Below, one piece after another: positions 1-64,000 of a stretch of DNA of 64,000 bases. The DNA lies in contig NZ_JAJAFU010000002.1 of assembly GCF_020480685.1 (NCBI RefSeq), positions 62,001-126,000 of the forward strand, written 5' to 3'. The notes below the pieces were generated by a model, which saw nothing but the letters and a program-made list of their open reading frames with translations, did no database searches and was not told where the DNA came from. The position numbers and the translations under genes were made by a program. Numbering within the stretch: position 1 is the first letter of the stretch; each line of letters begins with the position of its first letter. Origin of the DNA: Deferrivibrio essentukiensis (GTDB taxonomy: Bacteria > Chrysiogenota > Deferribacteres > Deferribacterales > Deferrivibrionaceae).

Positions 1-300
1 CTTATCAGTCGGGATATTCATCTTTGGTAGCATAAATTCGATCAAACCTCTGCTAATATTGTAATACTCTTTAGCCTCAATTTTTGCTGCGGGCACCTCT
101 TCCTTTGTCCTAACATCGATAAGCACAAAATTTGCCTTGCCTTTAATTAAGTCCATAAGCTCCTGAGGGGTTATCTCCTTAACCATTTGCTTTGCAGCAC
201 TTACCATCGCTTTGCTGTTGTCAGCAACAGGGTTTGCCTCAGCAAATACGCTAAAGCTAAAAGCCATCAAACAAAATAATGCTAATAAAAATCTTTTCAT
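1..300 (-). CDS. exported rhodanese-like protein (partial)
   Basis: N-terminal 100 residues of a protein that runs off the left edge, so no stop is visible. It opens with a signal peptide (MKRFLLALFCLMAFSFSVFA, cleavage expected near residue 20). A rhodanese-like fold follows, beginning around residue 42 (ITPQELMDLIKG) with the typical LIDVRTKEE strand-turn. The catalytic-loop region lies beyond the edge, so sulfurtransferase activity cannot be judged. Exported single-domain rhodaneses of this kind are common in anaerobic respirers and are thought to handle sulfur or sulfide in the periplasm. The ATG at 300 has an AGGAGGTG ribosome site just upstream and a near-consensus promoter at 325-354, so the start is secure. 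Confidence 0.8.
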   Translation of the reverse strand, partial: MKRFLLALFCLMAFSFSVFAEANPVADNSKAMVSAAKQMVKEITPQELMDLIKGKANFVLIDVRTKEEVPAAKIEAKEYYNISRGLIEFMLPKMNIPTDK

Positions 301-324
301 ATTCCACCTCCTGAAATATAATAA

Positions 325-354
325 AATATACCACATAAAAAAAAATCTTGTCAA
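325..354 (-). promoter_or_regulatory. sigma-70 promoter of the rhodanese gene
   Basis: On the minus strand TTGACA (349-354) and TATATT (325-330) are separated by 18 bases, about 20 bases before the AGGAGG ribosome site of the rhodanese gene. The match to the housekeeping consensus is strong. Confidence 0.75.
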
Positions 355-411
355 CCTATCTGTTCATTTATTTACAAATTGTTAAAAATTATAAACATAA
401 TCTTTTAATTT

Positions 412-439
412 AAAAAGCATTCATCCTTATTGATGAATA
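412..439 (-). terminator. terminator after wrbA
   Basis: A 7-bp hairpin (ATTCATC/GATGAAT, loop of 6) sits just past the wrbA stop and is followed on the minus strand by GCTTTTTAAATT. The stem is AT-rich, so strength is moderate. Confidence 0.5.
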
Positions 440-445
440 ATTGTC

Positions 446-1060
446 TTAACATTTTAGTTTTTTTGCTACTTCTGCAACATGGCGCCCCTGAAACTCTGCT
501 ATTGCAAGTTCATTTTCACTTGGCACTCTGCTGCCATCGTGGTCAGTAATCGTGGTGGCACCATAAGGTGTGCCGCCGGTAATCTCTTTCATATTAAGTA
601 ACCTTTGCTCCGAATAAGGTACACCTACGACTATCATACCGTGATGAAGCAGCACTGTATGAAAGCTCGTCAATGTAGTCTCTTGGCCGCCATGTTGTGA
701 AGCGGTGGAAGTAAACACAGAACCAATTTTGCCTATCAATGCACCTTTTGCCCAAAGGCTCCCTGTCTGGTCTATAAAATTTTTCATTTGGGAAGCCATA
801 TTGCCAAATCTTGTAGGTGTCCCAAAGATGATTGCATCCGCATCGGCTAAATCTGATACATTTGCCACAGGGATATGTGAAAAACTCTCCTTGGCATCAA
901 ATGCTCCGGCATTTTTTATCTGCTCTTCACTCATAAGCTCAGGCACCTGCAGTAGCTTAACACTGACACCTTCAACCGATTCAGCACCTTTCTTAACTGC
1001 TTCAGCTAATTTATAAACATGTCCATATAAACTATAAAATACAACATATACCTTTGTCAT
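446..1060 (-). CDS. wrbA: NAD(P)H:quinone oxidoreductase, WrbA family
   Basis: 204 residues, normal length for type IV WrbA. This flavodoxin-like FMN protein reduces quinones by two electrons and so avoids semiquinone radicals. The FMN phosphate loop is at the N-terminus ([17 protein letters not shown]). The family signatures [18 protein letters not shown] (residues about 80-97) and [13 protein letters not shown] (about 117-129) are present, and the C-terminal half carries the usual [12 protein letters not shown] segment. An AGGAGGAAG site precedes the ATG. It is a single-gene unit with a terminator behind it and a paired GTAACA motif in front, which suggests control by a dedicated, perhaps redox-responsive, repressor. 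The protein is expected in the cytoplasm. Confidence 0.95.
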
Positions 1061-1087
1061 ATCTTCCTCCTTCTAATTCATACTGTA

Positions 1088-1140
1088 TAAGTAACATATA
1101 TCTATTGTTTTAAAAAGCAAGGCTATTAATGTGTTACTTA
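1088..1140. promoter_or_regulatory. paired inverted half-sites before wrbA
   Basis: TAAGTAACA (1088-1096) and its exact reverse complement TGTTACTTA (1132-1140) lie 35 bases apart in the wrbA upstream region. A possible wrbA promoter (TTGCTT with a -10 overlapping the proximal half-site) lies within this span. The arrangement suits an operator for a dimeric repressor. No protein is identified. Confidence 0.4.
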
Positions 1141-1183
1141 ATCGTAAATTTTGCATTAATCCGCTTTAGTAAATCAAAACTAT

Positions 1184-1211
1184 TTGACAATTATCACTGA
1201 TATCGTAATAA
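1184..1211 (+). promoter_or_regulatory. promoter of the hotdog-fold gene
   Basis: TTGACA (1184-1189) and TAATAA (1206-1211) with a 16-base spacer. The start site would fall near 1218, just before the ribosome site of the gene starting at 1238. The TTG inside the -35 box is therefore not a start codon. Confidence 0.6.
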
Positions 1212-1237
1212 TCTTCAAAAATTTTAAGGGGGACTTT

Positions 1238-1762
<525 letters not shown>

Positions 1763-1905
1763 GGGTTAGATATTTTGTTGTAGATGTCAATATTTTTTGG
1801 AATAAATATACAATCTGGTGTCTTTTAAAAAAAGCCTTATAAGACTTTGAGTGAAACTTGCAAACGGATTTTTGCATCGCGACTTGCAAGCATTGTCTAA
1901 ATAAT

Positions 1906-1936
1906 AAAAAAAAGGCCGGCAAACACCGGCCTTTTT
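1906..1936 (-). terminator. rho-independent terminator after DUF3373 porin
   Basis: GGCCGG (1914-1919) pairs with CCGGCC (1926-1931) around a 6-base loop, flanked by an eight-A run on one side and a T5 run on the other. It ends the minus-strand porin transcript and could also work in the other direction. Confidence 0.9.
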
Positions 1937-1955
1937 AATAATAATCTGATTCAGA

Positions 1956-3767
1956 TTAGAATCTGTATGTCATCTTAAGGTAGAACTGATCAACCTTGTC
2001 AACTACAGGCATTAAAGTGTTGAAAGCTGTAGCATCTTCAATCTTAACAGGCTCACCCATAAAGTTACCACTGTTAGTGTATTCGTAATCATAGTGGATG
2101 TAGCCAAGTGTAGCAAAGAAGTTGTTACCAACGATTGGCTGATGATAGTATACTTCATATACATCACCACGAGTAGCAAGTTTCTGAGCATCATAAGTAA
2201 GGATAAATGGCTGCCAGTACTTTGTACCGTGATTGTATTCAACACCAAGTTTACCACCCAAGAATGGCAATTCAGGTGTCATAACACCAAGCCAATACAT
2301 ATGACCTGTACCGTCCATCATCTGATCCATGCCCATGAACTGATACATTGGATTAGCTGATCTGTTAGTAGGATCAGTCTTGCTCATAGAGTATGAAGCA
2401 AACCAGCTAAAGTCAAATGTATAACCTTGAGCTATGATAGAGTGAAGGTCGATATTACCAACTTCGCTCATAGGCTCAACACGTGAAACAAATCCGCCAT
2501 AGTTAGGATTTAAAGTGTATTCATCGTATTGTCCATCAAGATTGTAATCATTACCTGACACATAGAATGGAAATACTGCAGTACCGATAAATCCGTCAGT
2601 CAAGCCGTAACCGTGAGCCCAGTTGTAAATGACTTTGTAGTCCTCATTATCAAAAAGCTTAACGATAGCACCAAAGAAATGAACATCATTTACATCAGCC
2701 TGTGCATTCATAGAGTTGAGCGTGCCGTAGCCACCTTCGTAGCCCTGACCATAGCAGAATTTAACGTTAAGCCCTGGGATACCTGTCAAATCAGCAAGGT
2801 CAAATCCTAATGAACCACCATCAAAGTTCATCTGAATGATTGTACCTGCAGGTGAGCCGCCAAGCACTGCATTTTCATGGTTTTCCATACCATAACCGTA
2901 AGCAGCAGGACGACGACCAAAAGAGAAATGCCAGTGAACATCACCGATGCTGTTTTTATACACAAAGTAAGCTCTTTCAACCCTTAAAGTATCATCTGTT
3001 GGCACCTGAGCAGAGTTTGCATCTAGTGCCATACTCCCCATTGTGCCGTTGAAGAAGTGGAAAGGTGTAGAATCTCCAAAAGTCTTGAACATTGTAAGAC
3101 GGCCGCTGAAAGAGAGATTTTCATTCACTTTGGATGAAAGTCTTAATCTGAGTCTGTTAGTAAGCATGAAATCGTTGTTAGTGTCGTATTTCTTGGGTTT
3201 GATAACACCAAAAGTTGTTTTAAGAGCATCTAAATATTGGGCAGGAACAGTACGGGAAGATAACATACCAGCAAAAGTGTTCATAGCAAAAGCCTGATAT
3301 CCTCCCTGATCAGTAGTTGGATCTGGAGCTCCCATACTCATTAACATACCAACAATTTGAGGATTCATCATAACCTGGCCAAAATCAGCGTAATAGTTTG
3401 ACATAAACGCATCATTAAAACCATCACCATTACTATCCCATGCAGTTGAAGTAACTCCGTCTGTAACATCGCCATCAGTTTGAGCAAGACTATCAGCCAA
3501 CCATAACCCCATCATATCACTAGCAAATTCAGGCAATGCCCTTACGTTTTTGTACTGTGTGCTGTCAAGTCTTGTCATAAACTCTGCACTGATAGAAAGC
3601 TTGTCTGTTGCAGTGTGTCTTGTGTTTTTGGACACAAATTTGTTCATAGTGTCTACCTGAGTCTGAAGGTCTGCAATCTGCTTTCTCAGCTGATCAAGTT
3701 CAGAATCAGCAAACGCAAAAGTTGAAACCAATAAAACCCCTAAAATTACACTTAAAAGTTTTCTCAT
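1956..3767 (-). CDS. outer-membrane porin-like protein, DUF3373 family
   Basis: 603 residues from the ATG at 3767. The in-frame ATG 12 bases earlier contains the GGAGG ribosome site and is rejected. There is a signal peptide (MRKLLSVILGVLLVSTFAFA), then a short coiled-coil (SELDQLRKQIADLQTQVDTM) as in many anaerobe porins. A long stretch rich in aromatic, Gly and Asn residues with alternating polarity follows, ending in FYLKMTYRF, a classic C-terminal Phe beta-barrel signal. It matches DUF3373, a family found in Deferribacteres, Geobacter relatives and Epsilonproteobacteria; its cargo is not established. The gene follows a monoheme cytochrome in the same direction. A porin-cytochrome link to the outer membrane is conceivable but not shown. 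Confidence 0.85.
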   Translation of the reverse strand: MRKLLSVILGVLLVSTFAFADSELDQLRKQIADLQTQVDTMNKFVSKNTRHTATDKLSISAEFMTRLDSTQYKNVRALPEFASDMMGLWLADSLAQTDGDVTDGVTSTAWDSNGDGFNDAFMSNYYADFGQVMMNPQIVGMLMSMGAPDPTTDQGGYQAFAMNTFAGMLSSRTVPAQYLDALKTTFGVIKPKKYDTNNDFMLTNRLRLRLSSKVNENLSFSGRLTMFKTFGDSTPFHFFNGTMGSMALDANSAQVPTDDTLRVERAYFVYKNSIGDVHWHFSFGRRPAAYGYGMENHENAVLGGSPAGTIIQMNFDGGSLGFDLADLTGIPGLNVKFCYGQGYEGGYGTLNSMNAQADVNDVHFFGAIVKLFDNEDYKVIYNWAHGYGLTDGFIGTAVFPFYVSGNDYNLDGQYDEYTLNPNYGGFVSRVEPMSEVGNIDLHSIIAQGYTFDFSWFASYSMSKTDPTNRSANPMYQFMGMDQMMDGTGHMYWLGVMTPELPFLGGKLGVEYNHGTKYWQPFILTYDAQKLATRGDVYEVYYHQPIVGNNFFATLGYIHYDYEYTNSGNFMGEPVKIEDATAFNTLMPVVDKVDQFYLKMTYRF

Positions 3768-3827
3768 CGAAACCTCCATAATTAATAAATTTTACCTACC
3801 TTATAAGTAGGCTATCAAAATTAAAAC

Positions 3828-3846
3828 AAAGGGGGAAAACCCCCTT
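3828..3846 (-). terminator. terminator between cytochrome and porin
   Basis: GGGGG (3831-3835) pairs with CCCCC (3840-3844) with an AAAA loop, extended by A/T pairs. On the minus strand it is followed by TGTTTTAATTTT. It would end, perhaps only partly, the cytochrome transcript before the porin. Confidence 0.6.
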
Positions 3847-3858
3847 AATTAACCAATC

Positions 3859-4179
3859 TTAACCACAAGTTTCTGGCTGGTCAGAGTCAAGAGCGTGGCT
3901 GTGAAGATATTCAAACATATCTTCTACGTCCTTGTCGCTAAGTCCAGCTTTTGCTGAGCACTCTTTAATCTTTGGCAATGCTGCTTTCCACTGAGCCTGA
4001 GTCTTTGACACAGGGCTAAGTGCAGCTACACCTGCTTTTGAGCCGTCATGACAAGCAAGACGACAGCTTTTTTTCCATACTCTCTTACCTTTTCTTGCAT
4101 CACCAGCAGCGTAAGCTGAAGTAACCGCAAAAATTGCAATTGTTGCTAAAACCAAAGCTGTAAAAAGTTTCTTTTTCAT
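3859..4179 (-). CDS. periplasmic monoheme cytochrome c with CX3CH site
   Basis: 106 residues with a 24-residue signal peptide ending AYA. The only heme-attachment candidate is CRLACH (residues about 39-44), with three residues between the cysteines in place of two. The rest looks like a small class I cytochrome: GDARKGKRVWKKSC at the front, a helix ending LSDKDVEDMFEYLHS at the back. No Met ligand is obvious in the usual place (only DVEDMF), and a C-terminal Cys (PETCG) is present. AAGGAGG precedes the ATG. It probably carries electrons in the periplasm. The neighbouring porin and TorD genes point to respiratory metabolism, but no partner enzyme is in view. Confidence 0.8.
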   Translation of the reverse strand: MKKKLFTALVLATIAIFAVTSAYAAGDARKGKRVWKKSCRLACHDGSKAGVAALSPVSKTQAQWKAALPKIKECSAKAGLSDKDVEDMFEYLHSHALDSDQPETCG

Positions 4180-4259
4180 ACATGCCTCCTTATATTTGGC
4201 TAATGTGCCTTGTTTTATTTATATATTCAAAATAACCAATATTGACTTTATAATAAAAG

Positions 4260-4943
4260 CTATTCACAAAATACCTCTTCCACAATACCATCAAGGTCAT
4301 TAATAAACTCCAGCAGCCCCATTGCGAGCACCTTGTAAAAATCAATCCTTGCGTGCTCGATAATATTTTTACAAAATTTCTCACACATTGGCAATACTAA
4401 ACCGTACGATACAAGAAAAAATCCTTTGGCAGCGCTTATACCATCCACATTGAGTCTGCCAATCATTATGGAAATATATTCAAGCATTATATAAATATTG
4501 TCTTCCAGGTCTTTGCATTCCTCTTTCAGCTCAAAACCTGTTTTTATCATCAAATCTTTAAGCTTTATCAGATAATCGCTGTATAACAAACCTTCATCGG
4601 TGAGATAAACCGAAGCATAAGGGCTTGCAGGCACGCCGTCCTTATTTGTCACAAAAAGTCTTGTATACTCCACCTGCATATCATCAACCTTGTCAAGAAT
4701 AAGCTTTTGACCTGTATACTCTTCAAAAAAATCGTCAAAATATCTAACAGACTCTTTAAGCCTGCTGTATACTTTTACATCGGGGTATCTAAAGGCAAGG
4801 GATAAAAACATCAGAATGTTGCTAAGATTTATTACCGCTGTTTCATCATAGCGGTCAAAATTAATGACGATATCTTCCCAGTTGCCAGCCTTTGCGGTCT
4901 CTTTTATCTTTTGTAAATCAAAAGGTACTTTTAATTCAAGCAT
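4260..4943 (-). CDS. TorD/DmsD-family molybdoenzyme chaperone
   Basis: 227 residues, all helical. TorD-type chaperones bind the Tat leader and the apo form of DMSO-reductase-family molybdoenzymes in the cytoplasm and hold them until cofactor insertion. Diagnostic here is the EYTRLFVTNKDGVPASPYASVYL-type block (EYTRLFV, then ASPYASVYL, residues about 90-112), matching the family's E-x-x-R-L-F-x(n)-P-x-S-V-Y-L pattern. Also present are a preceding LAFRYPD segment and the C-terminal FYKVLAMGLLEFI helix. No molybdoenzyme gene lies in the window, so the client is encoded elsewhere or beyond the left edge. The start has only a weak ribosome site (GGTG). Confidence 0.85.
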   Translation of the reverse strand: MLELKVPFDLQKIKETAKAGNWEDIVINFDRYDETAVINLSNILMFLSLAFRYPDVKVYSRLKESVRYFDDFFEEYTGQKLILDKVDDMQVEYTRLFVTNKDGVPASPYASVYLTDEGLLYSDYLIKLKDLMIKTGFELKEECKDLEDNIYIMLEYISIMIGRLNVDGISAAKGFFLVSYGLVLPMCEKFCKNIIEHARIDFYKVLAMGLLEFINDLDGIVEEVFCE

Positions 4944-5040
4944 TTTTCACCATATTTGAATATTCCAACCATGCTATGTATCATTTTAAATAAAGAAATT
5001 TATTTGTAAAGACTTTTTTGTATACAATATGCAATTTTTT

Positions 5041-6180
5041 CTATATTAACTTTTTGTGCGCAAATAGATTTAAGAGCAAAATTACTCCTGCCATTGAAGA
5101 TAATAGTATCAAAAAGCTACTCCACCCGTATTTTTCATAGATAAGCCCTGGCAGGTATGATCCGATAATTCCGCCGAAATAATAAAAGGATACATACATG
5201 CCGTTTACAATCCCCTTATTTTTATCTGCATTTTTATTCACAAACCCAGACCCAACGGAGTGGAGCATAAACATCCCGCCGCAAAAGATAAACATATTGA
5301 TATATATCCACAGTAAATTGTCCATCTGAAATAGCAGCAGAGCCATTATATAAACTGTCGAACCTAAGATAAGGGATTTTCTATACCCTAATAATGCTAT
5401 AACTTTTACGGACAAAAGGCTTACCACAACCCCCATTAAATACCCCGAATACGCAAGCCCTGTTTTTAGCTCATTAGATTTACTGCTCAATTTTGAAAGG
5501 TGGTCGGGCAGGTAATTTAAAAGACCTGCAAAACAGAAAAATGAAAGAAAAATAGATATAAATACTACCAAAAATTTCTTGTCTTCAAGCACTACAAGAA
5601 TATCGCTAAACTTTGGTCTGGTAACGCTAAGAGTTACATCCTTTTCAAGGGATTTCACAAAAAATACAAGAATAATCAGACATACTCCCAAAAACAGGAA
5701 ACTAATCCGCCAATTAAAAACATAAGATATCAGCCCTGAAATCGCCCTACCTGCAAACCCGCCCACAATGGTTGAAGCGATATAAATCGACATAACCCTT
5801 TGGATATTTTCAGCATTTGAAAGTTTGGAAACATATGTCATAAGGGACGTCAAAATTGCAGGAATTAAAACCCCTTGAAAAAGCCTTATGCCAAGTATCT
5901 GATAAAAACTTACCGCAAACCCTAACATTATTTCACTCAACCCCAAAAGAAGCAGTGCCATCAAGATTATCTTCCTCGCCGATACGGTTTCCAATATTAT
6001 CCCGTATAAAAACGGTGAAAAACTAAGTGGAATAAGGGTAAAAGTTATTATAAGACCTGATGTGGAAGCAGAAAGGTTAAACTCTTTTGAAAGTATTGGC
6101 AATAGAGGCTGAGGTGCATATAATGCCGAAAATGTCAGAATCGCTGAAAAAATAATAAGAATCGTATTTTTAAAATTCAT
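5041..6180 (-). CDS. MFS transporter (YnfM-like)
   Basis: 379 residues with 12 predicted membrane segments in two halves. The N-terminal ALYAPQPLLPILSKEF and the loop between segments 2 and 3 (YGIILETVSARKIILM) fit the drug:H+ antiporter/YnfM-type branch of the major facilitator superfamily. The likely role is proton-driven export of a small molecule; the substrate cannot be read from sequence. It is transcribed toward torD from a separate unit, with flgF-like sequence upstream in the same direction about 27 bases away, so the two may share a message without being functionally linked. Confidence 0.85.
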   Translation of the reverse strand: MNFKNTILIIFSAILTFSALYAPQPLLPILSKEFNLSASTSGLIITFTLIPLSFSPFLYGIILETVSARKIILMALLLLGLSEIMLGFAVSFYQILGIRLFQGVLIPAILTSLMTYVSKLSNAENIQRVMSIYIASTIVGGFAGRAISGLISYVFNWRISFLFLGVCLIILVFFVKSLEKDVTLSVTRPKFSDILVVLEDKKFLVVFISIFLSFFCFAGLLNYLPDHLSKLSSKSNELKTGLAYSGYLMGVVVSLLSVKVIALLGYRKSLILGSTVYIMALLLFQMDNLLWIYINMFIFCGGMFMLHSVGSGFVNKNADKNKGIVNGMYVSFYYFGGIIGSYLPGLIYEKYGWSSFLILLSSMAGVILLLNLFAHKKLI

Positions 6181-6207
6181 CTATTTGGCATCTTGTATTT
6201 TTATAGT

Positions 6208-6831
6208 TTAAGATTTGATATCCAAAATATATCCCAACATTTCATCTGTTGTTTTAATGGTTTTGGTGTTTGCCTGCACATATCTCAGGTCTACTATATT
6301 GTTAACAATCTCCTTGGCTAAGTCAACATTTGAAGCCTCAAGAAAGCCAGGTATTATTTCATAAGAATTTTCCGGGACAGGTTTATCGTTGTCGCTAAAA
6401 ATATCTATTTTAAACACTTTTTGCCCGTTTACCAACAGATTCCCTTTGGTATCTATACTTATTTCATCATTATTGTTTAGATTGAGCCCGTCGGTAAGCC
6501 TCTCCCCATTTGCATTTACTATCTCTCTGTTTTTATCAAGATAAAAATTGCCTTCTCTCGTGAGATTTTCACCGTTTTCACCGTAAACTTTAAAATAGCC
6601 GTTTCCGTTTATTGCAAGGTCAAGATTTCTACCCGTATGGATAAGATAGCCTTGAGATTTATCGCTATTGACAGAAATTACCTTTACTCCCCCTTTTGAA
6701 AGCTCAGACAAAACCGAATATTGTGACTTATACGAGGTGGAGTTTACATTTGCGATATTATTGGCGGTAAGGGAAATCCTGTTATCACCCGCCACAATCG
6801 CACTTAACGCCGAATATAAACCCTGAATCAT
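6208..6831 (-). CDS. flgF: flagellar basal-body rod protein (FlgF/FlgG family)
   Basis: 207 residues from the ATG at 6831, which has AGGAG seven bases ahead; an in-frame ATG 33 bases upstream has none. The N-terminus MIQGLYSALSAIVAGDNRISLTANNIANVNSTSYK (key parts SLTANNIANVNSTSYK) is the conserved rod-domain helix. The middle LAINGNGYFKV is the hook-basal-body signature, and the C-terminus ASNVDLAKEIVNNI is the matching helix. The protein is shorter than typical FlgG (about 260), which favours FlgF. It would be exported by the flagellar type III system into the proximal or distal rod. No other rod, hook or ring gene lies nearby, so it is split from the main flagellar cluster. Confidence 0.75.
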   Translation of the reverse strand: MIQGLYSALSAIVAGDNRISLTANNIANVNSTSYKSQYSVLSELSKGGVKVISVNSDKSQGYLIHTGRNLDLAINGNGYFKVYGENGENLTREGNFYLDKNREIVNANGERLTDGLNLNNNDEISIDTKGNLLVNGQKVFKIDIFSDNDKPVPENSYEIIPGFLEASNVDLAKEIVNNIVDLRYVQANTKTIKTTDEMLGYILDIKS

Positions 6832-6895
6832 TTGCTTTCTCCTTATTTTTATATTATATTTCACTTATCGACATTTTACAAGGAGGATATTACTT

Positions 6896-7312
6896 ATGAA
6901 TAATATAACAGACGATTTTCTTAAGGAATTTTTAAAAAATGCTAAAGATATCGTAATTGTAGGCGCTTCAAACAAACCTGAAAGGGCAAGTAACGGTATT
7001 ATGAAATTTCTAATGGGGAAAGGGTATAACTGCTATCCTGTAAATCCAACCGAAGATGAAGTCTTAGGTGTCAAGGCTTATAAAAGTATAAAAGATGTCC
7101 CTGTTACCCCTGACTTGGTAGATGTATTTAGAAAAAGTGAAGCATGCCCTGAAATTGTTAGAGAAGCTGTTGAAAAGGGAGCAAAATTTATCTGGTTGCA
7201 AGAAGAGGTCTACAGCGAAGAGGCAAAAAAGATTGCCGATGAAAATAATATCCCTATTATTATGGATAAATGTATCTTTAAAGAATTTCTAAGATTAAAA
7301 ATGGTAGGATAA
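6896..7312 (+). CDS. CoA-binding protein, YccU family
   Basis: 138 residues, a single Rossmann-like CoA_binding_2 domain as in succinyl-CoA synthetase alpha subunits, lacking any ligase part. The nucleotide loop is IVIVGASNKPERASNG (residues about 18-33), followed by YPVNPTEDEVLGVKAYKSIKDVP and WLQEEV. Family members bind CoA in crystals, but their biological role is unknown. The start is supported by AAGGAGG 11 bases upstream. The gene is six bases from marC and probably shares its message. It is divergent from flgF, with 64 bases between. Confidence 0.85.
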   Translation: MNNITDDFLKEFLKNAKDIVIVGASNKPERASNGIMKFLMGKGYNCYPVNPTEDEVLGVKAYKSIKDVPVTPDLVDVFRKSEACPEIVREAVEKGAKFIWLQEEVYSEEAKKIADENNIPIIMDKCIFKEFLRLKMVG

Positions 7313-7318
7313 TTTTGT

Positions 7319-7921
7319 ATGGGGTTAATATTTTCTTCTTTTATCCATGTCTTTTTAAAGCTTTTTTTCATATTAACCCCATTTTTCGTCCTTTCTACAT
7401 TCCTTGTCATGACAAATGACTTTAGTGAAACAGAGAGGAAAAAAACAGCCGTCAAAGTTACATTTGCCGTCCTCTTAATTACTTTCACAATGTATCTATT
7501 CGGAAAATATATCTTTATGGTCTTTGGGATTACTATCGACGCTTTCAGGATTGGTGCAGGAGTGTTGTTATTTTTATCCTCAGTCAGCCTTGTCCAAGGG
7601 AAAACTATAAGCCAAAGCAATCAAAAAGAAGATATTGCCGTCGTCCCGTTGGCACTCCCTGTTACTGTCGGGCCGGGGACAATAGGTATCCTCCTTGTAA
7701 TGGCTGCAGAGAATAAATCTTTAACTTTAAAGTTAATAGACTGCGCAGGGTTATTCTTTGCCGTTATAGCTATTGGAATATTATTACTCTCTTCAGTCAA
7801 AATAGAAAAAATTATAGGTCAACGAGGGCTTGCCATATTAAGTAAAATAACAGGGCTGTTTATTGCATCAATTTCTGCACAACTTATATTTACCGGGATA
7901 AAAAACTTCTTATTTAACTAA
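7319..7921 (+). CDS. MarC-family integral membrane protein
   Basis: 200 residues with six predicted membrane helices, the usual size for MarC/YhcE/YchE proteins (UPF0056). The conserved TNDFSETERKKTA cytoplasmic loop (about 28-40) and the ALPVTVGPGTIGILLV segment (about 116-131) are clear. Once linked to multiple antibiotic resistance, the family is now regarded as being of unknown transport function. Its last 8 bases overlap the end of the convergent acyltransferase gene, so no terminator separates the two; each message must run into the antisense of the other. Confidence 0.85.
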   Translation: MGLIFSSFIHVFLKLFFILTPFFVLSTFLVMTNDFSETERKKTAVKVTFAVLLITFTMYLFGKYIFMVFGITIDAFRIGAGVLLFLSSVSLVQGKTISQSNQKEDIAVVPLALPVTVGPGTIGILLVMAAENKSLTLKLIDCAGLFFAVIAIGILLLSSVKIEKIIGQRGLAILSKITGLFIASISAQLIFTGIKNFLFN

Positions 7922-8699
7922 CAATATACGGATGCTCCCAACTTTTTAAATGCTCCTTTATAAATGATATGACAGCTTCATGTTCCTCATCGCCGCGACC
8001 CGTAATTGACATAGGCTTGCCAAATGCAAACCTTACCTTTCTTTCAGGGTATATTTTACCAAAATCCTTTATGAGTTTGCCGTTTGTCCAAGCATCAGTC
8101 TTAAGGGCTACGGGGACAACTTTTACACCGGCTTTTTTTGCCAACTTTATACCTATTGTGTTAAACTGCTTTGAATCAAACACGGGGGTCCTTGTAGTCT
8201 GTGGAAACACAATAACCGATACCCCTTTACTCAATTTTTCCGTGCCGTCATTTAATACAGTTTTTAAATCTTCTCTCGGATTATCCCTGCTTACTACAAT
8301 CGGGTCTCTTGCAACCATTATATGTCTAAATACAGGGTACTCTACGAGACTCTTTTTTACCACAAAGGTAACGGGTTTTTTAGGATGAATAAGGCAAGGT
8401 AATATAAACGTCTCAAGAGTACTCATATGGTTGCCGATAAATACTACAGGGTCAGGCTCATTTGCAAAGTTTTCGACACCCGTAACCTCTATCTCGCACC
8501 CAATACTTTCCAAAAGTTGAAGTGTATCATAACTACTCTTTACCCATTCATCATCATTGTATTTCCCTTTTTTTGCTATACTGCTCGAACTAAATACAAC
8601 CTTTAATAGACCTAAATAAAATTTAAGTGTAGGGAAATGTTTACTAAAGAAACCTAAAGTTTTCTTCTCTGTTTTATAATTATCCTTTAATGTTATCAT
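7914..8699 (-). CDS. lysophospholipid acyltransferase (PlsC-like) with variant motifs
   Basis: 261 residues. PlsC-type enzymes move an acyl chain from acyl-ACP or acyl-CoA to lysophosphatidate at the inner membrane. Block I is NHMSTLET (about 91-98), so the HX4D catalytic pair reads HX4E. Block III is FPQTTRTP (about 162-169), where most family members have FPEGTRS. The AKKAGVKVVPVALKTDAW segment (block IV) is well preserved. The ordered blocks make an acyltransferase fold certain, but the changed acid and motif III mean the substrate may not be lysophosphatidate. GAGGTAAA precedes the ATG. The gene overlaps marC tail to tail. Confidence 0.8.
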   Translation of the reverse strand: MITLKDNYKTEKKTLGFFSKHFPTLKFYLGLLKVVFSSSSIAKKGKYNDDEWVKSSYDTLQLLESIGCEIEVTGVENFANEPDPVVFIGNHMSTLETFILPCLIHPKKPVTFVVKKSLVEYPVFRHIMVARDPIVVSRDNPREDLKTVLNDGTEKLSKGVSVIVFPQTTRTPVFDSKQFNTIGIKLAKKAGVKVVPVALKTDAWTNGKLIKDFGKIYPERKVRFAFGKPMSITGRGDEEHEAVISFIKEHLKSWEHPYIVS

Positions 8700-8785
8700 A
8701 AAATTTACCTCATAAGCTTAAGTTTACTTGATTTAAAATGCTCAGCGATTATAATTTATTTACTCTTAAAATCAAGGGGGAAGAG

Positions 8786-9415
8786 ATGGAAAAACTTATT
8801 CAAGGGCTTGTAAAATTCAAATCTGAAGATTTTGAAACTTACTCGGATGTTTTCAGTAATCTAAAGGACAAACAAAATCCTCACACACTTTTTATCGGCT
8901 GCTCCGACTCAAGGGTTGTGCCCACACTTATTACCAATGCAATGCCGGGTGAGCTTTTCTTACTAAGAAATATTGCAAATATTGTCCCTCCTTACAGAGA
9001 GGATGACCAATATTTTGGGACGCAGGCTGTTATTGAATATGCAGTAAATGTCCTTAATGTCGAAAATATTGTTGTATGCGGACATTCAAATTGCGGGGGG
9101 TGTAACTCACTTTTAAACTACTACAATCAAAATTTCAGTAATATTAAAAGTGTAAAAAAATGGCTAAGTTTAGGTCTGCCTGCCCTAAAAAAACTTAATG
9201 AAATTGCTAAAGAAAAATCTTTGCCTGTCAAAGAGTGGATGATCGAGCAGCTAAACATTATTGAACAAATAAAAAATCTTTTAACCTATCCATATATAGC
9301 TGAAAAATACAGCTCAAAAAAATTGAATATTTACGGTTGGTATTACATAATTGAAAAAGGGGAGATATTTAACTACAATAAAGAAACAGGATATTTTGAA
9401 CCTATCAATATGTGA
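8786..9415 (+). CDS. beta-class carbonic anhydrase
   Basis: 209 residues from the ATG at 8786, supported by AAGGGGG six bases ahead; an upstream in-frame ATG at 8738 has no ribosome site. It interconverts CO2 and bicarbonate using zinc. The zinc/catalytic motifs are CSDSRVVP (Cys, Asp-Arg dyad) and HSNCGGC (His, Cys), at normal spacing. The DDQYFGTQAVIEYAVNVL segment is also typical. It is a single-gene unit between the divergent acyltransferase and the convergent ATP synthase operon, with a shared terminator at its end. It probably supplies bicarbonate for carboxylation reactions in the cytoplasm. Confidence 0.95.
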   Translation: MEKLIQGLVKFKSEDFETYSDVFSNLKDKQNPHTLFIGCSDSRVVPTLITNAMPGELFLLRNIANIVPPYREDDQYFGTQAVIEYAVNVLNVENIVVCGHSNCGGCNSLLNYYNQNFSNIKSVKKWLSLGLPALKKLNEIAKEKSLPVKEWMIEQLNIIEQIKNLLTYPYIAEKYSSKKLNIYGWYYIIEKGEIFNYNKETGYFEPINM

Positions 9416-9440
9416 AAAAGGCCCCTGACGGGGCCCATTT
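9415..9440. terminator. bidirectional terminator, carbonic anhydrase / atpC
   Basis: GGCCCC (9420-9425) pairs with GGGGCC (9430-9435) across a TGAC loop. A run of five A lies on the left and ATTTTAT on the right, so it can end both converging transcripts. Confidence 0.85.
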
Positions 9441-9443
9441 TAT

Positions 9444-9860
9444 CTATTTTCTATATCTCTCAGCTACTGAAACTCTTAAAAGCTCTCTTCTCAACTCTGC
9501 CTCAACCTTTCTGAATTTCATTTCATCTTCATGACGTGCCGCCTCAAGGGCTTTTTCGGCTTCAAGTTTCCTTCTGATAGCTTCTTCAAGGTCAATTTCA
9601 CGACCAAGCTCGGCACTTTCAGCCAAAACAGTCACCTTGTCATTGACTACTTCAAAAAAACCTCTGTCAATGGCGACATAGTCCTCAACCCCATTCTGCT
9701 TGTAAACAAGCTCACCAACTCTTAAAGCAGTAAGAAACGGGGTGTGACCTGGCAAGACGCCGAAATCACCTTCCACACCCGGAGCAACCACTTCATCAAC
9801 CTCAATATCAAGCAGCTGCCTTTCAGGTGAAACCAATTCCAATTTTAGCTTTTCAGCCAT
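9444..9860 (-). CDS. atpC: ATP synthase subunit epsilon
   Basis: 138 residues, standard length. The N-terminal beta-sandwich is seen in LELVSPERQLLDIEVDEVVAPGVEGDFGVLPGHTPFL (key part GVEGDFGVLPGHTPFL). A C-terminal helical hairpin (LEEAIRRKLEAEKALEAARHE) follows, which in this family can inhibit ATP hydrolysis. It sits in the central stalk of F1 with gamma. It is the last gene of the operon, two bases after atpD, and ends at a strong terminator. Confidence 0.97.
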   Translation of the reverse strand: MAEKLKLELVSPERQLLDIEVDEVVAPGVEGDFGVLPGHTPFLTALRVGELVYKQNGVEDYVAIDRGFFEVVNDKVTVLAESAELGREIDLEEAIRRKLEAEKALEAARHEDEMKFRKVEAELRRELLRVSVAERYRK

Positions 9861-9862
9861 GA

Positions 9863-12140
<2,278 letters not shown>

Positions 12141-12152
12141 TTAGGTTCCCCT

Positions 12153-13661
12153 TTAAGCAGAAAACTGCTTTTTAAACTCTAAAACAGCCTCTTTCATTTT
12201 AGCAGTAAGCTCGTCACTCAAAGCCTTTTTCTCTCTGATTTCCTGTAAAATTTCAGGTTTGTTTGTCTTAATATATGTCAATAACTCTGCTTCAAACTTT
12301 GTAACACTCTTTGTCGGGATATCATCCACAAGCCCGTTTACACCGGCAAAGATTGATATAATCTGCTCTTCAACCGGTACAGGCGAATATTGGCCTTGCT
12401 TTAAGATTTCAACCAATTTTTCACCTCTGTTAAGCTGAGCTTGTGTAGCTGCATCAAGGTCACTACCAAACTGTGCAAACGCTGCCAACTCTCTAAACTG
12501 AGCAAGCTCAAGTCTTAATCTTCCAGCAACCTGCTTCATCGCCTTAATCTGAGCAGAACCACCAACCCTTGAAACTGAAAGACCAACGTTAACAGCCGGT
12601 CTGATACCTGAATAGAACAGGTCACTTTCAAGGTAAATCTGACCGTCAGTAATAGAGATAACGTTTGTCGGAATATACGCAGAAACGTCACCCGCCTGAG
12701 TTTCAATAATCGGTAGCGCAGTCAATGAACCGGCGCCAAGCTCGTCATTTAATTTTGCAGCCCTTTCAAGAAGTCTTGAGTGCAAATAGAAAACGTCACC
12801 AGGATATGCCTCACGTCCAGGCGGCCTTCTAAGAAGAAGTGAGAGCTGCCTGTAAGCAGTTGCCTGCTTGGAGAGGTCATCATATATTACAAGGGCATGC
12901 TTACCCCTATCTCTAAAATATTCACCCATCGTACAACCGGAGAATGGTGCGATAAACTGTAATGGCGCAGGGTCACTTGCAGTAGCAGAAACTATTATTG
13001 TGTAATCCATAGCCCCGTGTTTCTCAAGTGTATCTACCACCCTTGCAACGGTTGATCTTTTTTGTCCGATTGCAACATATACGCAGATAACATCCTTACC
13101 TTTCTGGTTAATAATAGTATCCAAGACAACGGCAGTCTTACCTGTCTGCCTGTCACCAATGATAAGCTCCCTCTGACCTCTTCCGATAGGAATCATTGAG
13201 TCAATAGCTTTGATACCGGTCTGCAAAGGTTCGTGAACAGGTTTTCTTGCAACAATACCGGGAGCAATTTTTTCAATTACGTCATACTCATTTGTCTCGA
13301 TGGGACCTTTTCCGTCAATAGGCTGCCCCAACGGGTCAACAACCCTTCCGATAAGTGCTTCACCGACAGGCACAGATGCAATCTTACCTGTCCTTTTGAC
13401 TGTGTCACCTTCCTTGATATGAGTATATTCACCCATAATAACGATACCAACGTTATCCTCTTCAAGGTTGAACACAATACCGTAAACTCCGCCCGGCAAT
13501 TCAAGAAGCTCACCAGCCATAGCATTGTCAAGGCCATAAACCTTAGCAATACCGTCACCGGCACTTAATACCGTGCCAATTTCTTCCATTTGAACTTTTT
13601 GTTCAAAATTCTTAATCTGTTCTTTAATGACCTTGCTTATCTCTTCTGCCCTGATTTGCAT
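12153..13661 (-). CDS. atpA: ATP synthase subunit alpha
   Basis: 502 residues from the ATG at 13661 (AAGGAG nine bases ahead; an in-frame TTG at 13670 touches the ribosome site). Alpha is the non-catalytic, nucleotide-binding F1 subunit. It carries the P-loop [10 protein letters not shown] (about 169-178), the Arg-finger segment [10 protein letters not shown] and the N-terminal [16 protein letters not shown] helix that contacts delta. Length and motifs are normal. Confidence 0.98.
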
Positions 13662-13682
13662 ATCACGCAACTCCTTTTTTAT

Positions 13683-14222
13683 TTATCCTATTATACTATC
13701 TTTTAATCTATCTAACTGACCTTTTACAGACGCATCAAACTGGACACTTTTAATTTTCGCAACAAGCCCCGCAATAATCGATTTATCAACTTTCAAATCC
13801 AAAAATACCTTTTTCCCAGAAACTTTCTCCAAGGAAGCCTTAATTTCATTTTTAATGTCGTCATTTACCTCAAAAGCCGTGGTCACTTCCGCTACCACTT
13901 CACCTTTGTCTTCCATATCAAGAAAGTTCATATATTCATATATTTCAGGAAGCAGGGAAATTCTCCCCTTATTAATGAGCAATACAAGAAAATTATACAA
14001 ATCGGATGTTATCTTCCCATCATTTTTAAGCTTTCCAAAAAAGGAAACCTTCTCATCCCTTTTTATAAGAGGGGATTTAATAAAGTTTAAAAAATCCTGG
14101 CTTTCCTGCAGCACGGCAACCATCTCTTTCAGCTGCGAAAAAACAGAGTCAAACTTTCCACCCTCTTTCAAGGTTTCATAAAATGCCTGTGCATATCTCT
14201 TGGAAACAATATCGACTCTCAA
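13683..14222 (-). CDS. atpH: ATP synthase subunit delta
   Basis: 179 residues. The N-terminal helical domain (SKRYAQAFYETLKE) binds the tip of alpha and the C-terminal part (DKSIIAGLVAKIKSVQFDASVKGQLDRLK) binds the b stalk; the key signature is IIAGLVAKI. The start overlaps the atpF stop by 4 bases, so the two are translationally coupled. Confidence 0.95.
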   Translation of the reverse strand: MRVDIVSKRYAQAFYETLKEGGKFDSVFSQLKEMVAVLQESQDFLNFIKSPLIKRDEKVSFFGKLKNDGKITSDLYNFLVLLINKGRISLLPEIYEYMNFLDMEDKGEVVAEVTTAFEVNDDIKNEIKASLEKVSGKKVFLDLKVDKSIIAGLVAKIKSVQFDASVKGQLDRLKDSIIG

Positions 14223-14776
14223 TTTATCGCTCCTATCTTTTTAATATATTCCTGCATTAATAATTTTTGTCTGTCACCAGAAAGCTCGTTACCAAGCTTT
14301 TCCTCAGCCAACTTTAAAGCAAGCCTAAAAGTCTCTTTTCTTAACTCTTCTTTAGCCCTATTCAAATCGGATTCTATCATATTCTCGGCAAAGCTTCTCA
14401 ATTTGTCTATATTGTTGCTTGCTTCCTCCAAGATTCTTTCCTTTTCAGCCTCAGCAGATTTCATTGCTCTCTCTTTCATATCTTCAAGCTCTTTATTCAT
14501 CTGAGCAAGCTTTGATTTGTATTCTTTTAACTCCGTTTCTGCTTGCTCTTTAGCCTTTTGAGCATCTGCAATGGCCTTTTCAATATCTGCTGTCCTTTTT
14601 GTCAGAAAATCGTTCAAAGGCTTTTTTAAAACTTTAACCAAAATAAAGGCAAAAACTGCAAAAACAATAATTCTCCAAAAAAGACCCATATAATCAGGCC
14701 CATGACTTTCAGCACCTTCTGATGCCAACACTATATGTGGTATCACAAAAATAAGTAACGAAAGTATCCTCTTCAC
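14219..14776 (-). CDS. atpF: ATP synthase subunit b
   Basis: 185 residues. There is a hydrophobic leader-like start (MKRILSLLIFVIPHIVLASE), then a membrane helix (FWRIIVFAVFAFILVKVL, about 33-50) and a long charged coiled-coil with the KKPLNDFLTKRTADI entry typical of b. It forms half of the peripheral stalk with b'. The extra N-terminal hydrophobic segment may be a cleaved signal, as in some delta-proteobacterial and Deferribacter b subunits. Confidence 0.93.
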   Translation of the reverse strand: MKRILSLLIFVIPHIVLASEGAESHGPDYMGLFWRIIVFAVFAFILVKVLKKPLNDFLTKRTADIEKAIADAQKAKEQAETELKEYKSKLAQMNKELEDMKERAMKSAEAEKERILEEASNNIDKLRSFAENMIESDLNRAKEELRKETFRLALKLAEEKLGNELSGDRQKLLMQEYIKKIGAIN

Positions 14777-14785
14777 TATTACCCC

Positions 14786-15211
14786 CTAAGCCACTTTGCC
14801 CAAAATTTTTGCTACAATTTCATCCGCAAGCCCGTTAGCTTCCGTTTCAAGTGAGACTTTTGCTTTCTCAACCTGTATTTCAAGCTCCTTTCTCGCTGTT
14901 TCTATCTTTTTATCTATCTCTTCCTTAACTTTAGATACTTTTTCATATGCCTCAGTCACAGCTTGTTGTCTAATCTTACCTTGATACTCTGCAACCTCTG
15001 CCCTTACTTGCTGTAACTTCTCTTCGTACTCTTTTTTATTTTTCTCAACTTCAGCCCTTAAATTGCCAGCTGATTCCAATAGGCTCTTGATCTTACTATC
15101 CCTGCTGTCAATATTTGACAACATTGGGTCATAAATCAGCTTCTTGCCTATAAAAAATATTATTAAAAAGTTTATCATTTGGATTAACAGAGTATAATCA
15201 ATACTAATCAT
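14786..15211 (-). CDS. atpF2: ATP synthase subunit b'
   Basis: 141 residues, the first gene of the operon. It has one N-terminal membrane helix (YTLLIQMINFLIIFFIGKKLI) and a long coiled-coil. It pairs with AtpF in a heterodimeric peripheral stalk, as in cyanobacteria and many anaerobes. The a and c subunits (atpB, atpE) are absent from this operon and must be encoded elsewhere, a split known from related phyla. Confidence 0.92.
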   Translation of the reverse strand: MISIDYTLLIQMINFLIIFFIGKKLIYDPMLSNIDSRDSKIKSLLESAGNLRAEVEKNKKEYEEKLQQVRAEVAEYQGKIRQQAVTEAYEKVSKVKEEIDKKIETARKELEIQVEKAKVSLETEANGLADEIVAKILGKVA

Positions 15212-15243
15212 TACACCTCTCCTTTAAAAGAAATTATCAATGC

Positions 15244-15306
15244 GGTATACTGTATACAATTTATAATTATCGCGCAGACAGTATCAAAATAACCCGCTTT
15301 TGTCAA
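15244..15306 (-). promoter_or_regulatory. promoter of the atp operon with GTATAC repeat
   Basis: TTGACA (15301-15306), a 17-base spacer and TACTGT (15278-15283) form a good promoter reading toward atpF'. The start site would lie near 15271. Just downstream, 15245-15257 holds two GTATAC units one base apart, a near-perfect palindrome that could be an operator or mRNA hairpin. Confidence 0.65.
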
Positions 15307-15330
15307 CATTAAAAATAAGTTTTATTATTG

Positions 15331-16506
15331 TTAAATTTGCCCCTTCAGCACATCTATTCCGGGCAAATGTCCAAGTTCAATATACTCAAGAGAAGCACCG
15401 CCACCGGTTGAAACATGCGATAACTTGCTATCAGCACCGATTTTTTTAACAGCACTCACAGAGTCTCCGCCACCGACAACCACAACAGCATCAAGCCCAG
15501 CCAACAGTGTGGCAATTTCAAATGTCCCCTTAGAATACCTGCTATCTTCAAAAACACCCATCGGACCATTCCATAACACTGTTTTACATTCTTTAAGCTC
15601 CTGACTATACAGATTGACAGTCTTCTCACCTATATCAAGCCCCATAAGCTCCGCCGGAATATTAACATCGTTTACATAAACAGGCTCACCACAAAACTCT
15701 TTCGAACAAACATGATCAATAGGCGTAAATATTTTTACACCTTTCTCTTCCGCTTTTTTATAAATTTTCTCTACAGTAGCAATATGCTCTTTTTCAACCA
15801 ACGAAATTCCAACATTGTAAGCTTTATATTCTAAGAAAGTATATGCCATTGCCCCGCCGATAAAAATCTTGTCAACCAAATTAATAAGGCTTTCAATGAC
15901 ACCAATCTTATCGCTGACTTTCGCACCACCCAAAATGGCACCAAAAGGTTTTTCGGGAGACTTTAAGAGCTTTTCAAAGTAATCAACCTCTTTTTGAACT
16001 AAAAAACCGGCATATTTTTCTTTAACCCTTAACGGCAATCCGTAAACAGAAGCATGTTTTCTATGACTTGTCCCAAAGGCGTCATTCACATATATTTCGG
16101 TAAACTTAGCCAGCTCTTCAACAAAGGCTTCCTCATTTTTCTCCTCGCCTTTATAAAACCTCAAGTTTTCAAGAAGTAGCACTTCCCCGGGTTTTAGCTC
16201 GTCAACTGCCTTAATAACCTTTTCACCGACACAGTCATCAATAAACTTTACCGGAAAGAAATTTTCATTGATATAACTTGCAACAGGTTGAAGAGAAAAT
16301 TCCTTTTTAAATTCACCCTTTGGTCTGCCAAGATGGGAGGCAAGGATTACTTTCCCTTTTTTCTCTTTTATAAAATTAATAGTTTTAAGAGCCTCTCTTA
16401 TACGAGTGTCATCCGAAACTTTACCATCCTTAATAGGCACATTAAAGTCAACTCTTACAAATACTTTTTTATACTCAAAATTACAAGATTGTAGTGACTT
16501 AACCAT
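15331..16506 (-). CDS. pgk: phosphoglycerate kinase
   Basis: 391 residues from the ATG at 16506, preceded by GGAGG; a 14-residue upstream in-frame extension has no ribosome site. It transfers phosphate between 1,3-bisphosphoglycerate and ADP. Substrate and nucleotide sites are clear: VFVRVDFNVPIKDG near the N-terminus, SHLGRPKG, the hinge/nucleotide-binding GAILGGAKVSDKIGVI, and C-terminal GGGDSVSAVKK and VSTGGGASLEYIE. It lies downstream of gap, the usual pairing in glycolysis and gluconeogenesis, with a hairpin in the gap between them. No clear terminator follows before the atp promoter 25 bases on. Confidence 0.97.
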   Translation of the reverse strand: MVKSLQSCNFEYKKVFVRVDFNVPIKDGKVSDDTRIREALKTINFIKEKKGKVILASHLGRPKGEFKKEFSLQPVASYINENFFPVKFIDDCVGEKVIKAVDELKPGEVLLLENLRFYKGEEKNEEAFVEELAKFTEIYVNDAFGTSHRKHASVYGLPLRVKEKYAGFLVQKEVDYFEKLLKSPEKPFGAILGGAKVSDKIGVIESLINLVDKIFIGGAMAYTFLEYKAYNVGISLVEKEHIATVEKIYKKAEEKGVKIFTPIDHVCSKEFCGEPVYVNDVNIPAELMGLDIGEKTVNLYSQELKECKTVLWNGPMGVFEDSRYSKGTFEIATLLAGLDAVVVVGGGDSVSAVKKIGADSKLSHVSTGGGASLEYIELGHLPGIDVLKGQI

Positions 16507-16526
16507 AAAACCTCCGTAAATTAATA

Positions 16527-16562
16527 TAAAGAAAAAGCCTACAGTCAAAAACTAACCGCAGG
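16527..16562 (-). terminator. hairpin between gap and pgk
   Basis: An 8-bp stem including two G-U pairs (16555-16562 with 16536-16543) is followed on the minus strand by TTTTTCTTT. It resembles a terminator or attenuator that would lower pgk relative to gap. Confidence 0.5.
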
Positions 16563-16577
16563 CCTATAGGATATTTT

Positions 16578-18884
<2,307 letters not shown>

Positions 18885-18888
<4 letters not shown>

Positions 18889-19574
18889 CTAAAATGCCCT
18901 TTTGCCAGAATAAAGCAGTCAATATTTTTAGCGCCGCCCTCTTTTAAAGCCCTGGCACATTCGTTTACCGTTGCGCCTGTGGTTATTATATCATCCACCA
19001 ACAAAATATTCAAACCTAAAGTGTCTACTTTGCATCTTATGCTATTTTTTACATTTTTCATTCTTTCTTTTTTCCCATACTGCCACTGAAACTTTGTATA
19101 TCTATGTTTGTAAAGAATATTTGAATACTTTGCTCCTGACAATAAAGCAATATCTTTTGCAAGCATTTCAGACAAATGTACAAAGCGCATAAATCGTCTT
19201 CTAAAACTTACAGGCACAGGGACTACAAGGTCATAACCATAAAAACGGTTACTCTTGATATAATTTTCTAAAATATTTTTTATAAAGAATTTCTCTTTAA
19301 CAGCAAATTTGAACTTTATATTTTTTATGGCTTCCCTTACATACTTTTCGTACCAACACGCCACATAAAGTTTGCTGTAATTTTTAGGCACAAAACAATT
19401 TTTGCAAGAAGAAGCCTCTACTTCAAGAGGGTAACCACAATTATTACATACAAATCTTACAAAACTTACTTCATTTTTAAAACAGTCATCACACAGATAG
19501 TCAAAAGATTTGATTTTGCAACCGCAAGCTGCACATTCGGAGTAAAAAACTTCATTTAATAATGAGTGATTCAC
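18885..19574 (-). CDS. comF: ComF-family phosphoribosyltransferase-like protein
   Basis: 229 residues. The N-terminus has three or four Cys pairs (CAAC, CDDC, CNNC, CKNC), a zinc ribbon as in ComFC. The C-terminus is a type I phosphoribosyltransferase domain with the PRPP loop LVDDIITTGATVNECA (about 195-210). In naturally transformable bacteria ComF is needed for inward DNA transport or processing; outside them its role is unclear. It overlaps gpmI by 23 bases upstream and the PAS gene by 4 downstream. Confidence 0.88.
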
Positions 19575-21072
19575 CTGTCATCTGCTCGGGCTTACTTATA
19601 TCCATTATATCCAAAATAGTCGGAGCTATGTCGGCTAATTTTACATCTTTGTGCTGCTTTAGTTTGCAATCGTAATTATAGACGATAAAGTGAACAGGGT
19701 TTGTAGTATGTGCAGTGTGCGGCTGATTATTTTCAAAATCCCACATCTGCTCGCAATTACCATGGTCAGCAGTAACAATTAAAACAGAATTGGTTTTATC
19801 CGCAACTTCTATTACCTTTCCGAGGGCATTGTCTACTGCTTTACAAGCTTTTATAGCAGCTTCTTCAACCCCGGTGTGGCCAACCATATCAGGATTGGCA
19901 AAATTCATTACAACTAATTGAATATTCTCATTTAGATAGATATTTTCAAACTCTTGAACCACTTTGTCCACACTCATCTCAGGTTTTTTATCATAAGTGG
20001 CAACGTCCTTCGGAGAGGGGATTAATATTCTTTTTTCATTCTCAAACTCAATTTCACGCCCACCGTTAAAGAAAAAGGTAACATGAGCATATTTTTCAGT
20101 CTCTGCAATTCTAAGCTGAGTAAGCCCATTTTTACTAATAACTTCACCAAGTGTATTTATTAAATCCTCAGGGGGGAATGCTATATCAAAATTAAACTTT
20201 TCATCATACTCTGTCATTGTGATATATTCAACGTTGACAGCCTTATCTCTTAAAAAACCACTAAAGTTTTTATCCGTTATAGCAGTTGTAAGCTCTCTCG
20301 CCCTATCAGCCCTAAAATTAAAGAAAAATATTCCGTCCCCGCCTTCAACCCCTTTAAAATTTGCCATTGAAGCAGGCTCAATAAACTCATCGGTAATATC
20401 ATTTTTATAAGATTTTAAAATATACTCAGCAGGTGATTCCGTGACTTTGTTGTCAGCCCCTATTATTGAGCTATAAGCCTTTTGAACCCTGTCCCATCTT
20501 TTATCTCTGTCCATTGCATAGTATCTGCCTGATATAGTAGCTATCTCACCGTAACCGATAGCATTAAGATATTCTTGTAATTCATTTATATAATTGATAC
20601 CACTTTTAGGTGGAGTATCCCTGCCATCCATGAAAGGGTGAATATAACTTTTTTCCACCCCAAAATCTTTTGCCATTTTTACAAGTGCTTTTAGGTGGTC
20701 AATATGGCTATGGACGCCACCATCACTTAATAGACCTAAAAAATGAGCACTTTTACCATTTTTTTTGAGTTTTTCAAAAAATCTTACAATGTTAACATTT
20801 TCATATATTTGTCCTGTTTCAACAGCTTTGTTAATCCTTAAAAAATCCTGATAGACCACTCTGCCAGCGCCTATATTTGTATGCCCTACCTCAGAATTGC
20901 CCATTTGTCCTTTCGGCAAACCAACCCACTCTTCACTGGCATTCATAATAGTCCAGGAAGCATTTTCCAAAAGAAAATTATAATTTACAGGATTTGATAA
21001 TTTTACGGCATTATGCTCGCTGCTCTCTCTGACACCCCAACCGTCAAGGATTAACAAAATAACTTTTCTCAT
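19552..21072 (-). CDS. gpmI: 2,3-bisphosphoglycerate-independent phosphoglycerate mutase
   Basis: 506 residues, the normal size. It interconverts 3- and 2-phosphoglycerate through a phosphoserine intermediate with two Mn ions. Motifs visible: LILDGWGVRE (metal), GQMGNSEVGHTNIGAGRVVYQD with the catalytic Ser, DGRDTPP, and the C-terminal TADHGNCEQM and HTAHTTNPV metal ligands. AAGGATG precedes the ATG. It heads a run with comF, the PAS protein, gap and pgk, so four of the five lower-glycolysis steps' neighbours are linked here. Confidence 0.97.
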   Translation of the reverse strand: MRKVILLILDGWGVRESSEHNAVKLSNPVNYNFLLENASWTIMNASEEWVGLPKGQMGNSEVGHTNIGAGRVVYQDFLRINKAVETGQIYENVNIVRFFEKLKKNGKSAHFLGLLSDGGVHSHIDHLKALVKMAKDFGVEKSYIHPFMDGRDTPPKSGINYINELQEYLNAIGYGEIATISGRYYAMDRDKRWDRVQKAYSSIIGADNKVTESPAEYILKSYKNDITDEFIEPASMANFKGVEGGDGIFFFNFRADRARELTTAITDKNFSGFLRDKAVNVEYITMTEYDEKFNFDIAFPPEDLINTLGEVISKNGLTQLRIAETEKYAHVTFFFNGGREIEFENEKRILIPSPKDVATYDKKPEMSVDKVVQEFENIYLNENIQLVVMNFANPDMVGHTGVEEAAIKACKAVDNALGKVIEVADKTNSVLIVTADHGNCEQMWDFENNQPHTAHTTNPVHFIVYNYDCKLKQHKDVKLADIAPTILDIMDISKPEQMTGESLIIK

Positions 21073-21077
21073 GAAAA

Positions 21078-21443
21078 TTACATCCTTATTACACCTTTTT
21101 TCTCAAGCTCACTTTTACAGTCGGTACAATACCTTGCAAAAGGCACATATTCGAGTCTCTTCTCTTCAATATCTTCGCCACACTCAATGCAAACACCATA
21201 AGTGCCTTCTTCAAGCCTTTTCAAAGCCTGCTGCACCAATCTCAACTTAAGAGCATCTGTCTCAACTCTACCCAACATCAAATTTTTATTGTATAAATTA
21301 TAAGCTTCGTCAGCCGAGTCTTTTCCATCATTGTCTTCACCAAGACTGATAGCTTCTTCGTATCTTGACTTTAACGATTCCAAAAGCTCTTTTTTCATTT
21401 TTAGTAATCTTTCACGGTATATCTCTGTTTTTTTAGGATCCAT
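21078..21443 (-). CDS. DksA/TraR-type zinc-finger regulator
   Basis: 121 residues. An N-terminal coiled-coil with YRERLLKMKKELLESLKSR leads into the DGKDSADEAYNL tip-like segment and a C4 zinc finger CIECGEDIEEKRLEYVPFARYCTDC (cysteines at about 90, 93, 111, 114). Such proteins enter the RNA-polymerase secondary channel and adjust transcription, often together with ppGpp. It is shorter than E. coli DksA (151), like many anaerobe versions. AGGAGGAGC lies ahead of the ATG. It is five bases upstream of gpmI. Confidence 0.88.
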   Translation of the reverse strand: MDPKKTEIYRERLLKMKKELLESLKSRYEEAISLGEDNDGKDSADEAYNLYNKNLMLGRVETDALKLRLVQQALKRLEEGTYGVCIECGEDIEEKRLEYVPFARYCTDCKSELEKKGVIRM

Positions 21444-21475
21444 TTGCTCCTCCTAATAGTCTTAAGATCTATCTG

Positions 21476-21931
21476 TTACTTATGATAGGGATGACCAAAC
21501 TTAATCGTCATTCCTCTATATATCTGCTCAGTTAACACTACAAGTGCCAGCTGATGTGCCAACGTTAGCTTTGATAATGAAATTACTTCATCGCAACTTT
21601 CTGTCAAGGAATTATCGTGTCCAAAAGAGCCGCCAATCAAAAAAGCCAGCTTCTTTTTATTTTCTAACAAATTGTTAAGCCATTTTGAAAACTCGAAAGA
21701 GTCAAAAACTTTTCCTGTTTCATCAAGAAGTATCCTGTAAAATCCATTAGAAGCATCTTTTAATCGCTTACCGTCTTCACGCTTTACGACAGCCGGGTCG
21801 CTGAAATTTGAGCTTTTAAAATCAGTAAAATCAACTTTCACATATGCTGACAATCTCTTAGCATATTCTCTGAACATATTTTGAGCCGCCTTATCACTCA
21901 ATTTAGAGGCCATTACAATCTTAATTTCCAT
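21476..21931 (-). CDS. rlmH: 23S rRNA pseudouridine-1915 N3-methyltransferase
   Basis: 151 residues from the ATG at 21931, which gives the family's usual beginning (MEIKIVMASKLSD); an ATG five codons earlier is possible and neither has a strong ribosome site. RlmH is a SPOUT methyltransferase that modifies helix 69 of assembled ribosomes. The knot signature FLIGGSFGHD and the C-terminal LTLAHQLALVVLTEQIYRG...HPYHK (parts) are diagnostic. Confidence 0.95.
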   Translation of the reverse strand: MEIKIVMASKLSDKAAQNMFREYAKRLSAYVKVDFTDFKSSNFSDPAVVKREDGKRLKDASNGFYRILLDETGKVFDSFEFSKWLNNLLENKKKLAFLIGGSFGHDNSLTESCDEVISLSKLTLAHQLALVVLTEQIYRGMTIKFGHPYHK

Positions 21932-22012
21932 AAATTGCGGTAACATATATATGACATTAGGTATAGTGTCAATATCTTTATTGCCTGACCATATATTTGT
22001 AATAATTAAAAA

Positions 22013-23836
22013 TTATAAAAACCTATTACCTTTAAGCTCTTGAATTAAATTTTGAAGTATATTTTCAGGCACCCCTGTTTTCTTTGAAACCTCTTTCAAA
22101 TCTGCACTTAAAATATTTTTTATATCAGGGTATTCAATTAAAAGTTTCTTAGCTCGTTTTTCCCCAATACCCTTAAAGTTTGTCAAATTTGATTTTTTAA
22201 TATTATTTAATGCACTTTTTCTGGCATACTCTATTACAAAACGATGGGCTTCGTCCCTAATCTTTTGCACAAACAACAAAAATGGATCATTTTTTTTAAA
22301 ATTTAGGGGATTTTTTCTATTATGGATAAAAATATATTCAGGAGAAATATCACTTTCAATTTTTTCATCAAAGCTTTTACTTCTACCCTTAGCAATCGCT
22401 ACTACTGATGCGGCGATATTATATTCTTCAAAGCCCTTAGTTGCTGCTTTAAGTTGCCCAAGCCCCCCATCAATTATATAAAGGTCACTTTTCTCCTCTT
22501 CCCCTGCTACTATCTTTTCCCCTTTTCTTTTTATTACCTGATAAATACTTTCAAAGTCATTATTGGCTATACCTCTTATTTTATATCTTCTATACCTGCT
22601 TTTATCAAATCTCTGTTCGTTAAAATCAAAACAAACGGAAGCTCCCACAGTAAAATCTCCATAAATATGCGATATATCAATACATTCAATACTTTTAACC
22701 TCTTTTTCTCCAACAATTTTGTTAAAGGCAGACTTAATTTTATCTATTCCAAGCTCACTCTCTAAAAATTGTTTAACTGCAAGCTCACTGTTTTTCTTCA
22801 AGATTTCAATCATCCCGGCAGGTATCTTTTTCCTTAACTCTACTTTTTTCCCTTTAAGCTCCGAAACAGCTTCTGCAACCATATCCTCCGAAAAGTCATC
22901 ATTATATTCAAGAAGTGATATACTATCAGGTATTTGTCCTGTATTTTTGTAAAAATTCAAAACAATTTCAGAACAGGACAACAGCTCATCCCCTCCAAAA
23001 CATTCCGAATCTATCCCGGTAATATTGCCATTTCTGACAAACATCTTTGTTACACTGAATATATCTTTATAATTGAAGTAAAAAATATCGGTATTCTTTG
23101 CAAAATTAACCACTGTGGACTGCTTGGCAAAGATATTCTTTAAGGATTTTAATCTATCTCTGTACAAAGCCGCCTTTTCAAATTTGAGATTTGCAGCGTA
23201 ATCTTTCATCAGCATGTTATATTTGTTCTCTAATTCATCAACATGACCGTTAAAAAAAAGTTTTACATCCTCAACTATTTTCATATACTCTTCTTGAGTA
23301 ATTATCCCCTCACAAGGCCCTTCACACTGCTTCATTTGATAGTAAATACAAACTCTACCCTCTTTGAACTTAGAATTTTTACATCGCCTTAAAGGAAAAA
23401 TATAATGAAGATCTCTTACAATATACCTTAAATCTCTAACATTTACATACGGACCATAATAAGTAGCCTCTTTGTCATCAGTATTTCTTGTCACAATAAG
23501 CTTTGGATACAATTCACGTGTTATTTTAATATACGGGTAACCTTTTGCATCTTTAAGCTTTACATTAAATCTTGGTTTTTCTATTTTTATGAGGCTTGCT
23601 TCCAAAAGGAGTGCTTCAGTTTCCGTATTAGTAACGTAATATTTTAAATCAGCAACAAGCTCAAGCATTTTCAATGTTTTCGGCTGTTTAAAAGAGCTGT
23701 CAAAGTATGATTTTAATCTTTTTATTAGTGAGACAGCTTTACCCACATAAATAATTGTACCTTTTTTATCAATAAAAGTATAAACACCTGGTTGATTTGG
23801 GGCATTTTGGACTTTTTTTATCACATCATTTTTCAA
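22013..23836 (-). CDS. uvrC: excinuclease ABC subunit C
   Basis: 607 residues from a TTG start with AAGGTGAG ahead. UvrC makes both incisions in nucleotide excision repair. The N-terminal GIY-YIG nuclease is GVYTFIDKKGTIIYVGKA (about 18-35). A Cys-rich loop and UVR motif follow (about 195-235). The RNase-H-like 5' nuclease has IECIDISHIYG and LYIIDGGLGQLKAA. The tail carries tandem helix-hairpin-helix motifs (FKGIGEKRAKKLL). It is complete. Confidence 0.97.
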   Translation of the reverse strand: MKNDVIKKVQNAPNQPGVYTFIDKKGTIIYVGKAVSLIKRLKSYFDSSFKQPKTLKMLELVADLKYYVTNTETEALLLEASLIKIEKPRFNVKLKDAKGYPYIKITRELYPKLIVTRNTDDKEATYYGPYVNVRDLRYIVRDLHYIFPLRRCKNSKFKEGRVCIYYQMKQCEGPCEGIITQEEYMKIVEDVKLFFNGHVDELENKYNMLMKDYAANLKFEKAALYRDRLKSLKNIFAKQSTVVNFAKNTDIFYFNYKDIFSVTKMFVRNGNITGIDSECFGGDELLSCSEIVLNFYKNTGQIPDSISLLEYNDDFSEDMVAEAVSELKGKKVELRKKIPAGMIEILKKNSELAVKQFLESELGIDKIKSAFNKIVGEKEVKSIECIDISHIYGDFTVGASVCFDFNEQRFDKSRYRRYKIRGIANNDFESIYQVIKRKGEKIVAGEEEKSDLYIIDGGLGQLKAATKGFEEYNIAASVVAIAKGRSKSFDEKIESDISPEYIFIHNRKNPLNFKKNDPFLLFVQKIRDEAHRFVIEYARKSALNNIKKSNLTNFKGIGEKRAKKLLIEYPDIKNILSADLKEVSKKTGVPENILQNLIQELKGNRFL

Positions 23837-23870
23837 TTTATCTCACCTTTTGCGTAAAAATTAAATATTC

Positions 23871-24209
23871 TTACAGTGTAAAAGCATTTTTTACATGCTC
23901 TATATTGTTCTTAAGAATGGACACGACGTCAAACCTGTAAAGGGAATTTAAATTATTTTTTACAATAAAATACTCGGCTGTTTTTATTATTTTTTTCATT
24001 TTTTCATAGGTTACAGCATCTTTTGGACTGCCGTAATCTTCTGATAATCTATATTTAACCTCAACAAAGACAATCACTTCGCCATCTTTCATAATCAAAT
24101 CAATCTCACCAAACTTGCTTTTGAAGTTTTTTTCAATTAGCTTATATCCGTTATTTTCAAGGAAATTCAGAGCAAGCTCTTCCCCTTTTTTCCCTTTAAA
24201 TAATTTCAC
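23871..24209 (-). CDS. YraN/UPF0102 nuclease-fold protein
   Basis: 112 residues from a GTG with AAGGAGC ahead. The KGKKGEELALNFLENNGYKLIEKNF start, then FGEIDLIMKDGEVIVFVEVKYR (key E-I-D and E-V-K residues of a restriction-endonuclease-like fold), mark UPF0102. The biological role is unproven. It overlaps rnhB by 14 bases, a pairing seen in very many genomes (rnhB-yraN). Confidence 0.93.
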   Translation of the reverse strand: MKLFKGKKGEELALNFLENNGYKLIEKNFKSKFGEIDLIMKDGEVIVFVEVKYRLSEDYGSPKDAVTYEKMKKIIKTAEYFIVKNNLNSLYRFDVVSILKNNIEHVKNAFTL

Positions 24210-24747
24210 TTAAAAAGCTCCTTCTGTGAATAGGTGTAACACCATACCTTTTGATAGCATCAACATGCTCTTTTGTGCCGTAGCCCTTGTTTTTATACCA
24301 AAGATATTCCGGATAATAAATATGCAGTTTTTTCATCAGGTTATCTCTATAAACCTTTGCCAAAATTGAGGCTGCAGCAACTGACAAAAACTTATCCTCA
24401 GCTTTGAAGGGATGCTCCATAGGTTTTTTGATATTATTTAATTTTACTGCATCTACAACTACTTTGTCATAATCAGCCGTTATGCCGTTAATTGCAATAT
24501 GCATAGCCTGCTTAGTGGCATTTAAAATATTGATGCTATCGATTATTTCATTACAAATCACACCGAAAGAATAGTCAACACAATTGCTAATAATGTAACT
24601 ATAAAGACTTTCCCTCTTCTTTTCACTCAGCTTTTTTGAATCTTTTATCTCATCATTGAAAAATTTATCATCCAATACGCATGCACAAGCTACTACAGGC
24701 CCGGCCAGGCAACCTCTGCCAACCTCATCAACCCCTAATACCAGCAT
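24196..24747 (-). CDS. rnhB: ribonuclease HII
   Basis: 183 residues from the ATG at 24747, supported by GAAGAGA; a TTG eight codons earlier is less likely. It removes RNA, including single ribonucleotides, from DNA-RNA duplexes. Catalytic residues are in GVDEVGRGCLAGPV (Asp-Glu), VVDAVKL (Asp) and the AAASILAKVYRD segment. It overlaps the end of hypB by 20 bases. Confidence 0.95.
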   Translation of the reverse strand: MLVLGVDEVGRGCLAGPVVACACVLDDKFFNDEIKDSKKLSEKKRESLYSYIISNCVDYSFGVICNEIIDSINILNATKQAMHIAINGITADYDKVVVDAVKLNNIKKPMEHPFKAEDKFLSVAAASILAKVYRDNLMKKLHIYYPEYLWYKNKGYGTKEHVDAIKRYGVTPIHRRSFLSEII

Positions 24748-25402
24748 GTTTCTCTTCAATTTTGGTTTCAATAAAAGCTATCAAATCGTCAAGGCCAGTC
24801 TTTGTCTTACAGGATGTTCTAAACTCCACCAAATTTGGATTTATCCGCTTTGCATAGTCGATACATTTATCCACATCAAATTCCATATATTCAGCCAAAT
24901 CTATTTTATTTACTATTATTGCACTTGAAGCCCTTATCATCGAAGGATATTTAGCAGGCTTATCATCCCCTTCAGGTGTGCTTATTACAACTATTTTAAA
25001 GTCTTCGCCTAAATCAAATGATGCAGGACACACAAGATTGCCCACATTTTCGATTATCAGCAAATCAAGATTATCTAAGTCAAAGTTAGGTAATGCATTT
25101 TTAATGCCGAATGCTTCTAAATGACAAGCCCCGCCAGTAGTTATCTGATAAGCTTTAATACCTGCTTTTCTTATACGCTCAGCATCATTTTCAGTTTCTA
25201 AATCCCCTTCGATTACAGCTAACCTATATTTTTTACTTAGTTTTGGTAAAATATTTTCCAATATACTTGTCTTACCACTTCCGGGAGAAGATACAAAGTT
25301 TATTACCAATACCTTCTTGTCCAAGAATAATTGTCTAAGTTCATTTGCCAATTTATCATTTTTTGATAATATTTTATCTTCCACTTCAATCTTTTTACTC
25401 AT
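24728..25402 (-). CDS. hypB: hydrogenase maturation GTPase HypB
   Basis: 224 residues from the ATG at 25402 (GAGGTGGAAG ahead). HypB supplies nickel to the [NiFe]-hydrogenase large subunit with HypA. The P-loop SSPGSGKTS, the GGACHLEA metal-site loop with Cys-His, ENVGNLVCPASFDLGED (switch/G2) and the NKIDLAEY base-recognition motif are present. It lacks the N-terminal CxxCGC nickel site and any His-rich stretch, so nickel storage is not expected. It overlaps hypA by 8 bases. No hydrogenase structural gene is in the window. Confidence 0.95.
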   Translation of the reverse strand: MSKKIEVEDKILSKNDKLANELRQLFLDKKVLVINFVSSPGSGKTSILENILPKLSKKYRLAVIEGDLETENDAERIRKAGIKAYQITTGGACHLEAFGIKNALPNFDLDNLDLLIIENVGNLVCPASFDLGEDFKIVVISTPEGDDKPAKYPSMIRASSAIIVNKIDLAEYMEFDVDKCIDYAKRINPNLVEFRTSCKTKTGLDDLIAFIETKIEEKHAGIRG

Positions 25403-25742
25403 CTTCCACCTCAATCTCTTTTATATTCAATTCCTCACCGGAAATAATAGTCACATCATATGAACCGCAATTATGGCAGCTAAAAACAAAATTGTCGTAT
25501 TCATCTTCTAAACCACAGGCATTACATTTGCCCACAATAGGGATATCATTGATAATTAGACTTGCCTTTTCGGCAACCGTCCCTTCCTTCAAAGCATCAA
25601 ATGCAAATAAAAGTGAATTTTTTTCCACGGCAGCTAGCCTGCCGATATTCACTTCAACGGATAAAACAGATTTAACTGAATTTTTATGTGCAGTTTCAAT
25701 GACTACATCAAGAAGACTTTGTGCGATGCTTGCTTCGTGCAA
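25395..25742 (-). CDS. hypA: hydrogenase nickel chaperone HypA
   Basis: 115 residues. The N-terminal MHE motif binds nickel, and the zinc site is built from CNACG and CHNCG (about 73-77 and 89-93). Conserved VEVNIGRLAAVEKNSLLFAF is in place. It starts one base after the end of the diguanylate cyclase gene and is translationally coupled to hypB. Confidence 0.95.
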   Translation of the reverse strand: MHEASIAQSLLDVVIETAHKNSVKSVLSVEVNIGRLAAVEKNSLLFAFDALKEGTVAEKASLIINDIPIVGKCNACGLEDEYDNFVFSCHNCGSYDVTIISGEELNIKEIEVEDE

Positions 25743-25743
25743 T

Positions 25744-26967
25744 TTAGCCTACCCTCTTAGACTCGAAAAATATGCAGTTACGACCGCCGGCTTTTGCCAT
25801 ATAGAGATTTTTATCAGCTCTATCAATGGTTAGTTTAATATCTTCTTTTGGCTTATATTTAGCTATTCCAATACTTACGGTGATAGTTTTTGTATCATTA
25901 TTTAACTTAAATTTAGTGTTTTCCATACTCAGCTTAACCTGACTTGCCACAGAAAAGGCATCTTCAAAACTTCCCTTGACAGTAATTAGAAACTCTTCGC
26001 CCCCATACCTAAAGGCTTCAACAGTATTGTTGGTAAAATTTTTCAAAATCTTCCCAAAATGTCTTAGGACATTATCACCGGCAAGGTGACCATAGGTATC
26101 ATTAACATCTTTAAACTTATCAATGTCAGACATCAATATATAAAAATCTTCAGATTTTTTTATAGCAGCATTCTTAAGCTCACTTAATATTTCAAGCATC
26201 TTGTTTTTTCTATAAAGCCCTGTCAACTCATCGGTAACAGATTGTTTCCTATAATTTTCAATCTCTTTTTTAAGCTCTTCATACTTATCTTTATAACTTA
26301 TAAAGTCGCTCTCAATTTCTCCAAAAGTACTGTTGAGATTACGTTTAAAATTTTTCTTTGAATAAATTTTTTGTTCAAGAATTTCAGTGAGAGAGTTTGT
26401 AAGCTCAGCCACCTGCTTTTGTAAATTATCTATCGATTGATTTTTCTCAATATTTTCCTTCAAACCTTTAACACTTGAAAGGATATTTTCATCTTTTGCA
26501 CTGTCTTCATCAATAAAGTTTAAATTTTCATCTTTAAGATTTTTTACAACATTTTGAGTATTTGTTATCTTTTGAGAAAATTCTTTTATAAACGAATATA
26601 TTTTTTCAAGGGTAGATTCATAATCACTGTAATATTTCCCTAATATTGCTATAATTTCACTCATTTCATTAAGGAGATTGTAGCTATTTAGTTTTTCAAG
26701 CTTTTTGCTGATAAGCTCAATATCTTCAAAATCAAGATATTTTTTTATATTGTGGCTATTGTTATTAAATGCCTTTTTAATATCTTCCACAAAGTTGGTA
26801 GAAGATTTGTTCAGCTCTTTTGTAAGGGAGATAATCTCTGAGTCAGAGGCCAAATATTTTTTAATATTAGCAGGAGTTAACTGTTCACCTTTATCCTTAA
26901 TTTGCTTCAATATTACCAATGTCTTTGTCGATAATACATTAAAATAGTTTGAATATTCTCTTTCCAT
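25744..26967 (-). CDS. diguanylate cyclase (GGDEF) with helical N-terminus
   Basis: 407 residues. The C-terminal GGDEF domain (about 240-405) has TDELTGLYRKNKM at its start, DIDKFKDVNDTYGHLAGD and the active site RYGGEEF, so c-di-GMP synthesis is expected. The RxxD inhibitory site normally five residues before the active site is absent. The first 240 residues are helical and coiled-coil with no recognisable sensor and no membrane segment, so input may come through protein contacts in the cytoplasm. It is the first gene of a run leading into hypAB, rnhB and uvrC, a context that does not suggest its target. The ribosome site is weak. Confidence 0.88.
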   Translation of the reverse strand: MEREYSNYFNVLSTKTLVILKQIKDKGEQLTPANIKKYLASDSEIISLTKELNKSSTNFVEDIKKAFNNNSHNIKKYLDFEDIELISKKLEKLNSYNLLNEMSEIIAILGKYYSDYESTLEKIYSFIKEFSQKITNTQNVVKNLKDENLNFIDEDSAKDENILSSVKGLKENIEKNQSIDNLQKQVAELTNSLTEILEQKIYSKKNFKRNLNSTFGEIESDFISYKDKYEELKKEIENYRKQSVTDELTGLYRKNKMLEILSELKNAAIKKSEDFYILMSDIDKFKDVNDTYGHLAGDNVLRHFGKILKNFTNNTVEAFRYGGEEFLITVKGSFEDAFSVASQVKLSMENTKFKLNNDTKTITVSIGIAKYKPKEDIKLTIDRADKNLYMAKAGGRNCIFFESKRVG

Positions 26968-27003
26968 AGGGCATTTTTAACAGCTTTCACTAAAAAAAAC
27001 AAG

Positions 27004-27032
27004 TTGACTTTAAAAATTTTAACGATTATAAA
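27004..27032 (+). promoter_or_regulatory. promoter of the DAHP synthase leader
   Basis: TTGACT (27004-27009), a 17-base spacer and TATAAA (27027-27032). The expected start site (about 27038-27040) falls on the ATG of the leader peptide, so that peptide would be read from a leaderless end. Confidence 0.75.
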
Positions 27033-27038
27033 TTTGCC

Positions 27039-27137
27039 ATGAAAAGTTTAACCTTTGAGCTATTCAAAAAATCTGTTGACTCATTTTTCTTTAACTTTTT
27101 CTTTTTTTACTTTTATAAGTTGAGGTATACCGCCTGA
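27039..27137 (+). CDS. Phe/Tyr-rich leader peptide of the DAHP synthase attenuator
   Basis: A 32-codon frame begins at the expected transcription start. It encodes 10 Phe and 3 Tyr, including the run SFFFNFFFFYFY (residues 15-26), and stops with TGA at 27135-27137. This is the design of the classic pheL-type leader peptide: ribosomes slow at Phe/Tyr codons when charged tRNA is scarce. The stop lies inside the first arm of the antiterminator. A ribosome that finishes translation would cover that arm, while one stalled in the Phe run would leave it free. No ribosome site precedes the ATG, consistent with leaderless initiation. The peptide itself need have no function. Confidence 0.8.
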   Translation: MKSLTFELFKKSVDSFFFNFFFFYFYKLRYTA

Positions 27138-27202
27138 GGGTGAGCCTATAAATATTAAAATAATAAAGGCCACAGGCGGTTATACCGCTTGTGGCCTTTT
27201 TT
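27123..27202 (+). promoter_or_regulatory. transcription attenuator (antiterminator/terminator)
   Basis: Terminator: 27168-27180 pairs with 27184-27196 over 13 bp (one G-U), loop TAT, followed by six T. Antiterminator: GGTATACCGCCTG (27124-27136) is complementary to CAGGCGGTTATACC (27172-27185) with a single bulged base. The two structures share 27172-27180 and exclude each other. The start codon of the synthase follows 15 bases after the T run, with GGAGG between. Confidence 0.85.
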
Positions 27203-27217
27203 GTTATGGAGGATTGT

Positions 27218-28231
27218 ATGATAGTAGTAATGGAAATTGGAGCAACTGAGCAACAATTAAAAGATGTCTGCACAAAAGCTGAAGAGTTTGGGTTCAAGCC
27301 ACACATCATCTTTGGAAAAGAGAGAAATGTCGTAGGGCTTATCGGGCTTAGTGACAAAGACCATATCGGGCTTATTGGTGATATGCCGGGGGTTGATAAA
27401 GTGCTCCCAATCACAAAACCTTATAAGCTTGCAAGCCGTGAGGTAAAAAAAGAAAAATCGGTCATTGATGTAGCAGGCGTAAAGTTTGGGGGGGAAGAGA
27501 TTACAGTTATTGCAGGACCTTGCTCCGTGGAGAGTGAAGAGCAGATTATCAAATCAGCCGAATATGTTAAAGCTGCCGGGGCAAAAATGCTCAGGGGTGG
27601 TGCATTCAAACCGAGAACTTCACCTTATGCATTTCAAGGGCTAGGGGAAAAAGGTCTAAAACTTCTTGCAAAAGCAAGAGATGTAACAGGGCTTCCTTTT
27701 GTTACTGAAGTCGTCAATCCGAGGGATGTGGATGTGGTCTACAAATATACCGATATGTTTCAGGTAGGTGCAAGAAACATACAAAACTTTGCACTATTAT
27801 CACTTTTAGGAAAAACCAAAAAACCTGTGCTTTTAAAAAGAGGGATGGCCACAACCATAGAAGAATTTTTAATGGCAGCAGAATATATCCTTTCAGAAGG
27901 AAATAGTAATGTAATTCTCTGTGAGAGAGGTATAAGAACTTTTGAAACTGCAACAAGAAACACCCTTGATATTAGTTGCGTGCCTGTTGTCCAGGAAAGG
28001 TCGCACTTACCAATAATAATTGACCCAAGCCACGCAGCTGGTCATTGGCATTATGTTACACCGCTTGCTAGAGCTGCCATTGCAGTTGGTGCTGACGGTA
28101 TAATTGTAGAGGTACACCCTGAGCCTGAAAAAGCTCTAAGTGATGGTGCACAGTCTTTAAAACCGGACCAATTTATCAAAATGATGGGAGAGTTAAAAGC
28201 AATAGCTCTTGCCGTTGGCAGATATATGTAA
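27218..28231 (+). CDS. aroF: DAHP synthase, type I-beta (attenuator-controlled copy)
   Basis: 337 residues from the ATG at 27218 (GGAGG 5 bases ahead); an in-frame GTG upstream lies in the terminator stem. It condenses phosphoenolpyruvate and erythrose 4-phosphate, the entry step of the shikimate pathway. The first 70 residues form the ferredoxin/ACT-like domain that gives Phe/Tyr feedback in Thermotoga-type enzymes. The barrel has [33 protein letters not shown] and the C-terminal DPSHAAG and [14 protein letters not shown]. It is a single-gene unit ended by a terminator. A second copy at 47666-48685 is in the aromatic operon. Confidence 0.95.
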
Positions 28232-28239
28232 AAAGTTGA

Positions 28240-28265
28240 GGGGGCAAAAGCCCCCATTATTTTTG
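28240..28265. terminator. terminator, aroF / multiheme cytochrome
   Basis: GGGGGC (28240-28245) pairs with GCCCCC (28250-28255), loop AAAA, then ATTATTTTT on the plus strand. It lies between two convergent genes and can serve both, with the better T run on the plus side. Confidence 0.85.
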
Positions 28266-28268
28266 CCA

Positions 28269-30194
28269 CTATTCCTCTCTAGATAGATTTTCAAGCATCC
28301 TTTCTGCTATCTGTTGGTTATGAGGCAAAATAGCTTTAATTTTTTTCAGTTGTTCAGACTTTATTTTATCCTTATTAAACTTTAATCTCAAATCGTGTAT
28401 TTGGGCATACAACATATTGTATTTATTTAACTGTTTCTCATACTTTTGGTCGTCAAATGGTATGGAAAAATCTATACCTTTCACATTCCAAGCCTTGCTA
28501 TCGTATACAAACGGTGCAAAATCGTCCACATTTCTTCCTTTTACTGGTATTATTTCACTAAAGTTAAAGTCACTGAATATCAAACCATCTTTACCGGCTT
28601 TAATAACATATGAACCATAAAAAGGTTTGTTAACATCAGTTTTCACATCATAAGCAAACCAACTGGTAGCAATCTGTTCGTGGCTTGCATGGCAACTGTT
28701 ACAACTCCTACCACTTCCTATGGCATGAGACATTTTGTCCATTTGAATCCAGGCAAGCATATTATCATTATTTTTCAAATTTCTAAATATCCCGGTTATT
28801 ACATACATATCATTTACTTCATCGGGTTTTCTCTCAATAATAAAGTTTTCCGGCTCACCAATTTCGGTTTTACCTTTTACGACGGTCTTTTCAATCTCTC
28901 TAAGTTTTAGACCTGTCTTTTCCACATCACCTTTAATGTTCATAACTGCCATAGGGTAGGGTTTAACAGGGATCCACTTCCCAGTTGTCGGATGTTTAAT
29001 CAAAGTTGGCATACTTCTGGTACCATAATATTCTTTATGTTTAGCAAAATAATTAAATTGGCCTTCCGACATTCCAGGACCCCAGAAAGTAAACTGGTAC
29101 GCGCCAACCTCTTTTATGTGGCAAGATGTGCAATCGACATTTTTGTGATCATCACTTGCCTTAATAGCTTCTACAACTTCATTATGACAGCTTGAACATG
29201 ACTCTTTAGCATCATTTGACGCCAAATGCCCGTAGCTGTGATTTTTCATTTTGTGACAATCGATACAATTTATACCATTTTTAGAGTGAACGTCTGTTGG
29301 CAACTCATCATACGGAAATGCAAATTCTTCACGGATATAACCAGCGCCCCTTCTCCTATCCATAGGACCTGCATGGCATATTGTCCCTTTTCCACTTCCA
29401 TAACAGCTTAAATTTTCGACTTTTTTGGCAAACAAATGTCTAGCATTTGACTTTTTAAATCCTTCATAGTGACAATCGTTACAACTGGCATGGCACTTAT
29501 TACAACCTCTGTTTTTCCCGGCATTCATTAACTCTGTAAAATCTTTGGTACACTCATCCTTTATCTTCTTGTAGTTATCCCCCCACCAAACACCGCAATT
29601 TTGAGGTCCTGGAGGGTTAGCTGTCCAATCAGTAAAACCCCTTTGATACTTGTTAAGTCCCATTCCAGACTTATTATAAGCCTCCAATTCATTCTCATGG
29701 CATTTTCCGCATGTTTCTTTTGCAATTTTGGGTGAATAGGCCATGGTTTTAGGATCGTGATCATGATAAAAAAGTTGGATTATCTTTTTAATTCCATATT
29801 TTTCTTTAGCCTCTTCAGTAGGTTTCCTAATCAACAATTTTGTTCTGTCATTCCCTTTTGGCTGAATTGGATCAAAGTTCGTAACTTCTCTGCTCACAGC
29901 TTCATATTTATGTTTTTTACCAACTGCTGCATAAAACGGTCTTGGCATATTTTTGTGAGCTTCATCCTTATCCATCGTTTGATTGTTACCAAGGTGACAA
30001 TCTACACAAGTTGGAACACCCTCCATGTTAACTTCTTTGTCAACTTCAGTCGGGTTAAGATACATTTGAGGATATCCTAATTTTTCCAAAGCTTGCTTGT
30101 CAGAATGACATTTGACACAGCTGGAATCAGGGTCATACGCCATTGCCATAGTACAAATAAAAATAAAAATTAAACAAAATAAAGTTTTCTTCAT
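28269..30194 (-). CDS. large periplasmic multiheme cytochrome c
   Basis: 641 residues. A signal peptide (1-19, ending AMA) is followed by nine CxxCH heme sites with first Cys at about 26, 63, 162, 231, 238, 310, 333, 355 and 498. A tenth possible site has eight residues between the cysteines (C264, C273-H274). The stretch 360-495 has few cysteines and may be a catalytic or docking region. The last 140 residues lack hemes and end in charged helices. I do not recognise a characterised family; octaheme HAO/tetrathionate-type enzymes are conceivable relatives. No membrane anchor is visible, so it should be soluble in the periplasm. AAGGAGGAA precedes the ATG. A sigma-54 promoter drives it, and the adjacent NtrC-type pair is the likely regulator. 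Confidence 0.8.
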
Positions 30195-30225
30195 CTATTC
30201 CTCCTTCAAAAGTTTATTCGTTTTA

Positions 30226-30241
30226 TGCAAATAAAATGCCA
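30226..30241 (-). promoter_or_regulatory. sigma-54 promoter of the multiheme cytochrome
   Basis: On the minus strand the site reads TGGCATTTTATTTGCA, with the invariant GG and GC ten bases apart. The TGGCA and TTGCA halves match the consensus. Transcription would begin near 30215, about 21 bases before the gene. Confidence 0.8.
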
Positions 30242-30259
30242 AAAGACTTGTTCAAAAAA

Positions 30260-30330
30260 TGTTGTATTTCTTCAGGCCAATTTATAAAAATGTTGGATTT
30301 TGAGAATTATGTGTTTTAAAATGCAACACA
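30260..30330. promoter_or_regulatory. candidate activator (UAS) sites
   Basis: TGTTG occurs at 30260-30264 and 30291-30295, 31 bases (about three helical turns) apart. A perfect inverted repeat TGTGTT/AACACA with a 9-base spacer lies at 30310-30330. They are 45-115 bases upstream of the predicted sigma-54 start, a normal place for an NtrC-type activator. Confidence 0.45.
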
Positions 30331-30338
30331 AATATTAT

Positions 30339-31637
30339 TTATTGTAAATTATATTCTTTTAATTTTCGATAAAGTGTTGATCTGTCAATCTGTAAAATAG
30401 CAGCAGTTTTTACTTTATCATAATTATTTTTCCTAAGTACATTCATTATGTGGCGTTTTTCAATATCTGAAAGACTCAATTCTTTTTCTTCGTGTCCAAA
30501 TGTTTTTTCTGTAATTATTGAAGTACCGGTGATAGTGCATTCATTACTTTCGATTATCATTGCCCGTTCTATAATATTTGACAATTCTCTTACATTACCC
30601 GGATAATCATATGACAAAAGCTTACTCCTTGCCTTTTCTTCAATGTCTATAATTGTTGGGTTTAAACTTTTAAATTTTTTAATAAAGAAATATGCCAGTG
30701 GCAATATATCCTCTTTTCTCTCTCTTAAAGGTGGTATTTTTATTTTAACTACACTAATCCTATAATATAAATCATCTCTAAAACCACCATTTTTAACTAA
30801 CGTGTTCAAGTCCTTATTAGTGGCGGTAATCAGCCTTATGTCACTTTTTTCAATACCCTCCGAACCCAAAGGGTAAAAAGTTTTAGTTTCAATAAACCTT
30901 AAAAGTTTAGACTGAATAGGAAGAGGTATTTCACTTATTTCATCTAAAAATAATGTACCTCCATTTGCGACAGAAATAAGACCTCGCTTATTTCTATCAG
31001 CGCCTGTAAACGCTCCTCTTTTAAAACCAAACAATTCACTTTCAAAAATGTTTTCCTGAAAATTTGCACAATTAATCGAAATTATAGAATTATTATTTCT
31101 TGAGCTATTTTCATGAACAAATCTAGCAACAAGGTCTTTCCCTGTTCCACTCTCCCCTTCGATTAAAATATTAGAATCTGTTTTGGCTGCTTTCTGTGCA
31201 AAAGCAAGTAGTTGTGACATAACACTTGAGTTATACACAATGTTTACTTTATTGGCCTCCAAAAGAATTCGTTCTTTTATATTTATTGTTTCTGAAATTT
31301 GAGATAATTTTAGCTTTAGTACTTCTATATCAACAGGCTTAAGCAAATAATCATAAGCGCCCGACTTAATGGCATCAACTGCTTCCTCAACGGTACCATA
31401 TCCGGTTATTAACATTACATGTATATCACCTGATATCTCTTTTATTTTTTTTAATAAATCAAGTCCATTAATTTTAGGCAACTTTATATCCGATATTACC
31501 ACATCAACAAACTCGTTTTCCAGATGGTTTAATGCCATCTCAGGGTCTGTAGTCCCATAAACGTCATAATTATTCTGAAGACTCCTTACTAACGTATTGT
31601 TTAATACTTTATTATCTTCAATTACCAAAACTTTCAT
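30339..31637 (-). CDS. NtrC-family sigma-54 response regulator
   Basis: 432 residues from the ATG at 31637. It has three parts. The receiver domain (1-120) has the acidic pair in VIEDN and the phospho-Asp in VVISDIKLPKINGLDLL. The AAA+ domain (about 140-375) has Walker A GESGTGKD, the sigma-54 contact loop GAFTGA and FLDEISEIPL. A Fis-type helix-turn-helix (TAAILQIDRSTLYRKLKEY) closes the protein. Phosphorylation by the overlapping kinase should let it activate sigma-54 promoters. The best candidate target is the multiheme cytochrome next door. The start overlaps the kinase end by 20 bases. Confidence 0.95.
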   Translation of the reverse strand: MKVLVIEDNKVLNNTLVRSLQNNYDVYGTTDPEMALNHLENEFVDVVISDIKLPKINGLDLLKKIKEISGDIHVMLITGYGTVEEAVDAIKSGAYDYLLKPVDIEVLKLKLSQISETINIKERILLEANKVNIVYNSSVMSQLLAFAQKAAKTDSNILIEGESGTGKDLVARFVHENSSRNNNSIISINCANFQENIFESELFGFKRGAFTGADRNKRGLISVANGGTLFLDEISEIPLPIQSKLLRFIETKTFYPLGSEGIEKSDIRLITATNKDLNTLVKNGGFRDDLYYRISVVKIKIPPLRERKEDILPLAYFFIKKFKSLNPTIIDIEEKARSKLLSYDYPGNVRELSNIIERAMIIESNECTITGTSIITEKTFGHEEKELSLSDIEKRHIMNVLRKNNYDKVKTAAILQIDRSTLYRKLKEYNLQ

Positions 31638-33468
31638 ATTTATCAAACCTCAAAACAAATTCCGTCCATTCACCCTTTTTGGATTTTACTTCAATTTTTC
31701 CATTATGATCAGATACAATTTTGTGTACAAGACTCAACCCCAAACCCATACTTTTTTGTGGATTTTTTGTAGTATAAAATGGGACGAAGATATTGTTTAT
31801 CGTTTCCTCGTCCATACCTCTTCCTTTATCCCTTATAATTATACAGACCTTATTATCTTTTTCAAAAACTTTTATAGATATTCTACATTCAGAATCGCAT
31901 GCTTCAATTGCATTTAATAAAATATTAAACACTACTTGACTCAGCAAAACGCTATTACCTAAAATATTACAATCCACCAAGCTTGATTCTATAACTAAGT
32001 TATTAAAAATATTCTTGAAATATAATATATTACTTTCTATGACCTCTCTTATATTTACCACATCATTTATGTGCACTTTATTTTGAGGATCAAGTAATTT
32101 TAAATTTCTTATAATAGACACGCATCTTTTGGCCTCATTCTTTATATCGGTAATATCATTCATGTTTACCTTATCATTTTTACTTTCTTCTATCAGAATA
32201 TCGCACAACAAAATAATTGAATTTAAAGGTGTGTTTAATTCGTGACTGATACCTGCAGACAAAAGTCCAATAGAGCTTAATCTATTTAAAAGCTCAATTT
32301 TTTTTTGTCTTTCCTCTATTTCCAAAATATATTTTTGCAGTGCACTAACCATTTCATAAATATTTTTCATTATTTCTTTTAGTTCATTATCCATTTTTGC
32401 TTCATCAACCTTGTAACTAAAATCTCCTTTCCCATAAGCATTAAGTGCCAACTTTATTTCATTTAATGGTTTAAAAAAGCTCTCGGTAAAAAATATGGAA
32501 ACAAAAAGACTTAAAAATACGGAAACAATAAATATTGACAGTAAGTTTTTTTTAAGAACTTCAAGTACACTTAAATAATAATTGGAATAGAGAGTATTGC
32601 ATATTACCCATTTTCGTGCCTTGTCTTTGTAAGGATAAACTGATGCAAATGCAAAAATATCTTCATTGATCTTAAATATACCAAAATCATCCTTCAGTTT
32701 ATCAAACATCTCTTTTCCATAAATATTTTGAAAATAATAACTTGTATTATACTGATTAGCAAATTCGTAACTTTTATCTCTATGAAACAAAAATATACCG
32801 TTTCTTTCTTTATTCATATTATTTACTTCAACCAGAAAAGCCACGCCGGTATCTTTTTTAAATCTACTAACAAACTGGCCTATTTTCAATCCCCAAAAAT
32901 TAACAATCAAATATCCAGCTTTGTTATTGTTAGACATTATTGGCACAACAGCTCTAACCATAGCAGGACAAAAATTAACGGTTTCAGGTAACTTACCCCT
33001 TTCAAAATTGGAAAGTATTATTTCTGAGGAATTATCTGCAACCGCTTCTTTGAAAAAGTCTTTTTCAGACAAACTAATTCCTTTATAATTGTTGACTTTT
33101 GACAAGACCTCCCCTTCCCTCACAAAAACCATAATCTGACCTTGTAAATCTGTTATACGTAGTGCCTGAATAACAGGAAGTTTAGAATATATTTCCAAAA
33201 ACTTTTCCTCAAGCTTTTCTTTAATGTTAGCATCGTAATCTTCTAAAAACTTTTCAACCAAATAATCTCGGCTAATATTGTAGCTAATATCTTTGATATA
33301 TCTTAAAAATTCCTCAATGGAGCTTTTCGAGTTTGCAGTAATCGTTTCTGCCTGATTCATAACTTCTAACAACAAAATTTGCTTGCTTTGATAATAGTTG
33401 ATTGTTGTCAGAACAGTTAAAATAACAGTCACTAATATCAGTATGTGAATGGTAAGCTTAACCTTCAT
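31618..33468 (-). CDS. membrane sensor histidine kinase
   Basis: 616 residues from the ATG at 33468 (AAGGT ahead); 13 further upstream codons are less likely. It has a membrane helix (about 6-25), a large periplasmic sensor (about 26-310) that looks like a double-Cache fold, a second helix (about 312-332) and a HAMP-like linker. The HisKA domain has GISHELNTPLNS with the phosphorylated His, and the ATPase domain has the N, G1 (DKGRGMDEE) and G2 (GLGLSLVHKIV) boxes. Cache sensors usually bind small organic or amino acids; the ligand here is unknown. It is paired with the NtrC-type regulator that overlaps it. Confidence 0.92.
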   Translation of the reverse strand: MKVKLTIHILILVTVILTVLTTINYYQSKQILLLEVMNQAETITANSKSSIEEFLRYIKDISYNISRDYLVEKFLEDYDANIKEKLEEKFLEIYSKLPVIQALRITDLQGQIMVFVREGEVLSKVNNYKGISLSEKDFFKEAVADNSSEIILSNFERGKLPETVNFCPAMVRAVVPIMSNNNKAGYLIVNFWGLKIGQFVSRFKKDTGVAFLVEVNNMNKERNGIFLFHRDKSYEFANQYNTSYYFQNIYGKEMFDKLKDDFGIFKINEDIFAFASVYPYKDKARKWVICNTLYSNYYLSVLEVLKKNLLSIFIVSVFLSLFVSIFFTESFFKPLNEIKLALNAYGKGDFSYKVDEAKMDNELKEIMKNIYEMVSALQKYILEIEERQKKIELLNRLSSIGLLSAGISHELNTPLNSIILLCDILIEESKNDKVNMNDITDIKNEAKRCVSIIRNLKLLDPQNKVHINDVVNIREVIESNILYFKNIFNNLVIESSLVDCNILGNSVLLSQVVFNILLNAIEACDSECRISIKVFEKDNKVCIIIRDKGRGMDEETINNIFVPFYTTKNPQKSMGLGLSLVHKIVSDHNGKIEVKSKKGEWTEFVLRFDKYESFGN

Positions 33469-33588
33469 CTTATAATTTACCTTAATATAAAAGATATCTA
33501 ATATCAAATACTTTATACCAAGACATCAAAAAGTTAACTCTATTAAACTTTATTTGGAAAAATAAGTGGAACTTTTCAAAAAGTAAAA

Positions 33589-34272
33589 TTAGTTCCTAAC
33601 GAATGCGCTAACATACTTCTTTAGTATTTTTTCAGTTTTTGTTAAAGATTCATCGTTTAATTCTGGAATAAATGTTTTATCTAAGCAATTATTTGTATAT
33701 CGCTGCAAATAGATTATATCCAAACTTTCCAAATCCATTTCATCAAAAAAATATCTCACAGACTCTTCTGAGGGCACTTTCCAGACAGTATATCTTAATT
33801 CGAAATCTATATTTGACTTTTTAACCAGGCCAATTGTTTCTTTAAGTGTCCTAAGATCAAATCCACTTCTTGTGATATATTTAAAGTCATCATTATCAAA
33901 ACCTTTAATATCTATCGCAATGTAATCAATTAGCCCTTCATCAATAATATCAGACAGTCTTTTCGGATAAGTCCCATTTGTATCTAACTTTATTGTAAAG
34001 CCATATTCACGCAAAAAGATGAGAAAATCTTTAAGACCTCTGTGCATAAGCGGCTCACCGCCAGTTATTGAAATATTCTTTACTGCACTTTTTGAAAGTT
34101 TATCAATTAGCTCATCACTGCTTAAAAGCGGCTCGGTTTCCAGCACCAAGTGTCTGTTGTGGCAATACCTGCACCGCAAGTTACATCCTGATGTAAATAC
34201 GGTGCAGGCAGCTCTACCTGTAAAATTATTGAGAGATAAAGGCTCAAATCCTGCTATCGGCAAATGAAACAT
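33589..34272 (-). CDS. nrdG: anaerobic ribonucleotide reductase activating protein
   Basis: 227 residues from the ATG at 34272; a longer frame exists but lacks a ribosome site. This is a radical-SAM activase that installs the glycyl radical on NrdD. The cluster motif is CNLRCRYC (about 37-44), followed by ITGGEPLMH (SAM binding). Its start lies in the last 29 bases of the glycyl-radical peptide gene, coupling activase to its substrate. It is longer than E. coli NrdG (154) and resembles the NrdG2 form found in strict anaerobes. Confidence 0.9.
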   Translation of the reverse strand: MFHLPIAGFEPLSLNNFTGRAACTVFTSGCNLRCRYCHNRHLVLETEPLLSSDELIDKLSKSAVKNISITGGEPLMHRGLKDFLIFLREYGFTIKLDTNGTYPKRLSDIIDEGLIDYIAIDIKGFDNDDFKYITRSGFDLRTLKETIGLVKKSNIDFELRYTVWKVPSEESVRYFFDEMDLESLDIIYLQRYTNNCLDKTFIPELNDESLTKTEKILKKYVSAFVRN

Positions 34273-34429
34273 TATACGTTTCTCTATCCTTAAATTCTTC
34301 CTGCTTACTCTCATTCCAATTATCAACAGGCCTATGGTATCCTACCACCCTGCTGTAAACTTCACATTTCGTCCCTTTTACATTTTTTAATTCTTCTTCC
34401 AAAATTTTAATTTTTTCTTGATTGCTCAT
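34244..34429 (-). CDS. stand-alone glycyl-radical peptide of class III RNR
   Basis: 61 residues that match the C-terminal tail of a full-length NrdD. SRVVGYHRPVDNWNESKQ (from residue 26) holds the RVxGY site, with Gly30 as the expected radical carrier. FKDRETYNV follows as in fused enzymes. It has its own strong AGGAGG site six bases ahead, and its ATG overlaps the nrdD stop (ATGA), so this is a real coupled gene and not a sequencing frameshift. Separate small NrdD-tail proteins occur in some anaerobes. It contributes the radical needed for nucleotide reduction. Confidence 0.85.
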   Translation of the reverse strand: MSNQEKIKILEEELKNVKGTKCEVYSRVVGYHRPVDNWNESKQEEFKDRETYNVSFADSRI

Positions 34430-36459
34430 TTATTACCTCCTACTTTTAGTTGTCTGATTTCTGATAAAATTTCATTTGTTTTTTCCTCTTTACATATTGG
34501 ACAATAATGATGCTCCCCTTTTAGATAACCATGAATAGGACAAATAGAAAATGTCGGCGTAATTGTAAAATAAGGGATTTTGTAACTGTAAGCTATCTCT
34601 TTTACAAGCTCTTTTAACGATGCAGTATCATCAACAGATTCACCAATAAATGTATGAAAAACAGTCCCTCCGGTATAAAGCGGCTGTAAATTGTTTTGAT
34701 GTTCAAGAGCAGAAAACAGATCAAGCCTTGAATCCACAGGCAGTTGAGTTGAATTTGTATAATAAGGCTTATTATCACCTGAAGTAAAAATTCTTGGATA
34801 ATACTTTTTGTCCAATTTTGCCAATCTATAGCTCGTCCCTTCAGCAGGAGTCGCTTCAAGGTTGTAAAGCATATCATCCTCTTCCTGAAATTTTATTAAA
34901 TTATCATTCATAAAATTCAACACTTTTGCCGCATATTCTAACCCTTCCTTGCAGTCGATTCCTACCCCTAAGAAATTATATAGTGATTCGTGCATACCGA
35001 TAATACCGATGGTATTGAAATGATTTTTCCAGTATTGCCCCGTATGATTTTTGATACTATCAAGATAAACCTTTGAGTAAGGGTAAAGCCCCATATCGGT
35101 GTATTGCTCCAAAATCTTTCTTTTAATATAAAGGGACTGTCGTGCTATATCCATCAAATGAGATAATCTTTTAAAATAGCCACTTTCATCTTCCGCCAAA
35201 TAACCGATTCTCGATAAATTTATGGTTACAACTCCTATTGAACCGGTGAGAGGATTTGCACCAAAAAGCCCCCCGCCTCTTTTTCTAAGCTCTCTATTAT
35301 CAAGCCTAAGCCTGCAGCACATACTCCTTGCATCTTCAGGTGACATATCACTATTCACAAAGTTTGCAAAATATGGTGTCCCATATCTGCCTGTCATACG
35401 CATCAAATCTGTAACAACCGAATTTTCCCAATCAAACTCTTTTGATATATTGTATGTTGGGATAGGAAATGTAAAAATTCTCCCCTTCGCATCCCCCTTT
35501 GACATCACTTCTATAAATGCTTTGTTGATTAAATTAACCTCACGCTGAAACTCTCCATATTGATATGATGTAACTTCCCCTGCATAAACCACAGCCTCAT
35601 TTTTAAAATTATCAGGGACTGTCAAATCAAAAGTAAGATTTGTAAAAGGTGTCTGAAACCCTACCCTTGTGGGGACATTCAAATTAAAAATGAATTCCTG
35701 AATCCCCTGTTTTACCTCTTCGTAAGAAAGATTGTCAAATGCTACAAACGGAGCCAGCAGTGTATCAAAATTGGCAAATGCCTGTGCACCCGCTGCTTCA
35801 CCCTGAAGGGTATAGAAAAAATTGACTATCTGTCCTAACGCCGTCCTGAAATGCTTTGGCGGTGCACTTTCTACCTTTCCATAGACTCCACCAAATCCCC
35901 TAAAAAGCAAATCTTTTAAATCCCAACCGCAACAGTAAACTGACAAAGAGCCCAAATCGTGTATATGAATATCTCCGTTTACGTGGGCATTTTTTATCTG
36001 CTCAGTGTATATTTTATTGAGCCAATATTTGGCTGTAATAGAAGAAGATATAAAATTATTTAAACCTTGAAGGGAAAATGTGGTATTGCTGTTTTCTTTA
36101 ATTCGCCAATCTGAGCCACTTAAATATTCGTCTAAGATGTTTTCTATTTCACCAAAAGCCTGCCTTAATTCTCTGGCATCTGCTCTCTGTTTTCTATACA
36201 AGATATAAGCCTTTGCAGTTTTGGCATGTCCGTTTTCAATTAGCGTTTTTTCAACAATATCTTGAATATCTTCTACGGTTACCGAACCGATAGTAGAATA
36301 TTTATCTAAAATAATAGACGAAATTTTTTGGGTCAGATTGGCAGCTAACTGTCTGTCTTCACCACCAACTGCTTTGGCAGCCTTAAATATAGCATTTGCT
36401 ATCCTCTCAATATCAAAAGATACAAACCTACCGTCACGCTTAATTACTTTTATACTCAT
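34426..36459 (-). CDS. nrdD: class III ribonucleotide reductase catalytic subunit (no glycyl tail)
   Basis: 677 residues. An ATP-cone (about 3-93, starting KVIKRDGRFVSFD) provides allosteric control. The ten-stranded catalytic domain follows, with HIHDLGSLSVYCCGWDL and the MCCRLRLDN active-site segment. A Cys-rich zinc region (FSICPIHGY, then CPICKEE) closes it. The protein ends about where the RVxGY loop normally begins; that loop is on the next gene. It reduces ribonucleotides to deoxyribonucleotides without oxygen. AGGAG lies seven bases before the ATG. A cobalamin riboswitch controls it, which implies a B12-dependent class II enzyme elsewhere in the genome. Confidence 0.93.
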   Translation of the reverse strand: MSIKVIKRDGRFVSFDIERIANAIFKAAKAVGGEDRQLAANLTQKISSIILDKYSTIGSVTVEDIQDIVEKTLIENGHAKTAKAYILYRKQRADARELRQAFGEIENILDEYLSGSDWRIKENSNTTFSLQGLNNFISSSITAKYWLNKIYTEQIKNAHVNGDIHIHDLGSLSVYCCGWDLKDLLFRGFGGVYGKVESAPPKHFRTALGQIVNFFYTLQGEAAGAQAFANFDTLLAPFVAFDNLSYEEVKQGIQEFIFNLNVPTRVGFQTPFTNLTFDLTVPDNFKNEAVVYAGEVTSYQYGEFQREVNLINKAFIEVMSKGDAKGRIFTFPIPTYNISKEFDWENSVVTDLMRMTGRYGTPYFANFVNSDMSPEDARSMCCRLRLDNRELRKRGGGLFGANPLTGSIGVVTINLSRIGYLAEDESGYFKRLSHLMDIARQSLYIKRKILEQYTDMGLYPYSKVYLDSIKNHTGQYWKNHFNTIGIIGMHESLYNFLGVGIDCKEGLEYAAKVLNFMNDNLIKFQEEDDMLYNLEATPAEGTSYRLAKLDKKYYPRIFTSGDNKPYYTNSTQLPVDSRLDLFSALEHQNNLQPLYTGGTVFHTFIGESVDDTASLKELVKEIAYSYKIPYFTITPTFSICPIHGYLKGEHHYCPICKEEKTNEILSEIRQLKVGGNK

Positions 36460-36500
36460 GAATTGACTCCTAAAGTGATAATTTTTAAATTAGTTTTTGC

Positions 36501-36542
36501 TTAAGAAAAATGTTTGATAATAGAAATAGACAGGCTACTCAT
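36501..36542 (-). CDS. possible 13-residue upstream ORF
   Basis: MSSLSISIIKHFS, starting 42 bases before nrdD. Its GGAGG (36553-36557) is the first ribosome site after the riboswitch, close to the P1 helix. It could couple riboswitch state to nrdD translation, or be incidental. nrdD has its own AGGAG. Confidence 0.35.
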   Translation of the reverse strand: MSSLSISIIKHFS

Positions 36543-36569
36543 GTCACTATCCTCCGTAGTATTATATTT

Positions 36570-36726
36570 TTGAGCTGTGTATCCTGGCTTGCTTTCATCC
36601 TACTTGCCGACCTTCCCACCTCATGTCTAAATTATCTTAAGACACTCGGAAGTGGCCAAATTGGCTTTCGTCCAGCTTACAGTTGCGGGGACAGCGCCGG
36701 ATTTTCACCGGACTTCCACAGCACAT
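36570..36726 (-). ncRNA. cobalamin (B12) riboswitch
   Basis: On the minus strand the core reads GTCCGGTGAAAATCCGG, then GCTGTCCCCGCAACTGTAA (the highly conserved B12 box region), GCCACTT and GGGAAGGTCGGCAAGTA. All are hallmark blocks of the AdoCbl-type element. The P1 ends pair (GCTGTG and CACAGC at 36717-36722 and 36574-36579). It is transcribed from the promoter at 36731-36759 and lies in the leader of nrdD. No U-run terminator hairpin follows, so control is probably translational through the nearby GGAGG. Confidence 0.95.
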
Positions 36727-36730
36727 TTAA

Positions 36731-36759
36731 ATATTACCAGAAGGAGTATAACGTGTCAA
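36731..36759 (-). promoter_or_regulatory. promoter of the B12 riboswitch-nrdD transcript
   Basis: TTGACA (36754-36759), a 17-base spacer and TAATAT (36731-36736), with the start near 36725 at the first base of riboswitch P1. The rest of the 572-base gap between nrdD and amtB holds the small ORF, the riboswitch and the amtB terminator; nothing is evident in 36760-36973. Confidence 0.85.
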
Positions 36760-36973
36760 ATAAAAGTGAGATTTTGAAATATAAATTTGCAAGTTATTAT
36801 AAAGTTATACTTTACACCAATCTGGAGCTGGTATCTTTCCTGAAAAGATTAAATTAACCACCATCTCTTGTTCGATTATTATTGTTAGACATTTTTATAG
36901 ATAAATTGAGCTTTTTATATTTTTTCATAAAAGACAGAATGATGATCAATATACAATTTATTAGTACTAATTA

Positions 36974-37020
36974 AGAAAACTACCCCTGAATACCTACTTA
37001 TGCTAAATATTCAGGGGTAG
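36974..37020 (-). terminator. terminator after amtB
   Basis: A perfect 13-bp stem (CTACCCCTGAATA, 36980-36992, with 37008-37020), loop of 15, followed on the minus strand by TTTTCTTAATT. Confidence 0.85.
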
Positions 37021-37031
37021 TAATTACAATA

Positions 37032-38363
37032 TTATCTAATTAAAGATTTTTGAAACTCAGGATAAGCGTTAGCGCCATGCTCGAAAAAGTCAAGCCCCAT
37101 AATCTCTTCCTCTTCGGTTACTCTGAATTTTATAAAGATATTTAATATCTTTACAACAACATATGTTGAGCCAAATGCCCAAATAAATGCTGCCAAAATA
37201 CCAATAATTTGGCTTATAATTACTGGTTCAAGGGTATGGGTTTCAAAATTGTAATTAAATAATCCTGCTGCAAGTGTGCCCCATGCCCCGTTTACACCGT
37301 GCACCGAAATTGCACCCACAGGGTCATCTACCTTAATCTTATCAAAGAATATAACCGAATAGACTACAAGGATACCTGCCACTATACCTATGATAATTGA
37401 ATAAAAAGGTGTGACATTTGCACATCCTGCAGTAATACCTACAAGCCCTGCCAATGCACCGTTTAATGACATACCGATATCAAACTTTTTATACCTAAAG
37501 TATGTCACAGTCATTGCCGACAACACTGCAGCTGCAGGAGCAAGTGTCGTATTCACTGCAATGAGTGGTAAAGCAGAGTCTGCTGCTGTTTCACTCCCCA
37601 CATTAAATCCGTACCAGCCAAACCACAAGATAAAAACACCAAGTGCCGCCAAAGGGATATTATGGCCTGGAATTACCCTAATCTGGCCTTTATCCCCATA
37701 TTTTCCAATTCTCGGCCCAATGATTATTGCTGCAGCAAGTGATGCCCAACCACCTATGGAATGGACTACTGTGGAGCCTGCAAAGTCTATAAAACCAAGC
37801 TTTTCAAGCCAACCATTTCCGTGAAAAAGACTTCCCCAAGCCCAGCTGCCAAAAACCGGATATATAAGCATTGACATAATAAAACTAAATAGAATGTAAA
37901 ATTTGAAGTTTGCCCTTTCAGCTATAGCACCTGATACAATTGTCGCCGCAGTAGCACAGAATACTACCTGAAATATCCAAAAAGCTAACGTCCAATTATC
38001 CTGCATATCCCAATTTGACAGAAAAAATCCTTCAGTGCCGAAAAAACCTGTTGATGTTGCTCCAAACATTATGGCAAAACCAACCGCCCAAAATCCTATC
38101 GACCCTGCCGCAAAATCCAGTAAATTTTTCATTATAATATTAAGAGCGTTTTTTGATCTGGTAAATCCTGATTCTACCATAGCAAAACCAAGCTGCATAA
38201 AAAATACCATAAAGGCTGCGATTAATGTCCAAAGCCAGTCAGCATTTGTCTGCACCTGCTTGATGGATTCCTCAAGGGACTCAAGAGTAATTATCTTATC
38301 CCCTTCAGCAAAAACGGAAACGGATAAAATCAACAAATATATAACAGTTATAATTATTTTCAT
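37032..38363 (-). CDS. amtB: ammonium transporter
   Basis: 443 residues from the ATG at 38363 (GGAGG six bases ahead). A cleavable N-terminal signal (ending VSVFAE) is followed by about 11 membrane helices. Visible Amt marks include FFMQLGFAMVESGFTRSKN, DFAGSTVVHSIGGWASLAAA (signature with pore His) and AISVHGVNGAWGTLAAGLF. The C-terminal EEEEIMGLDFFEHGANAYPEF is the regulatory tail that GlnK touches. It takes up ammonium, probably under nitrogen limitation. It follows glnK on the same message. Confidence 0.96.
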   Translation of the reverse strand: MKIIITVIYLLILSVSVFAEGDKIITLESLEESIKQVQTNADWLWTLIAAFMVFFMQLGFAMVESGFTRSKNALNIIMKNLLDFAAGSIGFWAVGFAIMFGATSTGFFGTEGFFLSNWDMQDNWTLAFWIFQVVFCATAATIVSGAIAERANFKFYILFSFIMSMLIYPVFGSWAWGSLFHGNGWLEKLGFIDFAGSTVVHSIGGWASLAAAIIIGPRIGKYGDKGQIRVIPGHNIPLAALGVFILWFGWYGFNVGSETAADSALPLIAVNTTLAPAAAVLSAMTVTYFRYKKFDIGMSLNGALAGLVGITAGCANVTPFYSIIIGIVAGILVVYSVIFFDKIKVDDPVGAISVHGVNGAWGTLAAGLFNYNFETHTLEPVIISQIIGILAAFIWAFGSTYVVVKILNIFIKFRVTEEEEIMGLDFFEHGANAYPEFQKSLIR

Positions 38364-38373
38364 GGCAGACCTC

Positions 38374-38775
<402 letters not shown>

Positions 38776-38889
38776 TTATTATTGGATTCTTATGAATTTA
38801 TGCTTAAAGTTTGCACAAATATTTAATTTACTGGTTAAAAAATAATCAAATATAGCGTTTGTTAGAATGAATAGTTTTAAAACTCAACT

Positions 38890-38924
38890 TAAAAAAATCA
38901 GGTAACTCTGTTAAAGCAGTTACC
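38890..38924 (-). terminator. terminator overlapping the end of comM
   Basis: GGTAACT (38901-38907) pairs with AGTTACC (38918-38924), and on the minus strand a T7 run follows within three bases. The stem includes the comM stop codon. Confidence 0.7.
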
Positions 38925-40422
38925 CCCTATTTTCAAACCTATACTGGCAGGCTTCAAGAATATGCTTTTTAGAAACCTCATTGCTGCCTTCAAGGTCAGC
39001 GATAGTGCGGCTTATTTTCAAAATTTTCATATAGCTTCTTGCCGACAGTCCAAGCTTTTCATGGACATTTTCGAGGGTCAAATATGCCTCATCGGCAATA
39101 TTTGCGTATTTTTTGATATGACGCTCAGTCATCTGACTATTGTAGTTAATCTTTTCTTTCTTAAATCTTTTCTCCTGCAATTGTCTTGCAAGCTCTACAC
39201 GTTTCTTAATCTCTTTAGATGATTCTCCCTCCGGCAGTTTGTTTAATTCTTTTATATCAACTGCTTCAACATTGACATGCAAATCTATTCTGTCCATTAT
39301 CGGGCCTGACAGCTTGCTCCTGTATTTTTGAATCTGCCCCATAGAGCATACACATTCTTTGTCTGTGCCATAAAAGCCGCACGGGCAAGGGTTACATGCC
39401 GCCACAAACATAAAATTGGCAGGATATACCACTGTCCTGTTTGCTCTGCTCACAGTCACTACCCTATCTTCCAAAGGTTGCCTCAACACTTCGAGAACAT
39501 TTTTCTTAAATTCCAAAAATTCATCGAAAAAAAGTATACCGTTGGTGGCAATACTCACCAAACCCGGTTTTGCGTCCTTTCCGCCACCTATCACTGCCAC
39601 ATCACTTGCCGTTGGGTGGGTAATAATAAAAGGTCTGGTTTGGACAAGCCCCTTATTTTCCCTAAGAAGTCCCGCTACCGAATGAACTTTGGTAGTCTCA
39701 ATAGCCTCATCTATCGTCATGGCAGGCATAATGGTAGGGATACGCTTGGCTATCATAGTTTTTCCGCTGCCTGGCGGTCCCATCATTAACAAATTGTGCA
39801 TCCCTGCCGCTGCAATCTCAGATGCCCTTTTAACCAAAAACTGCCCCCTTACATCCGAAAAGTCAATATCATAAGTATCAGGGACAAACTCTACCCCTCC
39901 TTTGTAAGGCTCTTTCACATCTCCATTCAAAAAAGGTAGTATTTCTGATAACGTGTCAAATCCGTAAATCTCAATATTTTCAAGGACAGATGCTTCTCTT
40001 ACATTTTCATTAGGTAATATCAATTTTGTATTATCTTCAAGACTTGATGCAAAAGGTAAAATGCCTGCTACCCCTCTAAGTCTTCCATCCAGAGAAAGCT
40101 CACCGGCAAAAGCAAATTTGTCTAAATCGGCATTTATAACCCCAGAGGCTTTCAACAGGGCTATCGCAACAGGTAAATCAAAATGACTCCCATCCTTTTT
40201 AAGATCGGCTGGAGCCAAATTGACTGTAATAGGTTTATCAAAGATATTAAATTCAAGATTTTTTAAGGCAGATTTTACCCTTTCACGACTCTCTTTTACG
40301 GCACCTTCAGCGAGCCCAACAACATTAAAAGATGGCATCCCCATATTTCGTATGTCGGCTTCAACATCCACCTGCTCGGAATTAATACCTATTAGAGTAA
40401 ATGTTCTGACTTTTGCAAACAT
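38920..40422 (-). CDS. comM: YifB/ComM-family AAA+ helicase-like ATPase
   Basis: 500 residues. A Lon-type N-terminal domain (MFAKVRTFTLIGINSEQVDVE) is followed by an Mg-chelatase-type AAA+ core with Walker A GPPGSGKTMIAKRIPTI (about 215) and FFDEFLEF. A zinc loop with CNPCPCGFYG and C-terminal helices close the protein. In Vibrio, ComM drives branch migration of incoming DNA during transformation; many non-competent bacteria carry it too. With comF at 18885, two competence-type genes are in the window. Confidence 0.92.
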   Translation of the reverse strand: MFAKVRTFTLIGINSEQVDVEADIRNMGMPSFNVVGLAEGAVKESRERVKSALKNLEFNIFDKPITVNLAPADLKKDGSHFDLPVAIALLKASGVINADLDKFAFAGELSLDGRLRGVAGILPFASSLEDNTKLILPNENVREASVLENIEIYGFDTLSEILPFLNGDVKEPYKGGVEFVPDTYDIDFSDVRGQFLVKRASEIAAAGMHNLLMMGPPGSGKTMIAKRIPTIMPAMTIDEAIETTKVHSVAGLLRENKGLVQTRPFIITHPTASDVAVIGGGKDAKPGLVSIATNGILFFDEFLEFKKNVLEVLRQPLEDRVVTVSRANRTVVYPANFMFVAACNPCPCGFYGTDKECVCSMGQIQKYRSKLSGPIMDRIDLHVNVEAVDIKELNKLPEGESSKEIKKRVELARQLQEKRFKKEKINYNSQMTERHIKKYANIADEAYLTLENVHEKLGLSARSYMKILKISRTIADLEGSNEVSKKHILEACQYRFENRG

Positions 40423-40431
40423 CTATATTTA

Positions 40432-41289
40432 TTACCCTTCAAAAAGATAGTATAGGTAATTTTTATTTTCCATCTTGTTTCTAAAATATGTTGCTGTTTC
40501 GGTAAGCCTTTCAAGTAAATTATCCTTGTTAGTATCAAAATAAAGCTCTGCATCCGGAATATTGTAATGTTTTTTCATATCCTCAAATGCGTCTAAATAA
40601 GTCCCAAGCTCATCTATCAGCCCAATCTTTTTGGCAACACTTCCAACTATTATTCTGCCATCAGCATAATCAAGCAAAGTCTCTTTCTTTATCTTTCTCG
40701 AACTTAAAATATCACTCACAAATTGATTGTATACTTCCATTATAGAATCTTGAAGAAGTTTAATCTCCTCTTTAGTCATCTCTCTGTTTGGTGAGCCGAT
40801 ATCCTTGAATTTACCCGATTTTATAGTTTGAAAATCTATCCCTATTTTTTCGTAAAGCCCTTTCATATTGGGAAACTTAATAATTACCCCTATACTTCCT
40901 GTTATCGTGCCCGGTAAAGCATATATTTTATCAGCTGCAATGGAAACATAATATCCACCTGAAGCAGCAAGAGATTGCATCGCTACAAATACAGGTTTAT
41001 CAAGATTTTTAATATATCTGTAAATTTCCTGACTCGGAGCAACCCCTCCACCAGGGGAGTTTACTCTAAGAATAAACCCTTTCACTTTCTCATTCTTATT
41101 ATATTTTTTTAACTTGTTGATTATGGTATCCGATTCATAAATTACATCTTGTAAGTCTATAACAACTATTTTATTTTTGGAAAACTCACTTACATCATTT
41201 CCAGTATAGTAGAGTATCGCAGAAAAGATAAATCCCACAATAAAGATAACAAAAATAAGTTTAAATAATCTTTTGCCCCATTTTTTCAT
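40432..41289 (-). CDS. sppA: signal peptide peptidase SppA, short form
   Basis: 285 residues with one N-terminal membrane helix (about 8-28). It is an S49 serine protease that cuts up cleaved signal peptides in the membrane. The Ser nucleophile is in SLAASGGYYVSIAADK and the Lys base in the TIKSGKFKDIGSPNREMT segment. This is the short, single-domain form that works as an octamer. It lies ten bases upstream of comM. Confidence 0.93.
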   Translation of the reverse strand: MKKWGKRLFKLIFVIFIVGFIFSAILYYTGNDVSEFSKNKIVVIDLQDVIYESDTIINKLKKYNKNEKVKGFILRVNSPGGGVAPSQEIYRYIKNLDKPVFVAMQSLAASGGYYVSIAADKIYALPGTITGSIGVIIKFPNMKGLYEKIGIDFQTIKSGKFKDIGSPNREMTKEEIKLLQDSIMEVYNQFVSDILSSRKIKKETLLDYADGRIIVGSVAKKIGLIDELGTYLDAFEDMKKHYNIPDAELYFDTNKDNLLERLTETATYFRNKMENKNYLYYLFEG

Positions 41290-41292
41290 CCA

Positions 41293-42267
41293 CTAACCTC
41301 TGACAATTATAGTAGAGTATACCACATAAAATAAAAGAATATAGACAGAATATAAAGAAATATGTCCAAATCTGAACTTTGAAAGTTTGTCCTGTTGTAT
41401 ACCTAATACTGCAATTAGCACAATAATTGCTGAAGATATTGCTGCAATAAGATTTATTTTGCTAGCAGCAGTAAAAATATCCCCTTTTTTGTAAAATATA
41501 TCAGCAATAGGTATAATTGTAATATTAAAAACATTTGAGCCAAATAAATTTCCGATAGCCATATTAGGTGAGCCAACCTTGATTGCACCAACACATGCTG
41601 AAACTTCAGGCAAAGATGTCACCAGTGCAAGTAAAAATGAACCAACTACCGTCCTACCAAGACCGGTAACAGCAGCTATTTCATCTGCACTCTTACTTAG
41701 AAGAAGCCCGGCAAATACAATTATTGACGCCATAAACATAAACATAAATACAGCTCTGTTCAGGCTAATTTCCATGCCTTCATCTTCAATCTCAGAGTCA
41801 CTCATATCAATTGTCCTGTAAGCACTGTACATTGAAAGGATATAGATTATAAATATAGCAAGGCTAATCCCGCTTATAACACCAAATAATTTTATATTCA
41901 ATAAAAAGCCAAATGCTGATATAAGTGGTAAAAGTATTGCAAATGATGCCGTGACTATATTTGATAAACTGACACTTTTAAACACACTATCCTTTTTAAA
42001 AAGTGCATCAAGAAAGAATATAATCAGAATATTAAACATATTTGAGCCATAGACATTGCCAAATACCAAATCAGGGGCATCAACAATTGTAACTGCACCA
42101 ATAGAAGAGATAAGCTCAGGCAGACTTGTAAAAAGAGCCAAAAATGTGACACCTACAAAACTGTGTCCCAAAGGGGTCTTTGATGCTATTACATCCCCAT
42201 ATTTTGAAAGTTTTATCCCACTAAATATCACAAGAAAAGCCGAAATGGCAAAAAGAGCGAAATACAT
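41293..42267 (-). CDS. Na+/Ca2+ antiporter-type transporter (CaCA family)
   Basis: 324 residues with about ten membrane helices in two inverted repeats. The alpha-1 repeat is LFTSLPELISSIGA (about 48-61) with GNVYGSNMFNI, and the alpha-2 repeat is LVTSLPEVSACVGA with GNLFGSNVFNI. These hold the paired Glu ion ligands. Likely Ca2+ export driven by Na+ or H+, as in YrbG-type proteins. GAGGTAATC precedes the ATG. The rpsA terminator lies immediately upstream, so transcription depends on read-through or on a promoter inside rpsA. Confidence 0.9.
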   Translation of the reverse strand: MYFALFAISAFLVIFSGIKLSKYGDVIASKTPLGHSFVGVTFLALFTSLPELISSIGAVTIVDAPDLVFGNVYGSNMFNILIIFFLDALFKKDSVFKSVSLSNIVTASFAILLPLISAFGFLLNIKLFGVISGISLAIFIIYILSMYSAYRTIDMSDSEIEDEGMEISLNRAVFMFMFMASIIVFAGLLLSKSADEIAAVTGLGRTVVGSFLLALVTSLPEVSACVGAIKVGSPNMAIGNLFGSNVFNITIIPIADIFYKKGDIFTAASKINLIAAISSAIIVLIAVLGIQQDKLSKFRFGHISLYSVYILLFYVVYSTIIVRG

Positions 42268-42281
42268 ATGATTACCTCAAC

Positions 42282-42306
42282 AAAAAAGGGGCTTATTAAG
42301 CCCCTT
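42282..42306 (-). terminator. terminator after rpsA
   Basis: AAGGGGCTT (42286-42294) pairs with AAGCCCCTT (42298-42306), loop of three, and six T follow on the minus strand. It is very strong and sits within 15-40 bases of the next start. Confidence 0.9.
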
Positions 42307-42308
42307 GA

Positions 42309-44006
42309 TTATTTTATCTCGTCAATCTTCCCTTTTATTAAGGTGCCTAAGTTAAATGTAGAATCCGAATTATCTTCTATCTGCTTTAAATACTCTTTTA
42401 CTTCACGTTTTTCAGAGTCAAGCTTGTATTTTTTGACTGAAAGCAATATCTCCCTGTTCCTTTTATCAATTTTCAACACAACAACTTTTAAAGTATCCCC
42501 TACCTTGCAAAACTCTTCTGGAATAACTTTATTTTCATCAAGCTCTTTAGCAGGAATTATCCCCTTTAAGTCTTTCGGCAATGCAACAACAACATTCTCT
42601 TTATTAACTTCAATTACTTCAACATCTAATACTTTACCCGAAGGTAAAAGTTTGTCAATGTCTTTCCAAGGATTTTTCTCAAGCTGTTTTATACCGAGAG
42701 AAATTCTTTCTTTATCCTCGTCAATTTTTAGAATTTTAGCAGTAATTTCATCACCTGCTTTGAACTTTTCATTTAAATCCTGAATATCTTCAGTCCAAGA
42801 AATATCGATTTTTCTGATAAGACCATCTATATGTGCACCAAAATCTACAAATATACCAAAGTCAGTTACACTTTTAATTTTGCCTGTAACAACTGACCCT
42901 TCCGGGTGGTTATTCTTTAAGGTTATCCAAGGATTCTCAGATAACAATTTTAACGACATCAAGACCTTTTTGTGGTCATTATCAACTCCGATAACCTTGC
43001 CCTCAACCATATCCCCTCTTTCAAGCTTCACAGAGGAGTTTTTAATCCAGGAAAGCTCTTCTTCAGGGATAAACCCGTCAACACCAGACTCAAGCTCTAC
43101 GACATAACCCTTCTTTCTTCTGGTCACTACTCTGCCCTTTGCCTCACTCTCCAAAGGATATTTTTCCGCAACTTTATTCCAAGGGTCTTCTTTTAGCTGT
43201 TTTAAGCCAAGTTCAATTTTTTTATTTTCTTTATCAACATTTAAAACAACTGTTTCGACTACATCATCTACTTCCAAATATTTTGATGGATGTTTTACCT
43301 TTCCCCAATCAATATTGTCTCTATGAAGAAAACCATCCACAGCCCCTATATTTATAAATACACCGTATTCTTTAATTGTTTTTACTTTACCCTTAACTTT
43401 GTCCCCTTCTTTAATGGAGTCAAACAGCTCATTCTTTTCCATCTCAGCTGCTTCAACAATATAAAGTTTGTGAGAAGCCAATATACTTTTGCTCTTTCTA
43501 TCTACCTTTAAAATTTTGCAATTTAAAACTTTGCCGATATAACTTTTACTGTCTTTAATTTTATTCCTGACATCAATATGATTGGAAGGGATAAATACCG
43601 AAACTTCACCTACTTTTCCTGTAAACCCTTTGTCATTGAAGTTTTCAATCTTAACGGCGACAGGCTTATTTTTTTCAAACTTTTCAAGAATCTCATCAAA
43701 ATCTCTCTGCTGATTCAATACTTTTCTTGAAAGTCTGACATAACCACCACCACCCTGGACACCTTCGACCAATGCCTCTATCTCATCGCCAACCTTGACT
43801 GTAAGCTCTCCATTGTTTTCAAGCTCACTTTTATCTATTACACCTTCAGATTTATAACCAATATTAACTAAAATATCTGTACCATTTATTGCAACCACCG
43901 ACCCTTTTACAATACTCCCCTTAGACGGCGGATTGAGAGAATCCTCAAGCATAGACTCGAAGTCCTCAAATTTCATTTCATTGTTCATCCCATTGTTATC
44001 CTGCAT
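42309..44006 (-). CDS. rpsA: 30S ribosomal protein S1
   Basis: 565 residues from the ATG at 44006 (AGAGG ahead; a TTG two codons earlier is too close). Six S1 RNA-binding repeats of about 70-75 residues are visible, e.g. VVTGKIKSVTDFGIFVDFG and GKVKTIKEYGVFINIG. The first two are more divergent (ribosome-binding) and the remaining four are the mRNA-binding type. It delivers mRNA to the 30S subunit. It overlaps ispH by 11 bases; the ispH-rpsA pairing is widespread in anaerobes. Confidence 0.95.
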   Translation of the reverse strand: MQDNNGMNNEMKFEDFESMLEDSLNPPSKGSIVKGSVVAINGTDILVNIGYKSEGVIDKSELENNGELTVKVGDEIEALVEGVQGGGGYVRLSRKVLNQQRDFDEILEKFEKNKPVAVKIENFNDKGFTGKVGEVSVFIPSNHIDVRNKIKDSKSYIGKVLNCKILKVDRKSKSILASHKLYIVEAAEMEKNELFDSIKEGDKVKGKVKTIKEYGVFINIGAVDGFLHRDNIDWGKVKHPSKYLEVDDVVETVVLNVDKENKKIELGLKQLKEDPWNKVAEKYPLESEAKGRVVTRRKKGYVVELESGVDGFIPEEELSWIKNSSVKLERGDMVEGKVIGVDNDHKKVLMSLKLLSENPWITLKNNHPEGSVVTGKIKSVTDFGIFVDFGAHIDGLIRKIDISWTEDIQDLNEKFKAGDEITAKILKIDEDKERISLGIKQLEKNPWKDIDKLLPSGKVLDVEVIEVNKENVVVALPKDLKGIIPAKELDENKVIPEEFCKVGDTLKVVVLKIDKRNREILLSVKKYKLDSEKREVKEYLKQIEDNSDSTFNLGTLIKGKIDEIK

Positions 44007-44844
44007 GTTCAACCTCTTTTAAAAATTCTATAACCTCATCTATCAAAAATTTAGGAGTGCTTGCTCCAGCGGTTATGCCAATGTTTTCTACCCCTATAAG
44101 GTCGGATTTGTCAATCTCGTCCTTTGTCTCAATATGAAACACTTTGGGGCATATATCTTTGCAAATTTCATAAAGTCTCGTGGTGTTTCCACTATTTTTA
44201 CCACCGATTACATACATTATATCTGAAATTAAAGCAACCTTTTTTGCAGCTTCCTGTCTCTGGTCAGTGGCATTGCATATAGTATTAACTATTTTAAGCT
44301 CGTTACACTTTGACTTCAAGGCATCTACTACCATGTCAAACTTGGCTTTATTCTGGGTAGTCTGAGCCACCACACCAATTTTATCGTGAAATCCAACATA
44401 TCTTTCTACTTCATCACTATTTTCAACAACTACAAATCCATTATTTGCATAACTTACTATCCCTTTTACTTCCGGATGCTCCTTTTCGCCAAAAACAACC
44501 AAAAAATAGCCACTGCTACTTAGTATCGAAACTTGTCGCTGAGCCCTTGTCACAAATGGACATGTCGCATCCACAACACTTATTTTATTGTCTTTTAATT
44601 TATCCATATGTTGTTTGGGGATACCGTGAGAGCGGATTACCACAACATCATCTTTTTCGACATCTTCAACACTCTTTTTGACATTTACGCCCTTTTCTTC
44701 AAGCTTTTTAACTAATTGAGGATTATGAATAATAGGACCAAGTGTATACACACGCCCACCTTTATCAGACGTTTCCTCTACAATTTTTATTGCCCTTTCC
44801 ACTCCAAAGCAGAAGCCTGAATAATCAGCTACTATAATATTCAT
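43996..44844 (-). CDS. ispH: 4-hydroxy-3-methylbut-2-enyl diphosphate reductase
   Basis: 282 residues. It is the last enzyme of the MEP isoprenoid route and uses a [4Fe-4S] cluster held by three Cys: FCFGVERAI (about 12), DATCPFVTRAQ (about 96) and ICNATDQRQ (about 193). The IRSHGIPKQ substrate motif and GASTPKFLIDEV near the C-terminus are intact. Its start abuts the cmk stop (shared base). Confidence 0.97.
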   Translation of the reverse strand: MNIIVADYSGFCFGVERAIKIVEETSDKGGRVYTLGPIIHNPQLVKKLEEKGVNVKKSVEDVEKDDVVVIRSHGIPKQHMDKLKDNKISVVDATCPFVTRAQRQVSILSSSGYFLVVFGEKEHPEVKGIVSYANNGFVVVENSDEVERYVGFHDKIGVVAQTTQNKAKFDMVVDALKSKCNELKIVNTICNATDQRQEAAKKVALISDIMYVIGGKNSGNTTRLYEICKDICPKVFHIETKDEIDKSDLIGVENIGITAGASTPKFLIDEVIEFLKEVEHAG

Positions 44845-45506
44845 TAATCCAACACTCTCTCTAATATTTTATTTGCAACTTCATCAATAGTCATATTGCT
44901 TGTATCTATTAAAATAGCATCATCAGCTTTTCTAAGTGGTGCAATTTCTCTATTCATATCTTCAAAATCCCTCTTTATTACACTTCGTAAAACATCCTCA
45001 AAATTCACATCTTCACCTTTGTCTTTAAGTTCATCAAAACGTCTTTTAGCTCTCTCTTCTGCTGAAGCATCAAGATAAAATTTATATTCAGCATCAGGGA
45101 TTACCACTGTGCCTATATCCCGCCCGTCCATTATAACATCATTTTTAGATGCAATTTCCTGCTGCTTTCTTGTCAATATTTCTCGTACTTCTTTTATCTT
45201 TGAAGTCTCAGGCACTTTTGCCGTAACCTCAGCACCTCGTATCTCATCCGTAACATCAAGTTCATCTGAATCTATCTCTAAAATTACTCGCTGACACTGT
45301 CCATCTTTTCTAAAAAGTATGTCGCAATTTTGAAGTTTATCTACAAGGGAAGCATCATCTAAAGCATATTTTATACTTATATAAGCACAAGCCCTGTACA
45401 TTGCACCTGTGTCGATATAAATTAAATTTAACTTTTCAGCTATTATTTTTGAAATAGTGCTTTTACCACTTCCTGCTGGTCCATCAACAGCAATTCTTAA
45501 AGGCAT
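44844..45506 (-). CDS. cmk: cytidylate kinase
   Basis: 220 residues. It phosphorylates CMP and dCMP with ATP. The P-loop DGPAGSGKSTISK is at the start, IDTGAMYRA follows, and the NMP/lid region has MDGRDIGTVVIPDAEYKFYLDAS. Length is normal. It joins the aro genes to ispH-rpsA, an arrangement common from Firmicutes to delta-proteobacteria (aroA-cmk-rpsA). Confidence 0.97.
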   Translation of the reverse strand: MPLRIAVDGPAGSGKSTISKIIAEKLNLIYIDTGAMYRACAYISIKYALDDASLVDKLQNCDILFRKDGQCQRVILEIDSDELDVTDEIRGAEVTAKVPETSKIKEVREILTRKQQEIASKNDVIMDGRDIGTVVIPDAEYKFYLDASAEERAKRRFDELKDKGEDVNFEDVLRSVIKRDFEDMNREIAPLRKADDAILIDTSNMTIDEVANKILERVLD

Positions 45507-45548
45507 TTAACTTTCTCACAAAATTTGTTTCATATTTATAAATAGCTG

Positions 45549-46829
45549 TTATTTCAAACTCAAGCTATCAACCTTACTGATAAAATCTGGAAAAGATACA
45601 TCAATTGAATCTATTTCGTCAATACTAAGTTGCCCAAATCTTTTTGACAAAAGGATATTTATCATAGCAATTCTATGGTCATCAAAGGATTTCAAGTTGG
45701 CCTTTTTATTTATTTCTTTCAAAGAATAAACTTTTAAGCCGTCATCAAACTCCTCCACCTCAGCCCCGATTTCCCTTAAATTATAAACCATTGCTTTTAT
45801 TCTATCAGACTCTTTAACCCTTAACTCTTCAGCACCTCTTATTTCAATTGGGGTTTTGGAAAATAATCCTAAGGCAGAAATCATAGGAATTTCATCTATA
45901 ATGTTAGCGACAATATCTCCATCTATTTTTATCCCTTCAAATTCTTGATGCTGAATAAAAATATCTCCAAAAGGGTCGCCTATGTCAGATTTTAAATTAA
46001 CTTCAAAATTAACACCCATACCTTTTAAAATATCAAGCATTCCACATCTTGTAGAGTTAAGTCCAACATTTTTGATCAAAATCTCTGCATTTTCAAACAT
46101 TAAAGCAGCACCAAGGAAGAAAGCAGCTGATGAAAAATCACCCGGCACACTTATTTCACAAGGCTTTAACCTATCCACAGGATTTATCTCAATCTTTAAG
46201 CCGTCAATTTTCAAGTCAACGCCATAAGATTTGAGCATTAATTCAGTATGATTTCTTGTAACAGCCTGCTCTGTATAAATAGTTTTGGAATCAGCCTGAA
46301 GACCTGCTAAAATAATTGCACTTTTTACCTGGGCACTTTTTACTTTTCCAACGATATCTGCACCCTTCAACTGTCTTGGGATAATAGTAAGAGGCAAAAA
46401 TCTGTTATTTTCTCTGGCTACAATATAAGCACCAAGTTTACCAAGAGGTTCAATAACTCTACCCATCGGTCTTTTCCTAAGAGAATTATCTCCGGTAAGA
46501 ACAAAGTATTTATTTTGGCCGGCAAAAAGTCCGGTTAAAAGCCGAGCAGTCGTGCCTGAGTTTTCGCAATTTATTATATCATTTGGCTCGATGAAGTTTC
46601 TAAACCCTTCAGATTCTATAATAAAGCCATTGTCTATCTCAATAAATTTCGCTCCCACAGCTGCAAGAGCTGCTTTTGTTGCAAGAGTATCTCTTGATAG
46701 GAGGGGATTTAATACCTTACTCTTCCCCTCAGCCATAGCTGACAAAATAAATGCTCTATGTGATATTGACTTATCTGACGGTACAACTATTTCACCTTTT
46801 AACGTATTCACCTTTTCAAAACTTATCAT
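45549..46829 (-). CDS. aroA: EPSP synthase (3-phosphoshikimate 1-carboxyvinyltransferase)
   Basis: 426 residues. It joins shikimate 3-phosphate and phosphoenolpyruvate. Active-site blocks: PSDKSISHRAFILSAMAEG near the start, NCENSGTTARLLTGLFAG (about 83-100, with the SGTT loop), SLRKRPMGR, SAQVKSAIILAGL and RVKESDRIKAM. Its start overlaps tyrA's stop (ATGA). Confidence 0.97.
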   Translation of the reverse strand: MISFEKVNTLKGEIVVPSDKSISHRAFILSAMAEGKSKVLNPLLSRDTLATKAALAAVGAKFIEIDNGFIIESEGFRNFIEPNDIINCENSGTTARLLTGLFAGQNKYFVLTGDNSLRKRPMGRVIEPLGKLGAYIVARENNRFLPLTIIPRQLKGADIVGKVKSAQVKSAIILAGLQADSKTIYTEQAVTRNHTELMLKSYGVDLKIDGLKIEINPVDRLKPCEISVPGDFSSAAFFLGAALMFENAEILIKNVGLNSTRCGMLDILKGMGVNFEVNLKSDIGDPFGDIFIQHQEFEGIKIDGDIVANIIDEIPMISALGLFSKTPIEIRGAEELRVKESDRIKAMVYNLREIGAEVEEFDDGLKVYSLKEINKKANLKSFDDHRIAMINILLSKRFGQLSIDEIDSIDVSFPDFISKVDSLSLK

Positions 46830-47659
46830 AGCGCTTCCCTCAACCCTTTAACCTTTGAAATCATGCTTTTCATTAGGTCGTAATCGTTTGATTTTATAGC
46901 ATTTTTCCATTTTGTAAGCTCCTCAATATATCTATCAATCAGCTGCTGTAGGTTGTCACTGTTATCAAAAAATATATCTGACCACATCGTAGGGTTACTT
47001 TTTGCAATCCGTGTAAAATCTCTAAACCCGCCTCCAGTAAAACTAAATGCCAATGAATCTTCATTTTCAACAAAATCTATCAAAGAAAAAGCTATTAAGT
47101 GTGGAAAGTGACTGATAAGACCAAATATTTTATCATGCCTATCTACATCCATAACATTCACTTTCATACCTATTTGACTGTGCAGATTTTTAAGTGCACC
47201 TAAAAACTCTTTCTGCTCTGAGTCTATCAAAATATGGTAAGCATTTTTAAAGATATCTGCTTCTGAGTTTTCAAAGCCTGATACCTCTTTTCCTGCAATA
47301 GGGTGCCCGCCGACAAAGTTGAGATTTAAATCTTTTGCTTTCTCACAAATGCTTTTCTTAGTGCTGCAACCGTCAGTAATAAATGTAGTTACCTTTTTGC
47401 CCCCAAGATATTCTAAAAATTTCAAAGCCGAATTAACAGGCAAACAAATATAAATAAGATCAAGTTCAAAATTTAAAAACTCATCTTCGTTATCGGTCAG
47501 CCCTTCAAAGATAAATGACTCAGCCGCACTGCCAAGACATTCAACACTTTTATCAAACCCATAAACTTTAATCCCTTGTTCAACAAAAGCCTTTGCAAAC
47601 GAACCACCGATAAGCCCAAGTCCGGCTATCCCTATTTTATTAAAATGAATATTTTCCAA
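46826..47659 (-). CDS. tyrA: prephenate dehydrogenase
   Basis: 277 residues. It oxidises prephenate to 4-hydroxyphenylpyruvate for tyrosine, using NAD. The nucleotide fold is IGIAGLGLIGGSFAKAF, and FVGGHPIAGKEVSGFENS holds the substrate-site His and Ser. No ACT domain is fused, so feedback control is not built in. It follows the DAHP synthase by six bases. Confidence 0.95.
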   Translation of the reverse strand: MENIHFNKIGIAGLGLIGGSFAKAFVEQGIKVYGFDKSVECLGSAAESFIFEGLTDNEDEFLNFELDLIYICLPVNSALKFLEYLGGKKVTTFITDGCSTKKSICEKAKDLNLNFVGGHPIAGKEVSGFENSEADIFKNAYHILIDSEQKEFLGALKNLHSQIGMKVNVMDVDRHDKIFGLISHFPHLIAFSLIDFVENEDSLAFSFTGGGFRDFTRIAKSNPTMWSDIFFDNSDNLQQLIDRYIEELTKWKNAIKSNDYDLMKSMISKVKGLREAL

Positions 47660-47665
47660 AATAAC

Positions 47666-48685
47666 TTATTCCTCTATATGTTTTTCAACTGTAGCAGCAA
47701 TAATTTTTATTCGCTTCATCAAAATATCAAACTCTTCAGGAGTAATTGATTGATCACCGTCACTCATAGCCTCAGATGGTTTTGGATGCACTTCAATCAT
47801 TAATCCATCAGCTCCTGCTGCAATAGCAGCTTGTGCCATCGGCAAAATACAATCCCTTCTCCCTGTGCCATGGCTTGGGTCAACCACAATTGGCAAATGA
47901 CTCATCCCTTTAATTACAGGCACTGCAGACAAGTCTAAAAGGTTTCTTGTTTCACTGTCAAAGCTTCTTATGCCTCTTTCGCAAAGGATTATATTATAAT
48001 TTCCTTCAGATGCAATGTATTCAGCAGCCATCAAAAACTCTTTAATGGTAGCACAAATCCCTCTCTTGAGCATGCAAGGGATATTAGACTTACCCACCTC
48101 TTTTAACAGCCTGAAATTTTGCATATTTCTTGCACCGATTTGAATTATATCGGTGTATTTTCCAACCGCATCAAGGTCTCTAGGGTCCATAAGTTCAGTT
48201 ATTACAAGCATATTATATTCATCAGCAGCTTCTCTTAAGTATTTCAAACCTTCCTCTCCAAGCCCCTGAAAAGCATAAGGAGAAGTCCTTGGTTTAAAAG
48301 CGCCGCCCCTTAATATCCTCGCACCTGATGCATGCACTCTGGAAGCTACCTCAAAAAGCATCTCCCTGTTTTCCACTGAGCATGGTCCTGCCATTACAAC
48401 ACTGTGCTTGCCGCCAATTTTAAACCCTTTGATATCAAGCACAGAATCTTCTTTTTTAAATTCACTGCTGACAAGTTTAAAAGGTTTAAATACAGGGACA
48501 ACTTTTTCAACTCCGGGAAAAGAGCTTAATGGCTTATCCCTTAAGACCGATTCATCCCCTACAAGCCCTATAACAGTTTTGCCTTCATTCAAGTATATAT
48601 GTGTTTTAAATCCATATGAGTTAAGCTTTTCTACCAAAAAATCAACGTCAGCCTGACTTACACCGTTTTTCAAAACTATAATCAT
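47666..48685 (-). CDS. aroF: DAHP synthase, type I-beta (operon copy)
   Basis: 339 residues, about the same layout as the copy at 27218: a regulatory N-terminal domain (1-70), then the barrel with [33 protein letters not shown] and DPSHGTGRRD. Catalytic and metal residues are kept. The N-terminal domains of the two paralogues differ most, so feedback by Phe or Tyr may differ. Here the gene sits between tyrA and hisC and has no separate attenuator. Confidence 0.95.
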   Translation of the reverse strand: MIIVLKNGVSQADVDFLVEKLNSYGFKTHIYLNEGKTVIGLVGDESVLRDKPLSSFPGVEKVVPVFKPFKLVSSEFKKEDSVLDIKGFKIGGKHSVVMAGPCSVENREMLFEVASRVHASGARILRGGAFKPRTSPYAFQGLGEEGLKYLREAADEYNMLVITELMDPRDLDAVGKYTDIIQIGARNMQNFRLLKEVGKSNIPCMLKRGICATIKEFLMAAEYIASEGNYNIILCERGIRSFDSETRNLLDLSAVPVIKGMSHLPIVVDPSHGTGRRDCILPMAQAAIAAGADGLMIEVHPKPSEAMSDGDQSITPEEFDILMKRIKIIAATVEKHIEE

Positions 48686-48688
48686 AGG

Positions 48689-49786
48689 TTATCTTCCTAA
48701 TATTTTTTTCAATTTTTCTATAAAAAATTTATTTTCTTCTTCTGTGCCTATGGACACCCTTACATATTCCGCAAGCCCTGGCCCTAAAAATCTTACAATT
48801 ACCCCCTCTTTCAACAAATCATCAAATATCTTCTTACCGTCTCCAACATTTACAAGGATAAAATTAGCCTGAGTAGGGATATACTCCAAGCCAAGATTTT
48901 CAAATTCTTTATAAAGATATGCCTTACCTTCTCTATTGGTCTTTATGGACTTTCTAAGGAAATCATTATCGTCTAACGCTGCTTCAGCTGCAATCTGAGC
49001 AAGCATATTTACGTTAAAAGGCTGCCTTACCCTGTTTAACATATCTATAGCCTCACTATCACCAACAGCATAACCTATCCTAAAAGCGGCAAGGCCATAG
49101 GCCTTTGAAAATGTTCTCATTACTATTAGATTTTTATACTTTTTCATTAGTTTTAGGGAATTTGGATAATCCCCTGCGTCAACATATTCTATATAAGCCT
49201 CATCAAGTGCCACAATTTTATCCTCTGAAATACTTTCAAGAAAATCTACAAGCGCTTCTTCACTAAAATACGTCCCGGTCGGATTATTTGGATTTGCCAA
49301 AAAAACTATTCTTGTTTTTTCGGTAATACTATTTTTTAGCCCTTCAAAATCCACTTCAAACCCATCTTTCATCTTTACCCATTCACACTTACTGCCAGCT
49401 GCCTGTGCAATTATTCCGTAAACAGAGAAAGAAGGAGCATAAGACAGGACAGTTTCACCATCTTTAACAAAAGTCCTGATTAAAAGCTCAATAATTTCAT
49501 TTGAGCCTGTGCCAAAAATAAGCTCCTCTTTTTTGACCGAAAGCTTATTAGCAAGCTTCTCTCTTAGATAATAAGCATCACCAAGCGGATACCTGTTCAT
49601 TTCATCTAAATTATCTATTATAGCCTTCTTGGCTTTTTCTGGAATCCCAAGCGGATTTTCATTAGAAGCAAGCTTTACTGCTTTTTTGATTCCAAGTTCC
49701 CTTTCAAGCTCTTTTATAGGTTTACCCGGCTGATAAGGCACCAAGTCTACAATATTTTTCCCCGCTAATTTTTTGTAATCTATCAT
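48689..49786 (-). CDS. hisC: histidinol-phosphate/aromatic aminotransferase
   Basis: 365 residues, class I PLP aminotransferase of the HisC type. The PLP Lys is in TFSKAYGLAAFRIGYAVG, and FLANPNNPTGTYF and ASNENPLGIPE are family marks. Placed between pheA and tyrA/aroF with no other his genes, it probably serves mainly to aminate phenylpyruvate and 4-hydroxyphenylpyruvate, though dual use for histidine is likely. Its start overlaps the pheA stop (4 bases). Confidence 0.93.
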   Translation of the reverse strand: MIDYKKLAGKNIVDLVPYQPGKPIKELERELGIKKAVKLASNENPLGIPEKAKKAIIDNLDEMNRYPLGDAYYLREKLANKLSVKKEELIFGTGSNEIIELLIRTFVKDGETVLSYAPSFSVYGIIAQAAGSKCEWVKMKDGFEVDFEGLKNSITEKTRIVFLANPNNPTGTYFSEEALVDFLESISEDKIVALDEAYIEYVDAGDYPNSLKLMKKYKNLIVMRTFSKAYGLAAFRIGYAVGDSEAIDMLNRVRQPFNVNMLAQIAAEAALDDNDFLRKSIKTNREGKAYLYKEFENLGLEYIPTQANFILVNVGDGKKIFDDLLKEGVIVRFLGPGLAEYVRVSIGTEEENKFFIEKLKKILGR

Positions 49787-50853
49787 TTTTCCCCCTTTGG
49801 ATATGATCCTAAAATTTTAAAGAAAGATACCTCATTACTAAACTTATCTATAGCATCTTTTATCTTTTTATCTTTATAATGTCCATCTATATCTACATAA
49901 AATACATATTCCCACGCTTTCATTTTAGATGGTCTCGACTCGATTTTTGTCATATTTATCTCATTTTCTGAAAAAGATTTTAAGGCTGAATATAGCGAGC
50001 CTGCCCTGTGGGCTACTGAAAACACAAGGGACGTTTTATCCTTTCCGGTCATTTCAGGTTCAAAATTGCCTATAATTAAAAACCTCGTATAATTGTTTGT
50101 AAAATCTTCTATATTTTTATTAACTATTTTTAGACCGTAAACAAGCTCAGACATTTCAGATGCTATCGCAGCAGAAGTCTCATCCTTTGACGCAATCTCT
50201 GCAGCCTTTGCGGTTGATTCTACCTCAATTATTGGAATACTTCCTGCCTCCCTTGAAAGCCACTTACGGCACTGAGCTATCGCATGAGGGTGAGAATATA
50301 TCCTTTTTATATCTTCAAGCTTACCTGTTTTATTCATCAAATGATGACTTACCTCTAAAAATACTTCACCACAAATTTTCAAGTTTGAACTCATAAACAT
50401 GTCAAGAGCATGATTAACAACTCCCTCAAGGGAATTTTCAATGGGAATAATACCATAGTCACACCTTTTTTTCTCCACATCTTCAAATACCTCAGGGATA
50501 CTTCTAGAAGGCAATAACTTTGCAGACAAACCAAAGTGCTTTATCCCTGCAAGGTGCGTAAAGGTGCCTTCAGGCCCGAGGTAAGCAATTTTTTGCACCT
50601 CTTCAAGAGAGAGTGATGCCGATATAATTTCCCTAAATACACTCTTTAAAGACTCATTTGGAAATGGTCCTGAATTAATCGCTTTCAACCTTTCATAGAT
50701 TGCCTTCTCCCTTGACGGCACATAAAGAGGTTTGTTTTGCGACTGTTTAATCTTACCTATTTCAATAACACAACGGGCTCTTTCATTTAGCAGTTCGAGT
50801 ATCTTTTCGTCAATATTGTCAATCTGTTGTCTTAACTCGTCAATACTTTTCAT
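49783..50853 (-). CDS. pheA: chorismate mutase / prephenate dehydratase (P-protein)
   Basis: 356 residues with three domains. AroQ chorismate mutase (about 1-85) starts DELRQQIDNIDEKILELLNERA. Prephenate dehydratase (about 88-270) has AYLGPEGTF and NYTRFLIIG. The ACT domain (about 275-350) has the ESRPSK Phe-binding motif, so feedback by phenylalanine is expected. It makes phenylpyruvate from chorismate. It is the first gene of the pheA-hisC-aroF-tyrA-aroA-cmk-ispH-rpsA run. Confidence 0.97.
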   Translation of the reverse strand: MKSIDELRQQIDNIDEKILELLNERARCVIEIGKIKQSQNKPLYVPSREKAIYERLKAINSGPFPNESLKSVFREIISASLSLEEVQKIAYLGPEGTFTHLAGIKHFGLSAKLLPSRSIPEVFEDVEKKRCDYGIIPIENSLEGVVNHALDMFMSSNLKICGEVFLEVSHHLMNKTGKLEDIKRIYSHPHAIAQCRKWLSREAGSIPIIEVESTAKAAEIASKDETSAAIASEMSELVYGLKIVNKNIEDFTNNYTRFLIIGNFEPEMTGKDKTSLVFSVAHRAGSLYSALKSFSENEINMTKIESRPSKMKAWEYVFYVDIDGHYKDKKIKDAIDKFSNEVSFFKILGSYPKGEK

Positions 50854-50878
50854 ATAACATTCCTATTTATTTTTTAGA

Positions 50879-50907
50879 AAAATACCAAAAAGTTAAAAAA
50901 TATTCAA
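50879..50907 (-). promoter_or_regulatory. possible promoter of the pheA operon
   Basis: TTGAAT (50902-50907), 17 bases, TATTTT (50879-50884). It overlaps an A/T-only inverted repeat (AAAAAGTT/AACTTTTT) that could be an operator. The surrounding non-coding stretch (50854-51218) also holds a possible plus-strand small RNA; I see no leader peptide for pheA. Confidence 0.45.
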
Positions 50908-51124
50908 CTTTTTTTAGTTTGACATGAAAAAATACTATAATATCAATGGACTAAATTTAAAACACTCTTTTATAAGATTTTAAGAATATATTTTGTAAGA
51001 TGGTAGCAAAAAATTTAACAAAACTTAACAGTAAATTATAGAAATTTTTAAAATAAAAATGTTATTTGTTTGCTATAATTTAATTTGTTATTGACTTAAA
51101 AAAATAAATAAATATCTTAGGACT

Positions 51125-51202
51125 CAAGATTTAGGACATCCTCCCAATAGTAATAGATTAACTCCCCCAAACTTGCCCCTTTTAAAGGGGCATTTTATTT
51201 AT
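51125..51202 (+). ncRNA. candidate small RNA with C-rich segments
   Basis: A possible promoter (TTGACT at 51091, TATCTT at 51113, 16 apart) leads into about 75 bases that end in an intrinsic terminator: TGCCCCTT (51174-51181) pairs with AAGGGGCA (51185-51192), followed by TTTTATTTAT. No gene on the plus strand would otherwise use it. The body holds CCTCCC (51140-51145) and CTCCCCC (51162-51168), which could pair with ribosome sites. The minus-strand reading has a poor T run, though the hairpin might still close the DUF167 transcript. Confidence 0.4.
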
Positions 51203-51218
51203 CCTAAACTTTACAGTT

Positions 51219-51482
51219 TTATTTAGTCAGTGCATCTATGATATCGTTTATAGATACATCCAAAGGGATTTGAATCAACTTATCCCGACTATGCTCACCT
51301 ACCAATATATTAACAGCACTTTTCTTCAAATTAAGCTTTTTCGAAATAAATTTTATTAATTCCTTATTAGCGGCACCGTCTACCGGAGGAGCGCATAGCT
51401 TAATTTTTAGAATATCATCGTTATAAAATCCCACACACTCTGTCTTTTTTGCTGAAGGCTGAACATGAAGCTTAATTTTCAT
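51219..51482 (-). CDS. DUF167 (YggU) family protein
   Basis: 87 residues from the ATG at 51482, the family's natural start (MKIKLHVQPSAKKTE). Conserved parts are LKIKLCAPPVDGAANKELIKF and VGEHSRDKLIQI. These small alpha/beta proteins are widespread and have no known function. The start lies inside the last 11 bases of the MinD-PilZ gene, so the pair is translationally coupled. Confidence 0.88.
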   Translation of the reverse strand: MKIKLHVQPSAKKTECVGFYNDDILKIKLCAPPVDGAANKELIKFISKKLNLKKSAVNILVGEHSRDKLIQIPLDVSINDIIDALTK

Positions 51483-53409
51483 CAGGATATGTGACAATTC
51501 CGGCGTCTTTATAATAAGCACTATTTAATAGAAGTGACTCCAAAGACCCTTTTATTTTTACATCAGGGCTTAGTACCCCTTCATTCACGAAAAATTCCCC
51601 CTCGTTTAAATTTAACAGCAAATAAAGGGATTCGTAGGGGTCAAACTCTTGATAAACAGCATTTATTATATTTCCTTCTCTAATCATTATTTGTCCTGAG
51701 TCATTATTGGTAAGTATCTCAACAGTTAAATTTTTTTTCATACCACACAAAAACTGCACTAACTCATGCATATCTATATTACTGACGTCACCTGAGAAAT
51801 TATTATCACTTAGAATATTTTCACTCTCACCAAGTATACTCTTATACATATTAACAAAATTTTCTATCCGCTTGTAGAATATTTTGGGTAGGTCTACAAA
51901 TTCAAGTCCATACCTGTTATTATCCCTTATATTTTTAATTTTTGATTTAACATTTTCAATTTTCTTTCCATTAGGTAAAGTAAAACTAATTATTATGGCA
52001 TCGTTCATATCAAGAGGGTAACTTGTTTCAAGCAATGTACCATTCACACTTAAGTCGTGTAAAACACCAGGAAATGTCTTAATGTTTTTGTAATTCACAC
52101 TACAAGCTATATTCACCGGGACACGCTTACTCCCACGCAAAGAGTACTCTGTATAATCCTGAGGGTAACTTATTAAAATCAATGATGAATTTGGCTCAAT
52201 ACCTTTTATTAAACCTGTTTCAAACTCGATCAGTTTGTCCTGAAAAAGATATCTTGCCGTGACTTTTTCATAATACTCAAACAACTTCAAGATTTCACGC
52301 CTTGATTCAACTATTATGTACTGCCCTAAACTCCAACCTATAATATTTGTCCCGTAAAATCTTTTTTTATCTTCCACCAAAATAAGCTCTGTACCTACAG
52401 TAAATTGCCTAAAGATATTCCCCTTTACAAACTCACTTGACCTTTTCCTCAGGTAAAGCTTAAGGGTTTTGTAAAGCCCGTTTATATCTTCCAACATTTT
52501 ACTCATAGTCTTTTCCATCTGAACGATAAAATACGGGTCATCAACCATAGGCTCAGGTTCCTGAACAGTAGGACTTACTTCCTCTTCATTTTCTAAAAGT
52601 GATTTTTCCTCTATAAATTGCTCAAAAAAGTCTGCAATATCATTTTTAGGGACAGTATTTTTTGCTATAACATCGGCATAATACCTAAAAAACCTTGTAG
52701 TTTGCGAGTTTGGATAAAGTAGAACAATAGGAATTTGCCTATTAACAGATTCGGTAAAATTCTCATCATCAGGAAGTGGTCCCAAAAGATTTACTTTTAT
52801 ATCCAAAAATTTTTCAACAGTCTCCTTAAACTTATCAAATACATTGTGTGTCTGCACTTTCGATTTGGCTTTATTCACCAGAACATCTATATTTTTATTT
52901 ATATTTTTACTTTTAAGTACTTTAAGCATTCCATAGGCATCTTTTATGGAAGTAACTTCCGGGACTATTATCAAAATGACAGTATCAGCAAGCTTTATAA
53001 AACTTATAACCTCATCAGATACACCCGCTCCCGTATCAATAACAAGAAAATCTGCCTTTTCCTTAAGCTTTGCAATTTCACTAATTATTTTATTTTTATT
53101 TTTACTGGTAAGATTAGCTAACTTTGATACCCCTTTCCCTGCAGGAATAATGGAAAAGTTTGGCAGCTCCTTTTTTTTCAATAAGATATCTTCAATGGTA
53201 ACATCTTCTTCCAATAGATTTTCAATTGTTTTACCAGGGATTTCACCAAATAAAAGGTCAGCATTTCCAAGGGCCAAATCGGCATCCAACAAATAAGTAT
53301 TATATCCGTATTTAGCAAGGCAAACACTAAGGTTGATACAAAAATTACTTTTTCCAACCCCTCCCTTACCACTTGTAACAGCTAATACTTTACAATTTTT
53401 ACTTTTCAT
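51472..53409 (-). CDS. MinD/FlhG-type ATPase fused to PilZ and DUF4388 domains
   Basis: 645 residues, four parts. (1) MinD/ParA ATPase, 1-260: deviant Walker A SGKGGVGKS (13-21), LLDADLALGNADLLFG and VIDTGAGVSDEVI, closest in style to FlhG/YlxH; no C-terminal amphipathic membrane helix is evident. (2) Acidic linker then a YcgR-N-like beta domain, about 340-420. (3) PilZ domain, about 421-525, with both c-di-GMP motifs intact: RGSKR (425-429) and DLSVNG (452-457). (4) DUF4388/PatA-type domain, about 538-620 (FSGDVSNIDMHELVQFL, GQIMIREGNIINAVY). FlhG sets flagellar number and place; here nucleotide state could be tied to c-di-GMP. It is divergent from argC with 59 bases between. Confidence 0.85.
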   Translation of the reverse strand: MKSKNCKVLAVTSGKGGVGKSNFCINLSVCLAKYGYNTYLLDADLALGNADLLFGEIPGKTIENLLEEDVTIEDILLKKKELPNFSIIPAGKGVSKLANLTSKNKNKIISEIAKLKEKADFLVIDTGAGVSDEVISFIKLADTVILIIVPEVTSIKDAYGMLKVLKSKNINKNIDVLVNKAKSKVQTHNVFDKFKETVEKFLDIKVNLLGPLPDDENFTESVNRQIPIVLLYPNSQTTRFFRYYADVIAKNTVPKNDIADFFEQFIEEKSLLENEEEVSPTVQEPEPMVDDPYFIVQMEKTMSKMLEDINGLYKTLKLYLRKRSSEFVKGNIFRQFTVGTELILVEDKKRFYGTNIIGWSLGQYIIVESRREILKLFEYYEKVTARYLFQDKLIEFETGLIKGIEPNSSLILISYPQDYTEYSLRGSKRVPVNIACSVNYKNIKTFPGVLHDLSVNGTLLETSYPLDMNDAIIISFTLPNGKKIENVKSKIKNIRDNNRYGLEFVDLPKIFYKRIENFVNMYKSILGESENILSDNNFSGDVSNIDMHELVQFLCGMKKNLTVEILTNNDSGQIMIREGNIINAVYQEFDPYESLYLLLNLNEGEFFVNEGVLSPDVKIKGSLESLLLNSAYYKDAGIVTYPDEN

Positions 53410-53468
53410 AATAGAATTATAGCCTATTTTTATAAAGGTTGTAAATATTTTTTAAAAAGGATGCAAAT

Positions 53469-54470
53469 ATGCGCGTTGGAATAATCGGAGCAACCGGATA
53501 CACAGGGTTTGAATTAATCAAAATATTGGCAAGGCATTCTTCTGCTAAAATTTCAGCAGTTACAAGCGATAGCTCAGCCGGTAGCAAAATAAGCAATATA
53601 TACCCGTATCTTACAAAAATTTGTGATTTAACTCTTGAATCGAATAATTATAATAACATATCAGATAAAGTCGATGCGGTATTTTTGTGTTTGCCACATG
53701 GTGCATCCCAGGATGCTGCCAGTTTTTTTTACAAAAAAGGTAAATTGGTAATAGATTTAAGTGCAGATTTTAGGATAAAAGACCAGGCAGTGTATGAAAA
53801 AACTTATAATACACCGCATAATGCTGCCGATATTCTTGAGCAAAGTGTTTATGGGATACCTGAAATATTTTATAATGAAATAAAACAGGCACGGCTAATT
53901 GCAAACCCTGGTTGTTACCCTACTTCTGTAATCGTCCCACTATTTCCACTGCTTAAAGAGAGGGTTGTTGATAATAATTTTATTGTAGCAGATTCTAAGT
54001 CAGGGGTAAGCGGAGCTGGAAAAAATCCTAGTGCAAAAACACATTTTTGTGAAGTAAATGAAGATTTTAAGCCCTACGGAATTTTTTCCCACAGGCATAA
54101 CCCTGAAATAGATTTTATCCTTTCAAAAGCTCTAAATAATACGCATATTACATTCACGCCTCACTTACTCCCCGTTAACAGAGGGATAGAAAGTACAATT
54201 TATCTAAAAAAAACAAGCAATATAAAATTAAAAACCATCCTTGAAGATTACTATAAAAACTCTATATTCGTAAGGGTAAGAAAGGACGACTCAATCCCAA
54301 CCATTAAGGATGTATCCGGGACAAATTTCGTGGATATAAACATTTTTGAAGAAGGAAATATTGTAATTATAGTAAGCTGTATCGACAATCTTATTAAAGG
54401 TGCGAGCGGTCAGGCAGTGCAAAATATGAACATAGCTGCCGGCTTTGATGAAAAGGACGGACTTTTATGA
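53469..54470 (+). CDS. argC: N-acetyl-gamma-glutamyl-phosphate reductase
   Basis: 333 residues. It reduces N-acetylglutamyl phosphate to the semialdehyde in arginine synthesis. The NADP fold is VGIIGATGYTGFELIKIL and the catalytic Cys is in ANPGCYPTSVIVPL. HRHNPEI and the C-terminal SGQAVQNMNIAAG are typical. AAGGATG precedes the ATG. It overlaps argJ by 4 bases. Confidence 0.97.
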   Translation: MRVGIIGATGYTGFELIKILARHSSAKISAVTSDSSAGSKISNIYPYLTKICDLTLESNNYNNISDKVDAVFLCLPHGASQDAASFFYKKGKLVIDLSADFRIKDQAVYEKTYNTPHNAADILEQSVYGIPEIFYNEIKQARLIANPGCYPTSVIVPLFPLLKERVVDNNFIVADSKSGVSGAGKNPSAKTHFCEVNEDFKPYGIFSHRHNPEIDFILSKALNNTHITFTPHLLPVNRGIESTIYLKKTSNIKLKTILEDYYKNSIFVRVRKDDSIPTIKDVSGTNFVDINIFEEGNIVIIVSCIDNLIKGASGQAVQNMNIAAGFDEKDGLL

Positions 54471-55687
54471 AAAATCAGTTTAACGAAATTAAAAACGGTG
54501 GGGTATGCACACCTATCGGTTTCAGCTCTGCAGGAATTTCTGCTGATATTAAAGGTAAAAACAGTACAAAAAAGGATTTAGGGATACTTTTAAGTGAGTC
54601 CCCCTGTACTGTAGCTGCAACTTTTACGGAAAACAGAGTCAAAGCTGCCCCGGTAATTGTCTGTAAAGATTTACTCACCAAAAATGACGAGTTTAGAGGA
54701 ATAATCGTAAATAGCGGCAACGCAAATGCCTGCACGGGTAAGCAAGGAATAGAAAATACGCTTAACATTATTAAGCATTATGAAAATAAATTAAAATTAC
54801 CACCCAACTCACTTTTAATGGCTTCAACAGGTGTGATAGGAAATCAACTGCCTGCCAATAAGTTTATTGATAAGTCGAATGAATTAATAGAAAATATTGA
54901 AGATTATCACGACGGCTTTAATGAAGCTATTATGACCACAGACTCCTATTCCAAAAGCATTGCTGTCCTTGTAGAAACTGAAAACGGTGCATATGTAATA
55001 GGTGGTGCGGCAAAAGGTGCCGGAATGATATCTCCATCTATGGCCACTATGTTGGCATTTATCACTACCGATGCATTAATCGACAAAAATACTCTATCAA
55101 AAGCGTTAAGCAATGCAGTAGGAAATAGCTTTAACAAAATTACTGTTGACGGGGATATGAGTACAAACGACTCTGTTTATATTTTTGCCAATGGACTCAG
55201 TGGGATAGCAATTAATTCCGCTGACGACTTAAAAAAGTTTGAAGCTGCTTTGACTTTCGTATGCCTGACTCTTGCAAAAATGATAGTAAAAGATGGTGAA
55301 GGCGCAACTAAACTTGTAGAAATAGAAATTAAAAATGCTAAAACTGAGGAAGATGCTAAAAAATGTGCTTTTAAAATAGCGAATTCTCCACTCGTTAAAA
55401 CTATGTTTTTCGGCGCTGATCCAAACTGGGGAAGACTTTTGGCGTCAGTGGGAGCATCACTAATAGAGATTGATCCGGATAACATTGATATATATTTTAA
55501 CAAACTACACTATGTGTCAAAATCGACAATTATTGATGTTAATATTGAAAATAAAGCTCACGAAATTATGAAAAACAACGAGTACAAAATAACAATTGAC
55601 TTAAACGTAGGAAAAAAATCTTTTAGTGTCTACACTTGCGACTTGACATATGAATATGTAAAAATTAATACTGATTACAGGACATAA
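54467..55687 (+). CDS. argJ: bifunctional ornithine acetyltransferase/N-acetylglutamate synthase
   Basis: 406 residues. The precursor cuts itself before the Thr in GMISPSMATMLAFITTDA (key M-A-T-M-L) to give two chains. It recycles the acetyl group from acetylornithine to glutamate. VNSGNANACTG and FGADPNWGRLLASVG are family signatures. Whether it also uses acetyl-CoA cannot be read from sequence. Confidence 0.96.
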   Translation: MKNQFNEIKNGGVCTPIGFSSAGISADIKGKNSTKKDLGILLSESPCTVAATFTENRVKAAPVIVCKDLLTKNDEFRGIIVNSGNANACTGKQGIENTLNIIKHYENKLKLPPNSLLMASTGVIGNQLPANKFIDKSNELIENIEDYHDGFNEAIMTTDSYSKSIAVLVETENGAYVIGGAAKGAGMISPSMATMLAFITTDALIDKNTLSKALSNAVGNSFNKITVDGDMSTNDSVYIFANGLSGIAINSADDLKKFEAALTFVCLTLAKMIVKDGEGATKLVEIEIKNAKTEEDAKKCAFKIANSPLVKTMFFGADPNWGRLLASVGASLIEIDPDNIDIYFNKLHYVSKSTIIDVNIENKAHEIMKNNEYKITIDLNVGKKSFSVYTCDLTYEYVKINTDYRT

Positions 55688-55690
55688 TAG

Positions 55691-56056
55691 ATGAAATTTG
55701 TAGATAAAATCTTTTTTTACGGGCAATTAAAATCTGACGGTATTTTCTTCCCTATGTATAAAAAGTATGTTTTAAACATTGAAAAAGGTTATACATACGG
55801 AACTCTTTACAAATATCAAAACAGACCTGTTTATATTCCTCAGGGGAATAATAAAATTCATGGGGAAATTTTAACTTTTTTCAACACAAAAGCAGTGTTT
55901 AAGCTCCTTGATAATGTGGAATACTACCTAAAGCGTGTTTTGGGGAAGTGCTATAGAGCACATAATGACTCGTGCATTGATGCGTATATTTATATAATTG
56001 AAGATGTAGATAAAAGCGAATTGTCGGAAATCGCTACCGGCATTTGGGTAAATTAA
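55691..56056 (+). CDS. gamma-glutamylcyclotransferase-like (AIG2) protein
   Basis: 121 residues. The start FFYGQLKSDG corresponds to the YGSL/YGTL substrate loop of GGCT-fold proteins, and GYTYGTLYKY and HGEILTF follow the same pattern. A conserved catalytic Glu is not obvious (NVEYYLK at about 77-83 is the best place). Relatives act on gamma-glutamyl amines or are uncharacterised. It is three bases after argJ, in the same message. Confidence 0.6.
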   Translation: MKFVDKIFFYGQLKSDGIFFPMYKKYVLNIEKGYTYGTLYKYQNRPVYIPQGNNKIHGEILTFFNTKAVFKLLDNVEYYLKRVLGKCYRAHNDSCIDAYIYIIEDVDKSELSEIATGIWVN

Positions 56057-56099
56057 AAATAATTTATATTAAATAGATATTATAAAGGAGTCTTTAGAT

Positions 56100-57536
56100 A
56101 TGGATTTTGAAGCGGTTATCGGTTTGGAGGTTCATGTTCAGCTTGGAACTGATTCAAAAATATTTTGCAGTTGCTCTACAAAATTTGGTTCTCAGTCAAA
56201 TTCAAATGTTTGCCCTGTATGTCTTGGGATGCCGGGGGTGTTGCCCGTTTTAAATAAAAAAGTAGTTGAATACACCACAAAAGCGGGACTTGCATTAAAC
56301 TGCAGAATAAACAAAAAAAATATCTTTGCCAGAAAAAATTACTTTTATCCTGATTTGCCAAAAGGTTATCAAATATCTCAATATGAGTTGCCTATTTGTG
56401 AGCATGGATATATCGATATAAACATTGACGGCAAAGTAAAAAGAATAGGTATAACAAGAATACATATGGAAGAAGATGCCGGAAAATCAATACACGGCGA
56501 AAATCTCGGAGACTCTTCTTCGAGCTTTATCGATTTAAACAGGACAGGTGTACCCCTTATGGAAATAGTCAGTGAACCTGACATGAGAAGCGGAGAGGAA
56601 GCTAAAGAGTATTTGCAAAAGCTCAAATCTATACTTGAATATATAGAAGTCTCTGACTGCAATATGGAAGAAGGCTCACTAAGATGTGATGCCAATATTT
56701 CAGTGCGTCCAGTTGGCCAAAAAGAGTTTGGCACAAAAACAGAAATAAAAAATATGAATTCATTTAAAAATGTTCAAAAAGCTATCGAATATGAGATAAA
56801 AAGACAAATCAAAGTAATAAAAGAAGGCGGGAAAATAGTCCAGGAAACAAGGCTATGGGACCCGGATAAAAATGTAACAATTTCGATGCGAAGCAAAGAA
56901 GAAGCTCATGACTACAGATATTTTCCAGACCCTGATTTGGTACCTTTAGTACTTGATGACGATTTTATTGAAAGTATAAGAGAAACTCTCCCAATTTTAC
57001 CAGATGAATTAAAAGAAAAATTTATCAACGATTATAGACTGCCGGAATATGATGCATCTGTATTAACCAGTGTAAAATCTTATGCAACATACTTTGAAGA
57101 AACAGTTAATCTCGTAAATAGCCCTAAAAAAGTGTCAAACTGGATAATGTCAGAACTATTGAGAGTGGTAAACGATAAAGGCTGTGACATTTTTGATGCA
57201 GGGATAACTCCGGAATACCTTGCAGAAATCGTAAAACTAATTGATGAAGGTAAGATAAGCGGTAAAATTGCAAAAGATGTTTTTGAAGAAGTGATTGAAA
57301 CTGGCAAAAATCCTTCAGTTATTATTGAAGAAAAGGGGCTGGTGCAGATATCAGATGACAGTGAGCTTGAGTCAATAATATGTAAAATCATAGAAAACTC
57401 TCCAAAAGAAGCCGAACGTTTTAGAAATGGTGAACAAAAATTGATGGGATTTTTTGTTGGCCAAGTAATGAAAGAGACAAAAGGGAAAGCTAATCCAAAG
57501 CTGGTCAATGAAATTATAAATAAACTATTATCATAA
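56100..57536 (+). CDS. gatB: Asp-tRNA(Asn)/Glu-tRNA(Gln) amidotransferase subunit B
   Basis: 478 residues, full length. GatB binds the mischarged tRNA and activates the amide step within GatCAB. Near the start is GLEVHVQLGTDSKIFCSC with a zinc Cys pair completed by CPVCLGMPG. FYPDLPKGYQISQYE and the KTEIKNMNSF segment are conserved, and the tail is the YqeY domain. gatA and gatC are elsewhere. AAGGAG precedes the ATG. Confidence 0.97.
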   Translation: MDFEAVIGLEVHVQLGTDSKIFCSCSTKFGSQSNSNVCPVCLGMPGVLPVLNKKVVEYTTKAGLALNCRINKKNIFARKNYFYPDLPKGYQISQYELPICEHGYIDINIDGKVKRIGITRIHMEEDAGKSIHGENLGDSSSSFIDLNRTGVPLMEIVSEPDMRSGEEAKEYLQKLKSILEYIEVSDCNMEEGSLRCDANISVRPVGQKEFGTKTEIKNMNSFKNVQKAIEYEIKRQIKVIKEGGKIVQETRLWDPDKNVTISMRSKEEAHDYRYFPDPDLVPLVLDDDFIESIRETLPILPDELKEKFINDYRLPEYDASVLTSVKSYATYFEETVNLVNSPKKVSNWIMSELLRVVNDKGCDIFDAGITPEYLAEIVKLIDEGKISGKIAKDVFEEVIETGKNPSVIIEEKGLVQISDDSELESIICKIIENSPKEAERFRNGEQKLMGFFVGQVMKETKGKANPKLVNEIINKLLS

Positions 57537-57552
57537 GTATTAAGGGGGAGTT

Positions 57553-57954
57553 ATGTTAAACAAAATAGACCATATTGGAGTCGCAGTAAAAAATCTTGAA
57601 AATTCTCTCGCATTTTATGAAAGCATGGGGGCTAAACCATACCATTTTGAAGAGGTTGCAAGTCAAAAAGTAAAAGTTGCTTTCATTAAGATTGGTGAAA
57701 GTAATATTGAATTGTTGGAACCTACTTCTGAAGACAGCCCCATATTCAAATATATAGAAAAAAATGGTGAGGGGATTCATCATATTTGTTATGATGTTCA
57801 AGATTTAGGTAAGGCACTTGAAATGTTAAAGAAAGATGGGTTTAAATTAATAAACGAAACTCCTCTAAAAGGTGCACATCACAAATTGGTGGCTTTCGTT
57901 CATCCCAAGTCAACCAACGGAGTTTTAACCGAACTTTCTATGGATGAGAAATAG
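57553..57954 (+). CDS. mce: methylmalonyl-CoA epimerase
   Basis: 133 residues, a VOC-fold metalloenzyme that interconverts the (R) and (S) forms of methylmalonyl-CoA. Metal ligands match: KIDHIGVAV (His), ELLEPTSEDSPI (Glu region), GIHHICYDV (His) and VLTELS (Glu). It suggests a propionate or methylmalonyl-CoA route that uses B12-dependent mutase, in keeping with a B12 riboswitch in this genome. AAGGGGG lies ahead of the start. Confidence 0.9.
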   Translation: MLNKIDHIGVAVKNLENSLAFYESMGAKPYHFEEVASQKVKVAFIKIGESNIELLEPTSEDSPIFKYIEKNGEGIHHICYDVQDLGKALEMLKKDGFKLINETPLKGAHHKLVAFVHPKSTNGVLTELSMDEK

Positions 57955-57958
57955 TAAT

Positions 57959-58543
57959 ATGAAAATATTGCTCCATCAGTGCTGTGGCCCCTGTTCTATT
58001 TACCCTATTGAAATATTACTCGAAAATGGTTTCGATGTAACAACTTACTTTTACAATCCCAATATCCATCCTATGCACGAATTATATAAAAGACTAAACG
58101 GAGCAATAGATGTTTCCCGTTATTATAATTTAAAATGTTTGGTATCAAATGAATACGGTTTAACAGTATTTTTAAACAGTGAATTTTTAGACAGCAGAAA
58201 AAGATGCTCATTCTGTTATGATATAAGAATTAAAAATGTTGCAAAGTATGCTGCAGAAAAGGGTTATGATTGTTTTTCCTCTTCACTTCTGTATAGTAAA
58301 TATCAAAACCATGAAGAAATTATCAAAATTTGTGAAAAATACTCCAAAAAATACAATGTAGGTTTTTACTACTATGACTTCAGAGAAGGTTGGAAAACAG
58401 GGATTGAAAAATCAAAAAGTATGGAAATCTACAGGCAACAATATTGCGGATGTATATTCAGCGAAACTGACAGATATGACAAACAATTAAGTAATCAACT
58501 AATTAATAGGATTGAATCTGACAACTCTGTGGAGGCTGTATGA
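57959..58543 (+). CDS. queH: epoxyqueuosine reductase QueH
   Basis: 194 residues from the ATG at 57959, which gives the family start MKILLHQCCGPCS; an ATG 15 bases upstream is possible. QueH is the non-B12 alternative to QueG, finishing queuosine on tRNA. The two Cys pairs CCGPC and RCSFCYDIR and the YRQQYCGC segment hold the iron-sulfur cluster and metal. It overlaps nothing upstream but shares ATGA with the next gene. Confidence 0.92.
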   Translation: MKILLHQCCGPCSIYPIEILLENGFDVTTYFYNPNIHPMHELYKRLNGAIDVSRYYNLKCLVSNEYGLTVFLNSEFLDSRKRCSFCYDIRIKNVAKYAAEKGYDCFSSSLLYSKYQNHEEIIKICEKYSKKYNVGFYYYDFREGWKTGIEKSKSMEIYRQQYCGCIFSETDRYDKQLSNQLINRIESDNSVEAV

Positions 58544-58755
58544 ACCCAGGTATAGGACGGATGTTAATTCTTTTAGGGGTAATATTTATAATCGCAGGGT
58601 TTATTTTTATCGCAGGAGAAAAAATAGGATTAGGAAGATTATTTGGAGATATTTATTTTAAGAAAGGAAATTTCAGTTTCTATTTTCCCCTTACTACATC
58701 AATAATCATAAGTATAATATTGACCATACTCTTAAATATCTTTTTCAGAAAATAA
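58540..58755 (+). CDS. DUF2905 small membrane protein
   Basis: 71 residues with two membrane helices (ILLGVIFIIAGFIFIAG and TSIIISIILTILLNIFF). The loop GRLFGDIYFKKGNFSFYFPL between them is the family signature. Function unknown. The start overlaps the queH stop. It is the last gene of the plus-strand argC-to-here run. Confidence 0.88.
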   Translation: MNPGIGRMLILLGVIFIIAGFIFIAGEKIGLGRLFGDIYFKKGNFSFYFPLTTSIIISIILTILLNIFFRK

Positions 58756-58779
58756 AAAATCCGCCTCAATGAGGCGGAT
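58754..58779. terminator. terminator, DUF2905 / cold-shock gene
   Basis: ATCCGCCTC (58759-58767) pairs with GAGGCGGAT (58771-58779), loop AAT. On the minus strand TTTTTTATTTT follows, so it best ends the cold-shock message; it also lies just past DUF2905. Confidence 0.85.
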
Positions 58780-58813
58780 ATATCTTTTAATCAGTTTAAA
58801 GCCTTAGTTTCAA

Positions 58814-59017
58814 TTATGCTTTTGAAACATTAGCTGCTTGTGGTCCTTTTGGTCCTTCTACTACTTCAAATGTAACCTTATCACCCTCTTTTAAAGACTT
58901 GAAGCCTTCCATTGTGATAGCTGAGTAATGTACGAATACATCCTCTCCAGTTGAACTAGTGATAAAACCATAGCCTTTTGAATCGTTGAACCACTTAACG
59001 GTACCTGTGTTACTCAT
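58814..59017 (-). CDS. cold-shock protein, CspA family
   Basis: 67 residues, one cold-shock domain. RNA-binding motifs are KGYGFITSS (RNP1) and VFVHYSAI (RNP2). The start [19 protein letters not shown] is the normal one, with GAGGTG ahead. It binds single-stranded RNA or DNA and eases mRNA folding. It is a single-gene unit with a hairpin at the start of its leader. Confidence 0.97.
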
Positions 59018-59038
59018 GTTAATTCACCTCATATTTTT

Positions 59039-59089
59039 ACTGAAGCAATGCTTCAGTTATAAGTTATCACTATTACAAAAATATGTCAA
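59039..59089 (-). promoter_or_regulatory. cold-shock gene promoter and leader hairpin
   Basis: TTGACA (59084-59089), a 17-base spacer and TAACTT (59061-59066). The start near 59054-59057 coincides with a perfect 8-bp inverted repeat ACTGAAGC/GCTTCAGT (59039-59057). The mRNA would thus begin with a tight hairpin. Confidence 0.65.
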
Positions 59090-59208
59090 ACAATATTGAA
59101 ATAAAATGCCATTATAAATTGTTTTTTATTCTCTTTTTAATGTGGTAATTTCTCCAACCATTGATTTTAAGAAAAATAGGTTATAAAATATGCAAGTAGG
59201 AGGTTAAC

Positions 59209-60063
59209 ATGAAAATTTCATTCGTAGGTCTTGGAAAGCTTGGCTCTGCAATAGCTACTAACCTTAGTAGTTACTATGATATTGTGGGTTTTAACAGGAC
59301 TTTTGAAAAAGTAAAAAATGTAAAAATCAAGGCAAGTAGTCTTAAAGAGATTGCAGAAAACGATATTATTATTCTTAACCTTTCTGACAGCATAGCGGTT
59401 GATGAGATTCTATTTGGAGAAAATGGTCTTATCAATTTTGGTTTAAATAATAAAATCATAATAGATACCACTACAAATCATTTTGAAAGTGTTTTAAATT
59501 TTCATCAAAAACTTTCTGATTTAAACTCTTCTTATGTTGAAGCTCCCGTTATTGGAAGTGTAGTCCCTGCTTTAAACGGTCAGCTTACAGTCCTTGCTTC
59601 ATGCGGGGATGATGTTTTTGGAAAAATAGAGCATATTTTAAAACACATTGGAAAAAAAGTTATTCACTTTACCAAAGAGGGGTTGGCAACAAAGCTGAAG
59701 CTGATAAACAATCTCGTAATGTCAAATATTATGTTTGCAATTTCTGAAGCACTCGCCTTTGGTGAAAAAATAGGTATTGAAAAAAACAATATTATGGAAG
59801 TTTTAGAAAATGGTGCGGGCAACTCATTAATATTTAATGCTAAAAAAGAAAAACTTTTAACTGAAAACTTTGATGCTCACTTTGATTTGAAAACACTTTT
59901 AAAAGATTTAAACTATGCGGATGAAATGTTTGAGAAATATAGCCTGCCTATCTTGAGTAATTGTACTAAAAATATATATAGTATAGCCTCAAATATGGGG
60001 TATTCTGAAAAAGATTTTAGCTCAATTTATATGTTTCTTAAAAATATAAAGGGCGACAAATAG
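59209..60063 (+). CDS. beta-hydroxyacid dehydrogenase family oxidoreductase
   Basis: 284 residues. The nucleotide fold is ISFVGLGKLGSAIATNL. The substrate segment is EAPVIGSVVPALNGQLTVLASCGDD, and LKLINNLVMSNIMFAISEALAFGEKIG carries the catalytic Lys region (KLINN). It belongs to the 3-hydroxyisobutyrate/glyoxylate-reductase-like (GLYR) group, and the precise substrate is unclear. AGGAGG precedes the ATG. It is a single-gene unit with its own terminator. Confidence 0.85.
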   Translation: MKISFVGLGKLGSAIATNLSSYYDIVGFNRTFEKVKNVKIKASSLKEIAENDIIILNLSDSIAVDEILFGENGLINFGLNNKIIIDTTTNHFESVLNFHQKLSDLNSSYVEAPVIGSVVPALNGQLTVLASCGDDVFGKIEHILKHIGKKVIHFTKEGLATKLKLINNLVMSNIMFAISEALAFGEKIGIEKNNIMEVLENGAGNSLIFNAKKEKLLTENFDAHFDLKTLLKDLNYADEMFEKYSLPILSNCTKNIYSIASNMGYSEKDFSSIYMFLKNIKGDK

Positions 60064-60077
60064 CCGCCCTTTTTTTA
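60048..60077 (+). terminator. terminator after the dehydrogenase gene
   Basis: AAAGGGCG (60048-60055) pairs with CGCCCTTT (60065-60072), then a run of T to 60077. The dehydrogenase stop codon (60061-60063) is in the loop. Confidence 0.85.
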
Positions 60078-60079
60078 CC

Positions 60080-61720
60080 TTATTTTCCTGCCATTATTGC
60101 TTCTAAATCTTCATCTACTGAGCCGATTGGCTTAATGTCGAAGTTTTCTACCAATACTTTGGCAACATTTGGTGATAAAAATGCAGGAAGGACTGGTCCA
60201 AGCCTGATACCTTTAACACCTAAGTAAAGAAGTGCCAATAGTACACATACAGCTTTTTGCTCATACCATGCAATATCATATGAAATCGGCAAGTCATTTA
60301 TATCATCAAGCCCTAAAGCCTCTTTTAATTTCAATGCAATATAGGCTAACGAATATGAGTCGTTACACTGGCCTGCATCAAGCACTCTTGGGATACCACC
60401 AATATCACCTAAGTCAAGCATATTGTATCTGTATTTTGCACAACCGGCAGTCAAAATTACAGCCTCTTTAGGAAGCTTTTTAGCAAGCTCAGTATAGTAT
60501 TCTCTCTCTTTCAACCTTCCGTCACAACCAGCCATTACTACAAATCTTTTTATTGCACCACTCTGAACGGCATCAATAACTTTATCAGCAAGGCTTAATA
60601 CCTGGTCATGAGCAAAACCGATAACTATCTTTTTCCCTTCAATAGGAGTAAGTCCGCCCAAATCTTTAGCCATTTGAATCATTGCAGAAAAGTCTTTCAT
60701 TTTCCCTTCAGGCGCATTTGGGATATGTTTTATACCAGGCCAGCCAACAAGCCCTGTTGTAAATATTCTATCTTTATATTCGTCCTTTGGTGGAACAATA
60801 CAGTTAGTTGTAAAAAGGATGGGACCGTTAAAAAGAGGAAATTCTTTTGTCTGATTAAACCAAGCTGTCCCAAAATTGCCGGCCAAATGCTTATACTTTT
60901 TAAACTCAGGATAAGCATGAGCAGGAAGCATCTCACCATGTGTGTATACCTTCACGCCTGTGCCTTCGGTCTGAATCAAAAGCTCTTCCAAATCCAAAAG
61001 GTCGTGACCGCTCACAAGAATACCGGGACCTTCATATAATCCTGTATACACTTCCGTAATTTCAGGCTTGCCATATTTTGTAGTATTAGCTTCATCAAGT
61101 AGTGCCATAGTTTTAACCGCTATCTCACCTGTTTTAAGTGTCAATGCAACCAACTCATCAACAGTAATATCTTTTCTCAAAGTTTCAACAAGTGCTTTTT
61201 CAGTAAATTCAGTTATTTCACTATTTTTATACTTTAACACATATGCATGGTCAGCATACGCTGCAACACCTTTAAGTCCGTAGATAATAAGCTCTTTCAG
61301 TGACCTGATATCTTCATTTGCTTCAGACAAAACGCCTACTGCAGTACCTTTTGCAAGAAAATCTTCTTTAGTCTGATTTGATTTCCATGTAACTGCATCA
61401 GGAGCACCGCTTAAATCGCCAACTTTCTCAGCCAATTCATCTCTTAATTTTAATGCTTTTTTGTTGTATTCAACAAATCTCTCAGGGTCAAAATTCACGT
61501 TTGTAATTGTAGAAAAAAGCCCTTCCAATACAAATAAATCCGCCTCTTCAGTATTAATACCTTTTTCTCTGGCTTTGATTGCCACATATGATAGACCTTT
61601 TAGGGTATAAACCAAACAATCTTGCAGGGTAGCTACTTCGTCATTTTTACCACATACCCCTTTAATATTACATCCTACACCTTTTGACGCTTCTGAACAT
61701 TGATAACAAAACATACTCAT
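60080..61720 (-). CDS. hcp: hydroxylamine reductase / hybrid cluster protein
   Basis: 546 residues, full length. The N-terminal cysteines [13 protein letters not shown] hold the [4Fe-4S] cluster. Hybrid-cluster residues appear in [11 protein letters not shown] (His), FTTNCIVPP (Cys), AGCDGR and AGCAKYRYN (Cys), and [13 protein letters not shown]. It removes hydroxylamine or, as now thought, nitric oxide under anaerobic nitrosative stress. AGGAGG precedes the ATG. The promoter has an FNR/CRP-type site, in line with control by anaerobiosis or NO. The protein is cytoplasmic. Confidence 0.97.
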
Positions 61721-61749
61721 GTTTTCCTCCTTCTGCTTTTGTTAATCAT

Positions 61750-61790
61750 AATATAACATAGAAAAAAACTATTAACTTGATTTAAGTCAA
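61750..61790 (-). promoter_or_regulatory. hcp promoter with FNR/CRP-family site
   Basis: TTGACTTAAATCAA on the minus strand (61777-61790) matches the FNR consensus TTGAT-N4-ATCAA in nine of ten positions. A -10 box TATATT lies at 61750-61755. The site is centred about 41 bases before the expected start (about 61743), the classic class II activator position. Confidence 0.7.
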
Positions 61791-61847
61791 AAATACTCTT
61801 TTTATTTTTAAACTTGCAAAATATTCCCTTTTATATATAAGAGCTGA

Positions 61848-62471
61848 ATGACTTTTTATGGTTCATTTATAAACGGATTTACACTGGGGTTTTCATTAAT
61901 ACTGGCTATAGGTGCACAAAATGCCTTCGTTTTAAAGCAAGGAATCAAAAATAATCATATTTTTTTAATATGCATTATCTGTGCATTGTCAGATGCCTTT
62001 CTTATATTTGTTGGTGTTTCAGGACTTGGCTTCATAGTAAAAAAAATGCCTATGCTATTAGTGGTTACTAAATATTTTGGTGTAATTTTTTTAACATATT
62101 ATGGATTATTAAATTTATACTCTGCTTTAACTAAGTCACATTCATTAGAAATGACAAATCAAGTTAATAGCAATATTAAAAGTATTATAATATTAACATT
62201 AGGTTTTACCTGGCTTAACCCTCACGTTTACTTAGACACAGTCTTATTGTTGGGCTCTATTTCTGTTCAATATGGCAATTATAAGTATTATTTTGTCATT
62301 GGTGCTATGCTTGCCTCTTTCGTATTTTTCTTCTCCTTAGGTTATGGTGCAAAATTATTTGCTCCTATTTTTCAAAGGCAACTCTCCTGGAAAATACTTG
62401 AATTGATTATAGGTATTACGATGTTGATTATCGCCTTGAAAATTTACAATATACCATTTAATAATCTTTAG
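61848..62471 (+). CDS. LysE/ArgO-family amino-acid exporter
   Basis: 207 residues with six predicted membrane helices. The N-terminal ILAIGAQNAFVLKQGIKNNHI is the LysE signature, and LTLGFTWLNPHVYLDTVLLLGSI is the second family block. It probably exports basic amino acids (arginine or lysine). It is divergent from hcp and 67 bases upstream of ilvE. Confidence 0.9.
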   Translation: MTFYGSFINGFTLGFSLILAIGAQNAFVLKQGIKNNHIFLICIICALSDAFLIFVGVSGLGFIVKKMPMLLVVTKYFGVIFLTYYGLLNLYSALTKSHSLEMTNQVNSNIKSIIILTLGFTWLNPHVYLDTVLLLGSISVQYGNYKYYFVIGAMLASFVFFFSLGYGAKLFAPIFQRQLSWKILELIIGITMLIIALKIYNIPFNNL

Positions 62472-62538
62472 TTAAAACAGTTGCTTGACTTTTTTATTAG
62501 TTAGAAATATCATATCTATCACTAATATGGGGGTAGTT

Positions 62539-63630
62539 ATGAAGATAAATTTAAAATTAAAAGATAGCTCAGAGAGACTTCAGTCACAACTTGCTCCAAA
62601 AGAGAAATTACCTTTTGGAAAACTTCGTACTGACCATATGTTTGTGGCAGATTATATCGATAACGAATGGAAAAATGCTCATGTTATACCATATTCTGAC
62701 TTCAGTATTGCACCAGGCGCAATTGTTCTTCATTATGCTCAAGCAATTTTTGAAGGTGCTAAGGCTTTTATGCACCCTGATAACGAAATTTATACCTTTA
62801 GAGTTGACAAAAATGCTGAACGATTAAACATTTCAGCGGACTGTCTTTGTATGCCAAATATTCCTGTAGATTTTCAGATTGAAGCTATACATACATTAAT
62901 AGATGTTGATAGACTGTGGTTTCCATTGCAGGAAGGTGCCTCACTCTACATTAGACCTTTTATGTTTTCAGTGGATGATTCCTTAGGCGTGCACCCGGGT
63001 GCAAAATATAAATTTGCTGTTATTCTTTCTCCAAGCGGCCCTTACTATCCTGATGGTTTTTCAAAGCCTATTAGGTTATTAATTACTAAAAAATTTCATA
63101 GAGCTACCCCAGGTGGCACTGGCTATGCAAAAGCTGCCGGTAATTATGCCGCTTCTCTCAGAGCTGGTGAGTTTGCAAAAAAATTCGGAGCAAATCAGGT
63201 ATTATACCTTGATACTACAAACACATACATTGAAGAAGCGGGAGCTATGAACCACTATCACATAACTGCTGACGGCACTGTTGTTATACCTGAATTTACA
63301 GATACAATTTTAAAATCTATAACATCTCTATCAATTATTGAGCTTGCTAATGAACTTGGTTTAAATGTTATTCAGAAAAGAATAAAAATAGATGAGTTTA
63401 TAAATGACGTAAAAGCTGGTAAAATTGTCGAAGCAGGCGGCTTTGGCACTGCTGCAGTAATTTCACCTGTGGGTGAATATGTTTTTGAAGACGGTACATC
63501 TTTAACTGTCGGCAACGGTCAGATTGGTCCTATCTCTAAAAAGATATATGAATATTATACCGGTCTGCAATATGGTAAAATTAAGGATAAAAAAGGTTGG
63601 TTAAAAAAGGTTGAAAGGAAGCATGCCTAA
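62539..63630 (+). CDS. ilvE: branched-chain amino-acid aminotransferase
   Basis: 363 residues from the ATG at 62539 (GGGGGTAG ahead); a longer in-frame start at 62485 lacks a ribosome site. It is a fold-type IV PLP enzyme that interconverts Leu, Ile and Val with their 2-oxo acids. The PLP Lys is in GTGYAKAAGNYAASL, and the EEAGAMNHYHI and EAGGFGTAAVISPV loops bind the cofactor. It is the type II (about 360-residue) form. Its stop is the last base before the convergent gpsA stop. Confidence 0.96.
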   Translation: MKINLKLKDSSERLQSQLAPKEKLPFGKLRTDHMFVADYIDNEWKNAHVIPYSDFSIAPGAIVLHYAQAIFEGAKAFMHPDNEIYTFRVDKNAERLNISADCLCMPNIPVDFQIEAIHTLIDVDRLWFPLQEGASLYIRPFMFSVDDSLGVHPGAKYKFAVILSPSGPYYPDGFSKPIRLLITKKFHRATPGGTGYAKAAGNYAASLRAGEFAKKFGANQVLYLDTTNTYIEEAGAMNHYHITADGTVVIPEFTDTILKSITSLSIIELANELGLNVIQKRIKIDEFINDVKAGKIVEAGGFGTAAVISPVGEYVFEDGTSLTVGNGQIGPISKKIYEYYTGLQYGKIKDKKGWLKKVERKHA

Positions 63631-63641
63631 TCAGGCATGCT
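63620..63641. terminator. hairpin shared by ilvE and gpsA 3' ends
   Basis: AGCATGCCT (63620-63628) pairs with AGGCATGCT (63633-63641), loop AATC. Both stop codons lie in or beside the loop, so each terminator is built from coding bases. T runs on either side are weak (CCTCTTTTA on plus). Confidence 0.55.
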
Positions 63642-64000
63642 CCTCTTTTAGTGGTCTATTCATTAAATCTAACAACGATTGTTTAGGATTTTTATTGTTG
63701 TAAAGTATTTCGTATATTTCGTTTGATATTGGCATCTCTATATTCAGCTTTTCGGAAAGATTTTTTACTGCTTTTGCTGTAAAAACCCCTTCAGCCACCA
63801 TTTTCATATTTTTTAATATTTCTTCGAGTGTATACCCCTCTGCTATCTTAAGTCCTACACTTCTATTTCTACTTAAATCTCCCGTACATGTTAATACTAA
63901 ATCACCCATGCCACTTAAGCCCATAAAGGTTTCCTTTTTGCCACCAAGACTAATACCAAGTCTTGTTATTTCTGCAAGACCGCGTGTAATAATTCCTGCC
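63631..64000 (-). CDS. gpsA: glycerol-3-phosphate dehydrogenase (partial)
   Basis: The C-terminal 122 residues of a gene that continues past the right edge. The start of the visible part reads AGIITRGLAEITRLGISLGG, then MGLSGMGDLVLTCTGDLSRN, the substrate-binding signature of NAD(P)-dependent GpsA. It makes sn-glycerol 3-phosphate for phospholipids in the cytoplasm. The N-terminal NAD domain is off the window. Confidence 0.95.
   Translation of the reverse strand, partial: AGIITRGLAEITRLGISLGGKKETFMGLSGMGDLVLTCTGDLSRNRSVGLKIAEGYTLEEILKNMKMVAEGVFTAKAVKNLSEKLNIEMPISNEIYEILYNNKNPKQSLLDLMNRPLKEEHA

Follow-up and report, generated by a model that had tools for sequence, protein, structure and literature searches.

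A probable Phe/Tyr leader-peptide attenuator with a predicted leaderless leader upstream of a DAHP synthase gene in Deferrivibrio and its relatives in the order Deferribacterales

The stretch of DNA analysed here (the window: 64,000 nucleotides of Deferrivibrio essentukiensis, to which all positions refer unless stated otherwise) contains a divergent intergenic region at 26968-27217, flanked by a GGDEF-type gene recognised from its sequence (25744-26967, minus strand) and, on the plus strand, by the gene of a DAHP synthase (27218-28231), which catalyses the first step of aromatic amino-acid synthesis. The product of the latter combines a ferredoxin-like domain (PF18152) with PF00793 and corresponds to NF006421/PRK08673; its ATG at 27218 is preceded by a Shine-Dalgarno sequence, GGAGG (27208-27212). 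The other features described for this region are all on the plus strand. A -35 box, TTGACT (27004-27009), is followed after a 17-nt spacer by a -10 box, TATAAA (27027-27032), and 6 nt further on begins a short open reading frame, MKSLTFELFKKSVDSFFFNFFFFYFYKLRYTA (27039-27137), whose ATG coincides with the predicted +1 and lacks a Shine-Dalgarno sequence. This frame has 32 codons and would encode a peptide of 32 amino acids with 10 Phe and 3 Tyr, including the run FFFNFFFFYFY (27084-27116). An intrinsic terminator hairpin (27165-27199; arms 27165-27180 and 27184-27199) lies between it and the DAHP synthase gene, with a stem of 16 bp, a loop of 3 nt, a predicted stability of about -28 kcal/mol and a run of six T (27197-27202), the first three of which are also paired in the stem. 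The original prediction had placed here a promoter, an ATG at the start site, a 32-codon frame with 10 Phe and 3 Tyr, and a terminator with six T before the gene; all of these are present in the sequence, the only correction being a stem of 16 bp instead of 13 bp.

The same RNA can form a competing antiterminator of 19 pairs. Its 5' side (27124-27147, with pairing segments 27124-27135 and 27140-27147) spans the leader stop codon (27135-27137), an overlap that had been anticipated, and its 3' side (27167-27186) is common with the 5' arm of the terminator. As had also been proposed, the two hairpins share bases and cannot coexist: the antiterminator uses 13 of the 16 positions in the 5' arm of the terminator. 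The region folds with a z-score of -6.7 against its shuffles, and the terminator is the more stable of the two structures at this locus. The minimum free energy fold in the absence of translation is the terminator, so that a ribosome would be needed for switching. In a footprint model in which the ribosome is assumed to extend 12 nt beyond its A site, stalling with a Phe or Tyr codon in the A site leaves the antiterminator arm free at 11 of the 13 such codons, and the arm is covered once the ribosome is at the stop codon. A third, protector hairpin (27123-27147) is present in the genus itself; it was rejected as a conserved part of the system, its mean z-score over 23 loci being -0.1.

These 23 loci were obtained by searching for the DAHP synthase in 46 genomes of the order Deferribacterales, and comprise the inspected loci with a close ortholog, distributed over five families (f1 to f5). 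They include Deferribacteraceae bacterium M2_7_5_bin.3 (94% identical) and Calditerrivibrio. Three further families (f6 to f8) mostly have only a more distant paralog of the enzyme, and no convincing leader was found for the f7 paralogs that were checked. The attenuator arrangement recurs in all 23 examined loci of the order that keep the gene: a short open reading frame with 8-15 Phe and Tyr codons, the end amino acids of the pathway, is followed by a terminator in each case, and folding yields at every locus an antiterminator that competes with the terminator, with the leader stop codon within or beside the 5' side of the antiterminator. At one locus (L006) the automated fold chose the wrong hairpin, and another folding gives the normal pair there.

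The pairing arms themselves have evolved in concert. In a MAFFT alignment, 25 cells of the antiterminator changed on both sides, compared with 14.1 in shuffles, and 43 cells of the terminator, compared with 16.3, each value lying above all 500 shuffles. Only 63% of the antiterminator cells pair in this alignment because the pairing register differs between clades. Since such register shifts blur column-based covariation of the antiterminator, we used an alignment-free test in which arms were exchanged between eight clades (40,320 permutations). The observed terminator arms have an energy of -25.6 kcal/mol versus -19.5 after swapping (clade-swap fraction 0.00002), and the antiterminator -24.5 versus -21.2 kcal/mol (clade-swap fraction 0.00027). 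The antiterminator reaches a mean z-score of -3.2 against shuffles of its 5' side; it is weakest in one genus (g8), where its excess over chance is weak (z -0.7 to -2.2). These comparisons show that the paired arms of both helices co-evolve across clades. The original prediction had called for an alignment of relatives covering the Phe codons and both hairpins; the Phe/Tyr run is kept and both helices covary beyond shuffles.

One may ask whether the Phe-rich stretch is a sensor at all. T-rich sequence readily gives Phe codons, and the stretch could instead be a T-rich RNA site for protein binding or processing, or an incidental open reading frame, with a terminator that simply dampens transcription. 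Another Phe/Tyr-rich frame does exist at three loci (L011, L013 and L014), and shuffles of L014 often match its Phe/Tyr count. We nevertheless regard this explanation as highly improbable. The frame, whose conservation in relatives had been set as a test, is open and rich in Phe and Tyr at 23 of 23 loci, and only 2 of 20,000 dinucleotide shuffles of the D. essentukiensis frame stay open with as many such codons. In addition, 93 of the 101 C residues within the Phe/Tyr clusters occupy the third codon position, a bias partly built in by the selection of Phe and Tyr codons, and the stop codon falls in or next to the 5' side of the antiterminator. A different possibility, compatible with an attenuator, is that the attenuated short RNA or the peptide has a second job in trans. 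Termination would free a small leaderless mRNA, and rnTrpL and peTrpL of Sinorhizobium meliloti provide a precedent (PMC7298713). However, the genera differ in the N-terminal half of the peptide and share only the Phe/Tyr run and the RNA arms, and we consider such a role quite improbable.

If the region is an attenuator, its transcript could still start further upstream, at an unrecognised promoter, and carry an ordinary or weak 5' UTR. A leadered version indeed exists: in genus g8 (five species, five loci) the -35 box is located 50-63 nt upstream of the leader ATG and a GGAG or GAGG box 12-16 nt before it. In all 18 loci outside g8, by contrast, TTGAC starts 35 or 36 nt upstream of the ATG of the leader, the sequence between the two has diverged, and no Shine-Dalgarno sequence lies close to the ATG; in the f5b loci, the promoter spacer contains GGAG or GAGG, 17-19 nt upstream. 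If transcription begins on the ATG, the promoter is expected to keep its distance from it while the intervening sequence drifts, as is seen here, and the same spacing is found at most trpE leaders of the order (see below), so that we think an upstream start unlikely. The support for the promoter is comparative. One consensus scan did not call it at 27004-27032, because its -10 consensus requires a T as the sixth base. The pattern TTGACN-(16..18)-TATAA-(5..8)-ATG has two matches in the genome, one of them at the leader; a genome-wide scan for leaderless layouts gave 52 matches versus 26 in a reversed-pattern control, a modest excess. The promoter geometry puts the probable 5' end of the RNA on the A of the leader ATG or on a neighbouring nucleotide. 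The comparison thus gives strong support to the proposal of a leaderless leader, whose translation would begin at the very 5' end of the mRNA.

Altogether, we are confident that a ribosome-mediated transcription attenuator with a probably leaderless Phe(/Tyr)-rich leader controls the DAHP synthase gene. This reading draws on sequence and comparison for the open reading frame, the mutual exclusion and joint evolution of the two hairpins, the spacing of promoter and ATG, and the conservation in the order; where transcription starts, that translation is leaderless, that ribosomes stall and in which direction the gene responds are inferred, as follows. RNA polymerase would start at or next to the leader ATG and produce a leader mRNA devoid of a 5' UTR, on which ribosomes would consequently initiate at a 5'-terminal AUG. 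With an ample supply of charged tRNA-Phe, and perhaps of charged tRNA-Tyr, the ribosome would reach the stop codon at 27135 and cover the 5' side of the antiterminator, allowing the terminator to form and thereby ending transcription upstream of the gene. When Phe or Tyr is scarce, the ribosome would stall in the run at 27084-27116, and the antiterminator, then free, could pair with the 5' arm of the terminator and let the polymerase read the DAHP synthase gene. Slow translation of the Phe-rich leader therefore very probably turns the gene on. The two-hairpin logic of the original prediction, in which stalling at Phe/Tyr codons activates the gene, agrees with the comparative evidence, and a Phe/Tyr leader-peptide attenuator ahead of a DAHP synthase is favoured by its recurrence at 23 of 23 loci and by the co-evolution of the arms.

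The locus resembles the pheA and pheST leaders of Escherichia coli (RF01859, Phe_leader) in its Phe-rich leader and terminator/antiterminator switch; it differs in its target gene, and the RF01859 covariance model scores it at 26.5 bits, below the curated cut-off of 55 bits. The E. coli leaders have a ribosome-binding site. An Rfam search detected no riboswitch, T-box or Phe leader over cut-off at the locus. The one element that it identified in the window is a cobalamin riboswitch (36556-36756, minus strand, 71 bits), whose 5' end carries a promoter-like site. The aroR-type leaders of Corynebacterium glutamicum are reportedly leaderless, as Neshat et al. are said to have described in 2014. 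In that species, aroF is preceded by the aroR leader with Phe-Tyr-Phe and is induced under Phe limitation (PMC4046766, PMC11802643); the target enzyme step and the Phe/Tyr leader peptide are alike, whereas the phylum is another and a single Phe-Tyr-Phe motif stands against the 8-15 Phe/Tyr codons found here. Attenuators were also predicted upstream of DAHP synthase genes in Thermus, Vibrio and Shewanella (PMC1173090, PMC2659441). The RNA of S. meliloti trpL begins at the ATG of the leader frame and undergoes ribosome-mediated attenuation (PMC7298713), albeit with Trp instead of Phe/Tyr and in control of trpE(G). The C. glutamicum ilvBNC operon has a leaderless leader frame and competing hairpins (PMC11857589); unlike here, where no third hairpin is conserved, its model involves three hairpins, and it responds to branched-chain amino acids.

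The locus is thus a case of classical ribosome-mediated attenuation and is not new in kind. The novelty originally suggested does not hold for DAHP synthase attenuators or leaderless leader peptides, both documented in C. glutamicum or S. meliloti, and it appears to hold for the lineage: a literature search on Deferribacter, leader peptides and attenuation, in a collection with few subscription journals, returned no report. What is new is the phylum, the conservation throughout the order and the natural contrast between leaderless and leadered versions. Ribosome-mediated attenuation of a DAHP synthase gene and of trp is thereby placed in a phylum for which no report was found, and leaderless leader peptides, which have been described in Actinobacteria and Alphaproteobacteria, could represent a recurrent design. 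Moreover, the occurrence of leaderless and Shine-Dalgarno versions of one attenuator within an order offers a natural comparison of initiation mode and of coupling between the first ribosome and RNA polymerase. We lean slightly towards the idea that the aroF and trp attenuators of Deferribacterota are leaderless by rule and have been kept so by selection for the age of the order, for example because initiation on a 5'-terminal AUG ties the first ribosome tightly to RNA polymerase, one genus having exchanged the leaderless start of its aroF leader for a Shine-Dalgarno start.

The trpE genes of Deferribacterales have Trp-Trp-Trp leaders, most of which, including that of D. essentukiensis, have a box of the TTGAC or TTTACA type located 35-37 nt upstream of an in-frame ATG; locus L163 fits the leaderless spacing poorly and L156 is cut at a contig end. 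The D. essentukiensis copy (L154, near 94301 on C1) and its relatives (L149-L163) have a leaderless-looking start, and two tandem terminator-like hairpins precede the gene in most of them. No convincing Phe/Tyr leader was found upstream of the apparent pheA operon of the window (45549-50853, minus strand), which contains a second DAHP synthase gene (47666-48685) and a prephenate dehydratase gene (49783-50853), and leuA yielded no consistent candidate for a leucine leader.

Outside the order, aromatic leaders occur upstream of relatives of the enzyme in Eubacterium, Oscillospiraceae, Lentisphaeria and Thermodesulfovibrionales. Aromatic-rich short frames precede DAHP synthase genes in several other phyla (L043, L059, L063, L066, L068, L074, L084, L087 and L096), with WWW plus FF at L043 and a run of five Phe at L087, and most are followed by a terminator-like hairpin. 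Elsewhere in the window, a MinD/ParA-like gene (51472-53409, minus strand; N-terminus SGKGGVGKS) has a leaderless-looking start, TTTACA-17-TATAAT-7-ATG, and comparable layouts occur at TetR- and ArsR-like genes in other parts of the genome.
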